A stretch of 52,744 bases of DNA. It comes from Pseudobdellovibrio sp. (lineage in GTDB: Bacteria > Bdellovibrionota > Bdellovibrionia > Bdellovibrionales > Bdellovibrionaceae). The stretch is taken from assembly GCA_023701385.1 (NCBI GenBank), contig JAMPXC010000023.1, positions 1 through 52,744 on the forward strand. The letters run 5' to 3'. Of this stretch, positions 1-52,744 are shown piece by piece. The translations under genes were made by a program, and so were the position numbers. The first letter of the stretch is position 1. Each line of letters starts with the position of its first letter. Under the pieces are notes generated by a model. It was not told where the DNA came from and did not search any database. It saw nothing but the letters and a program-made list of their open reading frames with translations.

Positions 1-1
1 C

Positions 2-19
2 GTGATTGAATTCAATCAC
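2..19. promoter_or_regulatory. 18-bp perfect palindrome, candidate operator
   Basis: GTGATTGAATTCAATCAC is its own reverse complement. It lies about 30 bases before the first start codon of a small operon that encodes an RHH-like and a Cro-type DNA-binding protein, so autorepression by one of them is a reasonable inference. The window edge prevents a promoter search upstream. Confidence 0.5.
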
Positions 20-50
20 AACAATAATTTTAACCAAGAGGAGGTGTTTT

Positions 51-476
51 ATGTCTAAAGAAAATGAAGTTACTGAAAATCAAACTAAGCGATCAAGTGT
101 TCCTGAAAATATAGTTAAAATTACCATTACAAAGGAAGCCGGAGAAATCCTTGCAGGTTTTGTTGACCGTGCAAATGAAGGTTTCGCGGCTGGTAAAATC
201 ACACGCCAAGATTTTGCTAGCTTTCTCATCGAGAAAGCAAAAGCATGGCTTACTGAAAAAGACTATACGCAGCTGCGACATGCGCATTATGATGACGCGT
301 CAATGTTTGAAGCTATGTACAGACGAATGCGCGAAACAGGCGAAATTCCTGACTTTATGCGAGAGGCTATGCGTAAGCAGTTCCAAGGAATTGATGATAC
401 AGTCAAGAAGTCCAAGAAAGCATTGACTAGAGAGGGTATCAATGATGGACTCAAAGAAAATGAGGATATCGCATGA
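51..476 (+). CDS. ribbon-helix-helix-like DNA-binding protein (putative)
   Basis: 141-aa protein with no signal peptide or membrane segment. The start at 51 is chosen because AGGAGG lies just upstream; an in-frame ATG at 6 has no such site. After a charged N-terminus comes a strand (VKITITKEA) followed by two helices around residues 37-65, an arrangement resembling ribbon-helix-helix proteins of mobile elements. The rest is charged and helical. Its stop overlaps the start of the HTH gene (ATGA), so the two are co-translated. It heads the operon that ends in the recombinase and sits behind an 18-bp palindrome. A role as accessory or partition-type DNA-binding protein is inferred; no specific family was recognised. 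Confidence 0.7.
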   Translation: MSKENEVTENQTKRSSVPENIVKITITKEAGEILAGFVDRANEGFAAGKITRQDFASFLIEKAKAWLTEKDYTQLRHAHYDDASMFEAMYRRMRETGEIPDFMREAMRKQFQGIDDTVKKSKKALTREGINDGLKENEDIA

Positions 477-724
477 AAGGTCAAGAGTTTAAAAATATAA
501 GAACTAGGCTTGGCCTGACTCAAGAAGAGCTTGCAAATGTTTTAGGTTTGTCGGGAAAAAAAGCTGTAGGCAACATAGAAACAGAATTTAGACAACCAAG
601 TGTGCTAATCATAGTTGTAATGCGCTTTTTGGATGGTTTAGAAATTACTAAAGCAAGAACAATTATGCGACGATTTTCAGAACTCGCTGAAGCGGCTCGT
701 AGGAAAAAGGGCGGTACAAAATGA
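473..724 (+). CDS. small Cro/C1-type helix-turn-helix regulator
   Basis: 83-aa cytoplasmic protein. Residues 5-60 form an HTH_3-like domain: the segment RTRLGLTQEELANVLGL matches the first two helices of the Cro/C1 fold, with Q-E-E-L in the turn. The C-terminus is basic and may extend DNA contacts. It overlaps the preceding gene by 4 bases and the following one by 4 bases, so all are translated from one mRNA. Probable regulator of this element, perhaps acting on the palindrome at 2-19; that link is inference. Confidence 0.8.
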   Translation: MKGQEFKNIRTRLGLTQEELANVLGLSGKKAVGNIETEFRQPSVLIIVVMRFLDGLEITKARTIMRRFSELAEAARRKKGGTK

Positions 725-924
725 GTAGTTATAAAACTAAGAAAAATCAATCTGCACTCGATTTCAGTTCATTAGATGTTCATTTTGTTGCGCTTGAAAA
801 CGAATCTGCTAGTTCTGCACTTGCAGCGCAAGAGCTAGAGAACTTTGCTGCTCGGCTGTACTACTTAGGGCATCGTCTTGGTCGTCCAAATAGTAAAATT
901 ATCAACGGAGATTTGCATGAGTAA
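721..924 (+). CDS. small orphan protein of the element
   Basis: 67-aa protein between the HTH regulator and the recombinase, overlapping the first by 4 bases and the second by 8. It is hydrophilic, Ser/Ala-rich, with a predicted helix (residues 33-50) and a basic end; no signal peptide, cysteine motif or known domain is visible. The tight overlaps on both sides argue it is a real gene. Function unknown; a recombination directionality factor is one possibility suggested only by its size and place next to a serine integrase. Confidence 0.6.
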   Translation: MSSYKTKKNQSALDFSSLDVHFVALENESASSALAAQELENFAARLYYLGHRLGRPNSKIINGDLHE

Positions 925-2713
925 TTTCAAAATAGCAGCGTATCTAAGGGTTTCAACAGAGGAGCAAGCCGCTTTGGTCGATGGCTCTTTGGACAATCAA
1001 AAATATAGGCTAAGTGCATTCGTTGATCTTAAGAATGTTCAAGAGAAAAAATGGGGTAACATTGTCGATTTTTACATTGATGACGGTTATTCAGCCAAAG
1101 ATACGCGCCGTCCGGCTTTTCAACGTATGATGGGAGATATTCGCAAAGGAAAAGTTAATTTGATTCTGGTGGCTGACTTATCGCGCTTATCGAGAAGTAT
1201 TTCTGACTTTTGTGTAATTCTAGATATGCTTAAAGAGTATGAGTCATCGTTTTTATCTATTAAAGAACAGTTTGATTCAAGTACCCCTTCTGGAAAAATG
1301 ATGCTCTATAATATGATCAATTTAGCTCAGTTTGAACGGGAGCAGACAGCTGAGCGTGTTGCATTAGGATGTCATGCGCGAGCAATGCGTGGCTTACTCA
1401 ACGGTGGTTATCCTATTCTTGGCTATGACAAGTCGCCAGATAAAAAAAGCACTTACATAGTTAATGAACTTGAGGCAGCTCAGGTACGAGCTATTTTTGA
1501 CGAATTTCTTAAAATTGGAACTATCGGGCGCACGACTACAAGATTAAATGAATTAGGTATTAAGCCCAAAGTACATCAAAAAAAACGTCAAAGACTTATG
1601 GACAAGGGAATATGGGGACATGATGCATTGGGAACTCTTCTTAAAAATTATGCTTACATTGGTATGCGAGAAATAAACAAACGCAATGCAAATGTAGTCG
1701 ATAAGAATTTAAAAGCGCACGAAAAGCATCAGATAGTTAAGGGTACATGGCCTGCTATTGTTGATGAAATGGTATTTCAGTCCGCTCAGGTACTTATTAA
1801 AGAAAACCAGCTCAAGGAAAGACGAAGATTAGATGGTGCAGAAAGACGAGTCTTTATCGCATCAGGTTTAGTTTTTTGTCAGGAATGCGGTCGTGCGATG
1901 GTAGGGCAATCGTCACACGGCGAAGTGTCAGTTCATAGATACTACCAGCACGCCAGATCAAAAGGTGATGTCATTAAGTGTTCTGTAAATCGTGTAAAGG
2001 CAGAGGTTATCGAAGAAACCCTATCGAACAATATATACAAGATGCTGAATGATGGTGGGTATCTGGATAATCTAACAAAAGGAATTGCAGCGATTGAAAA
2101 AGGTAAAAATAGCGCAAGTATTCTTTCCAAGAAAAATCTTGAAAAGGAACTTCAAGAAGTTGAAGCGGCCATGAATAATGCTTTTAGTTTTCAGGCAAAT
2201 GCTGACTCAACTCCGGAAGCGTTTAAATTTTTTACTGAAAAAATTGAAACCCTTGGGCTGCGTAAAAAGAAAATTTTAGAAGGTATTGATAGTTTGAAAG
2301 AACACGATTCTGTCGTGTCGTTTGAAGAAGTGAAAAAAAATTTAGATGAAAGAGTAAACGTAATTGCAAAGGGTTGGGCTAAAATGCCAAGTATTCAAAA
2401 AAGAAATGCACTTAAGCGCCTAATCCACAAAGTTGAAATCAATAAACAAGGAATTGGAATTTATTACTATTTCAATTCCTTAAAGGATGAAAGGACTTTA
2501 GGAACCCTATTAGTGGAAAAAAGTAGGGCTGCTAAAATCATTTCAATTGATAAAAATGGAAATCAGGTTAATGGAGAATTTAAGGGGTCTAAACAGTCGG
2601 TTGGGTTTTGCGCAATGACGAAAATGGTGATTCCGGTACGATTCGAACGTACGACCCTCTCCTTAGAAGGGAGATGCTCTATCCAGCTGAGCTACGGAAC
2701 CGCCGGTCAATGA
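917..2713 (+). CDS. large serine recombinase (site-specific integrase)
   Basis: 598 aa from the ATG at 917, which overlaps the upstream gene; an upstream in-frame start at 878 is less likely. The N-terminal resolvase domain (about 5-150) carries YLRVSTEEQ with the nucleophile serine, then the conserved D-L-S-R-L-S-R segment. A recombinase domain follows (about 160-280), a zinc ribbon with CQECGRAM around residue 320 and a further cysteine, then a coiled-coil region (about 390-460). This is the architecture of large serine integrases. The last roughly 30 residues are translated from the antisense strand of the tRNA-Arg gene, so the true protein end may have been created by integration. Function: DNA integration and excision of the element. 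Confidence 0.92.
   Translation: MSNFKIAAYLRVSTEEQAALVDGSLDNQKYRLSAFVDLKNVQEKKWGNIVDFYIDDGYSAKDTRRPAFQRMMGDIRKGKVNLILVADLSRLSRSISDFCVILDMLKEYESSFLSIKEQFDSSTPSGKMMLYNMINLAQFEREQTAERVALGCHARAMRGLLNGGYPILGYDKSPDKKSTYIVNELEAAQVRAIFDEFLKIGTIGRTTTRLNELGIKPKVHQKKRQRLMDKGIWGHDALGTLLKNYAYIGMREINKRNANVVDKNLKAHEKHQIVKGTWPAIVDEMVFQSAQVLIKENQLKERRRLDGAERRVFIASGLVFCQECGRAMVGQSSHGEVSVHRYYQHARSKGDVIKCSVNRVKAEVIEETLSNNIYKMLNDGGYLDNLTKGIAAIEKGKNSASILSKKNLEKELQEVEAAMNNAFSFQANADSTPEAFKFFTEKIETLGLRKKKILEGIDSLKEHDSVVSFEEVKKNLDERVNVIAKGWAKMPSIQKRNALKRLIHKVEINKQGIGIYYYFNSLKDERTLGTLLVEKSRAAKIISIDKNGNQVNGEFKGSKQSVGFCAMTKMVIPVRFERTTLSLEGRCSIQLSYGTAGQ
2625..2701 (-). tRNA. tRNA-Arg (anticodon UCU)
   Basis: The minus strand folds as a full cloverleaf: 7-bp acceptor stem GGTTCCG/CGGAATC with one G-U pair, D stem GCTC/GAGC, anticodon stem TCTCC/GGAGA with loop CTTCTAA (anticodon TCT), five-base variable loop, T stem GTACG/CGTAC with loop TTCGAAT, discriminator A and an encoded CCA. 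It reads AGA codons. The gene is intact despite the recombinase frame running through it on the other strand, so integration restored it or occurred at its 3' edge. Confidence 0.95.
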
Positions 2714-2719
2714 AGTAAG

Positions 2720-2748
2720 AAGCTAACAAATTTGGGGCAGAATGTTAA
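2720..2748 (-). promoter_or_regulatory. candidate sigma70 promoter of tRNA-Arg
   Basis: On the minus strand TTAACA (2748-2743) is followed after 17 bases by TAGCTT (2725-2720), which would start transcription about 12 bases before the tRNA 5' end. Spacing is ideal; the -10 match is only partial. Confidence 0.4.
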
Positions 2749-2773
2749 GCTCTTTTAAATGCCTTAATGCAAA

Positions 2774-3664
2774 TTATTTCACCACTTCTAGTGGTTTACC
2801 TAAATTTAAAGCGCAAAACGACTGCGTTTGGTGCGCTAAAAAGGGCTGGCTACTGTCAGTCATCGGGTTGCCGGTCAAATCAGTAAAGCGGCTAAGGCTT
2901 GGGCCACTAAACTGTAAACTTTTACGGATATCAAGTTGCATGCTCCAGTTCTCAAGCACGAGGGCGGTAAAAGGGTCTTTTAAGCGAATAGTGAATAGGT
3001 AATTCGATTTATCCAGTTTTTTAACTTCGCTATAAAAGAAAAGTTCATAAACATTTGGGGCCATCGGTGAAAGATCCACCGTGGATTTAAGAGTTGTCAC
3101 GTCTTCATCGCGCGAAGGTGTTGCTGAAACCGCCGTATCGTAGCGAAAGTTTAAGTTTGATGCGCTATCAAAAGGCACAGCCATACGGCTAACAGTCAGC
3201 TGGCACTCAGCCGATTTCACCGAAGCCTGTAATTTAAAATCTAAAACATCTTTCAGTTCTTTTTCGTTGAGCAGAAATTCTTCACCTAAAAAAAATTGGT
3301 AAGAACCTGAATTATTTTGGCGAATGCTCGTGGTTGCGCAACTTAAAGTTTTGTAACCTTCGCCGGTTTTCTGGAACAGCAACACGCCTTTTTCTCCGAG
3401 AGGAATATTTTCGCCATTGCAGTTTAAACCATCTTGGCCTTGCACATCTAAGTAAACGTTTTCGATATAACCTTTAAAAACTTTCTCGACACGTACGCGG
3501 GCTTTGCCTTCAGCAAGTGTGATCGTTTCAACTTTGGCGATAATCACATCTTTTGCTTGCGCTGCCTGCTGGGCATTTGCAAAATCAGCGCAGCTGCAGG
3601 CGAAGATTTTTTCACAAAAAAACAGAGATAAAAACAGAGTCGTAAAACCAAGTCGGAAAACCAT
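2774..3664 (-). CDS. secreted TIMP/NTR-like protein
   Basis: 296 aa from the ATG at 3664, which has AGGAG seven bases upstream; an ATG at 3694 would lack it. A signal peptide (residues 1-22) ends at IFA and the mature protein would begin CSC, the hallmark of the TIMP/netrin-like (NTR) fold, in which the N-terminal cysteine chelates metal. The next 100 residues (VIIAKVETI, VEKVFKGY) match the bacterial NTR-like beta-barrel. The C-terminal half is beta-rich and unassigned. Exported, probably periplasmic or outer membrane-associated. A protease-inhibitor role is suggested by the fold but not shown. It stands alone between the tRNA and a plus-strand exported-protein cluster. Confidence 0.7.
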   Translation of the reverse strand: MVFRLGFTTLFLSLFFCEKIFACSCADFANAQQAAQAKDVIIAKVETITLAEGKARVRVEKVFKGYIENVYLDVQGQDGLNCNGENIPLGEKGVLLFQKTGEGYKTLSCATTSIRQNNSGSYQFFLGEEFLLNEKELKDVLDFKLQASVKSAECQLTVSRMAVPFDSASNLNFRYDTAVSATPSRDEDVTTLKSTVDLSPMAPNVYELFFYSEVKKLDKSNYLFTIRLKDPFTALVLENWSMQLDIRKSLQFSGPSLSRFTDLTGNPMTDSSQPFLAHQTQSFCALNLGKPLEVVK

Positions 3665-3779
3665 ACTTGTGCTCCTTTTTTGGGGTTGCGACAACCTAGC
3701 AGATATTATTCTGATGCAAACATTTAATGCCTCTTGTTAGCGGTTTACATTCATGACTGGGCTAATCATCATTTAAGAA

Positions 3780-4946
3780 ATGCGTTTTTTACTTGTATCA
3801 GTTTTTCTGCTTTTGTCTGGCATCCAAGCTCACGCTTACCCTGATTTTATTGGGTACGGTTACCGCAGTTGCCTTGTTTGTCATGAATCGGGTGGCGGCG
3901 GTGGAGCCTTAACTGATTACGGCCGCGGTGTTTTCGCTTCTGAAATCGCAGCTAATCCACTTCGTAAATGGCTTAACGATGAAGAAGCCGCCCAAGTTTC
4001 AAATTTTTTAGGCCCGGTTGAGTTTCCATTCTGGCTCCGTATGGGGTTTAAATATCGTGCTTTAACGGTTGAACGTTCACCGGGAACAAAACCTAAACGC
4101 CAGTATCACTACAACATGCAAAATGATTTAAACTTTAATCTTTTTGCCAATGAAGCGCATACTCTAGGTTTAATCACTACTGTGGGTTATGTTGAAAATC
4201 CGGTCGCTCTTTATCCGAATAAAACGATGAAAGAAGATTCGTATTTATTTTACCGCGAATATTATCTTAAAGCGAATGTCGCGAAAGAGTTTTGGCTTTA
4301 CGCTGGTATGATGGATAAAGTTTTCGGGATCAAAACGGCGAATCATACAGCCGTGAATCGTGCTCCGTTGTCGTTGGGGCAAAATGACCAAGTTCATGCG
4401 GGTTTAGTGCAATGGGCTCGTAAAGACGAAGATATTTTTCTTCAATACTGGTTAGGTAACTTACATCTTCCCAAAGAAGAGCGCCGCCGCGGTGGCAGTA
4501 TCATGCTCGATAAAAAATGGGGCAGCATGCACTCTTGGGGTTTTAGTTATCTCAATGAATCTAAAGAAGGTTTAAAACAGAACATTTATTCTCTTCATAA
4601 CAAAATGGGCTTTCGTGATGGTAACTCATTACTTATGGAAGGTGGTTACCGCGTTGAAACCACGGAGCAAGATGGAACTTCGATTAACAGCAACAGTTAT
4701 TATATTTTCACGCAAAACAATTTAAATTTAGCGCGTGGAGTATTTTTTGTTTCAGGTTTAGAGTTGTCAAAAAATACAACGGTTTCATCAAACCCAGAAA
4801 ATTTACGCTGGGATTTAGGTTTTCTTATTTTCCCAATTCAGAAAGTTGAAGTACGCTTTTCTGGAGTAAATCAAAAAACAATCGGCGCCGAGGACGCAAC
4901 TAAAGATCAATGGTCACTGCAATCACAAATACATTTATCTTTATAG
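3780..4946 (+). CDS. haem-tagged outer-membrane beta-barrel protein
   Basis: 388 aa with a signal peptide (1-19), then a short mature N-terminus with one c-type haem motif C31-L-V-C34-H35 followed by a Gly-rich linker. From about residue 80 to the end the sequence alternates polar and hydrophobic residues in strand-turn-strand units rich in Tyr, Trp and Gly, as in outer-membrane porin-like barrels. First of eight same-strand exported-protein genes; its end overlaps the next gene by 37 bases. No good ribosome site precedes the ATG; TTTACA-N17-CATCAT ends 7 bases before it, so a leaderless start is possible. Haem attachment and a pore or surface electron-transfer role are inferred. Confidence 0.7.
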   Translation: MRFLLVSVFLLLSGIQAHAYPDFIGYGYRSCLVCHESGGGGGALTDYGRGVFASEIAANPLRKWLNDEEAAQVSNFLGPVEFPFWLRMGFKYRALTVERSPGTKPKRQYHYNMQNDLNFNLFANEAHTLGLITTVGYVENPVALYPNKTMKEDSYLFYREYYLKANVAKEFWLYAGMMDKVFGIKTANHTAVNRAPLSLGQNDQVHAGLVQWARKDEDIFLQYWLGNLHLPKEERRRGGSIMLDKKWGSMHSWGFSYLNESKEGLKQNIYSLHNKMGFRDGNSLLMEGGYRVETTEQDGTSINSNSYYIFTQNNLNLARGVFFVSGLELSKNTTVSSNPENLRWDLGFLIFPIQKVEVRFSGVNQKTIGAEDATKDQWSLQSQIHLSL

Positions 4947-5665
4947 TTACCACACTAAGCCTTAGTTTTGCATTTGCCGCTGAAGAAACTGTGCAAATTA
5001 AAAAACAAGAGCGTGAAGAGCTTTTGGAAATGGCTAAAGAGGTTCCTGCGCAAGCTATGCCGCCGGCAGCACCTCCAGCTGCGGGAAAACAAGTTCGCCG
5101 TGTTGTTCGCCGTAAAAAAATCGTGCAAGAACCTGAGACAGAATTGTCATCAAAAATCGGAATGAGTTTAGGAGCCGCTGTTTGGGGTGAACAAATTTTA
5201 CTTCAGTCGGGTGATGGCCGTACTGAGAATATTATCGTTGAATACACTGGCCTTGCGTTGGGGATAGACTACACGCTAAAGGCCGAGTCCGTAGGATGGA
5301 ATAGTGCTGTGAAAGGATTGTTTCTTACCGGTAATGCTCAGGCCGAAGGTCAATCGATCTCATACCAAAATAAAGTCGATGCGATTGCTCCGGTTTTTGT
5401 GAGCACAGGTTTGCGTTTTTATCCGCATGAAAAAGTGAACGTAACATTGAATGTGGGCGCTACATTTTATCAATTAAAGCTGGCAGCACCGACCTCAGTC
5501 GTTACGAATTATGATTTTAAATACGCGGATAGTATGCAACCGATCGCCCAATTACAGCTAGGCTGGATGGTTGCAGAAAACTGGATGTTTCAACAAGAGC
5601 TGTTCGTTAGTGAGAAAAACGAAGCGTCTGTTGGTTGGATTGTCTCACTCGGATACGTTTTCTAA
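4910..5665 (+). CDS. predicted outer-membrane beta-barrel protein
   Basis: 251 aa. Signal peptide (about 1-23, ending AFA), then a charged coiled segment, a Pro/Ala stretch and a basic patch (RRVVRRKK) to about residue 75, then a beta-rich domain with the Gly/aromatic alternation of an eight-stranded OmpA/OprD-like barrel and a final aromatic residue (YVF) typical of barrel assembly signals. The start lies inside the upstream barrel gene, overlapping by 37 bases, so the two are likely coupled. The N-terminal basic linker could contact peptidoglycan or another envelope partner. Exact family not recognised. Confidence 0.65.
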   Translation: MVTAITNTFIFIVTTLSLSFAFAAEETVQIKKQEREELLEMAKEVPAQAMPPAAPPAAGKQVRRVVRRKKIVQEPETELSSKIGMSLGAAVWGEQILLQSGDGRTENIIVEYTGLALGIDYTLKAESVGWNSAVKGLFLTGNAQAEGQSISYQNKVDAIAPVFVSTGLRFYPHEKVNVTLNVGATFYQLKLAAPTSVVTNYDFKYADSMQPIAQLQLGWMVAENWMFQQELFVSEKNEASVGWIVSLGYVF

Positions 5666-5724
5666 ACTAGTCTATACTTTTCAATAAAGACCCTCTTAAA
5701 CTTAGAGCTGGGGGAACGATAACT

Positions 5725-7290
5725 ATGCGTTGTAAACAGACAATGTTTATTTCTTTATTGGCTATTGTTGTAACGTTCGCACAATCCACTCAAGCAGCGA
5801 GTAAGTTAACTGACGTTGAAGTATTCAATCGTTGTTACTTTAAGTTGTTTAAAATGGTTGTGCCTAGAACAGCAAGTTTAGGTAAATCCTTAACCGATGC
5901 AATCTACGCAAAAAAGCTTTCAGGCCCCGCGGCCTGTGCGGTATTGCTTGATCAGTCTGAATTCTTGGATAACGGTAAGAAGCGTGCAGCTAAATACACG
6001 ACTTATCCGGCTTTAACAGAGCAAGAGAATAAAAAGTTAATTGCTAACTTTCATAATTTTCACAACACATGGTTTCAGAAAAAAGCGTTTCTTTTCTCAT
6101 CACTGGGAATCGATATTTCAACTTATGCGATTAAAGATAACGACGAAGCTTCGTTGTATTTTACACGCGCTTTATTTGGAAGCAGCGTTCCTGTTTCAAC
6201 GGTGTTCACAGCTACAAAAACATTACGTGGCTTAAGAGAAGCTCCAGACAAAGCCGCAACGTCTCGTTGGAAATCAAAACCAATGAATGTCGTTAATGAA
6301 GCTGATTTCGGCAATGCAAACGGTTTTGTGATGTCGTTTGGCCCAACAGCATCGTTATCTTCAATTATGGTAAAAGATGAAGATCTAGTGCCATTCGGTA
6401 AATTATATGGTGTTGAAGAAGCTAAGCCATTGATCGTTCCTACAGTGATCATTAATGGTCAGGCGAACGTATCAGCAACTATCCGTAGCCAAATTTCAAT
6501 GGCAGTTTCAGCTAAAAGTAAAGATGTGAACTTATTCGAACACTTAGGTGGCGGTATTTTAGGTTCTCAAACTTTTTACATGAAAAACACGAACTTAACT
6601 ATTGGCCAAATTGCTCCGGGTGCCAACAACGATAAAGATGATGTGGTTGCACGTCGTCTTTCAAGCCGTGTGTTTGAAGATTTATTATGCCATCAAATGC
6701 CAACATTAACTGAAGCTGACGTGGTGAATGATGTAATTCCTAATTCTCCACATGGTTTTAGAATCAATGCTTCATGTATGGCGTGCCATACATCATTGGA
6801 TCCGATGGCTTATTCATTAAGAAATTATGCGCCGTACAGAACGGCAGTAAATCATGACAACACTAACTTAACGCCAGAACAACGTGCGAAGGGAACTCCG
6901 GTTCTTGGTATTACACGTCTTCCGGCCGTTGCAGGTTCAGGTCACTTTGCTTTACAAAAGCCAATGGGTGCATTGAACTATCGTGATCATACGAATAAAT
7001 TATTTAAAATTCCGGTTGAAGGTTCGAGCCAGTTAGGTCTTGAGTTGTCAAAAAGCGACGACTTCTACCGTTGTGTAGCTAAACGTTATTACAACTTCTT
7101 TACGGGTTATGATGTGAACTTAGCTGAGCGTAATGTTCCTGAAGCGAGCAATACGAAAGAAGCTAAATTTCACCGCGCAAAAGTTTATGCTCTTGCGGCA
7201 AGTCTTAAAAAATCTCAAAACATGAATCAAATGATTAAAGAAATCTTCAGCACAGAGGCCTTTGTTTATCGCCAATATTCTCCGCCGTGA
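5725..7290 (+). CDS. exported PSD/DUF1585-type cytochrome c protein
   Basis: 521 aa with a signal peptide (about 1-24). A haem c site is at C351-M-A-C354-H355, followed by TSLDPMAYSLRNY, which matches the C-x-x-C-H plus D-P-M/L-G segment of DUF1588/DUF1585 proteins (PSD family, frequent in Planctomycetes and Myxococcota). The C-terminus (RCVAKRYYNFFTG, then FSTEAFVYR) matches DUF1585. In those bacteria such genes are paired with a Tat-exported DUF1501 or DUF1552 protein, and a DUF1501-like gene follows here. Start chosen for the GGGGG leader ten bases upstream. Biochemical function is not established for the family. Confidence 0.75.
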   Translation: MRCKQTMFISLLAIVVTFAQSTQAASKLTDVEVFNRCYFKLFKMVVPRTASLGKSLTDAIYAKKLSGPAACAVLLDQSEFLDNGKKRAAKYTTYPALTEQENKKLIANFHNFHNTWFQKKAFLFSSLGIDISTYAIKDNDEASLYFTRALFGSSVPVSTVFTATKTLRGLREAPDKAATSRWKSKPMNVVNEADFGNANGFVMSFGPTASLSSIMVKDEDLVPFGKLYGVEEAKPLIVPTVIINGQANVSATIRSQISMAVSAKSKDVNLFEHLGGGILGSQTFYMKNTNLTIGQIAPGANNDKDDVVARRLSSRVFEDLLCHQMPTLTEADVVNDVIPNSPHGFRINASCMACHTSLDPMAYSLRNYAPYRTAVNHDNTNLTPEQRAKGTPVLGITRLPAVAGSGHFALQKPMGALNYRDHTNKLFKIPVEGSSQLGLELSKSDDFYRCVAKRYYNFFTGYDVNLAERNVPEASNTKEAKFHRAKVYALAASLKKSQNMNQMIKEIFSTEAFVYRQYSPP

Positions 7291-7362
7291 TAACGGTGTG
7301 ACCGCTGGGGAGCGGTTAGAGAATAAGGGGTTGGCGATTAAATAAATAACAGGGGGAAATAA

Positions 7363-9000
7363 ATGGGGAACGGACAAAGTCGCAGAAAGTTTTTAGAAAA
7401 CGCTACAAAAAGTTTAGGCTTGGTGGGTATTTCACCAATGATGTCTAACTTCATTGTACAAACACTTTCTTCGCAAGTTTTTGCAGCGGGTACTGCAAAT
7501 ACAAGTGGATCAGATAAGATCTATATTTTCTTTGCTTTACCAGGTGGGCCTCCACGTTGGTTTTTCGATTTACCATTAACCCCTAATGGTAATACTACAA
7601 AATACACTGATGCTTTCTCACACGCCGGTGTAGCCACACATGTTGGTATGGCCGGAGCGGGTGATCCACAGGCGACTTATAAACCGTGGCGTGATCCAAA
7701 AAGTGGATATTGGTTACCTCCCGTGTGGGGTTCAAATCCTTCGGGCGGAAGTTTTACAAATTGTTTAGCGAATGCCGCTTTTATTCGTGGTGTGGATTTT
7801 GAAATTAACAATCACGATTTAGGTCGTTTACGTAATCAATCACCGATCATTGGTGGTTATTCGATTGCGGGCTTATTAGCAGAAAAAACTTTTAATGCAT
7901 TTCCAGCCGCGTCTTCAGGAAGTATTACGAGTGCTTTTAAGGCAACTAAGCCGATGTCACCGGTGGGTCTTAACTATACGGTGAACACAACAACAAACCC
8001 GATTGCTGCGACGATGCGCTATTTCTCGGGTAAAGCTCCGGTAGAAAACTTAGCGGTAGGCCAGGCATTATCAGAGTTTGATAAGTACGCTGATAAAAAT
8101 AACTTTATCCAAAAAAGTTTAACTGAATCAAAAGAAAGATCTGATGCCTTAGTTCAACAAGGTGTTGCGACTTTTACAAATAAATGGCAACCGACTTATG
8201 ATAAGTATTTATTGAAAGTCAGAGAAGCGATGTCGTTAAATAACACATCAGCTTTTATGGACACTAAGCCAATTACGCCACCGCCGATGAAAAACGGTAA
8301 CCCAGATATGCGTACCCGTCGTGCTGACGGTACATTTATGGGTGATCTTTCTGACTACCGTAATATGGTCAATGATCAAACAACAGTTTCAAACTTAGCA
8401 GCTACTTTTGCGACAGTAGAAATTTTAATTACGATGGGCTTAACTCAAGTTGTGACAGCTGACTTAGGCGGTATTGCGAACTTAATTATGAATAATGCCG
8501 GTGGTAAGTTCGCTATTTCTAATGACCAACATTTTATTGGTACTTTAGTTTCTACAATTGCCACAACGTTCATGTACCGTGCGATGATTAATTGCACCGA
8601 AGAGTTAGTGCAAACGTTAAAAGAAAAAGGTCTGTTTGATAAAACGATCATCCAATTCGGTGCTGAATTTAACCGTACTGCAAAAGCCGACGGTTCTGGT
8701 TCAGACCACGGTTTCAAAGGTTGTTCAGTTCTTTTAATTTCAGGAATGATCAAAAAAACACTTGTTCTTGGAAACGTAAAAGAAGATGCAACTTCAACTT
8801 ACAAAGGCCACTGGGGTATGGCAGCACCTCACCCCATTGCAGGTAACGATTATCCATTACGTTTAAATGACGTATGTAAAACGATCTGCGGTATGTTAGG
8901 TCTTAAAAACGTTTCAAATAATGGCGAATACATTTTACAAAACAACGGTTCTCAGTGGGAAGCTTTTACAGGCACTAAAGGAGAGGCGAAAAATGTTTAA
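7363..9000 (+). CDS. Tat-exported DUF1501-like protein
   Basis: 545 aa. The N-terminus has a textbook twin-arginine motif S6-R-R-K-F-L followed by a hydrophobic segment, so it is exported folded, probably with a cofactor or metal. The C-terminal part contains EFNRTAKADGSGSDHG, resembling the E-F-G-R-T...D-H motif of DUF1501 proteins, which have the alkaline phosphatase/sulfatase fold. GGGGG with 6-base spacing precedes the start. Its end overlaps the next lipoprotein gene by 8 bases. It follows the PSD-type cytochrome, the usual partner. Substrate unknown. Confidence 0.75.
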   Translation: MGNGQSRRKFLENATKSLGLVGISPMMSNFIVQTLSSQVFAAGTANTSGSDKIYIFFALPGGPPRWFFDLPLTPNGNTTKYTDAFSHAGVATHVGMAGAGDPQATYKPWRDPKSGYWLPPVWGSNPSGGSFTNCLANAAFIRGVDFEINNHDLGRLRNQSPIIGGYSIAGLLAEKTFNAFPAASSGSITSAFKATKPMSPVGLNYTVNTTTNPIAATMRYFSGKAPVENLAVGQALSEFDKYADKNNFIQKSLTESKERSDALVQQGVATFTNKWQPTYDKYLLKVREAMSLNNTSAFMDTKPITPPPMKNGNPDMRTRRADGTFMGDLSDYRNMVNDQTTVSNLAATFATVEILITMGLTQVVTADLGGIANLIMNNAGGKFAISNDQHFIGTLVSTIATTFMYRAMINCTEELVQTLKEKGLFDKTIIQFGAEFNRTAKADGSGSDHGFKGCSVLLISGMIKKTLVLGNVKEDATSTYKGHWGMAAPHPIAGNDYPLRLNDVCKTICGMLGLKNVSNNGEYILQNNGSQWEAFTGTKGEAKNV

Positions 9001-9724
9001 GTCAATGTATGCTCGAATTTCATTAGTGATCGTCTCTTTATTTGTGATGGTTCACTTCCAAAACTGTGCGCCACAAAAAGAAGATTCAGTTTTCGATTCA
9101 ATGAACAATGCGGGAACTATTGAGCAGATTCACAAAGATAATGATCATGGTAAAGAAATACCGACAGAAGAAAAAACGGCGATGGAGATTTCAAAATCTT
9201 TACTAGACCGTTCGATGATTTATTCATTATTCATTGATATCTTTGGTCCGGATGCAGCCGTGGTTGCAGCGTTAAATCAATTACGTGCTGAGCGTGCGGT
9301 ATTTGGTGGCCCTTGCTCAATTTATGAAAATTTTAAATCGGCCCGTAACGGATTTAAAATGGATTCAGAAGCTGAAAGTTGCGCTAACTCTGAAACAGCG
9401 AACAACTTAGCAGCTCCGGTAAATCCAGTAGCAAACGTATTACAACAAGCTTTAGTGAATGATGTTTGCCAACAGATGATTGGTAACGCAAAAACTTATG
9501 CTTACGCGATTGCACAGATTAAAGAAAGCCCAAGAGTAGCGATTCCGGCAAATAGTTCAGCTAATGTGTTAAAATTATTCCGCTTATTTTACCGCGGAAA
9601 GCCAGATCCAGACTCGTCGCTTGTAAACAGCTTACAAGTTTTAGTGGGTGAACCCGCTAGTCATGATGGTTGGAAGATGGCGATTTCAACGACCTGTGTA
9701 TCAAGCCACTGGCAGGCCCTATGA
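8993..9724 (+). CDS. lipoprotein of the exported redox cluster
   Basis: 243 aa from the ATG at 8993 with GGAGAGG just upstream; the longer frame back to 8921 lies inside the previous gene. Hydrophobic signal (residues 8-22) ends in F-Q-N-C25, a lipobox-like site with Asn at -1. The mature part is helical with a few cysteines and no recognised domain. Overlaps the DUF1501 gene by 8 bases and the cytochrome gene by 4, so it belongs to the same translational chain. Likely lipid-anchored partner of the neighbouring exported proteins; function unknown. Confidence 0.7.
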   Translation: MFKSMYARISLVIVSLFVMVHFQNCAPQKEDSVFDSMNNAGTIEQIHKDNDHGKEIPTEEKTAMEISKSLLDRSMIYSLFIDIFGPDAAVVAALNQLRAERAVFGGPCSIYENFKSARNGFKMDSEAESCANSETANNLAAPVNPVANVLQQALVNDVCQQMIGNAKTYAYAIAQIKESPRVAIPANSSANVLKLFRLFYRGKPDPDSSLVNSLQVLVGEPASHDGWKMAISTTCVSSHWQAL

Positions 9725-10284
9725 TGAAACTTTGGGGGGCCTTAGTTTTCTTTATAGGTTCAATGGCTGCGGCACAAGAAGTTGTGCCGCTGTTTCGCAA
9801 TGATAGCCTTACGACATTTGTAACAATGCCGTTTCGTTTACAGGATGGCAGTGGCCAGGCTATTTCTATTGTGAGCATTGATATCACAAGCTCTAAAGAA
9901 AATTGCCAAGGTATGATTGATCCCAAGATCAGTTCTAATTTTCTGGTCAAATGTACAAAAGAAGGTGCTTTATCTGTTGATGTTTACTTCAAAGACTCAA
10001 GTGGATCGATGATGCGTATCGTTTATGACGACATCACCGTCACTAAAATTTCTGACTCGGCGACAGTGCTACAACCTGTTACCGAAGATCCTGATAAATA
10101 CAAAGCCGGACGTGATTTATTTGCGACGTACTGTATGAAGTGCCATCAGGCCGCACACGATAAAGCTAACAAATCATCAACACAGATTAAAAGTGCGATT
10201 ACCAATATCGGTAGCATGAAATCAATTAAGCTGACTGATGCACAAATCAAATCGATCAGCGAATATCTAAATAACTTAGATTAA
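9721..10284 (+). CDS. small exported monohaem cytochrome c
   Basis: 187 aa starting at the ATG that overlaps the upstream stop (ATGATG; the second ATG is also possible). Signal peptide (1-18, ending AAAQ). Residues 20-110 are a beta-rich, uncharacterised domain; residues 120-187 are a class I cytochrome c with C138-M-K-C141-H142 and a downstream Met in NIGSMK as candidate distal ligand, closing with the usual C-terminal helix. A periplasmic electron carrier, probably serving the PSD/DUF1501 pair encoded just before it. Confidence 0.8.
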   Translation: MMKLWGALVFFIGSMAAAQEVVPLFRNDSLTTFVTMPFRLQDGSGQAISIVSIDITSSKENCQGMIDPKISSNFLVKCTKEGALSVDVYFKDSSGSMMRIVYDDITVTKISDSATVLQPVTEDPDKYKAGRDLFATYCMKCHQAAHDKANKSSTQIKSAITNIGSMKSIKLTDAQIKSISEYLNNLD

Positions 10285-10297
10285 GAAAGGGGGATAT

Positions 10298-10768
10298 ATG
10301 ATTAAATTTAAAAATAGCACAAAAAGAATTGTCCCTCTGTTAGGTTTGATGGGTTTATTTTTATTTCAATTTCAAAATTGTGCGAAAAAAGAATTCGTCT
10401 TTGAAGATTCTCTGGTCACAGATACTATGGATTATTTCGAATATCGCTATGAAAAGGCGACGCCGATTTATTTCGAAGTTCAGGTTTTACCATCAACGTC
10501 AGATGCGACATATCAGTCTTATGATATCTTAGGTTTTGCAACACCATCTGACGGTTCAGAAGTCGCTATCGATTGGAAAATCAACCTTTACGATACCAGT
10601 GGTGTTGCCATCGGTGTTCAAAAAACAGGGCAGCTGGCTGCCGGCGACACGCGCATCAGTGAAACTTACACAACTTATAAAACAAAAAAAATAGGATCAG
10701 CAGTGATTCAAGTGAAGAAAGCAACAGAGGTAAACTATTATGAATACAAAAAAATATACAACTACTAA
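10298..10768 (+). CDS. small lipoprotein with FQNC lipobox
   Basis: 156 aa. A basic start and hydrophobic core (10-25) lead to F-Q-N-C28-A, the same unusual lipobox as the lipoprotein encoded at 8993. The mature domain is beta-rich, suggestive of an Ig-like or PKD-like fold (alternating strands from YFEVQVLP onward), but no family is certain. A GGGGG leader lies four bases from the start. The 3' end overlaps the YceI gene by 29 bases. Probably an envelope-anchored component of the same cluster. Confidence 0.65.
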   Translation: MIKFKNSTKRIVPLLGLMGLFLFQFQNCAKKEFVFEDSLVTDTMDYFEYRYEKATPIYFEVQVLPSTSDATYQSYDILGFATPSDGSEVAIDWKINLYDTSGVAIGVQKTGQLAAGDTRISETYTTYKTKKIGSAVIQVKKATEVNYYEYKKIYNY

Positions 10769-11255
10769 ACTAAGCCTATTAACTACAGCCGTTGTACTTG
10801 CCTTTACAATGAAAGCACACGCAGGCCAGGTTGAGGCTTCGGTCGTTGTAAATCCTGTAGGTGATTTCACTGCAGAATTTAAAGACATTGATGGTTTTGC
10901 TTATGTTGATGGTGACGGTTTTAAAGCCGATGCTTTTGTTATTCCATGGTCAAAAGTTGATACCGGCATGAGCGTTCGTAACAAACACACCAAAGAGTAT
11001 TTTCACGCTGATAAATACCCAAATATCGAAGTTATGCAAGCTATCGGTAAAGGTGGCAAAGGTGTTGCCAAAATTAAAATGAATGGCGAAGAGCAAATCG
11101 TTAAGGGAACATACACTAAAGATGGTAATAACATCGTGGCCGAATTTCCTGTGACTTTAAGTAAGTTCAAAGTAACGAACATTAATTTTAAAGGCGCTGG
11201 TGTACAGGACGAAGTCAAAGTTAAAGTCACCGTACCTATCAAAGCTAAAAAGTAA
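10740..11255 (+). CDS. YceI family periplasmic protein
   Basis: 171 aa with a signal peptide (about 1-28, ending AHA). The mature domain matches YceI: an initial beta-strand region, then the conserved S-V-R-N/D-x-H...Y-F-x-A-D-K-Y-P block and a lipocalin-like series of strands. YceI-like proteins bind polyisoprenoid or other amphiphiles and often accompany cytochromes (cytochrome b561 neighbours in other bacteria). AGAGG precedes the start. Last gene of the exported redox cluster; a hairpin at 11271-11303 follows. Confidence 0.8.
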   Translation: MNTKKYTTTKLSLLTTAVVLAFTMKAHAGQVEASVVVNPVGDFTAEFKDIDGFAYVDGDGFKADAFVIPWSKVDTGMSVRNKHTKEYFHADKYPNIEVMQAIGKGGKGVAKIKMNGEEQIVKGTYTKDGNNIVAEFPVTLSKFKVTNINFKGAGVQDEVKVKVTVPIKAKK

Positions 11256-11270
11256 TCCCATTTTGAGACA

Positions 11271-11303
11271 GTGTCGGGCCGATGGTGTAAAATGGCCTGA
11301 CAC
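11271..11303 (+). terminator. 10-bp hairpin after the YceI gene
   Basis: GTGTCGGGCC pairs with GGCCTGACAC (one G-U pair) around a 13-base loop. No T-run follows, so it may be a rho-assisted end or an mRNA 3' stabiliser rather than an intrinsic terminator. Confidence 0.4.
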
Positions 11304-11414
11304 ATGTATGCTTAACGCTTACACCCGTATCAAGTCGCCACAATCAGGTATCAATAAACAAATCTAAGACGGCACAAGTTTCGCTTTATATCTTCTCTGG
11401 GTGGGGGAAATGAT

Positions 11415-12296
11415 ATGAAGCACATTTTATTTCTGAGTTTGATTCTTGCGGCGCTTGTCGCCAATGCTCAAGAGTTCCAAGTTAATGTTGTTGAAACAGA
11501 TCCTAATCTAGAAATTAAAATCCAGAGCGCTGAAACAGAAGCGCAAGCGGTTGAAGATTGCGTGGGTTGTAATGATAACCCTTCATTAGCCCCTCAACCG
11601 GTGGCTACGATCGCTGAAACCGGTGCTCACTTAGATAAAGTCAGCTCTGAAGAAGGCTGGATGAACGCGTGTAGCGAATTCGTACAAGATGGTGAGATCG
11701 GCCAGTACGGCGACATGATCCGTAGTGAAGTGATGAAGCCAAACCAGTATATGAATATAAAAAAAGGCGATGCTGATTTAGCAGGTCTTTGTCCGAATTA
11801 TCCGATGATGGATGATAGCAGTAAGGCCAATGTTTTTTTATTAATTTTAACCTCAATGGCGTTTGAAGAAAGCTCGTGTAATAACGATAAATCAACGCGC
11901 GGCCCGAATGGAACGGCCAAAGGTTTCTTTCAGTTACATTTAGGTAAAGAAGCTTCATACGGTCCAGAGTGTAATAACTTCGATAGCCGCACAGGAGCAG
12001 GCAGTGTTATGTGCTCTTTAAGTGTTATTAATAAACAAATGGGTGATGGCGATTTATTCCGCCAGGATAGTAACTACTGGGATGTATTGCGTCCACAACG
12101 TTGGAGCAAGAAAAAGAAAAAATACTTTCCTAACCCGTCTTACGCGCAAATCAGAGTAGCTATTGCTGAGTTTGCACCATGTAATGAAAGACAAAGTTCA
12201 TCTTTAGCTACAGATGTAAAGACCAATAAACAATTATTCCAAGTGATGGATAAAAAGATTTTTCATAAAGCTGAAGTTGTAGAATTTGATCTGTAA
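11415..12296 (+). CDS. exported lytic-transglycosylase-like protein
   Basis: 293 aa with a signal peptide (1-18). After an acidic linker with C-V-G-C, residues about 140-260 resemble the lysozyme/SLT fold: AFEESSCN around E151-E152 (catalytic Glu candidate), then G-x-x-K-G-F-F-Q-L-H, corresponding to the G-L-x-Q motif of family 1 transglycosylases. Several paired cysteines suggest disulfides in the periplasm. Would cleave peptidoglycan glycan strands. GGGGG leader with 7-base spacing. It ends inside the convergent YihY gene, overlapping by 34 bases. Confidence 0.65.
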   Translation: MKHILFLSLILAALVANAQEFQVNVVETDPNLEIKIQSAETEAQAVEDCVGCNDNPSLAPQPVATIAETGAHLDKVSSEEGWMNACSEFVQDGEIGQYGDMIRSEVMKPNQYMNIKKGDADLAGLCPNYPMMDDSSKANVFLLILTSMAFEESSCNNDKSTRGPNGTAKGFFQLHLGKEASYGPECNNFDSRTGAGSVMCSLSVINKQMGDGDLFRQDSNYWDVLRPQRWSKKKKKYFPNPSYAQIRVAIAEFAPCNERQSSSLATDVKTNKQLFQVMDKKIFHKAEVVEFDL

Positions 12297-13093
12297 AAAT
12301 ACTTTTGTTGCAAGAAGGCGCACAGTGATGCGCCTGAAAGCACGATACACCAGACCACTAATAACCAAAGCATAAAAATCGGAAACGATGCTAATGAGCC
12401 GTAGATTTTATTTTGTCTAAAAACTTTTAACGAAACCCATAAAAACGAACTTTGCACCAGTGAAATTCCAAAGGCTGCAATCGCTGCACAGATTAAACTT
12501 GCGCGTTTAGAAACTTTTGTGTCAGGTACAACCGTATATAAAATCCATAAAGCAAAACCGATCACTAAACCAAACAAGAACTGCTGATGAATTGTTTTGC
12601 CGAGCTCTTCAATGATTTTAACTGAGCGAAGACCGATAAAGCCAGCAAGGAGTGCGGGTAAACTCACAAGCACTATTGAGTGAAGCCACATACGCTGGAT
12701 AAACGGTTTACGTGGTTTAATGCGCCACAAGTGATGAAAAGCCGTATCGATATTTCTAAATAATCCAACAGTTGTAAAAATAAGAAAAATAACCCCGGTG
12801 TAGCCCAAGGTTTTAGATTGGATTTTTGTGACCGAAGTTTTTAAGTATTGTGTAACGGTATTGCCAGTCGCTTCTTTTAAATACGACATCAATACCCCTT
12901 CAACCTGCGGGTAAATTTTTTCTAATTCACCGACAGATTGAAAGACCGCTAAGATAACCACTAAAAACGGAATTACCGCAAAAAGGGTCGAGTATGAAAG
13001 ACTGGCCGCTGCAAAACGAATTTCAGCAAATTCGTCAGTCAACTTTCTCAAGAAAGTTTTGATATTGCTAAGAATTGATTTTATTCCAGCCAA
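12263..13093 (-). CDS. YihY/BrkB family inner-membrane protein
   Basis: 276 aa with about six membrane helices. The N-terminal AAASLSYSTLFAVIPFLVV and the later YTVVPDTKVS and YGSLASFPIFMLWL match the YihY/virulence-factor BrkB family (once misnamed RNase BN). Function remains unclear; a lipid or polymer transport role has been proposed for relatives. Last gene of the minus-strand operon that starts with a sigma54 regulator; its start overlaps the hydrolase gene by 13 bases, consistent with coupling to phospholipid synthesis genes. Confidence 0.85.
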   Translation of the reverse strand: MAGIKSILSNIKTFLRKLTDEFAEIRFAAASLSYSTLFAVIPFLVVILAVFQSVGELEKIYPQVEGVLMSYLKEATGNTVTQYLKTSVTKIQSKTLGYTGVIFLIFTTVGLFRNIDTAFHHLWRIKPRKPFIQRMWLHSIVLVSLPALLAGFIGLRSVKIIEELGKTIHQQFLFGLVIGFALWILYTVVPDTKVSKRASLICAAIAAFGISLVQSSFLWVSLKVFRQNKIYGSLASFPIFMLWLLVVWCIVLSGASLCAFLQQKYFYRSNSTTSAL

Positions 13094-13980
13094 AAACGTT
13101 CCTTCACTTTGTAATCGGCTTTATCTGGTTCGACCGTGGCGACATCACAGTACGGATCATGTTCAAAAAAGAAATAAGTCTGTTTATCTAATGAAGATTT
13201 TAAAAGCTGGGCTTTTTCTTCGATAACTACCAGCGGATGTAAATCATAACCCATCACCCAAGCTGATCTCACATGTGTTGAAGTGGCAATCACATCGCCG
13301 CAGTAAATAAGCTTTTGTACATCGTCTTCAACGATCACAACTTGTTGGCCTGTGGTATGGCCATTAGAAACCCACACTGAAATATTCGGCAACAGATCTT
13401 TTTTAGAACCATCAACTAACGTTAATTTGCCGGCTTCTAAAAGTGGTTCAAAGTTGGGCGCTAAGTAACTGGCTTTTTCACGAACATTAGGATGCCGGGC
13501 TGTTTTTAAATTTTCAGCCTGCACATAGTACTTAGCATTTGGAAATGTTGCCTGAACTTTGCCATCAATTTCGCTTGTAGCACCACCAGCATGATCAAAG
13601 TGCAGGTGAGTCAGGATCACATCTGTAATATCTGAAAAAGTTAAGCCGTAAGCTTCTAATGATTTTTTAAGGCTAGGGCCTGAAGTGTCCACTCCGTAAA
13701 GTTCGGCAAACTTCGCTCCTAATTTATCGCCGTACTTCGCGATAAAATCGCTGCCGTTACCTGTATCAATCAAAACATTACGATCTTTTGATTTTAATAA
13801 TAAAGCGCGCGCTTCCATTTCAATACGGTTTTGCTCATCAGCAGGATTTGTTTTCTCCCACAGCGCTTTTGGTACAGTTCCAAACATCGCACCACCATCA
13901 AGACCAAATAGTCCTGTAGGTAGTGGAATCACTTCGTAGCCGCCAATATTTAAGTGAATTTTTGCGTAATTAGCTTTCAT
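13081..13980 (-). CDS. metallo-beta-lactamase-fold hydrolase
   Basis: 299 aa, cytoplasmic. Zinc-binding motif H125-L-H127-F-D129-H130, with the upstream VLIDTG and later SNGHTTGQ and YCGD segments of the MBL fold, all intact. The layout resembles the AHL-lactonase-like/MBL hydrolase group, but the substrate cannot be read from sequence. It overlaps both neighbours (11 bases with plsC, 13 with yihY), so it belongs to the lipid operon; a phospholipid- or lactone-directed activity is only a guess. Confidence 0.85.
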   Translation of the reverse strand: MKANYAKIHLNIGGYEVIPLPTGLFGLDGGAMFGTVPKALWEKTNPADEQNRIEMEARALLLKSKDRNVLIDTGNGSDFIAKYGDKLGAKFAELYGVDTSGPSLKKSLEAYGLTFSDITDVILTHLHFDHAGGATSEIDGKVQATFPNAKYYVQAENLKTARHPNVREKASYLAPNFEPLLEAGKLTLVDGSKKDLLPNISVWVSNGHTTGQQVVIVEDDVQKLIYCGDVIATSTHVRSAWVMGYDLHPLVVIEEKAQLLKSSLDKQTYFFFEHDPYCDVATVEPDKADYKVKERFWLE

Positions 13981-14788
13981 TCTCAGTTCCCTCGTCGGTT
14001 GTTAATTCCTGCAGGGTCTTTTCGCTGTTATCCTGTGCTGTTTCATCTGAATCATCCATTAAGTCATCTGGTACAATCGATGGATCAATGGTTTTTACCC
14101 AGTTAATATAATTCTGCTGAACGATTTCAATATTTGTCGGTTCTTGCACCGGACCGATATGAACAGTTAGTTTACCAGGTTTAGCGAAGATAGCACCCTT
14201 TGGCCAAAGTTTAAGATTACCTTCAATGTATAAAAATAAAATCGGTGTTTTTGTTTTTTCAGCAAAGATACTGATTCCACGTTTAAATTCCTGAAGCTTG
14301 CCATCTTTTGAACGTGTGCCTTCAGGAAAGATAATTAGCCACATGCGGTCTAATTCTTTTAATAACGTTAAAATTAAATTTACCGCTTCGCCTTTACGGT
14401 CCTTACGATCAATCGGAATAGCTCCCAAACAGTGCGCCGAAAAGAACGTAAATAACGGGTTTCTAAAGAAATAATCTTTAGCTGCCGCCATATATAAATC
14501 AAACCAGTGTTTACGCGGAATACTTGCGGCAATTGAAGTCGCATCTAAGTGAGAAGCGTGGTTTGAAATGATAATTAATTTTTTATGTTTAGCGTACAGA
14601 TCATTAAAATCGCCACCTTTAACAGTTAAGCGAATGTACATGGTGTAAAACCATTTTTTTAAAATTAAAAACCAGATAAAACGAATAATTTTGCTGGATA
14701 GATCATAGTGATGGGTAAATAACGGGAGATGTTTTAAATGTCCCGGTAGTTTAGTCCATTGATCATTATCGTAGTTCCATTCGCGCAT
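13970..14788 (-). CDS. plsC: 1-acyl-glycerol-3-phosphate acyltransferase
   Basis: 272 aa. Acyltransferase motifs are complete: N-H77-A-S-H-L-D82 (H-x4-D catalytic pair), a GAIPIDR block and FPEGTRS (154-160). A hydrophobic segment near residues 35-52 would anchor it to the inner membrane. It acylates lysophosphatidate to phosphatidate, the substrate of the CdsA encoded six bases upstream. The C-terminus has an extra acidic tail of about 30 residues. An OlsA-type lyso-ornithine-lipid acyltransferase is an alternative, since an OlsB-like gene is elsewhere in the window. Confidence 0.88.
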   Translation of the reverse strand: MREWNYDNDQWTKLPGHLKHLPLFTHHYDLSSKIIRFIWFLILKKWFYTMYIRLTVKGGDFNDLYAKHKKLIIISNHASHLDATSIAASIPRKHWFDLYMAAAKDYFFRNPLFTFFSAHCLGAIPIDRKDRKGEAVNLILTLLKELDRMWLIIFPEGTRSKDGKLQEFKRGISIFAEKTKTPILFLYIEGNLKLWPKGAIFAKPGKLTVHIGPVQEPTNIEIVQQNYINWVKTIDPSIVPDDLMDDSDETAQDNSEKTLQELTTDEGTENES

Positions 14789-14794
14789 CGTTCT

Positions 14795-15730
14795 TTACTC
14801 CAAGCTTTTTAGGGCAAACATGACAAAGTAAAAAATTGGCGCCACAAAAATTAAACGGTCCATACGTTGTAAAAAATCACCGCGGCCTAAGACGAACGGT
14901 CCTACAGTTTTTACGCCCGCATCTTTACGGAATACGGCCATCACTAAATCACCAACCACGCCGCCGAACGAAGCTACAAGGCCTGAAGCTAACCAGTATT
15001 TTTCACCACGGTCTGGAAGTAAGTGGCGCATACCGTAAGCTAATAACACCGTCATAATAATTGAAACAAACGTGCTCATTAAAGTGCGGCGCTGAGAAAT
15101 CTCGGCAAAAATTTTTGAACCACGGAAATAACCACTGATCGCTAAGTTTGTGTTGTCACAGAACTCAGTCAGGATAACTAGGTACATTAATTGGTAAATA
15201 CCGTTTTCGTAATTTAAAAGTAAGGCTAAGTGCATGAACGACCAGCCTAAGAAGATAAATCCTAAAAGCGCTAGTGAGATGTACTGAATCATGTTTTTAG
15301 TTTCACGTTGAATTAACGGAACTAAACAAAGCATACCCAGCACAACCATCGGCATCGAGTTGTAAGCCACAAGATTATCGTAATACGAACAAGCCGCTAG
15401 GCCTAAAATACCCACGTAGGCGATATACACAAACGGGCTTCGGTGAAACATGCCCATAATTTGAAAATAAGATTTAGCGCCAGCGATCGCAAATAGTGTT
15501 AAAGCAATAAAAGGAACCGGAAAGGGAAGGCCAAGAAGACCAAACATAATCGGTGCAAAGATCAGCCAGCTTTTAATCGAGGCCCAAGCCACCATCGAGT
15601 ACTGATTTTTTTTGCGAAGTAAGAAATTAACAATACCGCCTAAAAAGATAACTCCAATAACGATAAGAGCTGTTTGTTGGTAAATAGGGCTTTGCCAGCC
15701 TGTAAAGTCTGATTGGATGGGGCTACTCAT
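14795..15730 (-). CDS. cdsA: phosphatidate cytidylyltransferase
   Basis: 311 aa with about eight membrane helices. The C-terminal signature (F-R-K-D-A-G-V-K then GRGDFLQRMDRL) corresponds to the CdsA motif with its metal-binding D and D-R-x-D residues; an internal E-F-C-D-N motif also fits the family. Makes CDP-diacylglycerol from phosphatidate and CTP. Its start overlaps the sigma54 regulator's end by 8 bases, and plsC follows after 6 bases. The P-G-H-G-G part of the classic motif is replaced by V-L-G-R-G, as in the divergent YnbB-like branch. Confidence 0.88.
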   Translation of the reverse strand: MSSPIQSDFTGWQSPIYQQTALIVIGVIFLGGIVNFLLRKKNQYSMVAWASIKSWLIFAPIMFGLLGLPFPVPFIALTLFAIAGAKSYFQIMGMFHRSPFVYIAYVGILGLAACSYYDNLVAYNSMPMVVLGMLCLVPLIQRETKNMIQYISLALLGFIFLGWSFMHLALLLNYENGIYQLMYLVILTEFCDNTNLAISGYFRGSKIFAEISQRRTLMSTFVSIIMTVLLAYGMRHLLPDRGEKYWLASGLVASFGGVVGDLVMAVFRKDAGVKTVGPFVLGRGDFLQRMDRLIFVAPIFYFVMFALKSLE

Positions 15731-17063
15731 AAACTATTCCGTAATCTTTGATCTTTTTATACAAGCTTGATTTTGAAATCTGTAAAGACTGGCAAGCTTG
15801 GTCAATATTGTTGTTCTGTTTTAATAATAGGGTAATAAACTTTTTCTCTTGAGCGTTGATGAATTCTTCTAAGCTTTGATCAGGCTTGATTGTTTCACCG
15901 CTTTCAGGAGTTTCAGTTTTAAAAAGTAAATGATTTACATCTTCTTTGCGTACAACCGGTAGCGGTGATGTTAACACTAACTGCTCACACACACGTTTTA
16001 GTTCGCGAATATTTCCTGGCCAATCGTAAGACTGTAAAGCTTCAAACGCTTCGTTATCAAATTGTTTGTTGCGTTTAGCTTTTTCTTTATCAAGAAAGTA
16101 CTTAGCGACATCAGGAATATCTTCTTTACGATCTTTTAAGCCCGGTAAAGAAATTTTGTGGGCTGAAATTCTAAAATACAAATCTTCACGAAATTTCTTT
16201 TCGGTGATCATTTGTTTTAAGGGTTGGTTGCTGGCAGCAATAACGCGTACATCGACATTGAAAGCTTCTTTAGCACCCACTTTTTTAACTTCGCCTGTTT
16301 CTAAGAAACGTAAAAGTTTAGCTTGTTGGCTTGACGGTAAGGCTTCGATTTCATCTAAAAATAAATCTCCACCGTTAGCAGCTTCACAAAGACCAACTTT
16401 GTTTTGATCAGCGCCTGTGAACGAACCTTTGATGTGTCCGAAAAATTCAGATTCAAATAAGTTTTCAGGAATACCGGCGCAGTTAATCGTTACAAAAGGT
16501 TTAGCACCTTCTTGTTGTGCTAAAAGACGGGCTACAACATCTTTGCCGGTTCCTGTGTCGCCTTCGATAAGAACTGAACTGCGTTCACCTTTAAGTGAAG
16601 CAATTGTTTTACGAACTTGCTCTATCGCAGGAGAACTTCCAACAAGAGTTGTTTTCTTCTGATTTGCATAATCGACTTGGCGCAATTGCCAGTAAGCTAA
16701 GATTTTTTCTAAAATCATTGTTACTTCGGCTGCGATCAAAGGCTTTGCTAAAAAGCGAGAAGCTCCAGATTTAATCGCCATTTCCATGTTCTGGCGGTTT
16801 AAGTCTCCCGACATTGAAACGATTTCGGTCTGTGGATTTTTTTTCAAAATCTGTGCGATGACAGAAGGGCCATCAGGTGTTTCGCCCACTTTTGACAGAA
16901 TATGCATATCCACCATGGCCGCATGATAAAACACATGGTCGGGGATTAATTCTGGTTTCGTAGCGATATAAACTTTAAAGCCTGCAGGCGCCATTAGCTT
17001 TACAGAATTAGCAAGCATCGCATCATCATCAACGATTAGTAAATTAAGCAAATCAGTAGACAT
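15723..17063 (-). CDS. sigma54-dependent response regulator (NtrC type)
   Basis: 446 aa. Receiver domain (1-120) with acidic pocket near D12-D14, phosphoacceptor D52, S85 and K107. AAA+ domain (about 143-370): Walker A GDTGTGKD (168-175), GSFTGA (213-218; sigma54 contact loop, Ser instead of the usual Ala), Walker B GGDLFLDEIE (231-240). Fis-type HTH at the C-terminus (DQACQSLQISKSSLYKKI). Activates sigma54 promoters after phosphorylation; no histidine kinase is adjacent. It heads an operon of phospholipid genes, so regulation of envelope lipid synthesis is a plausible target. Its promoter (TTGACA-N16-TAGAAT-N6-ATG) implies a leaderless mRNA. Confidence 0.93.
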   Translation of the reverse strand: MSTDLLNLLIVDDDAMLANSVKLMAPAGFKVYIATKPELIPDHVFYHAAMVDMHILSKVGETPDGPSVIAQILKKNPQTEIVSMSGDLNRQNMEMAIKSGASRFLAKPLIAAEVTMILEKILAYWQLRQVDYANQKKTTLVGSSPAIEQVRKTIASLKGERSSVLIEGDTGTGKDVVARLLAQQEGAKPFVTINCAGIPENLFESEFFGHIKGSFTGADQNKVGLCEAANGGDLFLDEIEALPSSQQAKLLRFLETGEVKKVGAKEAFNVDVRVIAASNQPLKQMITEKKFREDLYFRISAHKISLPGLKDRKEDIPDVAKYFLDKEKAKRNKQFDNEAFEALQSYDWPGNIRELKRVCEQLVLTSPLPVVRKEDVNHLLFKTETPESGETIKPDQSLEEFINAQEKKFITLLLKQNNNIDQACQSLQISKSSLYKKIKDYGIVYE

Positions 17064-17097
17064 TGCTTTATTCTATTCTAGAATAAAAGCATGTCAA
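17057..17097. promoter_or_regulatory. back-to-back leaderless promoters with central palindrome
   Basis: Only 27 bases separate the divergent starts at 17063 (-) and 17091 (+). Minus strand: TTGACA (17097-17092), 16 bases, TAGAAT (17075-17070), 6 bases, ATG. Plus strand: TAGACA (17057-17062), 16 bases, TAGAAT (17079-17084), 6 bases, ATG. Neither gene has a ribosome site, and each -35 lies in the other gene's first codons. The 12-bp palindrome TATTCTAGAATA sits between 17074 and 17085. Confidence 0.75.
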
Positions 17098-18308
17098 AAA
17101 TTAAAATTTTACTTGCTGAATCCATCCACCCCGTTGCTCAAGAAAAGCTGCAAGCTGAAGGATATGTTGTTGACTTAATCAAACATGCTCCCTCAGAAGA
17201 AGAGTACTTAAAGCTTCTTCCGCAGTACCAAGTCTTAGGCATTCGTTCTAAGTCTGAATTAACAGCAAAAATTTTAAAACAAAACCCTCATCTTTTAGCC
17301 GTAGGGGCTTTTTGTATCGGCACTAATCAGGTTGATTTAACTACGGCGACTGAAGTCGGTATTCCGACATTCAATGCGCCTCACAGTAACACGCGTTCGG
17401 TGGCTGAATTAGTTGTTGCCGAAATGATTGCGCTTTCGCGTCAGCTTTGTGATCGCAGCAGTATGGCACATCGTGGTGAGTGGGTGAAATCTGCTGATGG
17501 ATCACGCGAAGTGCGCGGTAAAACTTTAGGAATTATCGGTTACGGCCATATCGGAAGCCAGTTAAGTATTTTAGCTGAAGCTATGGGTATGAGAGTCGTT
17601 TTCTATGACGTGGTTAAAAAACTACCTTTAGGAAATGCCCAGCCAAAAAATAAATTAGATGAACTTTTAGCTGCGGCTGACTTTGTAAGTTTACATGTGC
17701 CTGAAACACCAGAAACAAAAAACATGATTTCAAAAGACCAACTTTTTAAAATGAAAAAAGGAAGTTTTTTAATCAATGCTTCACGCGGAACTGTTGTGAA
17801 TATTGATGATCTGGTTTTGGCGCTTAAAGAAAATCACTTAGGTGGTTGTGCGATCGACGTATTTCCGATTGAGCCAGCTTCAAATAAAGAATCTTTTAAA
17901 TCTGACTTACAAAATTTAAAAAACGTTATTCTAACTCCGCATATCGGCGGAAGCACTGAAGAAGCACAATATGCCATCGGTCTTGAAGTGGCTGAAAGCT
18001 TTCGTAAGTTTTTACAAACAGGAACAACGGCGGGAGCTGTGAATTTTCCGAATGTAGATTTAGTCGCAAAAACAAATGTGACACGCATTATGAACGTGCA
18101 TAAGAATGAGCCCGGTGTACTTGGTGAGCTGAATGGTTATATCTCTGAAGCTGGCGCCAATATTCAAGCGCAGTATCTTTCAACAGATTCAAAAATCGGC
18201 TATCTGGTGGTGGATCTTGAAATGGATAAAGCAAAGCTTTCAGTGTCACAACTGATTGATAAAATCCAAAAATCGACCCGCAATATTAAAACTCATCAAG
18301 TTTTCTAA
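17091..18308 (+). CDS. serA: D-3-phosphoglycerate dehydrogenase
   Basis: 405 aa, close to the 410-aa Escherichia coli SerA type. N-terminal substrate domain, Rossmann NAD-binding domain with GIIGYGHIGSQ, catalytic Arg in NASRGTVV and His in TPHIGGS, then a C-terminal ACT domain (about 330-405: EPGVLGELNGYISEAG) for serine feedback. First step of serine synthesis; SerA enzymes of this type can also reduce 2-oxoglutarate to D-2-hydroxyglutarate. No ribosome site; probable leaderless transcript. Confidence 0.95.
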   Translation: MSKIKILLAESIHPVAQEKLQAEGYVVDLIKHAPSEEEYLKLLPQYQVLGIRSKSELTAKILKQNPHLLAVGAFCIGTNQVDLTTATEVGIPTFNAPHSNTRSVAELVVAEMIALSRQLCDRSSMAHRGEWVKSADGSREVRGKTLGIIGYGHIGSQLSILAEAMGMRVVFYDVVKKLPLGNAQPKNKLDELLAAADFVSLHVPETPETKNMISKDQLFKMKKGSFLINASRGTVVNIDDLVLALKENHLGGCAIDVFPIEPASNKESFKSDLQNLKNVILTPHIGGSTEEAQYAIGLEVAESFRKFLQTGTTAGAVNFPNVDLVAKTNVTRIMNVHKNEPGVLGELNGYISEAGANIQAQYLSTDSKIGYLVVDLEMDKAKLSVSQLIDKIQKSTRNIKTHQVF

Positions 18309-18311
18309 AAC

Positions 18312-18725
18312 TTATTCTGAACCATACAGTTCGGTATGACTTAGATTCGATGTACGGCTGGCCTTCACGGAAAGTTTCACAACGGTAACGCAGTGAGGGC
18401 AAGTCACCTGAAAATCCTCGGTTAATACCGCTTTTCTTAATTTGATCTGCTCGTTACAGTGCGGGCATTCAATTTTACCGTGCATAATTTCAAATTTGGC
18501 ACGTTCAACCTTTATGGCTACATAAACACCGATCAGAAAAAAGAACGGCACGAAGAACACATTGTAGACCGGAATAAAAAAGGTCAAAAAGGCAAGGCCC
18601 CAATAAATTCCTAATTTTTTAAGAACATTGGTAACCAGTTCGGCTTTGGAAATGCGATGAGCTCTGATAGCTGTGCTTTTTGTTGGGTCACTGGGAGTGT
18701 AAGCTCTAACTAAAATTTGTTCCAT
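18312..18725 (-). CDS. small membrane protein with zinc-ribbon C-terminus
   Basis: 137 aa. A basic N-terminus, two close membrane helices (about 36-70), then a soluble tail with two C-P-H-C pairs (ECPHCNEQIKL and CPHCVTVVKL) forming a zinc ribbon. Strong AGGAGGAG lies upstream of the ATG. Its stop is 3 bases from the convergent serA stop. No known family; such proteins often bind a partner in the membrane. Function unknown. Confidence 0.7.
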   Translation of the reverse strand: MEQILVRAYTPSDPTKSTAIRAHRISKAELVTNVLKKLGIYWGLAFLTFFIPVYNVFFVPFFFLIGVYVAIKVERAKFEIMHGKIECPHCNEQIKLRKAVLTEDFQVTCPHCVTVVKLSVKASRTSNLSHTELYGSE

Positions 18726-18804
18726 ATGTTACTCCTCCTGATAATTAATTTTATCACGAGTGGTAACATTGTCAGATTTTATATTTGTGTTGCTGCTCAG
18801 GTTT

Positions 18805-18831
18805 AGCGCTGTGCTCATGAGATACAGCGCT
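18805..18831. other. 8-bp inverted repeat between genes
   Basis: AGCGCTGT and ACAGCGCT flank 11 bases that themselves contain CTCATGAG. It lies downstream of the FAD-oxidase gene and upstream of the zinc-ribbon gene, both on the minus strand. No T-run; could be a weak terminator or an operator. Confidence 0.35.
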
Positions 18832-18876
18832 GCTATTCATGTTGACTGAACAACAAGAAATTTAGTCTTAAAGAAC

Positions 18877-20283
18877 TTAGTCGATCACTTTGCCAGGATT
18901 GATAATATTATCAGGATCAAACACTTTCTTGATGCCTTTCATGATTTCAATCTCTGCATTTGAACGGGTATAATTTAAAAACGATTTTTTAGAAAGTCCC
19001 ACACCGTGTTCAGCCGAAATGCTGCCGTGCTGGCTTTTAACAGCCTGGAATACAAGTTCATCAACCTTACGGCACTCTTTAACGAAAACTTCTTTCGTCA
19101 TGCCTTTAGGGCGCAAGATGTTGATGTGTAAGTTACCATCGCCGATATGACCAAACCACACAACTTCCCAAGTAGGGTAGGCTTTTGTTAAAACCTGATC
19201 TAGCTCTTGCATAAAGGCAGGAACTCTTGAAATCGCAACAGCAATGTCATTTTTGTACGGAGAATATTTTGAAAGTGATTCGCTGATATCTTCGCGGTAA
19301 CGCCAGAAAGTTTGCGCTTGTACTTCTGATTGTGAAATCACGCCATCAATGATCATACCTTGTTCTAAGCACGATTCAAAAACGCTCATTACTTTTTCTT
19401 CAGCTTCAGCAGTTGGGCATTCAACTTCGCACACCACGTAAAAGTCAGTGACTGTTTCAAACGGGCGGTGAAGATCTTCAGCAGCGCTTAAAACTTTTTG
19501 CAGAGCTTTTTCAGAAAACATTTCGTACGCTTGCATGTGGCAGTGTTTTTTAAATTCAGCGTACACCTTCATCACTGAAGACATTTGATCTAAGGCTAAA
19601 ACTAAAACTTTTAACTCAGGTGGTTTAGGAGCCAGCTTAATTAAAGCTTCGGTGATAAAACCTAAAATGCCTTCGCTGCCGATAAATAAATGACGTAAAT
19701 CAAGACCCGTGGCGTTTTTAACAAGGCCGTTATTCAGTTCCAAAATCTCGCCAGTGCCGGTCACAACTTTTAAGCCAACAACCCAGTCACGCGTTAAACC
19801 GTAACGAACTACTTTGATGCCACCAGCGTTAGTAGCGATGTTACCACCCATTTGTGATGAACCGCTGGCTGCGAAATCAACAGGGTAAAGTAAACCTTTT
19901 TCTGCAGCAAAATTTTGTAACGCTTCAGTGATCATTCCGGGTTGAATGCGAACTGTTGAATCCGTTTCGTTAAATTCTAAAACTTTATTCATGCGATCAA
20001 AGCTCACAACTGCTTCGCCATGAGTGGCACAAGCAGCACCTGATAAACCAGTGCGCCCGCCAGAAGGAACTAAAGCGATTTTATGTTTGCGAGCCCAGTG
20101 AACGATTTCAACCACATCAGTTGTCGATTCAGGAAATAAAATAACTGAAGCTTTGATATCGTAGTACGTCGTCCAATCTTTTCCGTAAAACCCGAGAGAA
20201 TCGTTGTCCGTTTTGATTTGTTGCGGAGCTAGTGGAAGAGATTCTAAATTTTCGATAACATGTTGGCAGGCTTGAGTGTCCAT
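18877..20283 (-). CDS. FAD-linked D-2-hydroxyacid dehydrogenase (GlcD/D2HGDH type)
   Basis: 468 aa. N-terminal PCMH-type FAD-binding domain (about 35-215: VPSGGRTGLSGAA, GMITEALQNF, GGNIATNAGG, YGLTRDWV) and C-terminal FAD-oxidase domain with the metal/substrate motif HIGDGNLH and the end signature SAEHGVGLSK...DPDNIINPGK. This matches the glycolate/D-lactate/D-2-hydroxyglutarate dehydrogenase family. Its location 600 bases from serA favours D-2-hydroxyglutarate as substrate, since in other bacteria this flavoenzyme drives SerA forward by removing that by-product; the assignment is inferred. Complete, no signal peptide. Confidence 0.85.
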   Translation of the reverse strand: MDTQACQHVIENLESLPLAPQQIKTDNDSLGFYGKDWTTYYDIKASVILFPESTTDVVEIVHWARKHKIALVPSGGRTGLSGAACATHGEAVVSFDRMNKVLEFNETDSTVRIQPGMITEALQNFAAEKGLLYPVDFAASGSSQMGGNIATNAGGIKVVRYGLTRDWVVGLKVVTGTGEILELNNGLVKNATGLDLRHLFIGSEGILGFITEALIKLAPKPPELKVLVLALDQMSSVMKVYAEFKKHCHMQAYEMFSEKALQKVLSAAEDLHRPFETVTDFYVVCEVECPTAEAEEKVMSVFESCLEQGMIIDGVISQSEVQAQTFWRYREDISESLSKYSPYKNDIAVAISRVPAFMQELDQVLTKAYPTWEVVWFGHIGDGNLHINILRPKGMTKEVFVKECRKVDELVFQAVKSQHGSISAEHGVGLSKKSFLNYTRSNAEIEIMKGIKKVFDPDNIINPGKVID

Positions 20284-20316
20284 CGTTTAATTGCTCGCTT
20301 TCAGCGTAGACTTAAA

Positions 20317-20499
20317 CTATCGCAAAGTTCTGATTCGAAAGAAAGAATATATTGGGCAAAGCCCCCATCCGGCTGTGGCAAGGCCATATAAACCTAGACC
20401 ATAAAACCACAGCGGCCCACCTGCAACAGCGTAGGATAAAACGAAGACAGATAATAAAAAGCGAAAGGCTCTATCCCATAGAGCTACATTACAAAGCAT
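20317..20499 (-). CDS. DUF2892-type small membrane protein
   Basis: 60 aa with two membrane helices separated by a short Gly-rich turn, ending GLCPIYSFF, the G-x-C-P-x-Y-S motif of the DUF2892 (YgaP-like membrane) family. Often found near rhodanese or thiol-redox genes; here it follows grxD by 32 bases, with the FAD-dehydrogenase 33 bases further on, in one probable transcript. Molecular function unknown. Confidence 0.75.
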   Translation of the reverse strand: MLCNVALWDRAFRFLLSVFVLSYAVAGGPLWFYGLGLYGLATAGWGLCPIYSFFRIRTLR

Positions 20500-20531
20500 C
20501 GGCTGCGCCTCAGTTGCACAACATAGTCTAA

Positions 20532-20840
20532 TTAATTTTTAAGCAAATCTTGTAATTCGCCGGCTTGGTACATTTCCATCATAATGTCAGAACCGCCGAT
20601 TAATTTTTTGTTGATGTAAAGTTGTGGAATCGTCGGCCAGTTGCCGTACTCTTTGATGCCTTGACGGATTTCTTCGTCTTCAAGCACGTTCACATCTTTA
20701 AATTGAACACCGATATCTTGTAAAATCGCTGTCGCGCGAGCCGAGAAACCGCACATTGGAAATTGTTGTGTGCCTTTCATGAATAAAACGATTTTGTTTT
20801 CGTTTAATAAACTATCAATTTTAGTTTTAACGTCAGACAT
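20532..20840 (-). CDS. grxD: monothiol glutaredoxin (CGFS type)
   Basis: 102 aa, the usual length. Active site C-G-F-S around residue 30, preceded by V-L-F-M-K-G-T; later WPTIPQLYI and GGSDI motifs bind glutathione. This class holds [2Fe-2S] clusters, delivers them to apoproteins and senses iron, working as a complex with BolA, whose gene lies 32 bases upstream in the same operon. AGGAGGAC precedes the start. Confidence 0.95.
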   Translation of the reverse strand: MSDVKTKIDSLLNENKIVLFMKGTQQFPMCGFSARATAILQDIGVQFKDVNVLEDEEIRQGIKEYGNWPTIPQLYINKKLIGGSDIMMEMYQAGELQDLLKN

Positions 20841-20872
20841 TGTAGTCCTCCTGTGTATTTGTATTTAATTAA

Positions 20873-21112
20873 TTATTTCGTTGAAGTCTTAATTGAAAGA
20901 GCATGCACTTCGCCAGTTTTTAATTCTGGGCCAAAAGCTTTCATCACATGCTGGTGTTGTTCGATACGGGTTAAACCTTTAAAAGCTGTGCTTCTAACGG
21001 CCACTTCCCAGTGATCTGATGTGCCCGTAAGGTCAAAAACCTGAATCTCAGAATTTGGGTCAGCATCGGGATAGTGTTCTTGCAATCTTTGTTTCATCTG
21101 ATCTATTGTCAT
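20873..21112 (-). CDS. bolA: BolA family protein
   Basis: 79 aa from the ATG at 21112 (an upstream in-frame ATG would read into the divergent gene). BolA fold: N-terminal helix (MTIDQMKQRLQEHY), strand with F-D-L-T-G-T-S-D-H-W, then GLTRIEQHQHVMKAF and the E-V-H-A-L-S-I-K segment with the conserved His ligand. Partner of the CGFS glutaredoxin in [2Fe-2S] binding. The start is only 4 bases from the divergent LtaS-like gene at 21117; neither has a clear ribosome site. Confidence 0.9.
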   Translation of the reverse strand: MTIDQMKQRLQEHYPDADPNSEIQVFDLTGTSDHWEVAVRSTAFKGLTRIEQHQHVMKAFGPELKTGEVHALSIKTSTK

Positions 21113-21116
21113 AGGT

Positions 21117-22913
21117 ATGAGTGATAACAAAATTCCGACTTCGAATCAAGACACGAAGCCATGGCAAATCGCTGGCAAACTGCTGATCTTCACTATATCG
21201 CTTTTAGCTCTGTATTTAGGAATCAGAATCCTGTTTTTAGGATGGAATTTTGTACATTTTCGTGAGTTTTCTGCTGCGGAAATAGCCGTTTGTTTTCTCC
21301 AAGGCTTAAGATTCGATGCAGCTGTGGTTGTGCCTATCGTGTTTATCACACTTTTGGTCTTATTAATTCCTGTCAGGCTGATTCGCTTTTTAGCGCTGAA
21401 TGCGATCACTTTGGGACATGCGGCTTTAATTTTTGGTAATTTTATCGATGTCGAACTTGTGAATTTTATGGGGCGCAGGTTTACGAAATCGAGTCTGTAT
21501 TTAGCCACCGAAGGGCAGAATACAAATATGCTCCAGTACGGTTTTTTAGCCACGATCACGTTCATTGGCTTAGCTGCATTTTTAGTAATTTGTTATAAAA
21601 ACTATTTCAAAATTCATCCGCTGTTATCTGCGTGTTCAGTCAAAGTGAAAACACTTTTTGTTGTCGCAATGATTCCGCTTGTTGTGATTTTTGGGCGTGG
21701 CGGGCTTCAGTATAAACCCATAAGCTTTGTTGATGCGAAGGTTTTACCTCACACATACGCGCATCACTTAGTATTAAACACAAGTTTTACGTTCTTAAAA
21801 AGCTTCGGTAAATCTGGTTTTCAGAAAGAAAAATATTTTTCAGATGCAGAAATGCGCAAGTACTTAAATCCAGCGCAAACAACTAAGAAAAACTCAGCAC
21901 AAGATGCTAAAGGTTATAATTTAGTGGTTTTTATCGTTGAAAGTTTATCGAAAGAATATCTTTCGCCAACGCGTACGCCGTATCTTACTGAATTGATCAA
22001 AAAGAGTGTGTACTTTGATAAATCCTATGCGAACGGGCGCAGATCAATCGAGGGAATTGCATCGATTCTGGCGGGTATTCCAGCCTTAATGGAAGAGCCA
22101 TTTTTAAATTCAGAATTTGCGACCAATGAGTTTATGGGACTCGGGCAGTTATTTAAAAAGCAAAAATACCAAACAAGCTTTTTTCATGGCGCGACGAATG
22201 GAACTATGCGCTTTGATGTCTTTACAAAAGCCAGTGGTTTTGATCAGTATTTTGGTAAAAATGAATATCCTGATAAAGATCAGGATGATGGTTTTTGGGG
22301 GATTTACGACGAGCCGTTTTTACAATTTGCCTGCGAAAAAATGACGGAATTTAAACCCCCATTTGCTTCAGTGGTGTTTACGTTATCTTCGCACCAGCCG
22401 TTTAAAACACCTGAATCATTTGATAAAACCTATCATGGCAAAGCCGGTGAACTTCCCATCTTAAAAACAATTAGCTACGTCGATTTATCTTTAAAAAACT
22501 TTATGGCTTGCGCGCAAAAACAAGCTTGGTTTGATAAAACGATTTTTCTTTTTGTGGCTGATCACACAGGCCCAGCGATTGATGAAACGAATTCTGATTT
22601 CGAGCAAAAATTTGCAATTCCCATTTTGTTTTACGCCAAAAAACCAGAAATTTTACAAGGGCTAAATCCGAATCAATATGCCCAGCAAATTGATTTATTT
22701 CCGACGTTAAACGATTTGTTTCGCTTAGGTTACCTGAACACCAACCACCTGGCGCGAACGCTGTATAATCAAGGCCCTAAGACGATAGCGCTGTATTCTG
22801 ATCAGACCTACCAGCTTGTGGGTGATACTGAAAAAACTGAGAATCATTTAAAAGCGATTAAACAGTATTTCAGCGAAGGGCTCTATGATAATCGCTTGTA
22901 TTTTCCGCAGTAA
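21117..22913 (+). CDS. LtaS-like membrane sulfatase-fold transferase
   Basis: 598 aa. Five membrane helices (about 20-215) then a periplasmic alkaline-phosphatase/sulfatase domain: LVVFIVESLSKEYL (metal Glu), NGRRSIEGI with nucleophile S310, HGATNGTMRFD, SSHQPF and VADHTG (metal Asp/His). This is the layout of LtaS and OpgB-type phosphoglycerol or phosphoethanolamine transferases. In a Gram-negative it would modify periplasmic glycans or lipids with head groups taken from phospholipid. A Ser rather than Thr nucleophile marks the Gram-negative branch. No ribosome site at the start. Confidence 0.85.
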   Translation: MSDNKIPTSNQDTKPWQIAGKLLIFTISLLALYLGIRILFLGWNFVHFREFSAAEIAVCFLQGLRFDAAVVVPIVFITLLVLLIPVRLIRFLALNAITLGHAALIFGNFIDVELVNFMGRRFTKSSLYLATEGQNTNMLQYGFLATITFIGLAAFLVICYKNYFKIHPLLSACSVKVKTLFVVAMIPLVVIFGRGGLQYKPISFVDAKVLPHTYAHHLVLNTSFTFLKSFGKSGFQKEKYFSDAEMRKYLNPAQTTKKNSAQDAKGYNLVVFIVESLSKEYLSPTRTPYLTELIKKSVYFDKSYANGRRSIEGIASILAGIPALMEEPFLNSEFATNEFMGLGQLFKKQKYQTSFFHGATNGTMRFDVFTKASGFDQYFGKNEYPDKDQDDGFWGIYDEPFLQFACEKMTEFKPPFASVVFTLSSHQPFKTPESFDKTYHGKAGELPILKTISYVDLSLKNFMACAQKQAWFDKTIFLFVADHTGPAIDETNSDFEQKFAIPILFYAKKPEILQGLNPNQYAQQIDLFPTLNDLFRLGYLNTNHLARTLYNQGPKTIALYSDQTYQLVGDTEKTENHLKAIKQYFSEGLYDNRLYFPQ

Positions 22914-22930
22914 AACATTACAAAAACTCT

Positions 22931-23272
22931 ATGTCTGATTACGGCGATTATTTCACTCCGGCCTCGGAGTCGCACCAAAAAATCGAAAAAGCGAAAGCGC
23001 GTGAAATGCGTAAATCCAGCTGGTGGAAACAACAGTTGGGTAAAGGTATTTGTTATCACTGCGAACAGAAATTTAAAGCCGAAGATCTAACGATGGATCA
23101 CTTAATTCCCATCGCCCGTGGTGGGAAAACTGATAAGAAAAACTGCGTAGTCAGTTGCAAAGAGTGCAACACGAAAAAAGGCTATAAAACCAGAGCAGAA
23201 ATAGCGATGGAAGAGTTAGCTTCTAAAAACACAAACGTTGAAGATTCAACCGACGATCAAAACGAAGAATAA
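22931..23272 (+). CDS. small HNH endonuclease-domain protein
   Basis: 113 aa. After a basic helical N-terminus, residues 40-85 form a zinc-dependent HNH domain: C-Y-H-C, D-H-L-I-P-I-A-R-G-G (catalytic His), N-C-V, C-K-E-C-N. Such small free-standing HNH proteins act as nicking or repair nucleases, or are phage-derived. An acidic tail closes the protein. It starts 17 bases after the LtaS-like gene, likely co-transcribed, and is followed by a 9-bp hairpin. Substrate unknown. Confidence 0.85.
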   Translation: MSDYGDYFTPASESHQKIEKAKAREMRKSSWWKQQLGKGICYHCEQKFKAEDLTMDHLIPIARGGKTDKKNCVVSCKECNTKKGYKTRAEIAMEELASKNTNVEDSTDDQNEE

Positions 23273-23295
23273 AACTCTGGTTTCAAAAATGCAAA

Positions 23296-23323
23296 AAGCG
23301 AGATTGCTTACGCCATCTCGCTT
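23296..23323 (+). terminator. 9-bp perfect hairpin after the HNH gene
   Basis: AAGCGAGAT pairs perfectly with ATCTCGCTT around a 10-base loop, 23 bases after the HNH stop. Only a short, mixed T-stretch follows, so it is a weak intrinsic terminator or a leader structure of the small gene downstream. Confidence 0.5.
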
Positions 23324-23334
23324 GTAGTGACACT

Positions 23335-23361
23335 GGATTCACCTCTCAGAAAGGAGAATCC
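23335..23361 (+). promoter_or_regulatory. hairpin that sequesters the ribosome site of the 43-aa gene
   Basis: GGATTC pairs with GAATCC and CCT with AGG around one A-A mismatch, with a 7-base loop (23345-23351). The right arm contains the Shine-Dalgarno core (AGGAG, 23352-23356), and the ATG is 3 bases beyond. In the folded mRNA the ribosome site would be hidden, as in RNA thermometers or type I toxin leaders. Structure seen in sequence; function inferred. Confidence 0.55.
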
Positions 23362-23363
23362 GG

Positions 23364-23495
23364 ATGCCGAATTTCATACAACTAATGAAGTATCGTCAGA
23401 AATGGGTGACTGTTAAACAGATTCTAAGTCTAGTTTTTAGAATACTTGCGATTCTAGAAAAGCTTTTGAGTTTGTTTAAAATTTTTCCATTCTAG
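23364..23495 (+). CDS. 43-aa hydrophobic basic peptide
   Basis: Short gene with a strong AAGGAG seven bases before the ATG and a stop at 23493-23495. The peptide begins MPNFIQLMKYRQKW and then has an amphipathic, Leu/Ile/Phe-rich helix with spaced Lys/Arg through to the end (LLSLFKIFPF), so it should insert in or lie on a membrane. Size, charge and the hairpin over its ribosome site resemble type I toxin peptides, but no antitoxin RNA promoter was identified. It could also be a small membrane-protein regulator. No family recognised. Confidence 0.5.
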   Translation: MPNFIQLMKYRQKWVTVKQILSLVFRILAILEKLLSLFKIFPF

Positions 23496-23570
23496 AGGAG
23501 TTATTTAGATCACCTAGTGTACAATCTAAGTAATCCGAGGGTGAAATCTAAGTCATTAAATCGAATGGCG

Positions 23571-23582
23571 ATAAGCGCTTAT
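23571..23582. other. 12-bp palindrome ATAAGCGCTTAT
   Basis: Perfect palindrome six bases past the stop of the minus-strand membrane protein gene. It may help end transcription of that gene (no T-run). The stretch 23496-23570 holds no recognisable gene. Confidence 0.3.
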
Positions 23583-23587
23583 TTGAA

Positions 23588-24094
23588 CTATCTAAACGCG
23601 CGGTGAAGTTTTGTTTTTGTCGTGCAAGATTTCGTTCCATCGGGATGATCGACACAGGTTTTTTCTTCCTGATAGTCGGCAGATTGGCTTTGATAATGGC
23701 CATTAGAAAGATCATTTAAATCACCGCTCACACCACGGCCTGGCCCCAAACCCTTGCTGGATGGGGGATTTGTGGTATGAAAAAGAACAACTAAGACTAA
23801 AGAGAATGCAAAAATTGCAACAATCGGAATGATATGCGCTTTAAAATTCACTTCTTTAGGTTTTAGTAAATCAGAATATTTCGCATCCAAAGCCATTACT
23901 TCACGTGAGTTGTCTGGCTGGCTCAAAGGTAGATTTTGTTTTTGCGCAGGAGGATTATAGCTTGGACGCGTCGGAAATTGTTGAGCTTTTTGGGGTCCTG
24001 CGACCAACTGATTTTTTGTTTTTGAATCGACCTTCGACATGGCTCCTTTATCGGTAGAGGCGAGTACAGTCTTGAATGTCTCATTTTGATGCAT
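23588..24094 (-). CDS. single-span membrane protein, function unknown
   Basis: 168 aa. About 75 hydrophilic Pro/Gln/Lys-rich, probably disordered residues, one membrane helix (about 86-106: IIPIVAIFAFSLVLVVLF), then a Gly/Ser-rich periplasmic tail with two cysteines (KTCVDHPDG and KSCTTK) that could form a disulfide. No recognised family. An alternative start at an internal Met (residue 19) is possible. It is divergent from the nitronate-monooxygenase-like gene, 86 bases away. Confidence 0.65.
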   Translation of the reverse strand: MHQNETFKTVLASTDKGAMSKVDSKTKNQLVAGPQKAQQFPTRPSYNPPAQKQNLPLSQPDNSREVMALDAKYSDLLKPKEVNFKAHIIPIVAIFAFSLVLVVLFHTTNPPSSKGLGPGRGVSGDLNDLSNGHYQSQSADYQEEKTCVDHPDGTKSCTTKTKLHRAFR

Positions 24095-24145
24095 TTTGTG
24101 TGACCCTGATATGCATTACGTTTATCAGTCTATAAAACAATTCAT

Positions 24146-24174
24146 TTGAAATTACCTAGGGCATTCACTAGATT
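24146..24174 (+). promoter_or_regulatory. promoter for a leaderless transcript
   Basis: TTGAAA (24146-24151), 17 bases, TAGATT (24169-24174), then 6 bases to the ATG at 24181. Transcription would begin at or next to the start codon, which has no ribosome site. Same geometry as the serA promoter. Confidence 0.55.
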
Positions 24175-24180
24175 ACTTTG

Positions 24181-25629
24181 ATGCAAAACACACATCCAAT
24201 GCAAAACGAACATCCGGTTATTATTCAAGGTGGAATGGGCATTGCGGTTTCTGATTGGAAACTTGCAAAGTCAGTTTCGCAAACGGGTCAATTAGGCGTA
24301 GTTTCTGGAACAGCGATCAATTCAGTTCTTGTTAGACGTCTTCAAGATGGCGATGCTGAAGGTAACACTCGTCGTGCTTTAAAAGCTTTTCCTTCGCAAG
24401 ACATTGCGAACAAAATTTTAGAAACCTATTTTATCGAAGGTGGAAAACCCGCAGATAAACCCTATAAACGTGCACCGATGTATTCGATCAACTCTCCGAA
24501 AGCATTATTGCAGTTAACTGTTGCTGCGTGCTTTGTTGAAGTTTGGTTAGCGCGTGAAGGCCACAACGGAAAAGTGGGATTAAATCTTTTAGAAAAAATC
24601 CAGTTACCGAATTTAGCTTGTCTTTATGGCGCTTTATTAGCTGATGTTGATTATGTGATTATGGGAGCAGGAATTCCACGTGAAATTCCAGGGGCTTTAG
24701 ATCTCTTAAGCCAAAACCAAACAGCTACACTAAAAATTCCTGTGATGGGAATGGAAGGTGATGCTGTGATGTCGTTTAACCCACAAGAAGTTATGGAAAA
24801 TACACCGCTTGTGCCGTTAAAACGCCCCTACTTTTTTCCAATCGTTTCATCAGCAGTTCTTGCAAATAACTTAAAAAAGAAATCTACAGGCCGTGTAGAT
24901 GGTTTTATCGTTGAAGGCCCTTTAGCAGGTGGCCACAACGCTCCTCCACGCGGACCAATGAAATTAAACGACCGTGGTGAACCAATCTATGGTGAGCGCG
25001 ATGCGGTTGATCTAGCCGATATGAAAGCATTAGAGCTTCCATTCTGGATGGCTGGCTACTACGCGACACCTGAAAAATTAAAAGAAGTTCAAGCGCAAGG
25101 CGCCCAAGGCGTTCAAGTTGGAACTTTATTCGCATTCTCTGATGAGTCAGGTGTTAAGCTTGAACATCGTGAAAAAGCGATTGCAGACATTATCTCTAAA
25201 CCAGCTCCTGAAGGTGGCTGGATTTTCACTGATCCAAGATCATCTCCGACAAACTTTCCGTTTAAAGCGGCTCGATTGCCAGGAACAGTTTCAGAAGAAG
25301 CTTTATATCTTCAACGCCAACGTATCTGTGACTTAGGTTATTTACGTCATGCTTACAAAAAAGATGACGGAACAATCGGTCAGCGTTGCCCAGCAGAGCC
25401 AGTAAAAGACTATGTTAAAAAAGGTGGTCTTGAAGAGGACACTGTCGGAAGAAAATGTTTATGTAATGCTTTAATGGCTGACGTGGGCATGGGGCAAATC
25501 CAAGCTAACGGACAAGCTGAATTACCGCTTTTAACGGCTGGCGATGATTTAAATAACATCGTTCGCATGATTAAACCGGGCCAAAAATCTTATTCCGCGA
25601 AAGATGTGATTCAATATCTTCTCGCTTAA
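24181..25629 (+). CDS. nitronate monooxygenase / PfaD-like flavoenzyme
   Basis: 482 aa; the ATG at 24181 is preferred to a TTG just before it. FMN-dependent TIM barrel of the 2-nitropropane dioxygenase family: QGGMGIAVS at the N-terminus, VDYVIMGAGIPREIPG, VDGFIVEGPLAGGHNAPPRG (phosphate/FMN and catalytic His region), ALELPFWMAGYYATP and AQGVQVGTLFAFSDES. It is longer than typical nitronate monooxygenases (about 350 aa), with a C-terminal cysteine-containing extension (RKCLCNALMADVGMGQ). Probable flavin oxidoreductase; substrate uncertain. Confidence 0.8.
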   Translation: MQNTHPMQNEHPVIIQGGMGIAVSDWKLAKSVSQTGQLGVVSGTAINSVLVRRLQDGDAEGNTRRALKAFPSQDIANKILETYFIEGGKPADKPYKRAPMYSINSPKALLQLTVAACFVEVWLAREGHNGKVGLNLLEKIQLPNLACLYGALLADVDYVIMGAGIPREIPGALDLLSQNQTATLKIPVMGMEGDAVMSFNPQEVMENTPLVPLKRPYFFPIVSSAVLANNLKKKSTGRVDGFIVEGPLAGGHNAPPRGPMKLNDRGEPIYGERDAVDLADMKALELPFWMAGYYATPEKLKEVQAQGAQGVQVGTLFAFSDESGVKLEHREKAIADIISKPAPEGGWIFTDPRSSPTNFPFKAARLPGTVSEEALYLQRQRICDLGYLRHAYKKDDGTIGQRCPAEPVKDYVKKGGLEEDTVGRKCLCNALMADVGMGQIQANGQAELPLLTAGDDLNNIVRMIKPGQKSYSAKDVIQYLLA

Positions 25630-25644
25630 ACTGACATCAAATTT

Positions 25645-25744
25645 AGGGGTTTTCTCGTTTAAAACGGCGGCAAAACCCTATATTGCGCTACGCGCAATAT
25701 ACTTTCTTAGCCCAAAGGCTTGCTTTTTTGTCTTAAAAACCCCT
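25645..25744. repeat. nested inverted repeats upstream of topoisomerase VI
   Basis: An outer 9-bp inverted repeat (AGGGGTTTT 25645-25653, AAAACCCCT 25736-25744) encloses a perfect 10-bp hairpin (TATATTGCGC 25679-25688, loop TAC, GCGCAATATA 25692-25701) and a small AGCC/GGCT stem. AGGGGTTTTTA recurs at 30713-30723. The region may end the upstream transcript, form a leader for the topoisomerase operon, or be a dispersed repeat. Confidence 0.5.
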
Positions 25745-25791
25745 TCAATAATGGGTGATATACGTAGTTTAAGTTATTGAAAGGCCTTATT

Positions 25792-27453
25792 TTGAGCAAA
25801 ATTACGAAAAGTAGTACGGCAGAATATTTCGCAAAAAACCTTCAACAAGTAGGGTTTTCTTCGCCTTTAAAAGCGGTTTTAACGACCCTTAAAGAAGCGG
25901 TTGATAACTCATTAGATGCTTGTGAAGGCGCTAAAATCCTTCCTGAATTAGAAATTGAAGTTAAAAAAGTAGGTGTTGGATCTACAAAAAACACGGATTT
26001 AATCAAGATTGTTGTTGAAGATAACGGTCCTGGTATCGACGGCGATGATTTAGCTAAGGTATTCGGTGAATATTTAGCCTCATCTAAGTTCGGTCGCGGA
26101 CAATGTTCTCGTGGTCAACAAGGTATCGGTATTTCTGCGGCCACGACATGGGCGCAAATGACCAATGCTAAAGGTGTTCAGGTTATTTCTAAGACTAAAA
26201 ATATGCGTAAAGCTGTGAGTGCACAGGTTGACGTAGATATTAAAACAAACACAGGTATTTTACGTAATAAAGAGACGTTAGATTGGAAAAAAACTAACGG
26301 AACTCGCGTAGAATTTTTGATGGATGGCCGTATTCAGTTAAATGGTGACGGTGGTCTTCAAACTTATATTGAAGGTACTGTTCTAGTTAATCCGCATTTA
26401 ACTGTAACTTACAAATTAGGTGATCAAGAAAAAGCGACGATCGAGCGCGTTTCAAATGAAAGCCCTGCCATTCCAGAGGCGACATTACCGCATCCGCACA
26501 CGTTTAAATTAGGTGAGTTTATCACTCACTCGCATTTATACGGAAAAATCAGCCTTTCTAAGTTCTTAAAAACAGGTTTTTCTCGTATTTCTGATCAATC
26601 GATCAAAGATTTCGTGAAAAACGGCATGCCAAAAGCGTTAGTTGAAAAACAATTAACAGCGATGAACGAAGAAGATTTTAAAAAGGTTTTCACAGCGGTT
26701 CAAGCCACTGAATTAATGGCTCCGTCGACAAAATCAGTTCTTACTGTAGGTGAAGACGCACTTTCTAAATCAATTAATCGCTTAGGCGAAGTGGATTTTT
26801 TCTCAGTAATGACAAGAAAACCTACGATTTGTGACTTTAAACCGGTGGTTGTCGAAGTCGCTTTAGCGCGCTTTATTAATCGTGGATCTGAAGGTGAGCC
26901 TGTTCAGTTATTACGTTTTGCTAACCGTGTTCCGTTACAATTTGATAAATCAGGTTGTGCGATCACTTGGGCGATTGAATCAGTGAACTGGAAATCTTAC
27001 GGTTTATCTCAACCGAAAGATTCATTGCCGCAAGGTCCTTACGTATTCGCCGTTTCAATCGTGTCTCCGTTTATTAAATTTAAGAATGCGTCGAAAGAAA
27101 CAATCGATGCTTCTGATGAATTAGTTGAAGAAATTCGCCGTGCATTGATGCAAGCGGGTCAAAAACTTTCACGTCATATCAAACATGAAATGAAAGAGGC
27201 TGATTTAGAAAGAAAATTAGCTCACATCGAGCAGTTCGGTCCGATCTTAGTTGAAAAACTAGTTTCAATTTCTGGAGCCAACGCTTCAAGAAAGAAAAAG
27301 GCCGAAGAAGGATTACGTAAAATTTTAGGACGTGATTCTGATGATGCAGCAAGTGCGCTTGAAGAAGCACAAAATAAATTAGCAGCTCAAAAACAAAGAG
27401 AAGCTAAAAAACTGGGAACGGCTGATGAAGCTGATAAAGGTTCAGGTCTATAA
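25792..27453 (+). CDS. top6B: DNA topoisomerase VI subunit B
   Basis: 553 aa from a TTG at 25792, chosen because AAAGG lies seven bases upstream and MSKITKSSTAEYF then begins the homologous region. GHKL ATPase: K-E-A-V-D-N39-S-L-D-A-C, DNGPG (77-81), SRGQQGIGISA ATP lid (106-116); then H2TH and transducer domains to about residue 450, with a switch lysine likely in SQPKDSLPQG. A Lys/Glu-rich C-terminal tail replaces the Ig-like domain of some archaeal forms. With subunit A it forms an ATP-driven type IIB topoisomerase that relaxes and decatenates DNA. Rare outside archaea and plants. Confidence 0.93.
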   Translation: MSKITKSSTAEYFAKNLQQVGFSSPLKAVLTTLKEAVDNSLDACEGAKILPELEIEVKKVGVGSTKNTDLIKIVVEDNGPGIDGDDLAKVFGEYLASSKFGRGQCSRGQQGIGISAATTWAQMTNAKGVQVISKTKNMRKAVSAQVDVDIKTNTGILRNKETLDWKKTNGTRVEFLMDGRIQLNGDGGLQTYIEGTVLVNPHLTVTYKLGDQEKATIERVSNESPAIPEATLPHPHTFKLGEFITHSHLYGKISLSKFLKTGFSRISDQSIKDFVKNGMPKALVEKQLTAMNEEDFKKVFTAVQATELMAPSTKSVLTVGEDALSKSINRLGEVDFFSVMTRKPTICDFKPVVVEVALARFINRGSEGEPVQLLRFANRVPLQFDKSGCAITWAIESVNWKSYGLSQPKDSLPQGPYVFAVSIVSPFIKFKNASKETIDASDELVEEIRRALMQAGQKLSRHIKHEMKEADLERKLAHIEQFGPILVEKLVSISGANASRKKKAEEGLRKILGRDSDDAASALEEAQNKLAAQKQREAKKLGTADEADKGSGL

Positions 27454-27455
27454 AG

Positions 27456-28616
27456 ATGGCTTTACTAAAAGTACGTGAATTAAAATTAGATATTCCTAAA
27501 GAAGCTAAAGTTTTAGCTGAAAGAATGCTTTCTGATTTAGAAAAATCAAAAAGACCTTACTTAGAAGCGGTAAAAACTTCTTTAGATAACTCAAATTACA
27601 ATGCAAAAGTGGGCTATTTAACTCCCGGAGATAAGGTTGTTCGTACAGAACTAAACGTATCTTCGGTGCAAAAATTAGCGCGCGTAGTTTTCATGCTTGA
27701 ATTATTACTTCGCAATTTAGATATCGGCGCAGTCAATACGAAGCGTGAATTGTACTACATGTGTAAAGGTGTGATTAAAGGTGATTCTAGATACAAACCT
27801 TTAGATTTCGAAGATCAGGATGAATCTGATTCGATCATCGATTTTATCGGTGATATGTTAGAAGTTTACCGTGAAGAATTAAACTGCTTTGCCAATGACC
27901 GTGGCGGGCAAACTTACTCACAACAATTAGTTGTGACTGAGACACTTCCTGACGGGGATAAAGCCGTAGTTGATTTATCAACTTTAGGTACGACTCCATT
28001 CCAACCAAAAAATAAACCGCAGTCTTTAAAACTTAAAGCTAAAAAGAAAATTGATTTCTGCTTAGTTGTTGAGTCAGAAGGTACGGCAAATACCTTACAA
28101 ACAATGGGTTTCACAAAACGTAACAACTGTATCTTGATGGGTGCCCAAGGGGTGCCATCAAATGGTGTGCGTGGTTGGTGTAAACTTATCGAAGCGCAAT
28201 TAGATGTTCCGATGTACTTCTTCGGAGATCTGGATGCGTACACGATGCAAAATATCTTCCGTACATTAAAAGCCGGTTCAGCTGCGTCGCTTATCAGAAA
28301 TGGTGACTTCTCAGCACCGAACGTAAGATTTTTAGGCGTGTTACCAGGCGACGTGAAAAAATACGATCTTCCTCACTACAAAGTGAAAGAATCTGATCCA
28401 GCTGAAGCTCGCGCTCTTAAAAAAGCGAAAGATGCTTTAGAAAACGATCCGTTCTTCCGCGATAAAAAGAATAAAGATTTATCTGATATTTTAAAATGGT
28501 TAATCAAAGAAAAAGTACGTTGCGAGCAACAATCTTATTTCTCAGTAGATCCAAAAGATCCAATCAAAACTGAAAAAATCATCTTAGAAAAAATCAAACG
28601 CGGCGATTACGTGTAA
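27456..28616 (+). CDS. top6A: DNA topoisomerase VI subunit A (Spo11-like)
   Basis: 386 aa, starting 2 bases after subunit B stops. The 5Y-CAP domain carries N-T-K-R-E-L-Y100-Y101, which includes the DNA-cleaving tyrosine of the Spo11/Top6A family. The Toprim domain has the metal ligands in VVESEGTAN and FFGDLDAYTM (D-x-D). Cuts both DNA strands with 2-base overhangs while subunit B provides ATP-driven gating. A strong terminator and a 25-bp inverted repeat follow. Complete, with all catalytic motifs, so the enzyme should be active. Confidence 0.93.
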   Translation: MALLKVRELKLDIPKEAKVLAERMLSDLEKSKRPYLEAVKTSLDNSNYNAKVGYLTPGDKVVRTELNVSSVQKLARVVFMLELLLRNLDIGAVNTKRELYYMCKGVIKGDSRYKPLDFEDQDESDSIIDFIGDMLEVYREELNCFANDRGGQTYSQQLVVTETLPDGDKAVVDLSTLGTTPFQPKNKPQSLKLKAKKKIDFCLVVESEGTANTLQTMGFTKRNNCILMGAQGVPSNGVRGWCKLIEAQLDVPMYFFGDLDAYTMQNIFRTLKAGSAASLIRNGDFSAPNVRFLGVLPGDVKKYDLPHYKVKESDPAEARALKKAKDALENDPFFRDKKNKDLSDILKWLIKEKVRCEQQSYFSVDPKDPIKTEKIILEKIKRGDYV

Positions 28617-28629
28617 TCCGCAGAAACCA

Positions 28630-28655
28630 AAAGCCAGGTTAACCCTGGCTTTTTT
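28630..28655 (+). terminator. intrinsic terminator of the topoisomerase VI operon
   Basis: AAGCCAGG pairs with CCTGGCTT around a TTAAC loop and is followed by a run of T (28650-28655). Canonical rho-independent terminator 14 bases after the stop. Confidence 0.9.
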
Positions 28656-28659
28656 ATTT

Positions 28660-28712
28660 GGTACGCCCTACCTTTTTGAAACGCACTGCGTTTCAAAAAG
28701 GTAGGGCGTACC
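28660..28712. repeat. 25-bp perfect inverted repeat with 3-base loop
   Basis: The left arm (28660-28684, beginning GGTACGCCCTACC) is exactly complementary to the right arm (28688-28712), loop ACT. It lies between the topoisomerase terminator and the last base of the convergent lipoprotein gene's stop codon. It may be that gene's terminator, or a palindromic repeat element. Confidence 0.85.
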
Positions 28713-30592
28713 TATTTAAACGAAGCGCCGATCAGGTGACCGTCGACAACTCTGTGACCGCGGTCTGGAGCGAATGTTGCTTTCGAATTTTTATCATAGC
28801 TAATAGTTACTAACTTATCTTTTAACGGATCGTAGTTAAGTTTACGATTAACCGGTACATAACAGCTCATTTTAAAATCTTCGTCCATTTTAAAATGTTC
28901 GATCATTTTATTACGACGCTCTAAAAGTTTTGCTTGGGCAAGAACTGTTTCTGCTGAACTTAACCCAGAAGAAATTAAGGCACTCTTAATTTGGTCAGGA
29001 GTGAACTGGCAAAGTTTGCGCAACATCCATTGGGCATCAGTAATTTTAATTCTAGAAAAAGCTTTCGCGTATTCTAGGTTACCAATGCCTGATAATGAAA
29101 TTCTTTGTTGTTCTTTTTCTTGTGGCCAACGGTCATCGTTTTGGTTCATATCTTCGTAAACAGAAGACACTTCCCATTCCATGCCTTCGATTGTTGAGCC
29201 TGAACGTTTAGTTCCGGCTGCGTCACCTAAACCAGAACCAGCATCACCGAAAGTTAGGCGTAATTGTTTTTTGCCTTTGCTGTCAGGAATCGCCATTAAA
29301 CGTAAGTTGTCTTTACGAATATCGAAGTTACCAGTCCAAGCTGCTAAAACCATTAAACCGCGCACTTCTTTAAAATCACGGTAGTTGAAGTCATCTGGAA
29401 TCCAAGGGCCAAGCTCTTCACCAACAACTGGATCATCTTTTAAAGTTAAAGTTGAAGGTTTAAAAATAACTTGGGCAATTTGTGATTCAAAGTTTGCATC
29501 GATCATACCGTCAGTGATGTTTTCAACGTCAACTAAAGGTTTGTTCACAAGAAGGGATTGAGCTGTTCTAGCATCAACCAGAGATCCGTCTTTCATTTTA
29601 AAGCTGTTGATGAAATCAAACGGGTTGATAAATTCTTTGCTTGTTCTTTTGTAAACCGGAATCGCTACAAAAGTGACTTTAAAGTTCATCACTTGGCGTT
29701 CGTTGAACTCGGTTAATAATCTGCGATCGTAATCAACAGATAAAGACTCATAATAATTAATATGTGGAGTAATGTAACCTAAGGCACGGTAAACGCGAGA
29801 GTTAAAAGGGCCCGAGTATTCTTCGTTACCGAATTTCATTTTGTAGCCGTAGTCGCCGCATTTGATATGAAAGCCTGCGTGAACACCGAAGCCACGTTTA
29901 GCTTTGTCGTATTGGCAGCTGCCTTTGATTTCTTTAAAACGGTAGTCGTTTAAGAAATCAACTTTAGAAACATCTTTTTCTTGCACAAGCTCTTCACGTA
30001 AGAACTTTAAGTCAGGATCTTGTCCTTTATAATTTTCTGAAACACTTGGTGCTGATAAGAAGCGGGCTAAGTGAACCGGAAACGCAAAAAATTCATATTT
30101 GCCTTTAACGGGCTCCATGTACATTAAATTGATGGCGCGAGTTACCTGAGCTACTTGATAAGTAGCTTCATCTTTACTGATTTCGCCACGTCTTACACGG
30201 TTATACAATTCCAGCATGTACTGAGCCGCATCTTTTAAATTACCTTCAGTTAATTTGAATTTACTGAACGGCGCTTTAACATCGAGGGCTACAACCTGTT
30301 GTTCGATATCTGGCGTTTTACCATCTTTACGGTTTTTAAATTCAACCAAGAACTGCTGAAGATCGCGCTCTAAGTTTGTGAGATCTTCATTTTTTTTAAG
30401 GTCGTATTTTCTTAAGCGAACTTCAGCTTGATTGAGCGAGCTCACATCAAAAAAGTAGGCTTCGCCTAATTTAGCGCGCCCGTAAGTAGAGCTCGGTTCA
30501 CGTCCTACTACCGGTTTGGCGGTACAAGCCGCTATTAAAGCGAAAATAGCCAATAAACATACAGACATCGTAGTTTTCATATATTGCTTCAT
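28712..30592 (-). CDS. large lipoprotein with kinase-like motif order
   Basis: 626 aa. Signal with lipobox I-A-A-C23, so lipid-anchored after export. The first 200 mature residues are helical. From about 245 the order of motifs recalls atypical kinases (HipA/PI3K/Fam20-like): Y-K251-M-K253-F-G as nucleotide-binding Lys, then helix NSRVYRALGY, later AAWTGNFD424IRKDN429L (catalytic D...N) and LTFGD450AGSGLG (metal Asp). No specific family recognised, and activity is inferred only. It is divergent from a protease lipoprotein, 208 bases apart, and ends at a 25-bp inverted repeat. No obvious ribosome site beyond AGG. Confidence 0.6.
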   Translation of the reverse strand: MKQYMKTTMSVCLLAIFALIAACTAKPVVGREPSSTYGRAKLGEAYFFDVSSLNQAEVRLRKYDLKKNEDLTNLERDLQQFLVEFKNRKDGKTPDIEQQVVALDVKAPFSKFKLTEGNLKDAAQYMLELYNRVRRGEISKDEATYQVAQVTRAINLMYMEPVKGKYEFFAFPVHLARFLSAPSVSENYKGQDPDLKFLREELVQEKDVSKVDFLNDYRFKEIKGSCQYDKAKRGFGVHAGFHIKCGDYGYKMKFGNEEYSGPFNSRVYRALGYITPHINYYESLSVDYDRRLLTEFNERQVMNFKVTFVAIPVYKRTSKEFINPFDFINSFKMKDGSLVDARTAQSLLVNKPLVDVENITDGMIDANFESQIAQVIFKPSTLTLKDDPVVGEELGPWIPDDFNYRDFKEVRGLMVLAAWTGNFDIRKDNLRLMAIPDSKGKKQLRLTFGDAGSGLGDAAGTKRSGSTIEGMEWEVSSVYEDMNQNDDRWPQEKEQQRISLSGIGNLEYAKAFSRIKITDAQWMLRKLCQFTPDQIKSALISSGLSSAETVLAQAKLLERRNKMIEHFKMDEDFKMSCYVPVNRKLNYDPLKDKLVTISYDKNSKATFAPDRGHRVVDGHLIGASFK

Positions 30593-30749
30593 ATAGGCCT
30601 AAATCGGCTTATTACGGTTGTGTCTTAACTTAACAACATGAAGTTTAGCTTTAGGGCTAGCTTTCTGATCACAAATATGACATGTAATCGTTCCATAAAA
30701 GTGAACCACTTTAGGGGTTTTTAGGCTTTTGGCCAAAAAGGCTCTGAAA

Positions 30750-30771
30750 AATTGGTCCTGATCTTGTATAT
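30750..30771 (+). promoter_or_regulatory. sigma54-like -24/-12 promoter of the protease gene
   Basis: TTGGTCCTGATCTTGTAT has GG (30754-30755), ten bases, then GT (30766-30767), close to the sigma54 pattern TTGGCAC-N5-TTGCA except for GT at -12. A 19-of-22 identical copy precedes the exported-protein gene at 47604. The start would be near 30779, giving a leader of about 22 bases with the GGGGG box. The rest of 30593-30800 holds a TTTTGGCCAAAA palindrome (30727-30738) and no gene. Confidence 0.45.
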
Positions 30772-30800
30772 ACAGTCCTGATTATTCATTTGGGGGAAAA

Positions 30801-33800
30801 ATGAAACTGGTTACCACCGTATCTTTAACGTCTCTGCTTATTTTGTCAGCTTGCACACCAAGCCAAAACAACAACTCAAAGATGATTCCGCTGTTACAAG
30901 ACACGCAAAACATCATTAGTACGCGCGCTCAGAACCAAACGCACGTTATGGCTTTAGTTAAGCTACAAACTCCATCTTTACTTGAAACTTCAAGCAAAGA
31001 AGAAGGCGTAACGATCGTTGATAACGAACAAGCCGCTCAAATCACAAGTGAACAAACTAAAGCTATCGCTGATATGAAAGCGTTAGATACTGAAGTTCAG
31101 GTTCTTTATAAATACCGTTACGTATTAAATGCGGTTGCAGTTCTTGCTCCTATCAAAGTTTTAGAAAAACTTAAAGCTATAGGAACAATCGCTTCTTGGG
31201 AGGGTATCGGCACGTTTGCTCGTCCGATCACATTCCAAACTGATGCTTTAACTGCGGCGACTAAAACTTTAACTGAAAGAAATTCGTCTAAGTTTATTGG
31301 CGCTGAAAAATTAAATGAAGCCGGTCTTACGGGTAAAGGTATTCGTGTAGGTGTTATCGATACGGGTATCGACTACACGCACTCAATGTTTAAAGGTGTA
31401 GGAACTGCTGAAGCCTACAAGGCGATTGATCCAGCTAAAGAAGCCTTAGGATTTCCAAGTGAGAAAATCCGTGGTGGGGTTGACTTAGTAGGTACTGAGT
31501 ACGATTCAGCTTCTCCAGATTTCTTTCACCGCGTACCAAAGCCAGATTTAAATCCACTTGATGAAGGTGGTCACGGTACGCACGTAGCAGGTACTATTGC
31601 TGGTATCGGTGATAATGTAACTTCATATAATGGTATGGCTCCAGATGCAGACCTTTATGCAATCAAAGTTTTCGGTGCTGATGGTTCAACATCTGACATG
31701 GTTGTTATCGCTGGTCTTGAGTATTCTGCCGATCCAAATGGTGATGGCGATTTACGTGATCAATTAGATATCGTGAATCTTTCATTAGGTTCTGGTTACG
31801 GTAATCCTAAAATTCTTTACGCTGAAGCTGTTAAAAACTTAGCTAAAGGCGGAACAGTATCAGTTATCTCTGCAGGTAACTCTGGTGCTAAAGATTATAT
31901 CGTGGGGGCTCCGGGCACTTCGACTGAAGCTTTATCGGTAGCAGCGTCTATTGATAACGGTGATCACAACTGGCACTTCACAGCGTCTGTAGTTAAAGCA
32001 GGGGATGAAGAAATCTCTGTTGAAACTATGGAAGCTGCAACAACGCAAAAAGTTTCTGAGGGCGATGTTTCGGGTGCGTTAGTTCACATCGGAAATGCAG
32101 CGGCTGAATTAACTGAAGAACAAAAAGCGGCCGTTAAAGGTCACGTGGCTTTAATCGACCGTGGTGCTGTGACATTTAATGATAAAGTTAAACGTGCTGC
32201 TGAAGCTGGCGCGATCGGTGTTGTCGTTGCTAACAACCAGGAAGGTGCAGCTTTCACAATGGGAACAACTGATAAATTTGATATTCCAGCGATTATGATC
32301 ACTAAAGACGTGGGTGTGAAACTTAAAGCAGCTCTTGCAGCTGGCCAAGGTGCTTCAATCCAATTTAAGACAGACAAAACAATCGAAAAACCAGAGCTTA
32401 TCGATACATTAACTGGTTTTAGCTCTAAAGGTCCTCGTTCAATCGATGGTTTCTTAAAACCAGAAATCTCTGCTCCAGGTTCGGATATTATTTCTGCAGC
32501 TATGGGTAAAGGTTCTGAAGTTGTGAAATTATCTGGTACATCAATGGCTGCTCCTCATATGGCCGGTGTATTAGCGTTAGTTAAACAGTCTTTTAAAAAC
32601 CGTGAAATCGAAGTTTCGGCTTTAGATTTAAAACACGTAGCTATGGGAACTTCTAAAACAATCGGAGACCTTGCTGGTCGTTACCCAGTATCTCGCCAAG
32701 GTTCTGGTCGTGTGCAAGCTGATGTAGCAGCGTTATCTGATCTAATCGCTGAAGAGCCATCTGTCTCTTTCGGAGAAATCAATATAGAGGCGAAGAAAGT
32801 TGTTAAATCAACTCTTCACTTAAAAAATGTTGGCGCAGAAGATAAAACGGTGAGTATTGAATTCGTGGGTAACGAGTTCGTGCAATTAAACAACGCTCAA
32901 TTAGTGACTTTAAAAGCTGGTGAATCAACGGCTGTGAAATTAACTTTCACACTTGATGCAACAAAAATGAAAGATGCCTACGTTCGTGAAATGGACGGTT
33001 GGGTATTAGTTAAAGCTAACGGTGCAGAATTGTACCGCGTTCCGGTTTTAGCTGTAGCTCACAAATTATCTGCTATTACTTCAAAAGGTTTATCTGTTTT
33101 ATCTTCAGCAAATGATGCTGAAGGTTCGGCGGTTGAATTATCTCTTAAAAATGAATCAGCAAATGCCGGTGAAGTCTTGTTATTCAACTTATTAGCTAAA
33201 GATGAAAGAAAACCATTAGCAAATTCATTCATGAATGCTGATTGTGATTTACAAACTGTAGGTTACAGAATCGTTTCTAAAGAAACCGATGCCGGTGTTG
33301 AACAATTCGTAGAATTCGGTGTTAAGGTTTACAAACCAATGACAACTTGGAATTCATGTGACGTTTCTATCTTAGTTGATTCTGATAAAGATGGCGTTGT
33401 TGAACAAGAAATCCTTGGTGCAAACACGAAATCAATCCCAGGTGAAACAGCTGAGATCTTTGCTTCGACTTTAATTGATGCAACTAAAGCACGTGAAATC
33501 AGAAAAGCTTTTGAAGCTAAGATCGAAGCTGTGAAAAACGATGCAGCGGCTTTGCAAGCTTTAAAAGACCAAGAGAAATACACTGAAGCTTTAATCGATC
33601 AAAATGATTTAACTGTTTACAACAACTCAACTGTAGTTGTGATGCAAGCTCGTATCAGTCAGTTAAAGTTAGACAGCAAAAACCAATTAAACTTCAAAGT
33701 TGTAGTTACTCACAACGAACAAGCTTCGGTTCAAATGGATGACCATTTATCAAACGAAAAATCATTCTCTGTATCTATGGAAACTTCTGACCAAGCGTTC

Positions 33801-33977
33801 TTAGGTTTAGGCGAAGCGCAAGTGGTTAACGCTGGTGCAAGCTCAACTGTTGAGTTAACTAAAGGCCGTGGCCAACAATCACTTCTCGTGTTATTACCAC
33901 AAAATAAAGTATCTTTCTCAGATGCTTTAAATGATCTGCAAGCTTTAATTCTTAAACCAGAATTCAAAGCTCCGTAA
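30801..33977 (+). CDS. subtilisin-family (S8) lipoprotein protease with PA insert
   Basis: 1058 aa. Lipobox L-S-A-C18 marks it as a lipoprotein. A propeptide (about 40-130) precedes the catalytic domain: D187 in VGVIDTGIDYTH, H258 in GGHGTHVAG and S581 in SGTSMAAPHMAG. The long H-to-S gap holds a protease-associated (PA) domain (about 410-535: VALIDRGAVTFNDKVKRA). Beta-sandwich domains follow, as in lactocepin and C5a peptidase, which are surface proteases. Complete triad, so active. Preceded by a GGGGG leader and a sigma54-like promoter, ended by a strong terminator. Probably digests external or prey protein; inference. Confidence 0.92.
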   Translation: MKLVTTVSLTSLLILSACTPSQNNNSKMIPLLQDTQNIISTRAQNQTHVMALVKLQTPSLLETSSKEEGVTIVDNEQAAQITSEQTKAIADMKALDTEVQVLYKYRYVLNAVAVLAPIKVLEKLKAIGTIASWEGIGTFARPITFQTDALTAATKTLTERNSSKFIGAEKLNEAGLTGKGIRVGVIDTGIDYTHSMFKGVGTAEAYKAIDPAKEALGFPSEKIRGGVDLVGTEYDSASPDFFHRVPKPDLNPLDEGGHGTHVAGTIAGIGDNVTSYNGMAPDADLYAIKVFGADGSTSDMVVIAGLEYSADPNGDGDLRDQLDIVNLSLGSGYGNPKILYAEAVKNLAKGGTVSVISAGNSGAKDYIVGAPGTSTEALSVAASIDNGDHNWHFTASVVKAGDEEISVETMEAATTQKVSEGDVSGALVHIGNAAAELTEEQKAAVKGHVALIDRGAVTFNDKVKRAAEAGAIGVVVANNQEGAAFTMGTTDKFDIPAIMITKDVGVKLKAALAAGQGASIQFKTDKTIEKPELIDTLTGFSSKGPRSIDGFLKPEISAPGSDIISAAMGKGSEVVKLSGTSMAAPHMAGVLALVKQSFKNREIEVSALDLKHVAMGTSKTIGDLAGRYPVSRQGSGRVQADVAALSDLIAEEPSVSFGEINIEAKKVVKSTLHLKNVGAEDKTVSIEFVGNEFVQLNNAQLVTLKAGESTAVKLTFTLDATKMKDAYVREMDGWVLVKANGAELYRVPVLAVAHKLSAITSKGLSVLSSANDAEGSAVELSLKNESANAGEVLLFNLLAKDERKPLANSFMNADCDLQTVGYRIVSKETDAGVEQFVEFGVKVYKPMTTWNSCDVSILVDSDKDGVVEQEILGANTKSIPGETAEIFASTLIDATKAREIRKAFEAKIEAVKNDAAALQALKDQEKYTEALIDQNDLTVYNNSTVVVMQARISQLKLDSKNQLNFKVVVTHNEQASVQMDDHLSNEKSFSVSMETSDQAFLGLGEAQVVNAGASSTVELTKGRGQQSLLVLLPQNKVSFSDALNDLQALILKPEFKAP

Positions 33978-34017
33978 TAGGTAGGCCGTCCCTTTTTCGG
34001 GAGCGCCGTGGTAAAAT

Positions 34018-34049
34018 AAAAAAGCCAGGTTTATGACCTGGCTTTTTTT
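34018..34049 (+). terminator. intrinsic terminator of the protease gene
   Basis: AAAAAGCCAGGT pairs with ACCTGGCTTTTT around TTATG and continues in a T-run to 34049. Shares the AGCCAGG/CCTGGCT stem with the topoisomerase terminator at 28630. Confidence 0.9.
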
Positions 34050-34493
34050 ATGCTTTTAATCCCTGAATCGAACGTCGGCATAATGCAGCGTTGTCGTCAA
34101 ATCCCGCGAGATGCCACTACTGGGAACATAAGTGGCTATGACTGTAATGCAAATCAAACAAACAACAGTAAGATGCAAATGCAGAAATTTGGTAATGCAA
34201 AGAAAGTTGAAATGAAGAATATTTCATCGGATATGCAAATTACCAATAAACTAAACTCTGCAACTCAACAAAAATCAGCTACGACAGCAGAAATTAAAAA
34301 TCTCAACGAGATTATTTCCAAAAGCAATTTATCTTCGCAATCTGATCTTGCAACGCTTTTAAGCCAACTTACACTTAAGCCTGTTAAAGATCAAAAATCA
34401 GGAAAATCACTTTTTCAAGTAACGAAAATTGAAGCTGGATCTATATGGGAAAAGTCAGGACTAAAAGTTGGTGATCTAGTTACGCAACAATAG
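34050..34493 (+). pseudogene. GspC-like PDZ remnant
   Basis: Open frame of 147 codons starting directly in the T-run of the preceding terminator, without a ribosome site. Residues 1-95 are low-complexity Asn/Gln/Lys-rich. Residues 105-147 resemble the start of the PDZ domain of type II secretion protein C (LKPVKDQKSGKSLFQVTKI then EAGSIWEKSGLKVGDLV) but stop before the domain is complete. The expected membrane anchor is also missing. Likely a decayed or transferred fragment; a genuine small protein cannot be excluded. Confidence 0.45.
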
Positions 34494-34501
34494 CTTTGAA
34501 A

Positions 34502-34528
34502 GCAGCATAGATTTCACCATCATGCTGC
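34502..34528 (+). terminator. 7-bp hairpin after the PDZ remnant
   Basis: GCAGCAT pairs with ATGCTGC around a 13-base loop, 8 bases after the remnant's stop; no T-run follows. It also faces the 3' end of the convergent small secreted-protein gene at 34571. Confidence 0.35.
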
Positions 34529-34570
34529 CTTCAGTTGTGAAAAGGCGGCCTTCGATTGAAAGAGCAGAAA

Positions 34571-34852
34571 TTAGTTATTTGCTTGTAAGCAAACTTTTTC
34601 TGCGCCGATAAACTCAGAAGAAGCAGCTGCCATAGCGATAACTTGTCCGTGCTTGTTGTAAACTGTGTAAGTCACAGAACCGTCGTTGTGTTTTTGGATT
34701 GTACCAACAGCTGATTTAGAAAATTTAATGTGGCAGGCTTTTTGTGTCATCGCTTTTGCCCAGCCGCTTTCAGTTGGAAAAGTTGGAACATCAACAAAAG
34801 CCATTGCTGGTGTAGTTGCAAGTAAAGCTAGGGAAAGAATAATTGTTTTCAT
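34571..34852 (-). CDS. small secreted protein
   Basis: 93 aa with a clear signal peptide (1-18, ending AMA). The mature 75 residues contain two cysteines (likely one disulfide) and alternating strands (VTYTVYNKHGQVIAMAA). AAGGAG lies seven bases before the start and a TTGACA promoter upstream. No family recognised; periplasmic or secreted role unknown. Confidence 0.75.
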   Translation of the reverse strand: MKTIILSLALLATTPAMAFVDVPTFPTESGWAKAMTQKACHIKFSKSAVGTIQKHNDGSVTYTVYNKHGQVIAMAAASSEFIGAEKVCLQANN

Positions 34853-34880
34853 TAGAAACTCCTTTTTGTTTTGAGGAGCT

Positions 34881-34910
34881 TATCTAGCGAAAAATTTTAA
34901 ATACTGTCAA
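34881..34910 (-). promoter_or_regulatory. sigma70-type promoter of the small secreted-protein gene
   Basis: Minus strand TTGACA (34910-34905), 18 bases, TAGATA (34886-34881). It would give a leader of about 20 bases containing AAGGAG. The stretch 34911-34996 contains nothing recognisable. Confidence 0.5.
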
Positions 34911-34996
34911 CGGGGTGACGTAAGATCTCACTCGCAGTTTGTGGAGCGCTTTTTCAGTTCATTAAATATTTTAACAACAGTTTAACAAAAATATTT

Positions 34997-35595
34997 TTAA
35001 TTATTTTTCGTCACTAATAAAATTTTCTTACGATGAGCGGGATCTAGTTCTTCTATTGAGTAGCGAAGCATTGTACGCGGCATTTTTTTACCAAAGCGTT
35101 CAATAAATTTTAACAAGCGGTTTTTATCTTTTTTGCCGGCTTCACGTAGTAACCATCCTGAAGCTTTGTGCATCAGATCTTCTTTTTCATTTAAGAATTT
35201 TTCAGCAAATTGAAAAGTAAGATCAAGATCGTGCTCGCGATGCGTTTATCCCAATTGGCTTTTGAATTTGAAAGTTTGATTAACAGCTGTGGTCTTTAAT
35301 CAAATTACAGTAGTGGCCTAAGATTTTGCAACAAGACATGTCTACTAAATCCCAGTTGTTCGCAAATTTTCTATACTTTAAATAGAAATTAACAAGTACT
35401 TTACGAGATTTGAGGTCTTTAGTTTTACGGTATTTTTCAGTCAAGATATGCAAAGCCAAGGCGCGATCTTCATGAATAGGGCTATGTAATAAGATAGATA
35501 AATCTTTATCGCTGATAGCTAAAAACTTTAAAGCGACATGGCGGTTTGTGGGAACGCTGACTCCGATAAACTTGGGCTGGGATTAATTTTTTCAT
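34997..35595 (-). pseudogene. frameshifted AlkD-like DNA alkylation repair gene
   Basis: Translating the minus strand piecewise gives a recognisable AlkD-family HEAT-repeat DNA glycosylase: KFIGVSVPTNRHVALKFLAI, SPIHEDRALALHIL, NNWDLVDMSCCKILGHY, then in other frames SNSKANWDKRIAST and HKASGWLLREAGKKDKN, FGKKMPRTMLRYSIEEL. At least three reading-frame breaks (near 35570, 35290 and 35240) and an internal stop separate the pieces. The start ATG overlaps the LysR stop. The gene once removed alkylated bases; now decayed unless sequencing errors are responsible. Confidence 0.8.
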
Positions 35596-36456
35596 CTAAA
35601 AGATATTCTGGCTTAATTCAGTTAATTGTTTAGTAAATTCTTGAATCGGGTCTTGGGTAGCAATACTTTTTCTTGAGATTAATTTAATTTCACGCGAGAT
35701 TGCCGGTGAAAACGCGGTGAAGCCTTTTTTCGGAATATTTAAGTGCTGGGCTAAGCCTAGCGGAATAATGCCGTTACCGAACCCTTCTTTCACCATTTGT
35801 GAAATGGCCGCAAAAGATTCGACATAGACAAAATCAGCTGATTTAACTTTGGAATTTTTTAAAAGACGGTCTTCCATATTTCTCCAGGTGCCAGAGTTTT
35901 TTTCGATCGTGATGACTTTACTCGTTTCACCAGCGGCGTCTTCATCAAATTTGTTATACACAAAAACTAAAGGCTCTTCGGTGATGCGGGTTGAAAATAA
36001 ATTTCCCGAACTCGCTGAAGAAAGAGAGATACATAATCCTAAATCGTAACGGCCAAGTTTTACGTTTTCTTCGACAAGCGTGGATCTATGAACGTGCAGA
36101 TCGAATTCAATATTTTTTATTTTACGGCTAGCTTGCTTAATTAACTTTGGCCCCCAGGTGGCAGCGATCGAATCGGCGAGGGCGATTGAATAGCGCGTGA
36201 TCCCATTTTCTGGTTTGAACTGTTTTAAACTTTTAAGTTCGGTGACCAGTGGCCGTGCGCGTAGAAGAAAGTCTTGTGCCTGTTGGGTCAATTTGACTCG
36301 GCGGCCATCGGGTTCGATCAGCTTAAAATTGACCTCGTTTTGCAGAGCTTGTAGGCGTTTTGTGACTGCAGATTGAGTTAAGCGTAATTGAGCAGCAGCT
36401 TCGCTGATCGTTCCGGTTCTTTCCAGGGCAATAAGGGCTTCGATACCTTCTAGCAT
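35596..36456 (-). CDS. LysR-type transcriptional regulator
   Basis: 286 aa. N-terminal winged HTH (1-60: LEGIEALIALERTGTISEAA, LTQSAVTKRLQALQ) and a two-lobed periplasmic-binding-like effector domain (about 90-286). Divergent from aconitase with 168 bases between, the usual LysR arrangement with an adjacent target. The intergenic region has repeated ATTCCTATTA boxes. The effector could be a TCA-cycle metabolite such as citrate; inference only. Its stop overlaps the start of the decayed alkD-like gene. Confidence 0.9.
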   Translation of the reverse strand: MLEGIEALIALERTGTISEAAAQLRLTQSAVTKRLQALQNEVNFKLIEPDGRRVKLTQQAQDFLLRARPLVTELKSLKQFKPENGITRYSIALADSIAATWGPKLIKQASRKIKNIEFDLHVHRSTLVEENVKLGRYDLGLCISLSSASSGNLFSTRITEEPLVFVYNKFDEDAAGETSKVITIEKNSGTWRNMEDRLLKNSKVKSADFVYVESFAAISQMVKEGFGNGIIPLGLAQHLNIPKKGFTAFSPAISREIKLISRKSIATQDPIQEFTKQLTELSQNIF

Positions 36457-36487
36457 ATGGTCTGTCCATTCGGGCTTAGGCCCATGT

Positions 36488-36542
36488 ATTCCTATTACTA
36501 CTACATTATATTCCTATTATTCAATTTTTTCAAGGTAGGAAT
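36488..36542. promoter_or_regulatory. candidate LysR operator between lysR and aconitase
   Basis: Two identical ATTCCTATTA boxes (36488-36497 and 36510-36519) are 22 bases apart, two helical turns, and an inverted TAGGAAT (36536-36542) pairs with the second box. This fits binding by a LysR tetramer controlling both divergent genes. Confidence 0.5.
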
Positions 36543-36586
36543 TGGCCGAGAATGAAAACGTACTGAGAACGCCTCTCAAAACATAC

Positions 36587-36612
36587 AAGGAGATGGTCGT
36601 GCTGAAAGCACG
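36587..36612 (+). promoter_or_regulatory. aconitase leader: displaced AAGGAG and small hairpin
   Basis: AAGGAG (36587-36592) is 32 bases before the aconitase ATG, too far to serve it directly. CGTGC/GCACG (36598-36602, 36608-36612) forms a 5-bp hairpin between them, which could bring the two closer. A GTG at 36599, six bases from the AAGGAG, opens a 37-codon out-of-frame basic peptide that overlaps the aconitase start. Confidence 0.35.
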
Positions 36613-36624
36613 CCATAAAAACAC

Positions 36625-38892
36625 ATGGCTAAAATCGAAACATCACCAGAAATGGTTAAAAAAGTTTACGAAACAACGCGCGCAAAATCTGAAGTTATCA
36701 GAAAACGTTTAAACCGTTCATTAACTTTAGCTGAAAAAATCATTTACGGTCACTTAGATGATCCGCAAAACCAAGAAATCAACCGTGGTTCTTCTTTCTT
36801 ACTTTTAAGACCAGACCGCGTAGCGATGCAAGATGCGACAGCGCAAATGGCAATCCTTCAATTCATGTTAGCTGGTAAAGATGAAGCGGCTGTGCCTTCA
36901 ACAGTTCACTGCGATCACTTAATCCAAGCTTATCACGGTAAAGAAGCTGATATGGCCGCTTCAAACGTAACGAACAAAGAAGTTTTTGAATTCTTAGCCA
37001 CAGCAGCTTCTCGTTACAATATCGGTTTTTGGAAACCAGGCGCTGGTATCATTCACCAAGTCATTTTAGAAAACTACGCTTTCCCAGGTGGTTTAATGAT
37101 CGGTACAGATTCTCACACGCCAAATGCGGGTGGCTTAGGTATGTGTGCTGTGGGTGTCGGTGGATCTGATGCTTCAGACGTCATGGTTGGTTTACCTTGG
37201 GAAGTTAAAAATCCTAAATTAATCGGAGTTCACTTAAAAGGTAAAATGAACGGTTGGACTTCTGCAAAAGACGTGATCTTAAAACTTTGCGGAATGTTAA
37301 CTGTAAAAGGTGGAACAGATAAAATCGTTGAGTACTTCGGTGAAGGCGCTGACGCGATTTCTTGTACTGGTAAAGCAACAATCACAAACATGGGTGCTGA
37401 GTTAGGTGCGACTTGTTCTGTATTTCCATACGATGCAAAAATGTCTGGTTACTTAAAAGCCACAGGACGCGCAGAATTAGCGGCGATTGCTGACCAAAAT
37501 AAAGATATTTTACGTGCTGATGACGATGTTATCGCCAATCCTAAAAAATACTTCGATGAAGTTTACGAAATTGATTTATCTTCTTTAGAGCCGCACCTTG
37601 TTGGTCCTCATACTCCAGATTTAGCTCGTCCGATTTCTAAAATCGCTGAAGAAGCTAAAGCTAACGGTTGGACATTAAAATTATCTTCGGCGCTTATCGG
37701 TTCTTGCACGAACTCTTCTTACGAAGATATCGGCCGCTCTGCGATGTTAGCTGAACAAGCTATGAAAATCGGTGTTAAGATGGCTCAGCCATTCTTAGTA
37801 AGTCCTGGTTCAACACAAATCCAAAACACAATCACTCGCGATGGCCAAATGAAAACATTTGAAGCTGTTGGTGCGACAGTGTTAGCCAATGCGTGCGGTC
37901 CTTGTATCGGTCAATGGAAACGCGACGATGTTAAAGCGGGTGAGAAAAATACAATTATCACTTCATTTAACCGTAACTTCCGCGGCCGTAATGATGCCAA
38001 CATGGAAACATTAGCATTCATCGGTTCACCTGAAATCGTTATGGCATTAGGGCTTGCGGGTCGTTTAGATTTCAATCCATTAACTGACGAATTAGTTGGT
38101 CCAAATGGTAAAGTGAAATTAACTCCTCCTTCAGCTCCGGAATTACCTGAAAAAGGTTTCGTACCTGATACAGTGGGTTACCAAAAACCTGAAGGGGCTA
38201 CGGCGAAAGTAACAATCGCTGATAACTCACCACGTTTACAATTCTTGCAACCATTCACAAAATGGGACGGTAAAGACTTCGTTGATCAATTATTATTAGC
38301 TAAAGCTAAAGGTAAATGTACAACAGATCATATTTCTCCGGGTGGTAAATGGTTAAATTTCCGTGGTCACTTAGATAAAATCTCTGACAACATGTTATTA
38401 GGTGCAGATAATGCCTTCTTACCGGGTGTTATCGGTAAAGGTAATAACCAGTTAGATGGTTCACAAAAAGAATTCGCAGCCGTGGCTCGTGATTACCAAG
38501 CTCATAACAAAGGTTGGATGATCATCGGTGATGAAAACTACGGTGAAGGTTCTTCTCGTGAGCACGCAGCGATGTCTCCACGTTACTTAGGTTGTACGGC
38601 AGTTATCACTAAATCTTTTGCTCGTATCCATGAAACAAACCTTAAAAAACAAGGTGTGTTAGCAGCGACTTTCGTAAATCCAGCGGACTACGATAAAATT
38701 CAAGAAAAAGATTTATTAACAATCCGTGGCTTAAACGATTTAGCTCCAGGTAAAGACTTAGTTCTTGAAGCTAAACACGCTGACGGTTCAGTTGATAAAA
38801 TTGCTATCAAGCACACTTACAACGCTGAGCAGTTAAAATGGTTTAAAGCAGGTTCTGCCTTGAATCTAATCCGTTCTGGCGGCAAAGTTTAA
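36625..38892 (+). CDS. acn: aconitate hydratase (mitochondrial-type)
   Basis: 755 aa. The [4Fe-4S] cysteines lie in GSCTNSSYEDIG and NACGPCIGQW; active-site motifs GTDSHTPNAGGLG, FNRNFRGRND and the swivel-domain NYGEGSSREHAA are all present. Sequence style and length match the mitochondrial aconitase branch rather than bacterial AcnA (about 890 aa) or AcnB. Interconverts citrate and isocitrate in the TCA cycle. An in-frame stop just upstream fixes the start at 36625. Divergent LysR likely regulates it. Ends with a strong terminator. Confidence 0.95.
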   Translation: MAKIETSPEMVKKVYETTRAKSEVIRKRLNRSLTLAEKIIYGHLDDPQNQEINRGSSFLLLRPDRVAMQDATAQMAILQFMLAGKDEAAVPSTVHCDHLIQAYHGKEADMAASNVTNKEVFEFLATAASRYNIGFWKPGAGIIHQVILENYAFPGGLMIGTDSHTPNAGGLGMCAVGVGGSDASDVMVGLPWEVKNPKLIGVHLKGKMNGWTSAKDVILKLCGMLTVKGGTDKIVEYFGEGADAISCTGKATITNMGAELGATCSVFPYDAKMSGYLKATGRAELAAIADQNKDILRADDDVIANPKKYFDEVYEIDLSSLEPHLVGPHTPDLARPISKIAEEAKANGWTLKLSSALIGSCTNSSYEDIGRSAMLAEQAMKIGVKMAQPFLVSPGSTQIQNTITRDGQMKTFEAVGATVLANACGPCIGQWKRDDVKAGEKNTIITSFNRNFRGRNDANMETLAFIGSPEIVMALGLAGRLDFNPLTDELVGPNGKVKLTPPSAPELPEKGFVPDTVGYQKPEGATAKVTIADNSPRLQFLQPFTKWDGKDFVDQLLLAKAKGKCTTDHISPGGKWLNFRGHLDKISDNMLLGADNAFLPGVIGKGNNQLDGSQKEFAAVARDYQAHNKGWMIIGDENYGEGSSREHAAMSPRYLGCTAVITKSFARIHETNLKKQGVLAATFVNPADYDKIQEKDLLTIRGLNDLAPGKDLVLEAKHADGSVDKIAIKHTYNAEQLKWFKAGSALNLIRSGGKV

Positions 38893-38920
38893 TAAGAGCT
38901 TTCTTAAATATTAAACTCGT

Positions 38921-38951
38921 AAAGGGCTCTCTAACCGAGAGCCCTTTTTTT
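38921..38951 (+). terminator. intrinsic terminator after aconitase
   Basis: AAAGGGCTCTC pairs with GAGAGCCCTTT around TAACC, followed by a T-run to 38951. Strong rho-independent terminator. Confidence 0.95.
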
Positions 38952-38982
38952 ATGGGCTGAAGCCTATTGCTTACAAGGATGT

Positions 38983-39930
38983 ATGTCAAAGTTAAACGTG
39001 CAGTTAAATTCTCAACTTATTCAGCGCTTTCACGACATCATTAAACGATCTTCTGAAGTTATTTTAGATAAAGAAAATCAAATAACAAACACTGTTGTGT
39101 GCATGATCGCACGCGGGCATCTGCTGATTGAAGATGAACCAGGTGTTGGTAAAACGACGTTAGCGCAAACTATTGCTAAGCTTACTGGTTTACAACAAAG
39201 TCGTATTCAATTTACCAATGATTTATTGCCAGCTGACATTATCGGTCACATGGTTTTTAACCAAGATAAGCACGAGTTTTATTTTAAAGAAGGTCCGCTG
39301 TTTTCTGAATTAGTGTTAGCTGATGAATTAAACCGGGCTAATCCAAAAACACAAAGTGCCTTACTGCAAGCGATGGAAGAAAGCTCAGTCACTGTAGATC
39401 GTAAGACTTACAGTTTAGCTGAGAATTTTTTTTTAATCGCGACACAAAATCCAAAAATGCAAATCGGCACTTACGCTTTACCTGAAAGTCAGGTCGATCG
39501 TTTTTTAATGTCGATTCATTTAGATTACATTTCAAAAGATTCAGAAGTAAAACTTCTTTTAGGCGATAATCCGCGTAAGCTAATTGATGGCCTAAAGCCG
39601 ATTATCGGTAAAAATGATTTACTAGAAGCTTACAAAGAATCACAAAGTGTTCACTTAGATTCAAAGCTTGCTGAATTTATTGCTGACCTCCTTCAAGTGA
39701 CGCGTACGCATCAAGATCAATTTCAAACTTTATCAACGCGTGCAGGCTTAGCCTTAGTACAAACAAGTAAAGCGCGCGCATTTATTAACGGGCACGATTA
39801 TGTAGCGCCCGATGATTTATTATTATCACTGAAACCGGTGTTAGCGCATCGTTTGGCCGACCAACAAGGATTACCTTTTGGAGAACAAAAAGTTGAAGAA
39901 CTTTTACAACTGGTTCAAATCCCTCAGTAA
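38983..39930 (+). CDS. MoxR-family AAA+ ATPase
   Basis: 315 aa. Walker A EDEPGVGKTTLA (about 50-61), Walker B ELVLADELNRA, sensor 1 FFLIATQNP, then the MoxR lid with Y-A-L-P-E-S-Q-x-D-R-F. MoxR proteins act as chaperones that assemble or activate partner proteins, usually encoded next to DUF58 and transglutaminase-like proteins, as here. AAGG sits just upstream of the start; its end overlaps the DUF58 gene by 53 bases. Confidence 0.95.
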   Translation: MSKLNVQLNSQLIQRFHDIIKRSSEVILDKENQITNTVVCMIARGHLLIEDEPGVGKTTLAQTIAKLTGLQQSRIQFTNDLLPADIIGHMVFNQDKHEFYFKEGPLFSELVLADELNRANPKTQSALLQAMEESSVTVDRKTYSLAENFFLIATQNPKMQIGTYALPESQVDRFLMSIHLDYISKDSEVKLLLGDNPRKLIDGLKPIIGKNDLLEAYKESQSVHLDSKLAEFIADLLQVTRTHQDQFQTLSTRAGLALVQTSKARAFINGHDYVAPDDLLLSLKPVLAHRLADQQGLPFGEQKVEELLQLVQIPQ

Positions 39931-40816
39931 GATTCCGGTTCGGGTGAATACACCTAGACCGTATATAATCCCAACGGGGTTAGGGTTTAGCTTTGGAGTT
40001 CTGGTTTTTGTTTTAGTCATTGTCAGTGTGAACAATCGCAATAACTTAATTTTTCTTTTTGCTTTCTTTTTATTTTCAGTTGGCCTTGTGACGATGTTAA
40101 TGAGTCACCGAAATTTTGAAAAAATAAAAATGAGCTTTTTTCAGGCGTCTATTCTTTTTAAAAATGAAGCGGGTGTTCTCAGTTACAAAATCGAAAACCC
40201 GGGCTCTAAAGACAGCTTTATGATTCAGGTTCACGATAAAACGGTTGGGCACCTTAAGCCGTTAGAAAAACGTGATGTGCAGGTGAGTTTTTTGCCCACA
40301 CACTATGGCATCCAACAAGTTCCGATGCAGCGTTTGGAAAGCCGCTTTCCACTGCAGTTTTTGCGTGTCTGGAGGTTTTTACAACCCGAAGTGAAGATCA
40401 CTGTGTTTCCTGAAAAAATTAACTATTTCGGAGTAGCACTTCAGCAACCGGAAAGTGAAGCTGGAGAAAAAAGATCGCAGATTAATGAGGCTTTAGAAAA
40501 AGAAATTTCCCACTTTGATCGTTTTAAGCCAGCCGATCCTCCACAACATATCAATTGGAAGATGTTAGCTAAAACCAGTGATCTTTATGTGACTAAATTT
40601 GAACCTCAGGCCGATGAACAGCAGCATATCGTACTTCGCTGGAAAGACACTGAGCCGTTAGTTGATATTGAAAAAAGAAAATCACAATTTGCTTTTTGGA
40701 TAGATCATTTTTACAAACTCAAAAAATCTTTTATCGTTGAATTTAATGAACAGCAGATTGCGGTAGCTTCTCGCGATCAGAAGAATATGGTTAAGGCCTT
40801 GAGGCTTCTACTATGA
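39878..40816 (+). CDS. DUF58 domain membrane protein
   Basis: 312 aa. Two adjacent membrane helices (about 30-80) then a soluble region ending in the DUF58 core (about 190-260): FDRFKPADPPQHINWKMLAK, the R-x-Y/F-x-x-G/A-D...I-x-W-K motif that joins a vWA-like fold. The start lies well inside moxR and the end overlaps the transglutaminase gene by 4 bases, so the three are translationally coupled. Thought to be the client or adaptor of MoxR; function not defined. Confidence 0.88.
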   Translation: MENKKLKNFYNWFKSLSKIPVRVNTPRPYIIPTGLGFSFGVLVFVLVIVSVNNRNNLIFLFAFFLFSVGLVTMLMSHRNFEKIKMSFFQASILFKNEAGVLSYKIENPGSKDSFMIQVHDKTVGHLKPLEKRDVQVSFLPTHYGIQQVPMQRLESRFPLQFLRVWRFLQPEVKITVFPEKINYFGVALQQPESEAGEKRSQINEALEKEISHFDRFKPADPPQHINWKMLAKTSDLYVTKFEPQADEQQHIVLRWKDTEPLVDIEKRKSQFAFWIDHFYKLKKSFIVEFNEQQIAVASRDQKNMVKALRLLL

Positions 40817-42756
40817 AAAAATATATTTTGCCGTTAGTGTTATTTTTTCAGATGGCGCTCTTATTCACTGAAGTTCCGACCTGGGTGATTGTGACAAGCT
40901 TAGTTTTTTTGTTTTTAAGCGTAATTCCCCGGATTAAGTCATTAAGTCGTTTAAAACTGATGACCGGACTTGCTTCAGTAGTCGTGGTTCTTGTAGCGGT
41001 TCGCCAGTTTAATTTTATATTATCCAATGAATTGATCGCAAGTTTACTGATTATTCTAACGAGCATTCGTTTAATCGAGCATCGTTTAGATGGTAAAGAA
41101 CAGCCTTATTTTTTATTTTTATTAGGCTTATTCTTAGCTGTCGTTAAATTCGTATTCCAAATTGATTTTATCTTCGGGCTATACGCATTTTTAGCGGTGG
41201 TGTTTTATTTGTACCAATTCTTTCCTGAAAGCTTTCAAAAAAATTACAAAAAAGAAAGCTTTAAAATTTTGTGCGCCATTGTAGGTTACTCTCTGCCAGT
41301 GACGGTGTTATTGTTCTTGGTTTTTCCACAGTTTAAATTCGAGGGAAATCGCCAGCGTAATTACGGTTTATTTTCAACTATTGGAACTAGCGGATTTTCG
41401 GCAGAACTGCGCCCGGGTTCTATTTCTGAATTAGTGAATAATGAAAACATTGCTTTTAGGGCTGAATTTGAAGATTTTCTTCCAACACAAGATAAGCTGT
41501 ATTGGCGCGGTCAGGTGCTTGATCGGGTGCAGGGTTTAATGTGGCGTAGATCTAACCCTTTAAATCAGTCAGTTGAATTGCACGAAGACGATATAGCCAT
41601 TTATCAGCCTAACTACAAAATTGTTCTAGAGCCTCATTATAAAGAGCAGCTTTTTACTTTGTACGGAACATCATCAGTTAAATCTCCAGAGAGAATGTTG
41701 CGTTCAGAAAAAAATGACACGTACTCATTGCCTTCGGTTTTGTCTGATCGTTTAGTTTATAATGGCTACGTTCAAATCAATCGCCCTGAGTTTTTAAATG
41801 GTGATGATAAAGAAGAATTCCTACATTTGAATCGCCGTGTTCCTAGAGTGGAAGCAGCATTAAAAGCACTACTTCCTGCAAACACGAAAGCGACGCCAGA
41901 TGAAAAAGCAAAAGCAATAGCGAAATATTTTACTGACAATCGTTTTGAATACCGCTTGTCAGGACAAGAACTCGCGGTGAACTCACTAGAAGATTTTCTT
42001 TTTAAAACAAAAGTAGGCTTCTGTGAGCACTATGCTTCTGCGGCAGCTCTGTTATTACGTTATATGAATGTGCCGTCACGGGTCGTAGTTGGATATCAGG
42101 GTGGAGAACTCAATAGCACCGGCAGATTTTGGACCGTGAAACAACAGGATGCGCATGCCTGGGTTGAGTATTTAAACGAAAAAAATCAATGGAAGTTATT
42201 CGATCCTGTGAGTGCCATTGCGCCAGATCGTATTGCGGTTGGAGCCACGCTATTTAGTAATCCAACGGGTGGACAGCTGTTAAAACGTTTAAGTAAGCAG
42301 TTTCAATTCTTTGATCAGCTTTCAAATTTTTTAGAAATCTTTAACTATCGTTGGACGCTATTCTTTGTTGAGTATTCAAGTTCTAATTTAAAGAACGAGA
42401 TTTTAAAATTCTACGACGCTAATGAAGATGTGCAGTTAGTGACCCGTTTAATTTTTATGTTGGTGTGTATTTATATTATCTATGCACTTTCGTTTAAATA
42501 CATTTTTCGCGAGAGATCTTTAAAAGATCGTTATTTTATCGAACTGAATCGTTTCTTTGCAAAAAAAATACCGCAAGAAAAAAACGAAACCTTTGCTGAT
42601 TGGCAAAAGCGTCTGCAAAACAAATATCCTGAAGCTAAAGAAGCTATCAAACGTATTTTTGAAATCTATCTACGAAACAGATACGGCGCCGAAGCTAATG
42701 CCAGTGAATTTAAACTGTTTAAATCATTACTCAAAGATAAGAACTTTAGGCTGTAG
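40813..42756 (+). CDS. TgpA-like transmembrane transglutaminase
   Basis: 647 aa. N-terminal DUF3488 region with about six membrane helices (1-180), a periplasmic transglutaminase core with catalytic C404 in VGFCEHYASAA, followed by DAHAWVE (His) and LFDPVS (Asp), one more membrane helix (about 550-570) and a cytoplasmic DUF4129-like C-terminus. Same plan as Pseudomonas TgpA, an essential periplasmic protein. Its 3' end overlaps the convergent hydrolase gene by 11 bases. Probably acts on envelope proteins with the MoxR/DUF58 partners; substrate unknown. Confidence 0.92.
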   Translation: MKKYILPLVLFFQMALLFTEVPTWVIVTSLVFLFLSVIPRIKSLSRLKLMTGLASVVVVLVAVRQFNFILSNELIASLLIILTSIRLIEHRLDGKEQPYFLFLLGLFLAVVKFVFQIDFIFGLYAFLAVVFYLYQFFPESFQKNYKKESFKILCAIVGYSLPVTVLLFLVFPQFKFEGNRQRNYGLFSTIGTSGFSAELRPGSISELVNNENIAFRAEFEDFLPTQDKLYWRGQVLDRVQGLMWRRSNPLNQSVELHEDDIAIYQPNYKIVLEPHYKEQLFTLYGTSSVKSPERMLRSEKNDTYSLPSVLSDRLVYNGYVQINRPEFLNGDDKEEFLHLNRRVPRVEAALKALLPANTKATPDEKAKAIAKYFTDNRFEYRLSGQELAVNSLEDFLFKTKVGFCEHYASAAALLLRYMNVPSRVVVGYQGGELNSTGRFWTVKQQDAHAWVEYLNEKNQWKLFDPVSAIAPDRIAVGATLFSNPTGGQLLKRLSKQFQFFDQLSNFLEIFNYRWTLFFVEYSSSNLKNEILKFYDANEDVQLVTRLIFMLVCIYIIYALSFKYIFRERSLKDRYFIELNRFFAKKIPQEKNETFADWQKRLQNKYPEAKEAIKRIFEIYLRNRYGAEANASEFKLFKSLLKDKNFRL

Positions 42757-43537
42757 TTTCAGTAATATGCTCCACCACCCAGTCAGGAAATTGGAAACTG
42801 ATATCGTGACCAGCCTCTGGGTGAATGATGTGGGGGCAGTGCCATTTTTTTTCGATATCTTTTGAACACTGAGCACTCACAAACTTATCTTTACCGCCGC
42901 TCATAAGAACGACTTCGGTGGGTGGATTTTTCGGAAAAGCGTAAGTTGAAGCGGCGATTAATTGGCGTAAGACATTTTTTGAATGAGCCGAGTGTGTTCG
43001 ACTAAAACTAAGCATTGAATCAAAAGACTTTTTATAATCTTTAAAAATCTGATCTTTTTTGAGCGTTGTTGTTGTTTCTAATGAGGCGATCTCACGTTCT
43101 TCTGGTGTGTGTATAAAACGCATACGTACACCTAACATCATCGCATCAACGCTTAAACGTTTAAACACATTAGAAAAGTTAGCTGCACTGGTATTTGAAA
43201 TATAAATCTTTTTAAAAAAGTCAGGGCGTTGTTTGGCCCATTCAACCATGGCCATTGAGCCCAGCGATAATGAGTAGCCATAAGTGGGAAGGCTAGAGTC
43301 AAAGTTTTGCTCTTTTAACTGTTCATCAAATGAAGCAATAAAATCAGAAACTTTTAAGGGCGTTGGAACTTCGTTTAAATAACCATTGCCAGGAATATCC
43401 ACACAGTAAACTTTATCGTTTGGAAAAGCTTTTACTAGTTTTTCAGGAAAATTGGCCCAGTGACCGGCACCGCGGGCTAAGCCGCGAATTAAGATCCAAT
43501 TTCTTTTAACTACAGAGTTTTGTGATGTGGGTACCAT
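42746..43537 (-). CDS. alpha/beta hydrolase (BioH-like fold)
   Basis: 263 aa, cytoplasmic. Oxyanion region WILIRGLARGAGHW, nucleophile elbow G-Y-S-L-S (a variant of G-x-S-x-G with Ser at the last position), acid in the SGGKDKFV segment and H in EAGHDISF. An esterase or thioesterase-like enzyme. It overlaps the M14 peptidase gene by 28 bases and is the last gene of the arginase operon. Substrate cannot be inferred. Confidence 0.82.
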   Translation of the reverse strand: MVPTSQNSVVKRNWILIRGLARGAGHWANFPEKLVKAFPNDKVYCVDIPGNGYLNEVPTPLKVSDFIASFDEQLKEQNFDSSLPTYGYSLSLGSMAMVEWAKQRPDFFKKIYISNTSAANFSNVFKRLSVDAMMLGVRMRFIHTPEEREIASLETTTTLKKDQIFKDYKKSFDSMLSFSRTHSAHSKNVLRQLIAASTYAFPKNPPTEVVLMSGGKDKFVSAQCSKDIEKKWHCPHIIHPEAGHDISFQFPDWVVEHITETTA

Positions 43538-44562
43538 TTTTCTAAGCCTTTGTTGTAATGCTCAAGCAAGTTAGTATTTTTAAATTGTTCTGTTTGGCTG
43601 TACAGCAAAAAGCGAATTAAAAAATCAATTAAGAGCTGGTGGCGGCGTAAAGTGCGTTTAATACGGTGTTTTTTGATCGGATTAAACAAACCATCTAACT
43701 TAAAGATCTGAAGCGGGTTCTTTTTAACCCAGATCCAAGATCCTAGTTCTAAAGTGAGTGGCACATAGTTTAGGTTTTGGATTCTTTCATGGGCGATGTA
43801 ATCCCACAGATCGCCATGGGTGCAGTAAACTTTAGATTGCGGCTCTATTTTGTAAATATGAAAAGGGTAGAGCTTTTCAAAAAGTTCCATCATCACATTA
43901 ATAAAATCTAACTTAGGGTAGGGCTTTTTACTAAAAGCCCACGGAAACCAGATTTGATCTTTAAAGCCAAAGCCTGAGTGAATATCTAATGACAGTGTAA
44001 AGCTTGAATTTTTAATTTCTTCCGTGACCGCATCCACAAGAAACTGCGCTTCTTTTTGCATAGGTTCATTCGCTTTACCACGGTACCAAGGAATCAGATT
44101 TGATAAGCGGTGGCCGCCAGCTAAAGTAGGAACTTTTTCTTGTGCTTCAATAGGAGCGTTTCGCATGAGATCCACGCCTTGGCCGTTTGAGCGTGTGCGT
44201 TCTTGAATACCTACAGGGTTAACAAAAGGAAAAAACACCAAACGAACATGTTCTAATTTGTTTTGAAAAACAGGGTCCCACATTGAAAGTTCAAAATATT
44301 TTTCAATGAGCGATACACAAAGCTGGCTTCCGATTTTTTCTAAACCGTGAACGCCGCCCGTGATAATCAGAGTCACTTTTTCTTCACTGGATTTTTTTGA
44401 ATTTTCATTTTCACAAACGATTTTCCATAGAGGGTATGAAGTGCCACGGTAAACGACTTCGTCTGAAGAGATAAAGCTCCAGAGAGGATTTTTAGTCACG
44501 CGTTGGCGCTTTAACACCTGTTCAAATTGAAAATATTCATGAAAGTTAGGCTGATTGAGCAT
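43510..44562 (-). CDS. M14-family zinc carboxypeptidase-like protein
   Basis: 350 aa without a clear signal peptide. Zinc motif H-G-L-E-K-I-G (H-x-x-E), then FVNPVGIQERTRSNGQGVDL (N-P-x-G and R-x-x-x-N-G/D-V-D-L-N-like block), third zinc His in SLDIHSGFG, and catalytic Glu candidate in TLELGSW. This fits the M14 deacylase/carboxypeptidase fold, related to succinylglutamate desuccinylase or peptidoglycan amidases. Long basic C-terminal helical tail. Sits between OlsB-like and hydrolase genes in one operon. Confidence 0.8.
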   Translation of the reverse strand: MLNQPNFHEYFQFEQVLKRQRVTKNPLWSFISSDEVVYRGTSYPLWKIVCENENSKKSSEEKVTLIITGGVHGLEKIGSQLCVSLIEKYFELSMWDPVFQNKLEHVRLVFFPFVNPVGIQERTRSNGQGVDLMRNAPIEAQEKVPTLAGGHRLSNLIPWYRGKANEPMQKEAQFLVDAVTEEIKNSSFTLSLDIHSGFGFKDQIWFPWAFSKKPYPKLDFINVMMELFEKLYPFHIYKIEPQSKVYCTHGDLWDYIAHERIQNLNYVPLTLELGSWIWVKKNPLQIFKLDGLFNPIKKHRIKRTLRRHQLLIDFLIRFLLYSQTEQFKNTNLLEHYNKGLEKWYPHHKTL

Positions 44563-44579
44563 CAGCCTTAAGAGTAAAG

Positions 44580-45416
44580 TTAAATAGCTACTTTTTCCAG
44601 ACGTTTTTCATAACGCTGTGCTAGGTTTTCGACTTTCAAACAAGTTAAGAAATCCATACAGTGCATATCGGCATCATAAGCCGGTTCACCAAGAATTTCT
44701 GCGCCCACTTTTAAATAAGTTTTTAATAGCGAAGGAATTAGACCTTCAGCTTCTTTCATTTGTTCTTCTGAAAGCTTTTCAGGCATAGAGCTAAAGTACT
44801 CGTCAAAGAATGGAACTTTAAAGCTTAAGTGCGGCTTGATTTTGTATTTGCAGTTTAAGCTACCAGTTTGTTCAAAGTACTTCGTCACAAGGGCTGCTTG
44901 TTTTGGTGTGATGTTTTTAATGCTTGAGCAACCAAACAGTAAACTTGCTTTCACATGGCGCATGTAAAAGTAAATACCTTTCCATAATAAAGAAATGACA
45001 ACACCTGTGCGGTGTTGGGTATCAATACAAGCGCGGCCTAGTTCAACGAAGTTTGAATACGGCAAAGCAAAAGACTTTAAATCAAATTCAGATTGTGAGT
45101 AAAAATCCTGAAGGCTTGAAGAGTTATTCATGCGGTAAGTTCCAACCACCGCGTCAGTTTTTTTATCGACGATAATTAAATGATCACAAACTGAATCGTA
45201 AACATCGATATCTAGTTTATGCACATCTTTTTTATCGTTGTTGTAAAACACATCATAACGAAGTTTGAACGCCGATTTTAACTCTTGCGTAGTTGTCGCA
45301 GTTTTTAGTAAGTAGTTTCCTTGATCCATTTGAAATTCAACACGCGGTTCATAAGCCACCATGTCTAAATGTCTAAATTTAAGCTCTTGCTGAATCTGCT
45401 GGATAAACTGAAGCAT
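44580..45416 (-). CDS. OlsB-like GNAT acyltransferase
   Basis: 278 aa from the ATG at 45416, preceded by GAGGGG; a longer frame starts at 45476 inside the arginase gene. The GNAT-fold core (about 30-190) contains KLRYDVFYNND, VGTYRM, FVELGRACIDTQHRTGVVISLLW and LFGCSSI, characteristic of ornithine N-acyltransferases (OlsB) and hemolysin-like acyltransferases that use acyl-ACP. OlsB makes lyso-ornithine lipid; the gene next to it encodes an arginase that would supply ornithine. An autoinducer-synthase-like relative is less likely. Confidence 0.75.
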   Translation of the reverse strand: MLQFIQQIQQELKFRHLDMVAYEPRVEFQMDQGNYLLKTATTTQELKSAFKLRYDVFYNNDKKDVHKLDIDVYDSVCDHLIIVDKKTDAVVGTYRMNNSSSLQDFYSQSEFDLKSFALPYSNFVELGRACIDTQHRTGVVISLLWKGIYFYMRHVKASLLFGCSSIKNITPKQAALVTKYFEQTGSLNCKYKIKPHLSFKVPFFDEYFSSMPEKLSEEQMKEAEGLIPSLLKTYLKVGAEILGEPAYDADMHCMDFLTCLKVENLAQRYEKRLEKVAI

Positions 45417-46332
45417 ATGGCGATTTCCCCTCTGTAATTTGTTGAATAAACTGTAATGCGATCTCGTAAGTTTCATTAAGCTCTAATGCGGATTTGGCTA
45501 AGCGGGGATTAATCTCCACGATATCAAGGTTTTTTAGTTTTCCGCTTAAGGCAATGAGCCTGGCTAATGCATAAACTTCTGAAAGTTCTAGGCCGTTGTT
45601 TACCGGAACACCGGTACAAAGAGCGTAGTTGGTATCTAAACAATCAATATCAAAACTGACGTGCACGTATTCAAACTGGCTTATTTTTTTCGTGAGCTGA
45701 TTTAAACAAAAAGTTAAACCCTGAGTACGAATATCATGAACTGTGAAATGTATGATGTTTTTCGATTCTAAATACTCGCGTTCAAAATGATCTAAATCGC
45801 GAACCCCGAAGTAGACGATATTTTCGCACGGGAGATGGTTTTTCATCCAGTGAAGTGAGGTAGGTCTTTTTTCTGGCTTTTGCATCAAGTAATAAGCCGG
45901 CATGCCGTGAAGGTTTCCCGACAAGCTTTCTTCGGCTGAGTTTAAATCGGCGTGAGCATCGACCCAGATCACTAGGGTGTTTGGATTTTTACGAAGGCTA
46001 GCTTCGACGGTGGCCATCGAAAGGCTGTGGTCACCGCCGAAGTTCACGTTGATTCTATTTTTACTTAAGCCGCGGAAAGAGAGGTCGGCTAAGTGTTGGT
46101 AGATCGAAAAAGAAAAGGCGTTTAAATCCTGTTCACTATAGAACTTTGAAAGTTTGTCGCTTAAATGTTGTTCAGTCTTGCCAATAAGATCAAAAGCTAT
46201 CGTGGGTTTAAATGGGGATTTTTGTCTGCGATGCAAGTGGGTAAGAAACGAGTCGGAAGACTCTGTTAAGCCAGATTTAGTTTGGCCAATCTCAATATCT
46301 GCTTGTACAAAAGACAGAAGTGTTTGCTGCAT
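45379..46332 (-). CDS. arginase/agmatinase family ureohydrolase
   Basis: 317 aa. Manganese-binding motifs are complete: NFGGDHSLSM, VIWVDAHADLN and VSFDIDCLD, plus the DIVEINP segment and an HGMPAYYL loop equivalent to arginase HGMP. This favours arginase over agmatinase; product ornithine and urea. The 3' end overlaps the OlsB-like gene by 38 bases, linking ornithine production to its use in a lipid. First gene of the minus-strand operon running to 42746. Confidence 0.85.
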   Translation of the reverse strand: MQQTLLSFVQADIEIGQTKSGLTESSDSFLTHLHRRQKSPFKPTIAFDLIGKTEQHLSDKLSKFYSEQDLNAFSFSIYQHLADLSFRGLSKNRINVNFGGDHSLSMATVEASLRKNPNTLVIWVDAHADLNSAEESLSGNLHGMPAYYLMQKPEKRPTSLHWMKNHLPCENIVYFGVRDLDHFEREYLESKNIIHFTVHDIRTQGLTFCLNQLTKKISQFEYVHVSFDIDCLDTNYALCTGVPVNNGLELSEVYALARLIALSGKLKNLDIVEINPRLAKSALELNETYEIALQFIQQITEGKSPYASVYPADSARA

Positions 46333-46399
46333 ACGCTTATTGTTGTGCGAGAATGTAAAATTTGTCCTGTCAGGGTTTGATTGGGTAACATTTGGCGTC

Positions 46400-46416
46400 T
46401 TAACAAAGTCCTAACA
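46400..46416 (+). promoter_or_regulatory. Pho-box-like tandem repeat upstream of pstS
   Basis: TTAACA-N5-CTAACA forms an 11-base-period direct repeat 71 bases before the PstS start, resembling TTAACA PhoP-type boxes. A phosphate-responsive site is the natural reading, but the match is to only two half-sites. Confidence 0.35.
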
Positions 46417-46486
46417 ATACTTTCTGGTTGGGAATTACTAAAATCGGTCTCACAATAAATAACTAACACCCTTTAGGAGTTATAAT

Positions 46487-47467
46487 ATGAAACTTTTAGG
46501 CTTAATCGCAGCGTTTGCTTTCGCATCGACTGTATCTGCAGCAGAACCAAAACTTATCAAAATCGATGGATCATCAACTGTATATCCAATCACTGAAGCG
46601 ATGGCTGAAGAGTTTCAAGCAGCTCAAAAAGGTGCTGTAAAAATCACGGCGGCTTTCTCTGGTACTGGTGGCGGTTTTAAAAAATTCTGCCGTAACGAAA
46701 TCGAAGTTACTGGTGCTTCTCGCCCAATTTCGCAATCTGAAGTTGAAAATTGCCGTAAAGCGAATATTAAATTTTTTGAATTACCAGTAGCATTTGATGC
46801 CACTGTAGTTGTCGTTCACCCATCAAATCCATTAACTCAAATCACTGTTGATGAACTTAAAAAAATGTGGGTTCCAGAAGCGCAAGGTAAAGTTAAAACA
46901 TGGGCTGATGTGAATGCAGCTTGGCCAAAAACAGCTCTTAAACTTTATGGTGCAGGTGCTGACTCTGGAACTTTCGATTACTTCACTGAAGCCATCGTTG
47001 GTAAAGCGAAATCATCGCGCGGTGATTATACAGCTTCAGAAGACGACAACATCTTGGTTAAAGGTGTAGCTGGCGATAAAGGCGCTTTAGGTTTTATTCC
47101 ATTAGCTTACTACTTAGAGAATGCTAAAAAAATTAAAGCACTCGCTATCGTAAACAAAGCGGGTAAAGCCGTTCTTCCAACAAAAGAAACTGTTGAGAAC
47201 GCTTCTTACAATCCATTATCTCGTCCATTATTTATTTACGTAAATTCTGAAGCGGCAAAACGCCCTGAAGTGAAAGATTTCGTAACGATGTACTTAAAAG
47301 AAGCATCTGCGATCGTTCCACAAGTTAAGTATGTTCCACTTCCTAAAAAAGCATACGACACTGCAACTGAGCACTTTAACAAAGGTAAATTAGGTACTGT
47401 GTTTAACGGTCACGCTGGTATCGGCATGACAATCGATGAGCTTCTTAAAAAAGAATCTTCATTATAG
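46487..47467 (+). CDS. pstS: phosphate-binding protein PstS
   Basis: 326 aa with a signal peptide (1-18, ending VSA). PstS motifs: KIDGSSTVYPITEAM, FSGTGGGFKKFCRNE, TGASRPISQSE, GADSGTFDYFTEAI and GALGFIPLAYY, covering both phosphate-contact lobes. Periplasmic substrate-binding protein of the high-affinity phosphate ABC transporter; no pstCAB genes follow in the window, so the transporter is elsewhere. AGGAG precedes the start. A strong terminator follows, so it is monocistronic. Confidence 0.95.
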   Translation: MKLLGLIAAFAFASTVSAAEPKLIKIDGSSTVYPITEAMAEEFQAAQKGAVKITAAFSGTGGGFKKFCRNEIEVTGASRPISQSEVENCRKANIKFFELPVAFDATVVVVHPSNPLTQITVDELKKMWVPEAQGKVKTWADVNAAWPKTALKLYGAGADSGTFDYFTEAIVGKAKSSRGDYTASEDDNILVKGVAGDKGALGFIPLAYYLENAKKIKALAIVNKAGKAVLPTKETVENASYNPLSRPLFIYVNSEAAKRPEVKDFVTMYLKEASAIVPQVKYVPLPKKAYDTATEHFNKGKLGTVFNGHAGIGMTIDELLKKESSL

Positions 47468-47497
47468 TAGTAAAAACAATACAACATAATACTTGTT

Positions 47498-47523
47498 AAG
47501 CCCGCGTAAAAGCGGGCTTTTTT
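47498..47523 (+). terminator. intrinsic terminator after pstS
   Basis: AAGCCCGC pairs with GCGGGCTT around GTAAAA, followed by TTTT. Strong. Confidence 0.93.
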
Positions 47524-47541
47524 CGTTTTTGGGGTCGTTAT

Positions 47542-47563
47542 AATTGGCCCTGGTTTTGTATAT
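47542..47563 (+). promoter_or_regulatory. sigma54-like -24/-12 promoter
   Basis: TTGGCCCTGGTTTTGTAT: GG (47546-47547), ten bases, GT (47558-47559). It matches the element at 30750-30771 in 19 of 22 positions, and both precede genes for exported proteins with GGGGG leaders. Confidence 0.45.
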
Positions 47564-47603
47564 GTCTTTGTATAGGTTAAAAGGCCGTTAAATGGGGGAC
47601 AAA

Positions 47604-48161
47604 ATGAAACTACTTCTTACGACGACAGCTCTAGTGTTTAGCACCGTAACAGCGCAAGCGACGATCTTTGGAGCTCTTCAAATCGCAGGACCCGGCTGCA
47701 CGAACAAAACCAGTGAATTAAAAGTTATCTCAGAAGCTGAATCGTTATACGCCCTTCCCTTAAATCTTTACGTTAAAAAAGAACAAGGTGTTAGCCTTGA
47801 TCGTAAAGCCTGCACCGCGAGTCTTTCAGTCACTTTAGCGACGGGTGAAAAGCTTGTTATCGAAAACACTTCGCAAAAAGTAAATACGCGCGTTCATCCA
47901 GGTGGAACAGCAAAAACTCAATTAGAAGTTTTCTTGAGTGGTGGCAAAGGTGAAGTTTTAAAAGCAGAATCTGTAGCTACTGATAAATACCTAGTTTCTC
48001 GCCATGAATTATCACAAGGCGGAGTGGTCACAGAATCATCATGCGGTGGAGAAGTGATCGTGCGTGCAAACGCTTCAGCCGTAGCCATGGGGCAAGCTAA
48101 AGTAAGCATTTATCACGAAGATCTGAAATTAAATCTAAAAATAGTTAAATGTTCGCAGTAA
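47604..48161 (+). CDS. small exported beta-rich protein
   Basis: 185 aa from the ATG at 47604; GGGGG is five bases upstream, so the in-frame ATG at 47592 would place that box inside the gene. Signal peptide (1-20, ending AQA). The mature part begins with GPGC, has a second Cys in RKACTAS and further Cys near the end, and consists of strands in a beta-sandwich-like pattern, reminiscent of DUF4360 proteins but not certain. Stops one base from the convergent propeller gene. Function unknown. Confidence 0.75.
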   Translation: MKLLLTTTALVFSTVTAQATIFGALQIAGPGCTNKTSELKVISEAESLYALPLNLYVKKEQGVSLDRKACTASLSVTLATGEKLVIENTSQKVNTRVHPGGTAKTQLEVFLSGGKGEVLKAESVATDKYLVSRHELSQGGVVTESSCGGEVIVRANASAVAMGQAKVSIYHEDLKLNLKIVKCSQ

Positions 48162-49253
48162 TTATTGGACTTTGAACGCGAATAACATTCCTGAATCGTC
48201 ATTAAAACCGCACGTAAGATTTACGTAAGCAGTTGCGCCACCAAGAGAAAACTTAACAGTTTCTATCGTGGCGTAAGGGCAGGTTGACGTATCTAAAGTA
48301 AATTCACGAACAAGGGCATGCGTTGTTGTATTAAAAATTTTAAGTTTATTGCTGGCGTTAGTTGTCAGGAAAAGGCTACTAACGTGATTAAAATCGGCTC
48401 CCTTAGGGTAAGCGCCCACATTATAAGTGCCATTGGTTGTTGCTAAAGAACTTGGATTGTAATCGAATAAGGCATAGCCACTGGTATTGCCGGCGCCGGC
48501 TGAAAGTGCAAACTTTTGCTGATCGGGCGAAAGAGCTATGTAGTTTGCGTTGCTGCCATTATCAAAGATGTATTCAACCTGTGTGATCGTTGTTGCGCTT
48601 GTATCAAAGCTATAGCGGTAAAGTGATGCGGGAGAAAGTCCCGGAGACGCCATTATAAGCTCTTTGCGGCTATAATTGTACACCATCATTTTAGGGTAGC
48701 TGCCTGAAAAGGTATGAACTTTAGTCAGAGAGTTTAAATTAATAAGATCGATATTTCCTGTGTACGAAGAGCTAAGGTTAGCAAATAAATACCCGAATTC
48801 ACCGCGTACTAACCAAGAAGCCGGAGCGCTGGTTGTGATGTAATCAACGGTATTTGTTTGTCCCGTAACGTCAATGCGTGCGATTTTGCTGGCTCCGACA
48901 AGAGCTACGTAAACGTATTTCTTGTATTCATCAATAACCATGTGAGAAGGAGTAGCTGTTAATTGCCATACCTTCTTTACTTGTTGGGTGCCGATATTTA
49001 CCAAGCCAAGCGTATTGTCGGAATGATCTTGAAGAAGAATATCGCCATCGCAAAGAGCGATCATTTCTTTGCCAGGTGGTATATAAAATGCGGCGTCCGG
49101 TAATGTATCCGCATTTCCATCGCAAAGACTGTCATCAGGCCCCGGAATTATCACCTCAGAACTAGCACCTGGTGTTTCTTCCTTTTTTTCAAGACATGAC
49201 GATAGTGTAAATAAAAAAACTACGCTGACTGTAAATACGATGAGGTATTTCAT
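48162..49253 (-). CDS. beta-propeller (YVTN-like) lipoprotein
   Basis: 363 aa. Lipobox L-S-S-C20. After an acidic linker, repeated four-strand units with YVYVALVGASKIARIDV, NIDLINLNSLTKVHTF, KLKIFNTTTHALVREF resemble seven-bladed YVTN/NHL propellers, typically protein-interaction surfaces. No ribosome site. The 49254-49358 stretch upstream is very AT-rich with a TTTACGTAAA palindrome (49273-49282). Exact partner unknown. Confidence 0.75.
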   Translation of the reverse strand: MKYLIVFTVSVVFLFTLSSCLEKKEETPGASSEVIIPGPDDSLCDGNADTLPDAAFYIPPGKEMIALCDGDILLQDHSDNTLGLVNIGTQQVKKVWQLTATPSHMVIDEYKKYVYVALVGASKIARIDVTGQTNTVDYITTSAPASWLVRGEFGYLFANLSSSYTGNIDLINLNSLTKVHTFSGSYPKMMVYNYSRKELIMASPGLSPASLYRYSFDTSATTITQVEYIFDNGSNANYIALSPDQQKFALSAGAGNTSGYALFDYNPSSLATTNGTYNVGAYPKGADFNHVSSLFLTTNASNKLKIFNTTTHALVREFTLDTSTCPYATIETVKFSLGGATAYVNLTCGFNDDSGMLFAFKVQ

Positions 49254-49358
49254 ATTTATAAATATCGGAGTATTTACGTAAAAAGTTTATAAATATTATT
49301 ATATTTATTTATATAATGTTTATTTCCCATAGTGAGATAGTTATTTTGAGACAGTCCG

Positions 49359-49871
49359 TTATTTAGCTTCTGTCAGCGGTTTTACATTGCCGCAATTGTT
49401 TGAAATAAATTTACCTTTAAATTCCATGCGGCTTTTGCCTTTAGCTGTTTGAAACTCGTTCCAGCCTGTATAAGCTGAATCGCTCGTTCGGTGGTATTCA
49501 GCAGAGCCAGAACCTTTATCGCATTGAACATTAAAACGAACACCATCGGTTAAATCTTTTTTATCTGTGATTTTACATTTACTTTTCGGATCATGAACTA
49601 AAGCTTCATCAGACATGGATTTTTCAGTGTGACAAACCTTCATACCCTTATCGCCAAAGCCCATGCCTTTTGAGCCCATCATTTTCTCCATTTGGGCGCG
49701 CTGTTCGGGCGTCATCTTTTTCATCATCTCTTGCATTTGCCCTTGAGAATCGTGAGTTTTTCCGTTTACCGATGTCGTTGTTTCTACTTCCCAAAGACCT
49801 GGTTTTAATTTGAAAGCGGCTTGTGATTGAAGTGCGAAAGTAGCGATGGCTAGGGTGATAAGATATTTCAT
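49359..49871 (-). CDS. DUF3617-type periplasmic protein
   Basis: 170 aa with a signal peptide (1-18, ending SQA). The mature start FKLKPGLWEVE is the DUF3617 signature, followed by a Met-rich helical insert (MMKKMTPEQRAQMEKMMG) and the conserved C-K...C-D...Y beta domain. Found widely in Proteobacteria; function unknown. AGGAG precedes the start. It stands alone between the propeller and thioredoxin-operon genes. Confidence 0.85.
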   Translation of the reverse strand: MKYLITLAIATFALQSQAAFKLKPGLWEVETTTSVNGKTHDSQGQMQEMMKKMTPEQRAQMEKMMGSKGMGFGDKGMKVCHTEKSMSDEALVHDPKSKCKITDKKDLTDGVRFNVQCDKGSGSAEYHRTSDSAYTGWNEFQTAKGKSRMEFKGKFISNNCGNVKPLTEAK

Positions 49872-49933
49872 AAAAACTCCTGACTGGTGGTGAGGCGTTT
49901 TGGGTCACTCCTCTGGTTAAGAGAAGTGAAAAT

Positions 49934-50497
49934 TCAATTTAAAGGCCAGATGTACACCGTCTGCATCGAATTCTTTTCTAAGACCTCGTAGATCTCTAAA
50001 ACTGAACCTTTGCGCGATAAATTCTGTTCTTTAATAAATTCATCAGCCTTAGGGTAAACTTTTAAAGGCCCAATGCCGGGAGCGCCTGTGAATAATGCCA
50101 CGGCAGCTTTTGTTTCTGGGTAAATTTCGGTTTTAAAACCTTCGGGTAATTTATCTTTTAAACCAGTGAAAACTTTATCTTCGTTTTCATCTTTGGGATC
50201 AATTAAACATCCACCTTTAGCGCGAAGACGCCCTTCTTCAACGGTGGCTGGATTATCTAAGTATTCACCAAAACTTAAACGGCATTTTAAACCATTTTCT
50301 CTGGCCCATTTTTCAACTTCTTCAATTGTAGAAACGATTTTGTGATAAGGGCCAGTGTAGTCTTTAAAAACTAAAGTATAGGGACCACGTTGGTCTTGCA
50401 CGACTGTTACAGATTTAAATGCGCCTGTGTATTGCATTAAGTATAAAAAGAAAATCACTAAACCGATTGTTACGGCAAATAAGGTGTGTTTAACCAT
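49934..50497 (-). CDS. membrane-anchored GyrI-like effector-binding protein
   Basis: 187 aa. One N-terminal membrane helix (4-24), then a GyrI-like/SOUL-type ligand-binding domain: GPYTLVFKDYTGPYHKI, RLSFGEYLDNP, AKGGCLI and a final strand EIYEVL. Such domains bind small molecules; the membrane anchor places it in the periplasm or at the inner membrane. Starts 6 bases after the thioredoxin-like gene, so it ends the nadC operon. Role unknown. Confidence 0.78.
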   Translation of the reverse strand: MVKHTLFAVTIGLVIFFLYLMQYTGAFKSVTVVQDQRGPYTLVFKDYTGPYHKIVSTIEEVEKWARENGLKCRLSFGEYLDNPATVEEGRLRAKGGCLIDPKDENEDKVFTGLKDKLPEGFKTEIYPETKAAVALFTGAPGIGPLKVYPKADEFIKEQNLSRKGSVLEIYEVLEKNSMQTVYIWPLN

Positions 50498-50503
50498 TGT
50501 AAA

Positions 50504-51055
50504 TTAGACTTTCCATTTAATTGAACAGCCCATAGAAGGCGTTTGTTTTTGTAACGGACGGTGATTTTTTAAATCAAGAGCGGCTTGATATAACTCACGT
50601 TGAGTCACTTTATCAGCTTCTTTCCAGTTATCGTCTAAACGGCCACGGTATTGAAGTTGAAGTTTTCCGTCGAACATAAAGTAATCAGGTGTGCAAACCG
50701 CACCGAATTTTTTAGCCACGTCTTGTGATTCGTCATGAAGGTAGAAAAAGCTGTATTCTTTTTCAAAAAATCTTTTGCGTAAATTTTCAAAACTGTCTTC
50801 GGTGTATTTCGTATCTGTATTTGAGCAGATTGCAACAACATTGATATTTTCAGCTTTTAAATCTTTGCCTAACTGAATTAGACGATCTTCAATCGCTTTA
50901 ACGTACGGGCAGTGATTGCAGATAAACATCACCACTAAAGGGTTACCGTTAGTGAAATCTTTTAAAGAGTAAGTTTTTCCATCCATGCCAGGTAAAGTGA
51001 AGTCAGGGCAGGGTTGGCCAAACTCTGGGTTTTCAGGAGTGTAGGTTAACGCCAT
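50504..51055 (-). CDS. thioredoxin-fold redoxin
   Basis: 183 aa without signal peptide. AhpC/TSA-like start (FGQPCPDFTLPGMDG), then active-site region FICNHCPYVKA with C-N-H-C, typical of the YbbN-adjacent redoxin group, and VCTPDYFMFD with the cis-Pro. Probably a cytoplasmic thiol peroxidase or reductase. The C-terminus carries MGCSIKW, a further Cys. Overlaps birA by 10 bases. Confidence 0.85.
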   Translation of the reverse strand: MALTYTPENPEFGQPCPDFTLPGMDGKTYSLKDFTNGNPLVVMFICNHCPYVKAIEDRLIQLGKDLKAENINVVAICSNTDTKYTEDSFENLRKRFFEKEYSFFYLHDESQDVAKKFGAVCTPDYFMFDGKLQLQYRGRLDDNWKEADKVTQRELYQAALDLKNHRPLQKQTPSMGCSIKWKV

Positions 51056-51765
51056 AAATCTTCCTTTAATGTTTTAAAATCAGAATATTTACTTGCTAAT
51101 TTCGGGTGCATGTTAAAAATAGCTAACATTGAAGCTTGTAAAGTTTCATCAGGTTCAAGATTAGCTTCTGGAATCAACGCGCAGATCTCAAATAACAGAC
51201 GATCTAAAAATTTAATCCAGTCAGATCCCATCACGCCTGGAAATTTTCCTTTGCTCATTTCAGCAAAGAGATCTGTGGCCATCGGAAGTTTCGGGTGAGC
51301 AAAAACATTTAACCCGAGGCCCACGATAATTCTGTGTTGGTTTCCTTGAGTGACGGTTTCAACTAAAAGACCAGCGATTTTTTTATCATCGATATACAAA
51401 TCATTCGGTGCTTTTAAGTTCCAGTTTAAAAACGGCCATGTTGCACGAGCCGCATTAAATAATCCAAGGCCGATTAAAGAAGTAATGTACGGGCTTGGAG
51501 TCACAGGTGACTGAAACGACCAGCTTGAAAGTAAACTAGAGCCTGCAGCAGGAGCTATCCATGTGTTGTTGCCACGGCCACGGCCTTGAGTCTGCTCGTC
51601 AGTAACATACAACTGAATTGCATCTAAACCATTGAACGCATCGTCTTTCGCCAGATCGTTCGTGCTTGTTGTTGATTTATGATAGTCGCAAGAAATGTTA
51701 TGCATTTCTGCCCACGACGCCGTAATAACGCCGATTTTAATATCGTCAGTCGGAGATTCTTTCAT
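51046..51765 (-). CDS. birA: biotin--[acetyl-CoA carboxylase] ligase
   Basis: 239 aa from the ATG at 51765, one base after the nadC stop, with GGGGT upstream; longer frames run into nadC. Catalytic core only: TDEQTQGRGRGNNTW (biotinyl-AMP loop) and KAPNDLYIDDKKIAGLLVE. The N-terminal repressor HTH of the E. coli enzyme is absent, so it is a non-regulatory ligase that attaches biotin to carrier protein. The usual K-W-P-N-D is K-A-P-N-D here. Confidence 0.9.
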   Translation of the reverse strand: MKESPTDDIKIGVITASWAEMHNISCDYHKSTTSTNDLAKDDAFNGLDAIQLYVTDEQTQGRGRGNNTWIAPAAGSSLLSSWSFQSPVTPSPYITSLIGLGLFNAARATWPFLNWNLKAPNDLYIDDKKIAGLLVETVTQGNQHRIIVGLGLNVFAHPKLPMATDLFAEMSKGKFPGVMGSDWIKFLDRLLFEICALIPEANLEPDETLQASMLAIFNMHPKLASKYSDFKTLKEDLWR

Positions 51766-51766
51766 A

Positions 51767-52591
51767 TTAGTTACCCCAGTCAAATAACAGACTGACATCA
51801 GCACAAGGGGCCGAGTGGGTCAAGGCGCCTACCGAAATGAAGTCGATACCAATAGCCGCTACGCTGCCAACACGTTCTAAATTCATATTGCCGCTGGCTT
51901 CCGTTTTAACGAAGTCCGGCACAAGTTGGCGTGCTTCTTTAAGTGTTTCATTATTCATGTTGTCTAAAAGAATACGGTCTACGCGTAAACCCACAGCTTC
52001 TTTCACTTGTTCAATCGTTGAAGCTTCAACCTCAATCGGAAGATTTGTGTGTTGACGCGTGCGAGTCACTGCTTCAGTGATGCCACCCATAAGAGTGATG
52101 TGATTATCTTTAATTAAAATCGCGTCAGATAAATTGAAACGGTGATTCATTCCACCACCATGAACAACAGCGCGTTTTTCTAACTCACGAAATAAGGGAG
52201 TTGTTTTACGTGTATCTAAAATTTTACAGCGCGTGCCTTCAACTGCTTTAACGTATTTACGAGTTAAAGTGGCAATGCCTGAAAGTAAACCTAAAAAGTT
52301 TAAAGCTACGCGCTCGGCTTTTAAGATCTGGATAAGATCGCCTTCGATCGAACAAATAGTTTGGTCTTTGTAAACCAAATCGCCTTCTTCAAAAAGCCAC
52401 TTGATTTTTACATTAGGTTCTAAAAGTAAAAGTGTTTGTTCGAAAGCTGTTGATCCTGAAAGCACAAGGTCTTGCTTGGCTTTTAAAATCGCTTCACCTA
52501 TTTTTGGTTTTACAGCTAAAGATTCAGTCGTGACATCGCCAAAAGGCATGTCTTCTTTCAGGGCCGCTTTAATGAGATCATGGATTGTCAT
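51767..52591 (-). CDS. nadC: nicotinate-nucleotide pyrophosphorylase (quinolinate PRTase)
   Basis: 274 aa, full length. Motifs: EDMPFGDVTTE, RVALNFLGLLSGIAT, CKILDTRKTTPLFRELEK, GGGMNHRFNLSDAILIKDNH, VEVEAST-like IEVEAST, DRILLDNM and FISVGALTHSAP. Converts quinolinate and PRPP to nicotinate mononucleotide in NAD synthesis. First visible gene of the operon nadC-birA-redoxin-GyrI. Confidence 0.96.
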   Translation of the reverse strand: MTIHDLIKAALKEDMPFGDVTTESLAVKPKIGEAILKAKQDLVLSGSTAFEQTLLLLEPNVKIKWLFEEGDLVYKDQTICSIEGDLIQILKAERVALNFLGLLSGIATLTRKYVKAVEGTRCKILDTRKTTPLFRELEKRAVVHGGGMNHRFNLSDAILIKDNHITLMGGITEAVTRTRQHTNLPIEVEASTIEQVKEAVGLRVDRILLDNMNNETLKEARQLVPDFVKTEASGNMNLERVGSVAAIGIDFISVGALTHSAPCADVSLLFDWGN

Positions 52592-52612
52592 AGGTCTATT
52601 TCTGTAACTTAG

Positions 52613-52744
52613 TTACACTGACTTTTCAATGTCGGTTAGGAGTTTTTTTAATTCTTCCCTGACAATTTTCTCGGTGATTTCTGGAATAATCTGCCAACAG
52701 ATTTTTTCAGCCATCAAGCGCACTTCTTCGCGCATGAGTTGTTC
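52613..52744 (-). CDS. C-terminus of a regulator (partial, cut by window edge)
   Basis: The last 43 codons of a minus-strand gene whose start is beyond the right edge. The tail is helical, with EVRLMAEKICWQIIPEITEK followed by an acidic/basic helix, resembling the C-terminal end of delta-proteobacterial response-regulator-like proteins (REEIRR/L-rich motif). Too little remains to name it. The stop is followed by nadC after 21 bases on the same strand, so they may be co-transcribed. Confidence 0.6.
   Translation of the reverse strand, partial: EQLMREEVRLMAEKICWQIIPEITEKIVREELKKLLTDIEKSV

What the first reader, a model, noticed from the sequence alone, without database searches (positions are those of the whole stretch)
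3780..11255. Exported haem/Tat/lipoprotein module
Eight same-strand genes with overlaps encode only exported proteins: a barrel with an N-terminal CxxCH, a second barrel, a PSD/DUF1585 cytochrome, a Tat DUF1501 protein, two lipoproteins, a monohaem cytochrome and YceI. PSD and DUF1501 pairs are known from Planctomycetes and Myxococcota, but linking them to haem-tagged barrels and lipoproteins could mean an envelope-spanning redox machine.
Basis: partly seen in the sequence, partly recalled or inferred. Interest (0 to 1): 0.68.

Follow-up and report, generated by a model that had tools for sequence, protein, structure and literature searches.

The report
Haem-carrying porin gene module
This stretch encodes an outer-membrane channel with one built-in haem, next to other exported haem proteins, anchored proteins and a lipid-binding protein; the same set recurs throughout the phylum of predatory bacteria around Bdellovibrio, and it may carry electrons across the cell envelope, although no function has been tested.

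Summary
The eight genes are real, lie on one strand at 3780-11255 and are tightly packed.

The key part is g1 (3780-4946). AlphaFold2 (pLDDT 92) gives a 16-stranded porin closest to OprO/OprP with a short N-terminal monohaem domain, the architecture of the Fe(II) oxidase Cyc2. All 105 distinct full-length relatives have exactly one CxxCH, but none has Cyc2's diagnostic motif, so it is Cyc2-like and not a Cyc2.

The exact eight-gene order occurs only in near relatives. The parts stay together much more widely: of 80 named Bdellovibrionota loci found with g1 alone, 72 have the second barrel next to it, 68 a small haem lipoprotein, 55 YceI, and 42 a PSD cytochrome module (PSD-DUF1501-lipoprotein, or a parallel set with an unrelated-looking Tat protein). 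All 15 complete or nearly complete genomes checked have g1 within 10 kb of one of these modules (0.2 expected).

Most likely this is a trans-envelope redox conduit. Architecture and linkage are shown; electron transfer, its direction and its substrate are inferred. I found no description in the literature searched.

The parts
3780..4946 (+). g1: haem porin; signal peptide, N-terminal monohaem domain, 16-stranded outer-membrane barrel
   Evidence: AF2 pLDDT 92.4, 16 strands; best PDB matches OprO/OprP Z 25.7/25.3; one CxxCH in 105/105 relatives
3870..3884 (+). CxxCH (CLVCH) haem attachment motif of g1
   Evidence: residues 31-35 of the ORF; invariant in A3
4910..5665 (+). g2: small outer-membrane barrel (weak OmpW match), overlaps g1
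   Evidence: OmpW E 0.03, below cut-off; profile hit next to g1 in 72/80 loci; no CxxCH in 98 members
5725..7290 (+). g3: PSD2/PSCyt3-like monohaem protein
   Evidence: Pfam PSD2 4.6e-5, PSCyt3 1e-3, both below cut-off; exactly one CxxCH in 52/52 relatives
7363..9000 (+). g4: Tat-exported DUF1501 protein with alkaline-phosphatase-superfamily fold
   Evidence: Pfam DUF1501 3e-9; twin arginine in most relatives; AF2 pLDDT 89.9; best Z 17.0 to PafA
8993..9724 (+). g5: putative lipoprotein (FQN|C), cysteine-rich, follows g4 in module A
9721..10284 (+). g6: exported monohaem cytochrome (CMKCH at 10132-10146)
   Evidence: Pfam Cytochrom_C 1.7e-4, above cut-off
10298..10768 (+). g7: second putative lipoprotein (FQN|C)
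10740..11255 (+). g8: periplasmic YceI-like lipocalin
   Evidence: Pfam YceI 2.5e-10, 41.3 bits against cut-off 23.7; found near g1 in 55/80 loci

Best explanation
The locus is a conserved, phylum-specific envelope module built around a haem porin, a fused monohaem cytochrome and 16-stranded OprO/OprP-like barrel with Cyc2-like architecture. Most likely it moves electrons between the periplasm and the outer membrane or outside. The c-type haem at the periplasmic mouth of g1 would exchange electrons with the periplasmic monohaem proteins (g3, and g6 or the small haem lipoprotein of other loci). YceI, whose relatives bind ubiquinone-8, would link these to the quinone pool or sweep up oxidised lipids. 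The Tat-exported DUF1501 protein and the lipoprotein work with the PSD cytochrome, either as an enzyme producing the electron donor or acceptor, or as an assembly partner. Shown: architecture, mono-haem conservation and linkage. Inferred: electron transfer, its direction, the substrate, the position of the haem, and physical assembly.
For: The g1 model has pLDDT 92.4 and 16 strands, with OprO/OprP best (Z 25.7/25.3, about 297 residues), the same template reported for Cyc2 (PMC8406198). Single CxxCH in 105/105 g1 and 52/52 g3. Linkage was seeded on g1 only: 80 named loci with g2 72, haem lipoprotein 68, YceI 55, PSD module A or A' 42. 15/15 complete or nearly complete genomes are linked within 10 kb against 0.22 expected, and co-occurrence in 369 genomes has odds ratio 20, uncorrected for kinship. 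The linkage state changes at least 31 times on the g1 tree, so it is not one inherited block. YceI lipocalins carry ubiquinone-8 and act with a cytochrome in Burkholderia (PMC9113575).
Against: No redox, haem or localisation data exist. One haem per protein gives no continuous wire as in MtrCAB; a 16-stranded barrel with one haem is enough only if Cyc2 really works that way. About half of the g1 loci have no PSD module within 10 kb, so that part is not obligatory, although many of those loci are truncated. The DUF1501 fold is a hydrolase fold, not a redox enzyme. Genomes are related, so the p-values are inflated. The haem could be structural.
Confidence: 0.55

Rival explanations
1. Nutrient scavenging: g1 is an uptake porin for an organic phosphate or sulfate ester, the DUF1501 protein (alkaline-phosphatase-superfamily fold) cleaves it, PSD and cytochrome oxidise the released sugar or alcohol, and YceI or the lipoproteins bind it. 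The haem of g1 is a gate or only structural.
For: Fold of g1 nearest to the phosphate and pyrophosphate porins OprP and OprO; g4 nearest to phosphatases and sulfatases with invariant D/H residues; PSCyt genes neighbour sulfatase genes in Verrucomicrobia (PMC5615132).
Against: OprO/OprP is also the fold assigned to Cyc2. Invariant barrel residues are mixed acids and bases, not an arginine ladder. A strictly invariant haem and three haem proteins are hard to explain by uptake alone. No sugar transporter or glycosidase was seen among the recurrent families inspected.
Confidence: 0.2
2. Envelope antioxidant system: a Bdellovibrionota counterpart of BcnA-LcoA, in which YceI-bound quinone quenches lipid peroxyl radicals and the c-type haems recycle it at the outer membrane.
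For: YceI near g1 in 55/80 loci; YceI/BcnA is needed against lipid peroxidation in Burkholderia (PMC9113575).
Against: No cytochrome b561 among the genes around the module or as a recurrent family among those inspected; does not explain the porin, DUF1501 protein or PSD cytochrome.
Confidence: 0.15
3. No common function: several independent envelope genes that happen to lie in a region tolerant of secreted-protein genes.
For: The exact gene order is kept only in near relatives; arrangement and strand vary.
Against: 15/15 complete or nearly complete genomes linked against 0.22 expected; odds ratio 20 for co-occurrence; linkage re-made or lost many times on the tree.
Confidence: 0.07

Closest known systems
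Cyc2 fused cytochrome-porin (Fe(II) oxidase of iron-oxidising bacteria; PMC8406198)
   Same: Signal peptide, short N-terminal domain with a single CxxCH, 16-stranded porin of OprO/OprP fold; AxPxF lies upstream of the haem in 62/105 members
   Different: AXPXFAR[Q/K][T/Y] absent in 105/105 and PXL after the haem absent in 105/105; always followed by DYGR/DYAR; a linked second barrel, YceI and PSD module; hosts are mostly relatives of heterotrophic predators, as far as their names tell
PSCyt/PSD cytochromes with DUF1501 neighbours of Planctomycetes and Verrucomicrobia (PMC5615132)
   Same: PSD2/PSCyt3-like haem protein next to a DUF1501 protein; function unknown there too
   Different: Pfam scores of g3 below the curated cut-off; followed by a cysteine-rich putative lipoprotein; often near a haem porin
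YceI/BcnA-LcoA lipid peroxyl detoxification system (PMC9113575)
   Same: YceI lipocalin encoded with a cytochrome
   Different: c-type haem proteins and a porin instead of membrane cytochrome b561
MtrCAB/Pcc porin-cytochrome conduits
   Same: Outer-membrane barrel plus c-type haem
   Different: Haem fused to the barrel and only one per protein; no multihaem cytochrome in the window module

Membership tests
Cyc2 cytochrome-porin | Single CxxCH at the N terminus of a signal-peptide-bearing protein | tested here: met
   105/105 members with exactly one CxxCH; hydrophobic signal-like N-termini in the members listed
Cyc2 cytochrome-porin | 16-stranded porin of OprO/OprP type | tested here: met
   AF2 model with 16 strands; OprO/OprP rank first in VIA-align, Z 25.7/25.3
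Cyc2 cytochrome-porin | AXPXFAR[Q/K][T/Y] motif upstream of CXXCH, stated to be unique to Cyc2 (PMC8406198) | tested here: not met
   0/105; only AxPxF in 62/105
Cyc2 cytochrome-porin | PXL motif 4 aa after CXXCH | tested here: not met
   0/105
Cyc2 cytochrome-porin | Fe(II) oxidation | not testable with these tools
   needs purified protein or cells
DUF1501 (PF07394) | Score above Pfam gathering cut-off | tested here: met
   36.9 bits against 27
Alkaline phosphatase superfamily (g4) | Fold | tested here: met
   The 50 rows listed are alkaline phosphatases, NPPs, sulfatases and phosphonate hydrolases; best Z 17.0, 307 aligned, rmsd 4.4
Alkaline phosphatase superfamily (g4) | Catalytic nucleophile and two-metal ligands | tested here: inconclusive
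   D69, H151, D388, H390, D448, H449 conserved in 86-100% of 44 rows, but no nucleophile was assigned
PSD2 / PSCyt3 (PF07624, PF07627) | Score above Pfam cut-off | tested here: inconclusive
   23.5 against 25.8 and 19.8 against 27; one CxxCH in 52/52
YceI (PF04264) | Score above Pfam cut-off | tested here: met
   41.3 against 23.7 bits
OmpW (PF03922), for g2 | Score above Pfam cut-off | tested here: not met
   14.7 against 24 bits; only 1 of 15 members aligned matches
BcnA-LcoA system | Cytochrome b561 gene next to the YceI gene | tested here: not met
   No b561 match among the ten proteins of 2774-12296
MtrCAB/Pcc porin-cytochrome | Multihaem c-type cytochrome | tested here: not met
   In 3780-11255 only g1, g3 and g6 have CxxCH, one each

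The most novel reading that the evidence does not exclude
Bdellovibrionota, including the predators Bdellovibrio, Bacteriovorax and Halobacteriovorax, share a previously undescribed extracellular or prey-facing electron-transfer route, made of a new clade of haem porins that exchanges electrons by way of YceI-borne quinone and monohaem proteins and is coupled to an exported PSD cytochrome with an alkaline-phosphatase-fold partner.
Probability: 0.25. Interest if true: 0.85.

Novelty: new variant of a known kind. Interest (0 to 1): 0.62.

Why it matters
Cytochrome-porin fusions are known as iron oxidases in lithotrophs. A separate clade of them kept across a phylum rich in bacterial predators would mean that these cells exchange electrons at the outer membrane, perhaps with prey or its lipids, which to my knowledge has not been proposed for them. 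The module also gives a concrete, genetically tractable setting, in Bdellovibrio laboratory strains, for the PSCyt/PSD-DUF1501 pair, described in Verrucomicrobia with no known function.

Tried and rejected
PDB sequence search with the g1 profile or with g4: nothing meaningful. Pfam on g1, g5 and A' Tat proteins: no family, apart from one g1 member hitting Porin_O_P at 6e-5. I first treated the A' Tat protein as DUF1501-like; profile comparison gave no support, so A and A' are reported as parallel modules, not homologues. cGAMP/GEMM riboswitch control, as in Geobacter electron transfer, was considered because Bdellovibrio makes cGAMP: no riboswitch in the window or ten related loci. Promoters and terminators not above shuffled background. 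Literature on Bdellovibrio with YceI, DUF1501 or Cyc2: no relevant paper in the library. I had no authentic Cyc2 sequence to align, so the Cyc2 test rests on the published motif and architecture. The membership of each locus uses my own profiles (E <= 1e-3), which were partly trained on some of the same genomes.

Full report
OBSERVATION. Spacing is tight: g1/g2, g4/g5, g5/g6 and g7/g8 overlap, and the other gaps are 13 to 72 nt. Pfam gives DUF1501 for g4 and YceI for g8 above cut-off, cytochrome c for g6 above cut-off, and PSD2/PSCyt3 for g3 and OmpW for g2 below cut-off. NCBIfam adds nothing. Only g1 of the two barrels has CxxCH. The gene upstream (2774-3694) is on the other strand. A secreted protein at 11415-12296 follows, but I saw it with the module only in B. 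qaytius (L031). One promoter ahead of g1 is plausible, but the scan did not exceed shuffled background.

THE HAEM PORIN. I aligned 52 sequences of g1 from the whole phylum. AlphaFold2 gave pLDDT 92.4 and pTM 0.88: an N-terminal helical domain of about 55 residues holding CxxCH, then exactly 16 strands. Foldseek and VIA-align place OprO and OprP and other 16-stranded porins first (VIA-align Z 25.7, 25.3). The Cyc2 literature reports the same fold and the same two templates for Cyc2 (PMC8406198). Among 105 distinct full-length relatives all have exactly one CxxCH and all carry DYGR or DYAR shortly after it; 62 share AxPxF exactly 12 residues before it; none has the Cyc2-specific AXPXFAR[Q/K][T/Y] or the PXL motif. 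It is therefore built like a Cyc2, but fails the published membership test. Invariant residues in the barrel include M94, D160, H170 and R340 (mature numbering); M94 or H170 could be the second haem ligand (inference).

DISTRIBUTION. The profile finds g1 in 232 of 369 genomes of the phylum. A scan of 84,980 named genomes returned 118 relatives. The 80 listed appear to be Bdellovibrionota: Bdellovibrio bacteriovorus, B. qaytius, Bacteriovorax, Halobacteriovorax, Oligoflexia, and some loosely named MAGs. The scan patterns were strict, so absence elsewhere is not proved.

CONSERVED NEIGHBOURHOOD. Around the DUF1501 gene, the order g3-g4-g5 is kept in nearly all of about 40 loci across the class, with g6-g7 following in about ten. 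Around g1, the g1-g2 pair appears in 40 of 40 phylum-wide loci, and YceI is nearby in most. Clustering also found a small monohaem lipoprotein in 41 loci and a parallel module A' (PSD-like haem protein, lipoprotein, Tat protein, haem lipoprotein). In the 80 loci found with g1 alone: g2 72, haem lipoprotein 68, YceI 55, module A or A' 42. The haem-lipoprotein profile is broad, so 68 may include unrelated monohaem proteins. In 15 complete or nearly complete genomes, every one has g1 within 10 kb of an A or A' module, against 0.22 by random placement; over 369 genomes, strong g1 and A-or-A' co-occur with odds ratio 20. These figures are not corrected for kinship. On a quick tree the linkage state changes at least 31 times among 86 labelled tips (shuffled mean 41), and A versus A' at least 12 times, so the company is repeatedly kept, lost or re-formed. 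The exact eight-gene order is seen only in the near relatives L031, L032 and, without YceI, L033.

THE OTHER PARTS. g3 and its relatives each hold exactly one CxxCH (52/52). g4 has a twin-arginine signal (SRRKF) like most relatives, and its AF2 model (pLDDT 89.9) has the alkaline-phosphatase-superfamily fold, best Z 17.0 to PafA, followed by NPPs and sulfatases. D69, H151, D388, H390, D448 and H449 are highly conserved, compatible with a metal site, but I could not name a nucleophile. The A' Tat protein is not shown to be related. g5 is a cysteine-rich family without Pfam match. Its signal ends in FQN|C or YQN|C, an atypical lipobox, so lipidation is an inference.

HOW IT MOST LIKELY WORKS. 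YceI lipocalins bind ubiquinone-8 and, in Burkholderia, act with a cytochrome against lipid peroxyl radicals (PMC9113575). PSCyt/PSD genes have conserved partner genes and no known function (PMC5615132). Combining these, the simplest reading is a trans-envelope redox path ending in the haem porin. Shown here: architecture, one-haem conservation, and linkage. Inferred: electron transfer, direction, substrate, and complex formation. Rivals are ester scavenging through the porin with the DUF1501 hydrolase fold, and an antioxidant system.

VERDICT. A real, phylum-wide module, new as a set in the literature I could search, built from variants of known kinds. Function is unproven.

Noticed in passing
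L118:5245-7218 and L119:5261-7240 (G258, G261; also G259, G260): The haem porin is fused in frame behind a lipoprotein-signal-peptidase (LspA) domain (PF01252 8e-13), in ORFs of 655-663 aa in four genomes, each of which also has a separate standard LspA.
   Followed up: partly
window 9056-9069, 10370-10383; many loci: Putative lipoproteins of this module end their signals in [FY]QN|C (FTQ|C or FNH|C in module A'), an atypical lipobox; the window genome has three LspA matches and G004 two. Perhaps a dedicated signal peptidase.
   Followed up: partly
window 878-2713 and 2625-2701: A recombinase-like gene (LRVSTEEQ, resolvase/serine-recombinase type by eye) ends over a tRNA-Arg(tct) gene on the other strand, the edge of an integrated element close to the module; near relative L031 also has a tRNA beside it.
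   Followed up: no
L057:7353-14999: Tandem duplication of the g3-g4-g5 unit.
   Followed up: no
L049:10926-15080 and L051:2243-6346: Giant exported proteins of about 1,370-1,385 aa that match the lipoprotein and cytochrome profiles of the module, directly next to PSD and DUF1501 genes: apparent fusions.
   Followed up: no
L031 and L056 (B. qaytius): One genome carries two divergent copies of the haem porin plus PSD-DUF1501 locus.
   Followed up: no
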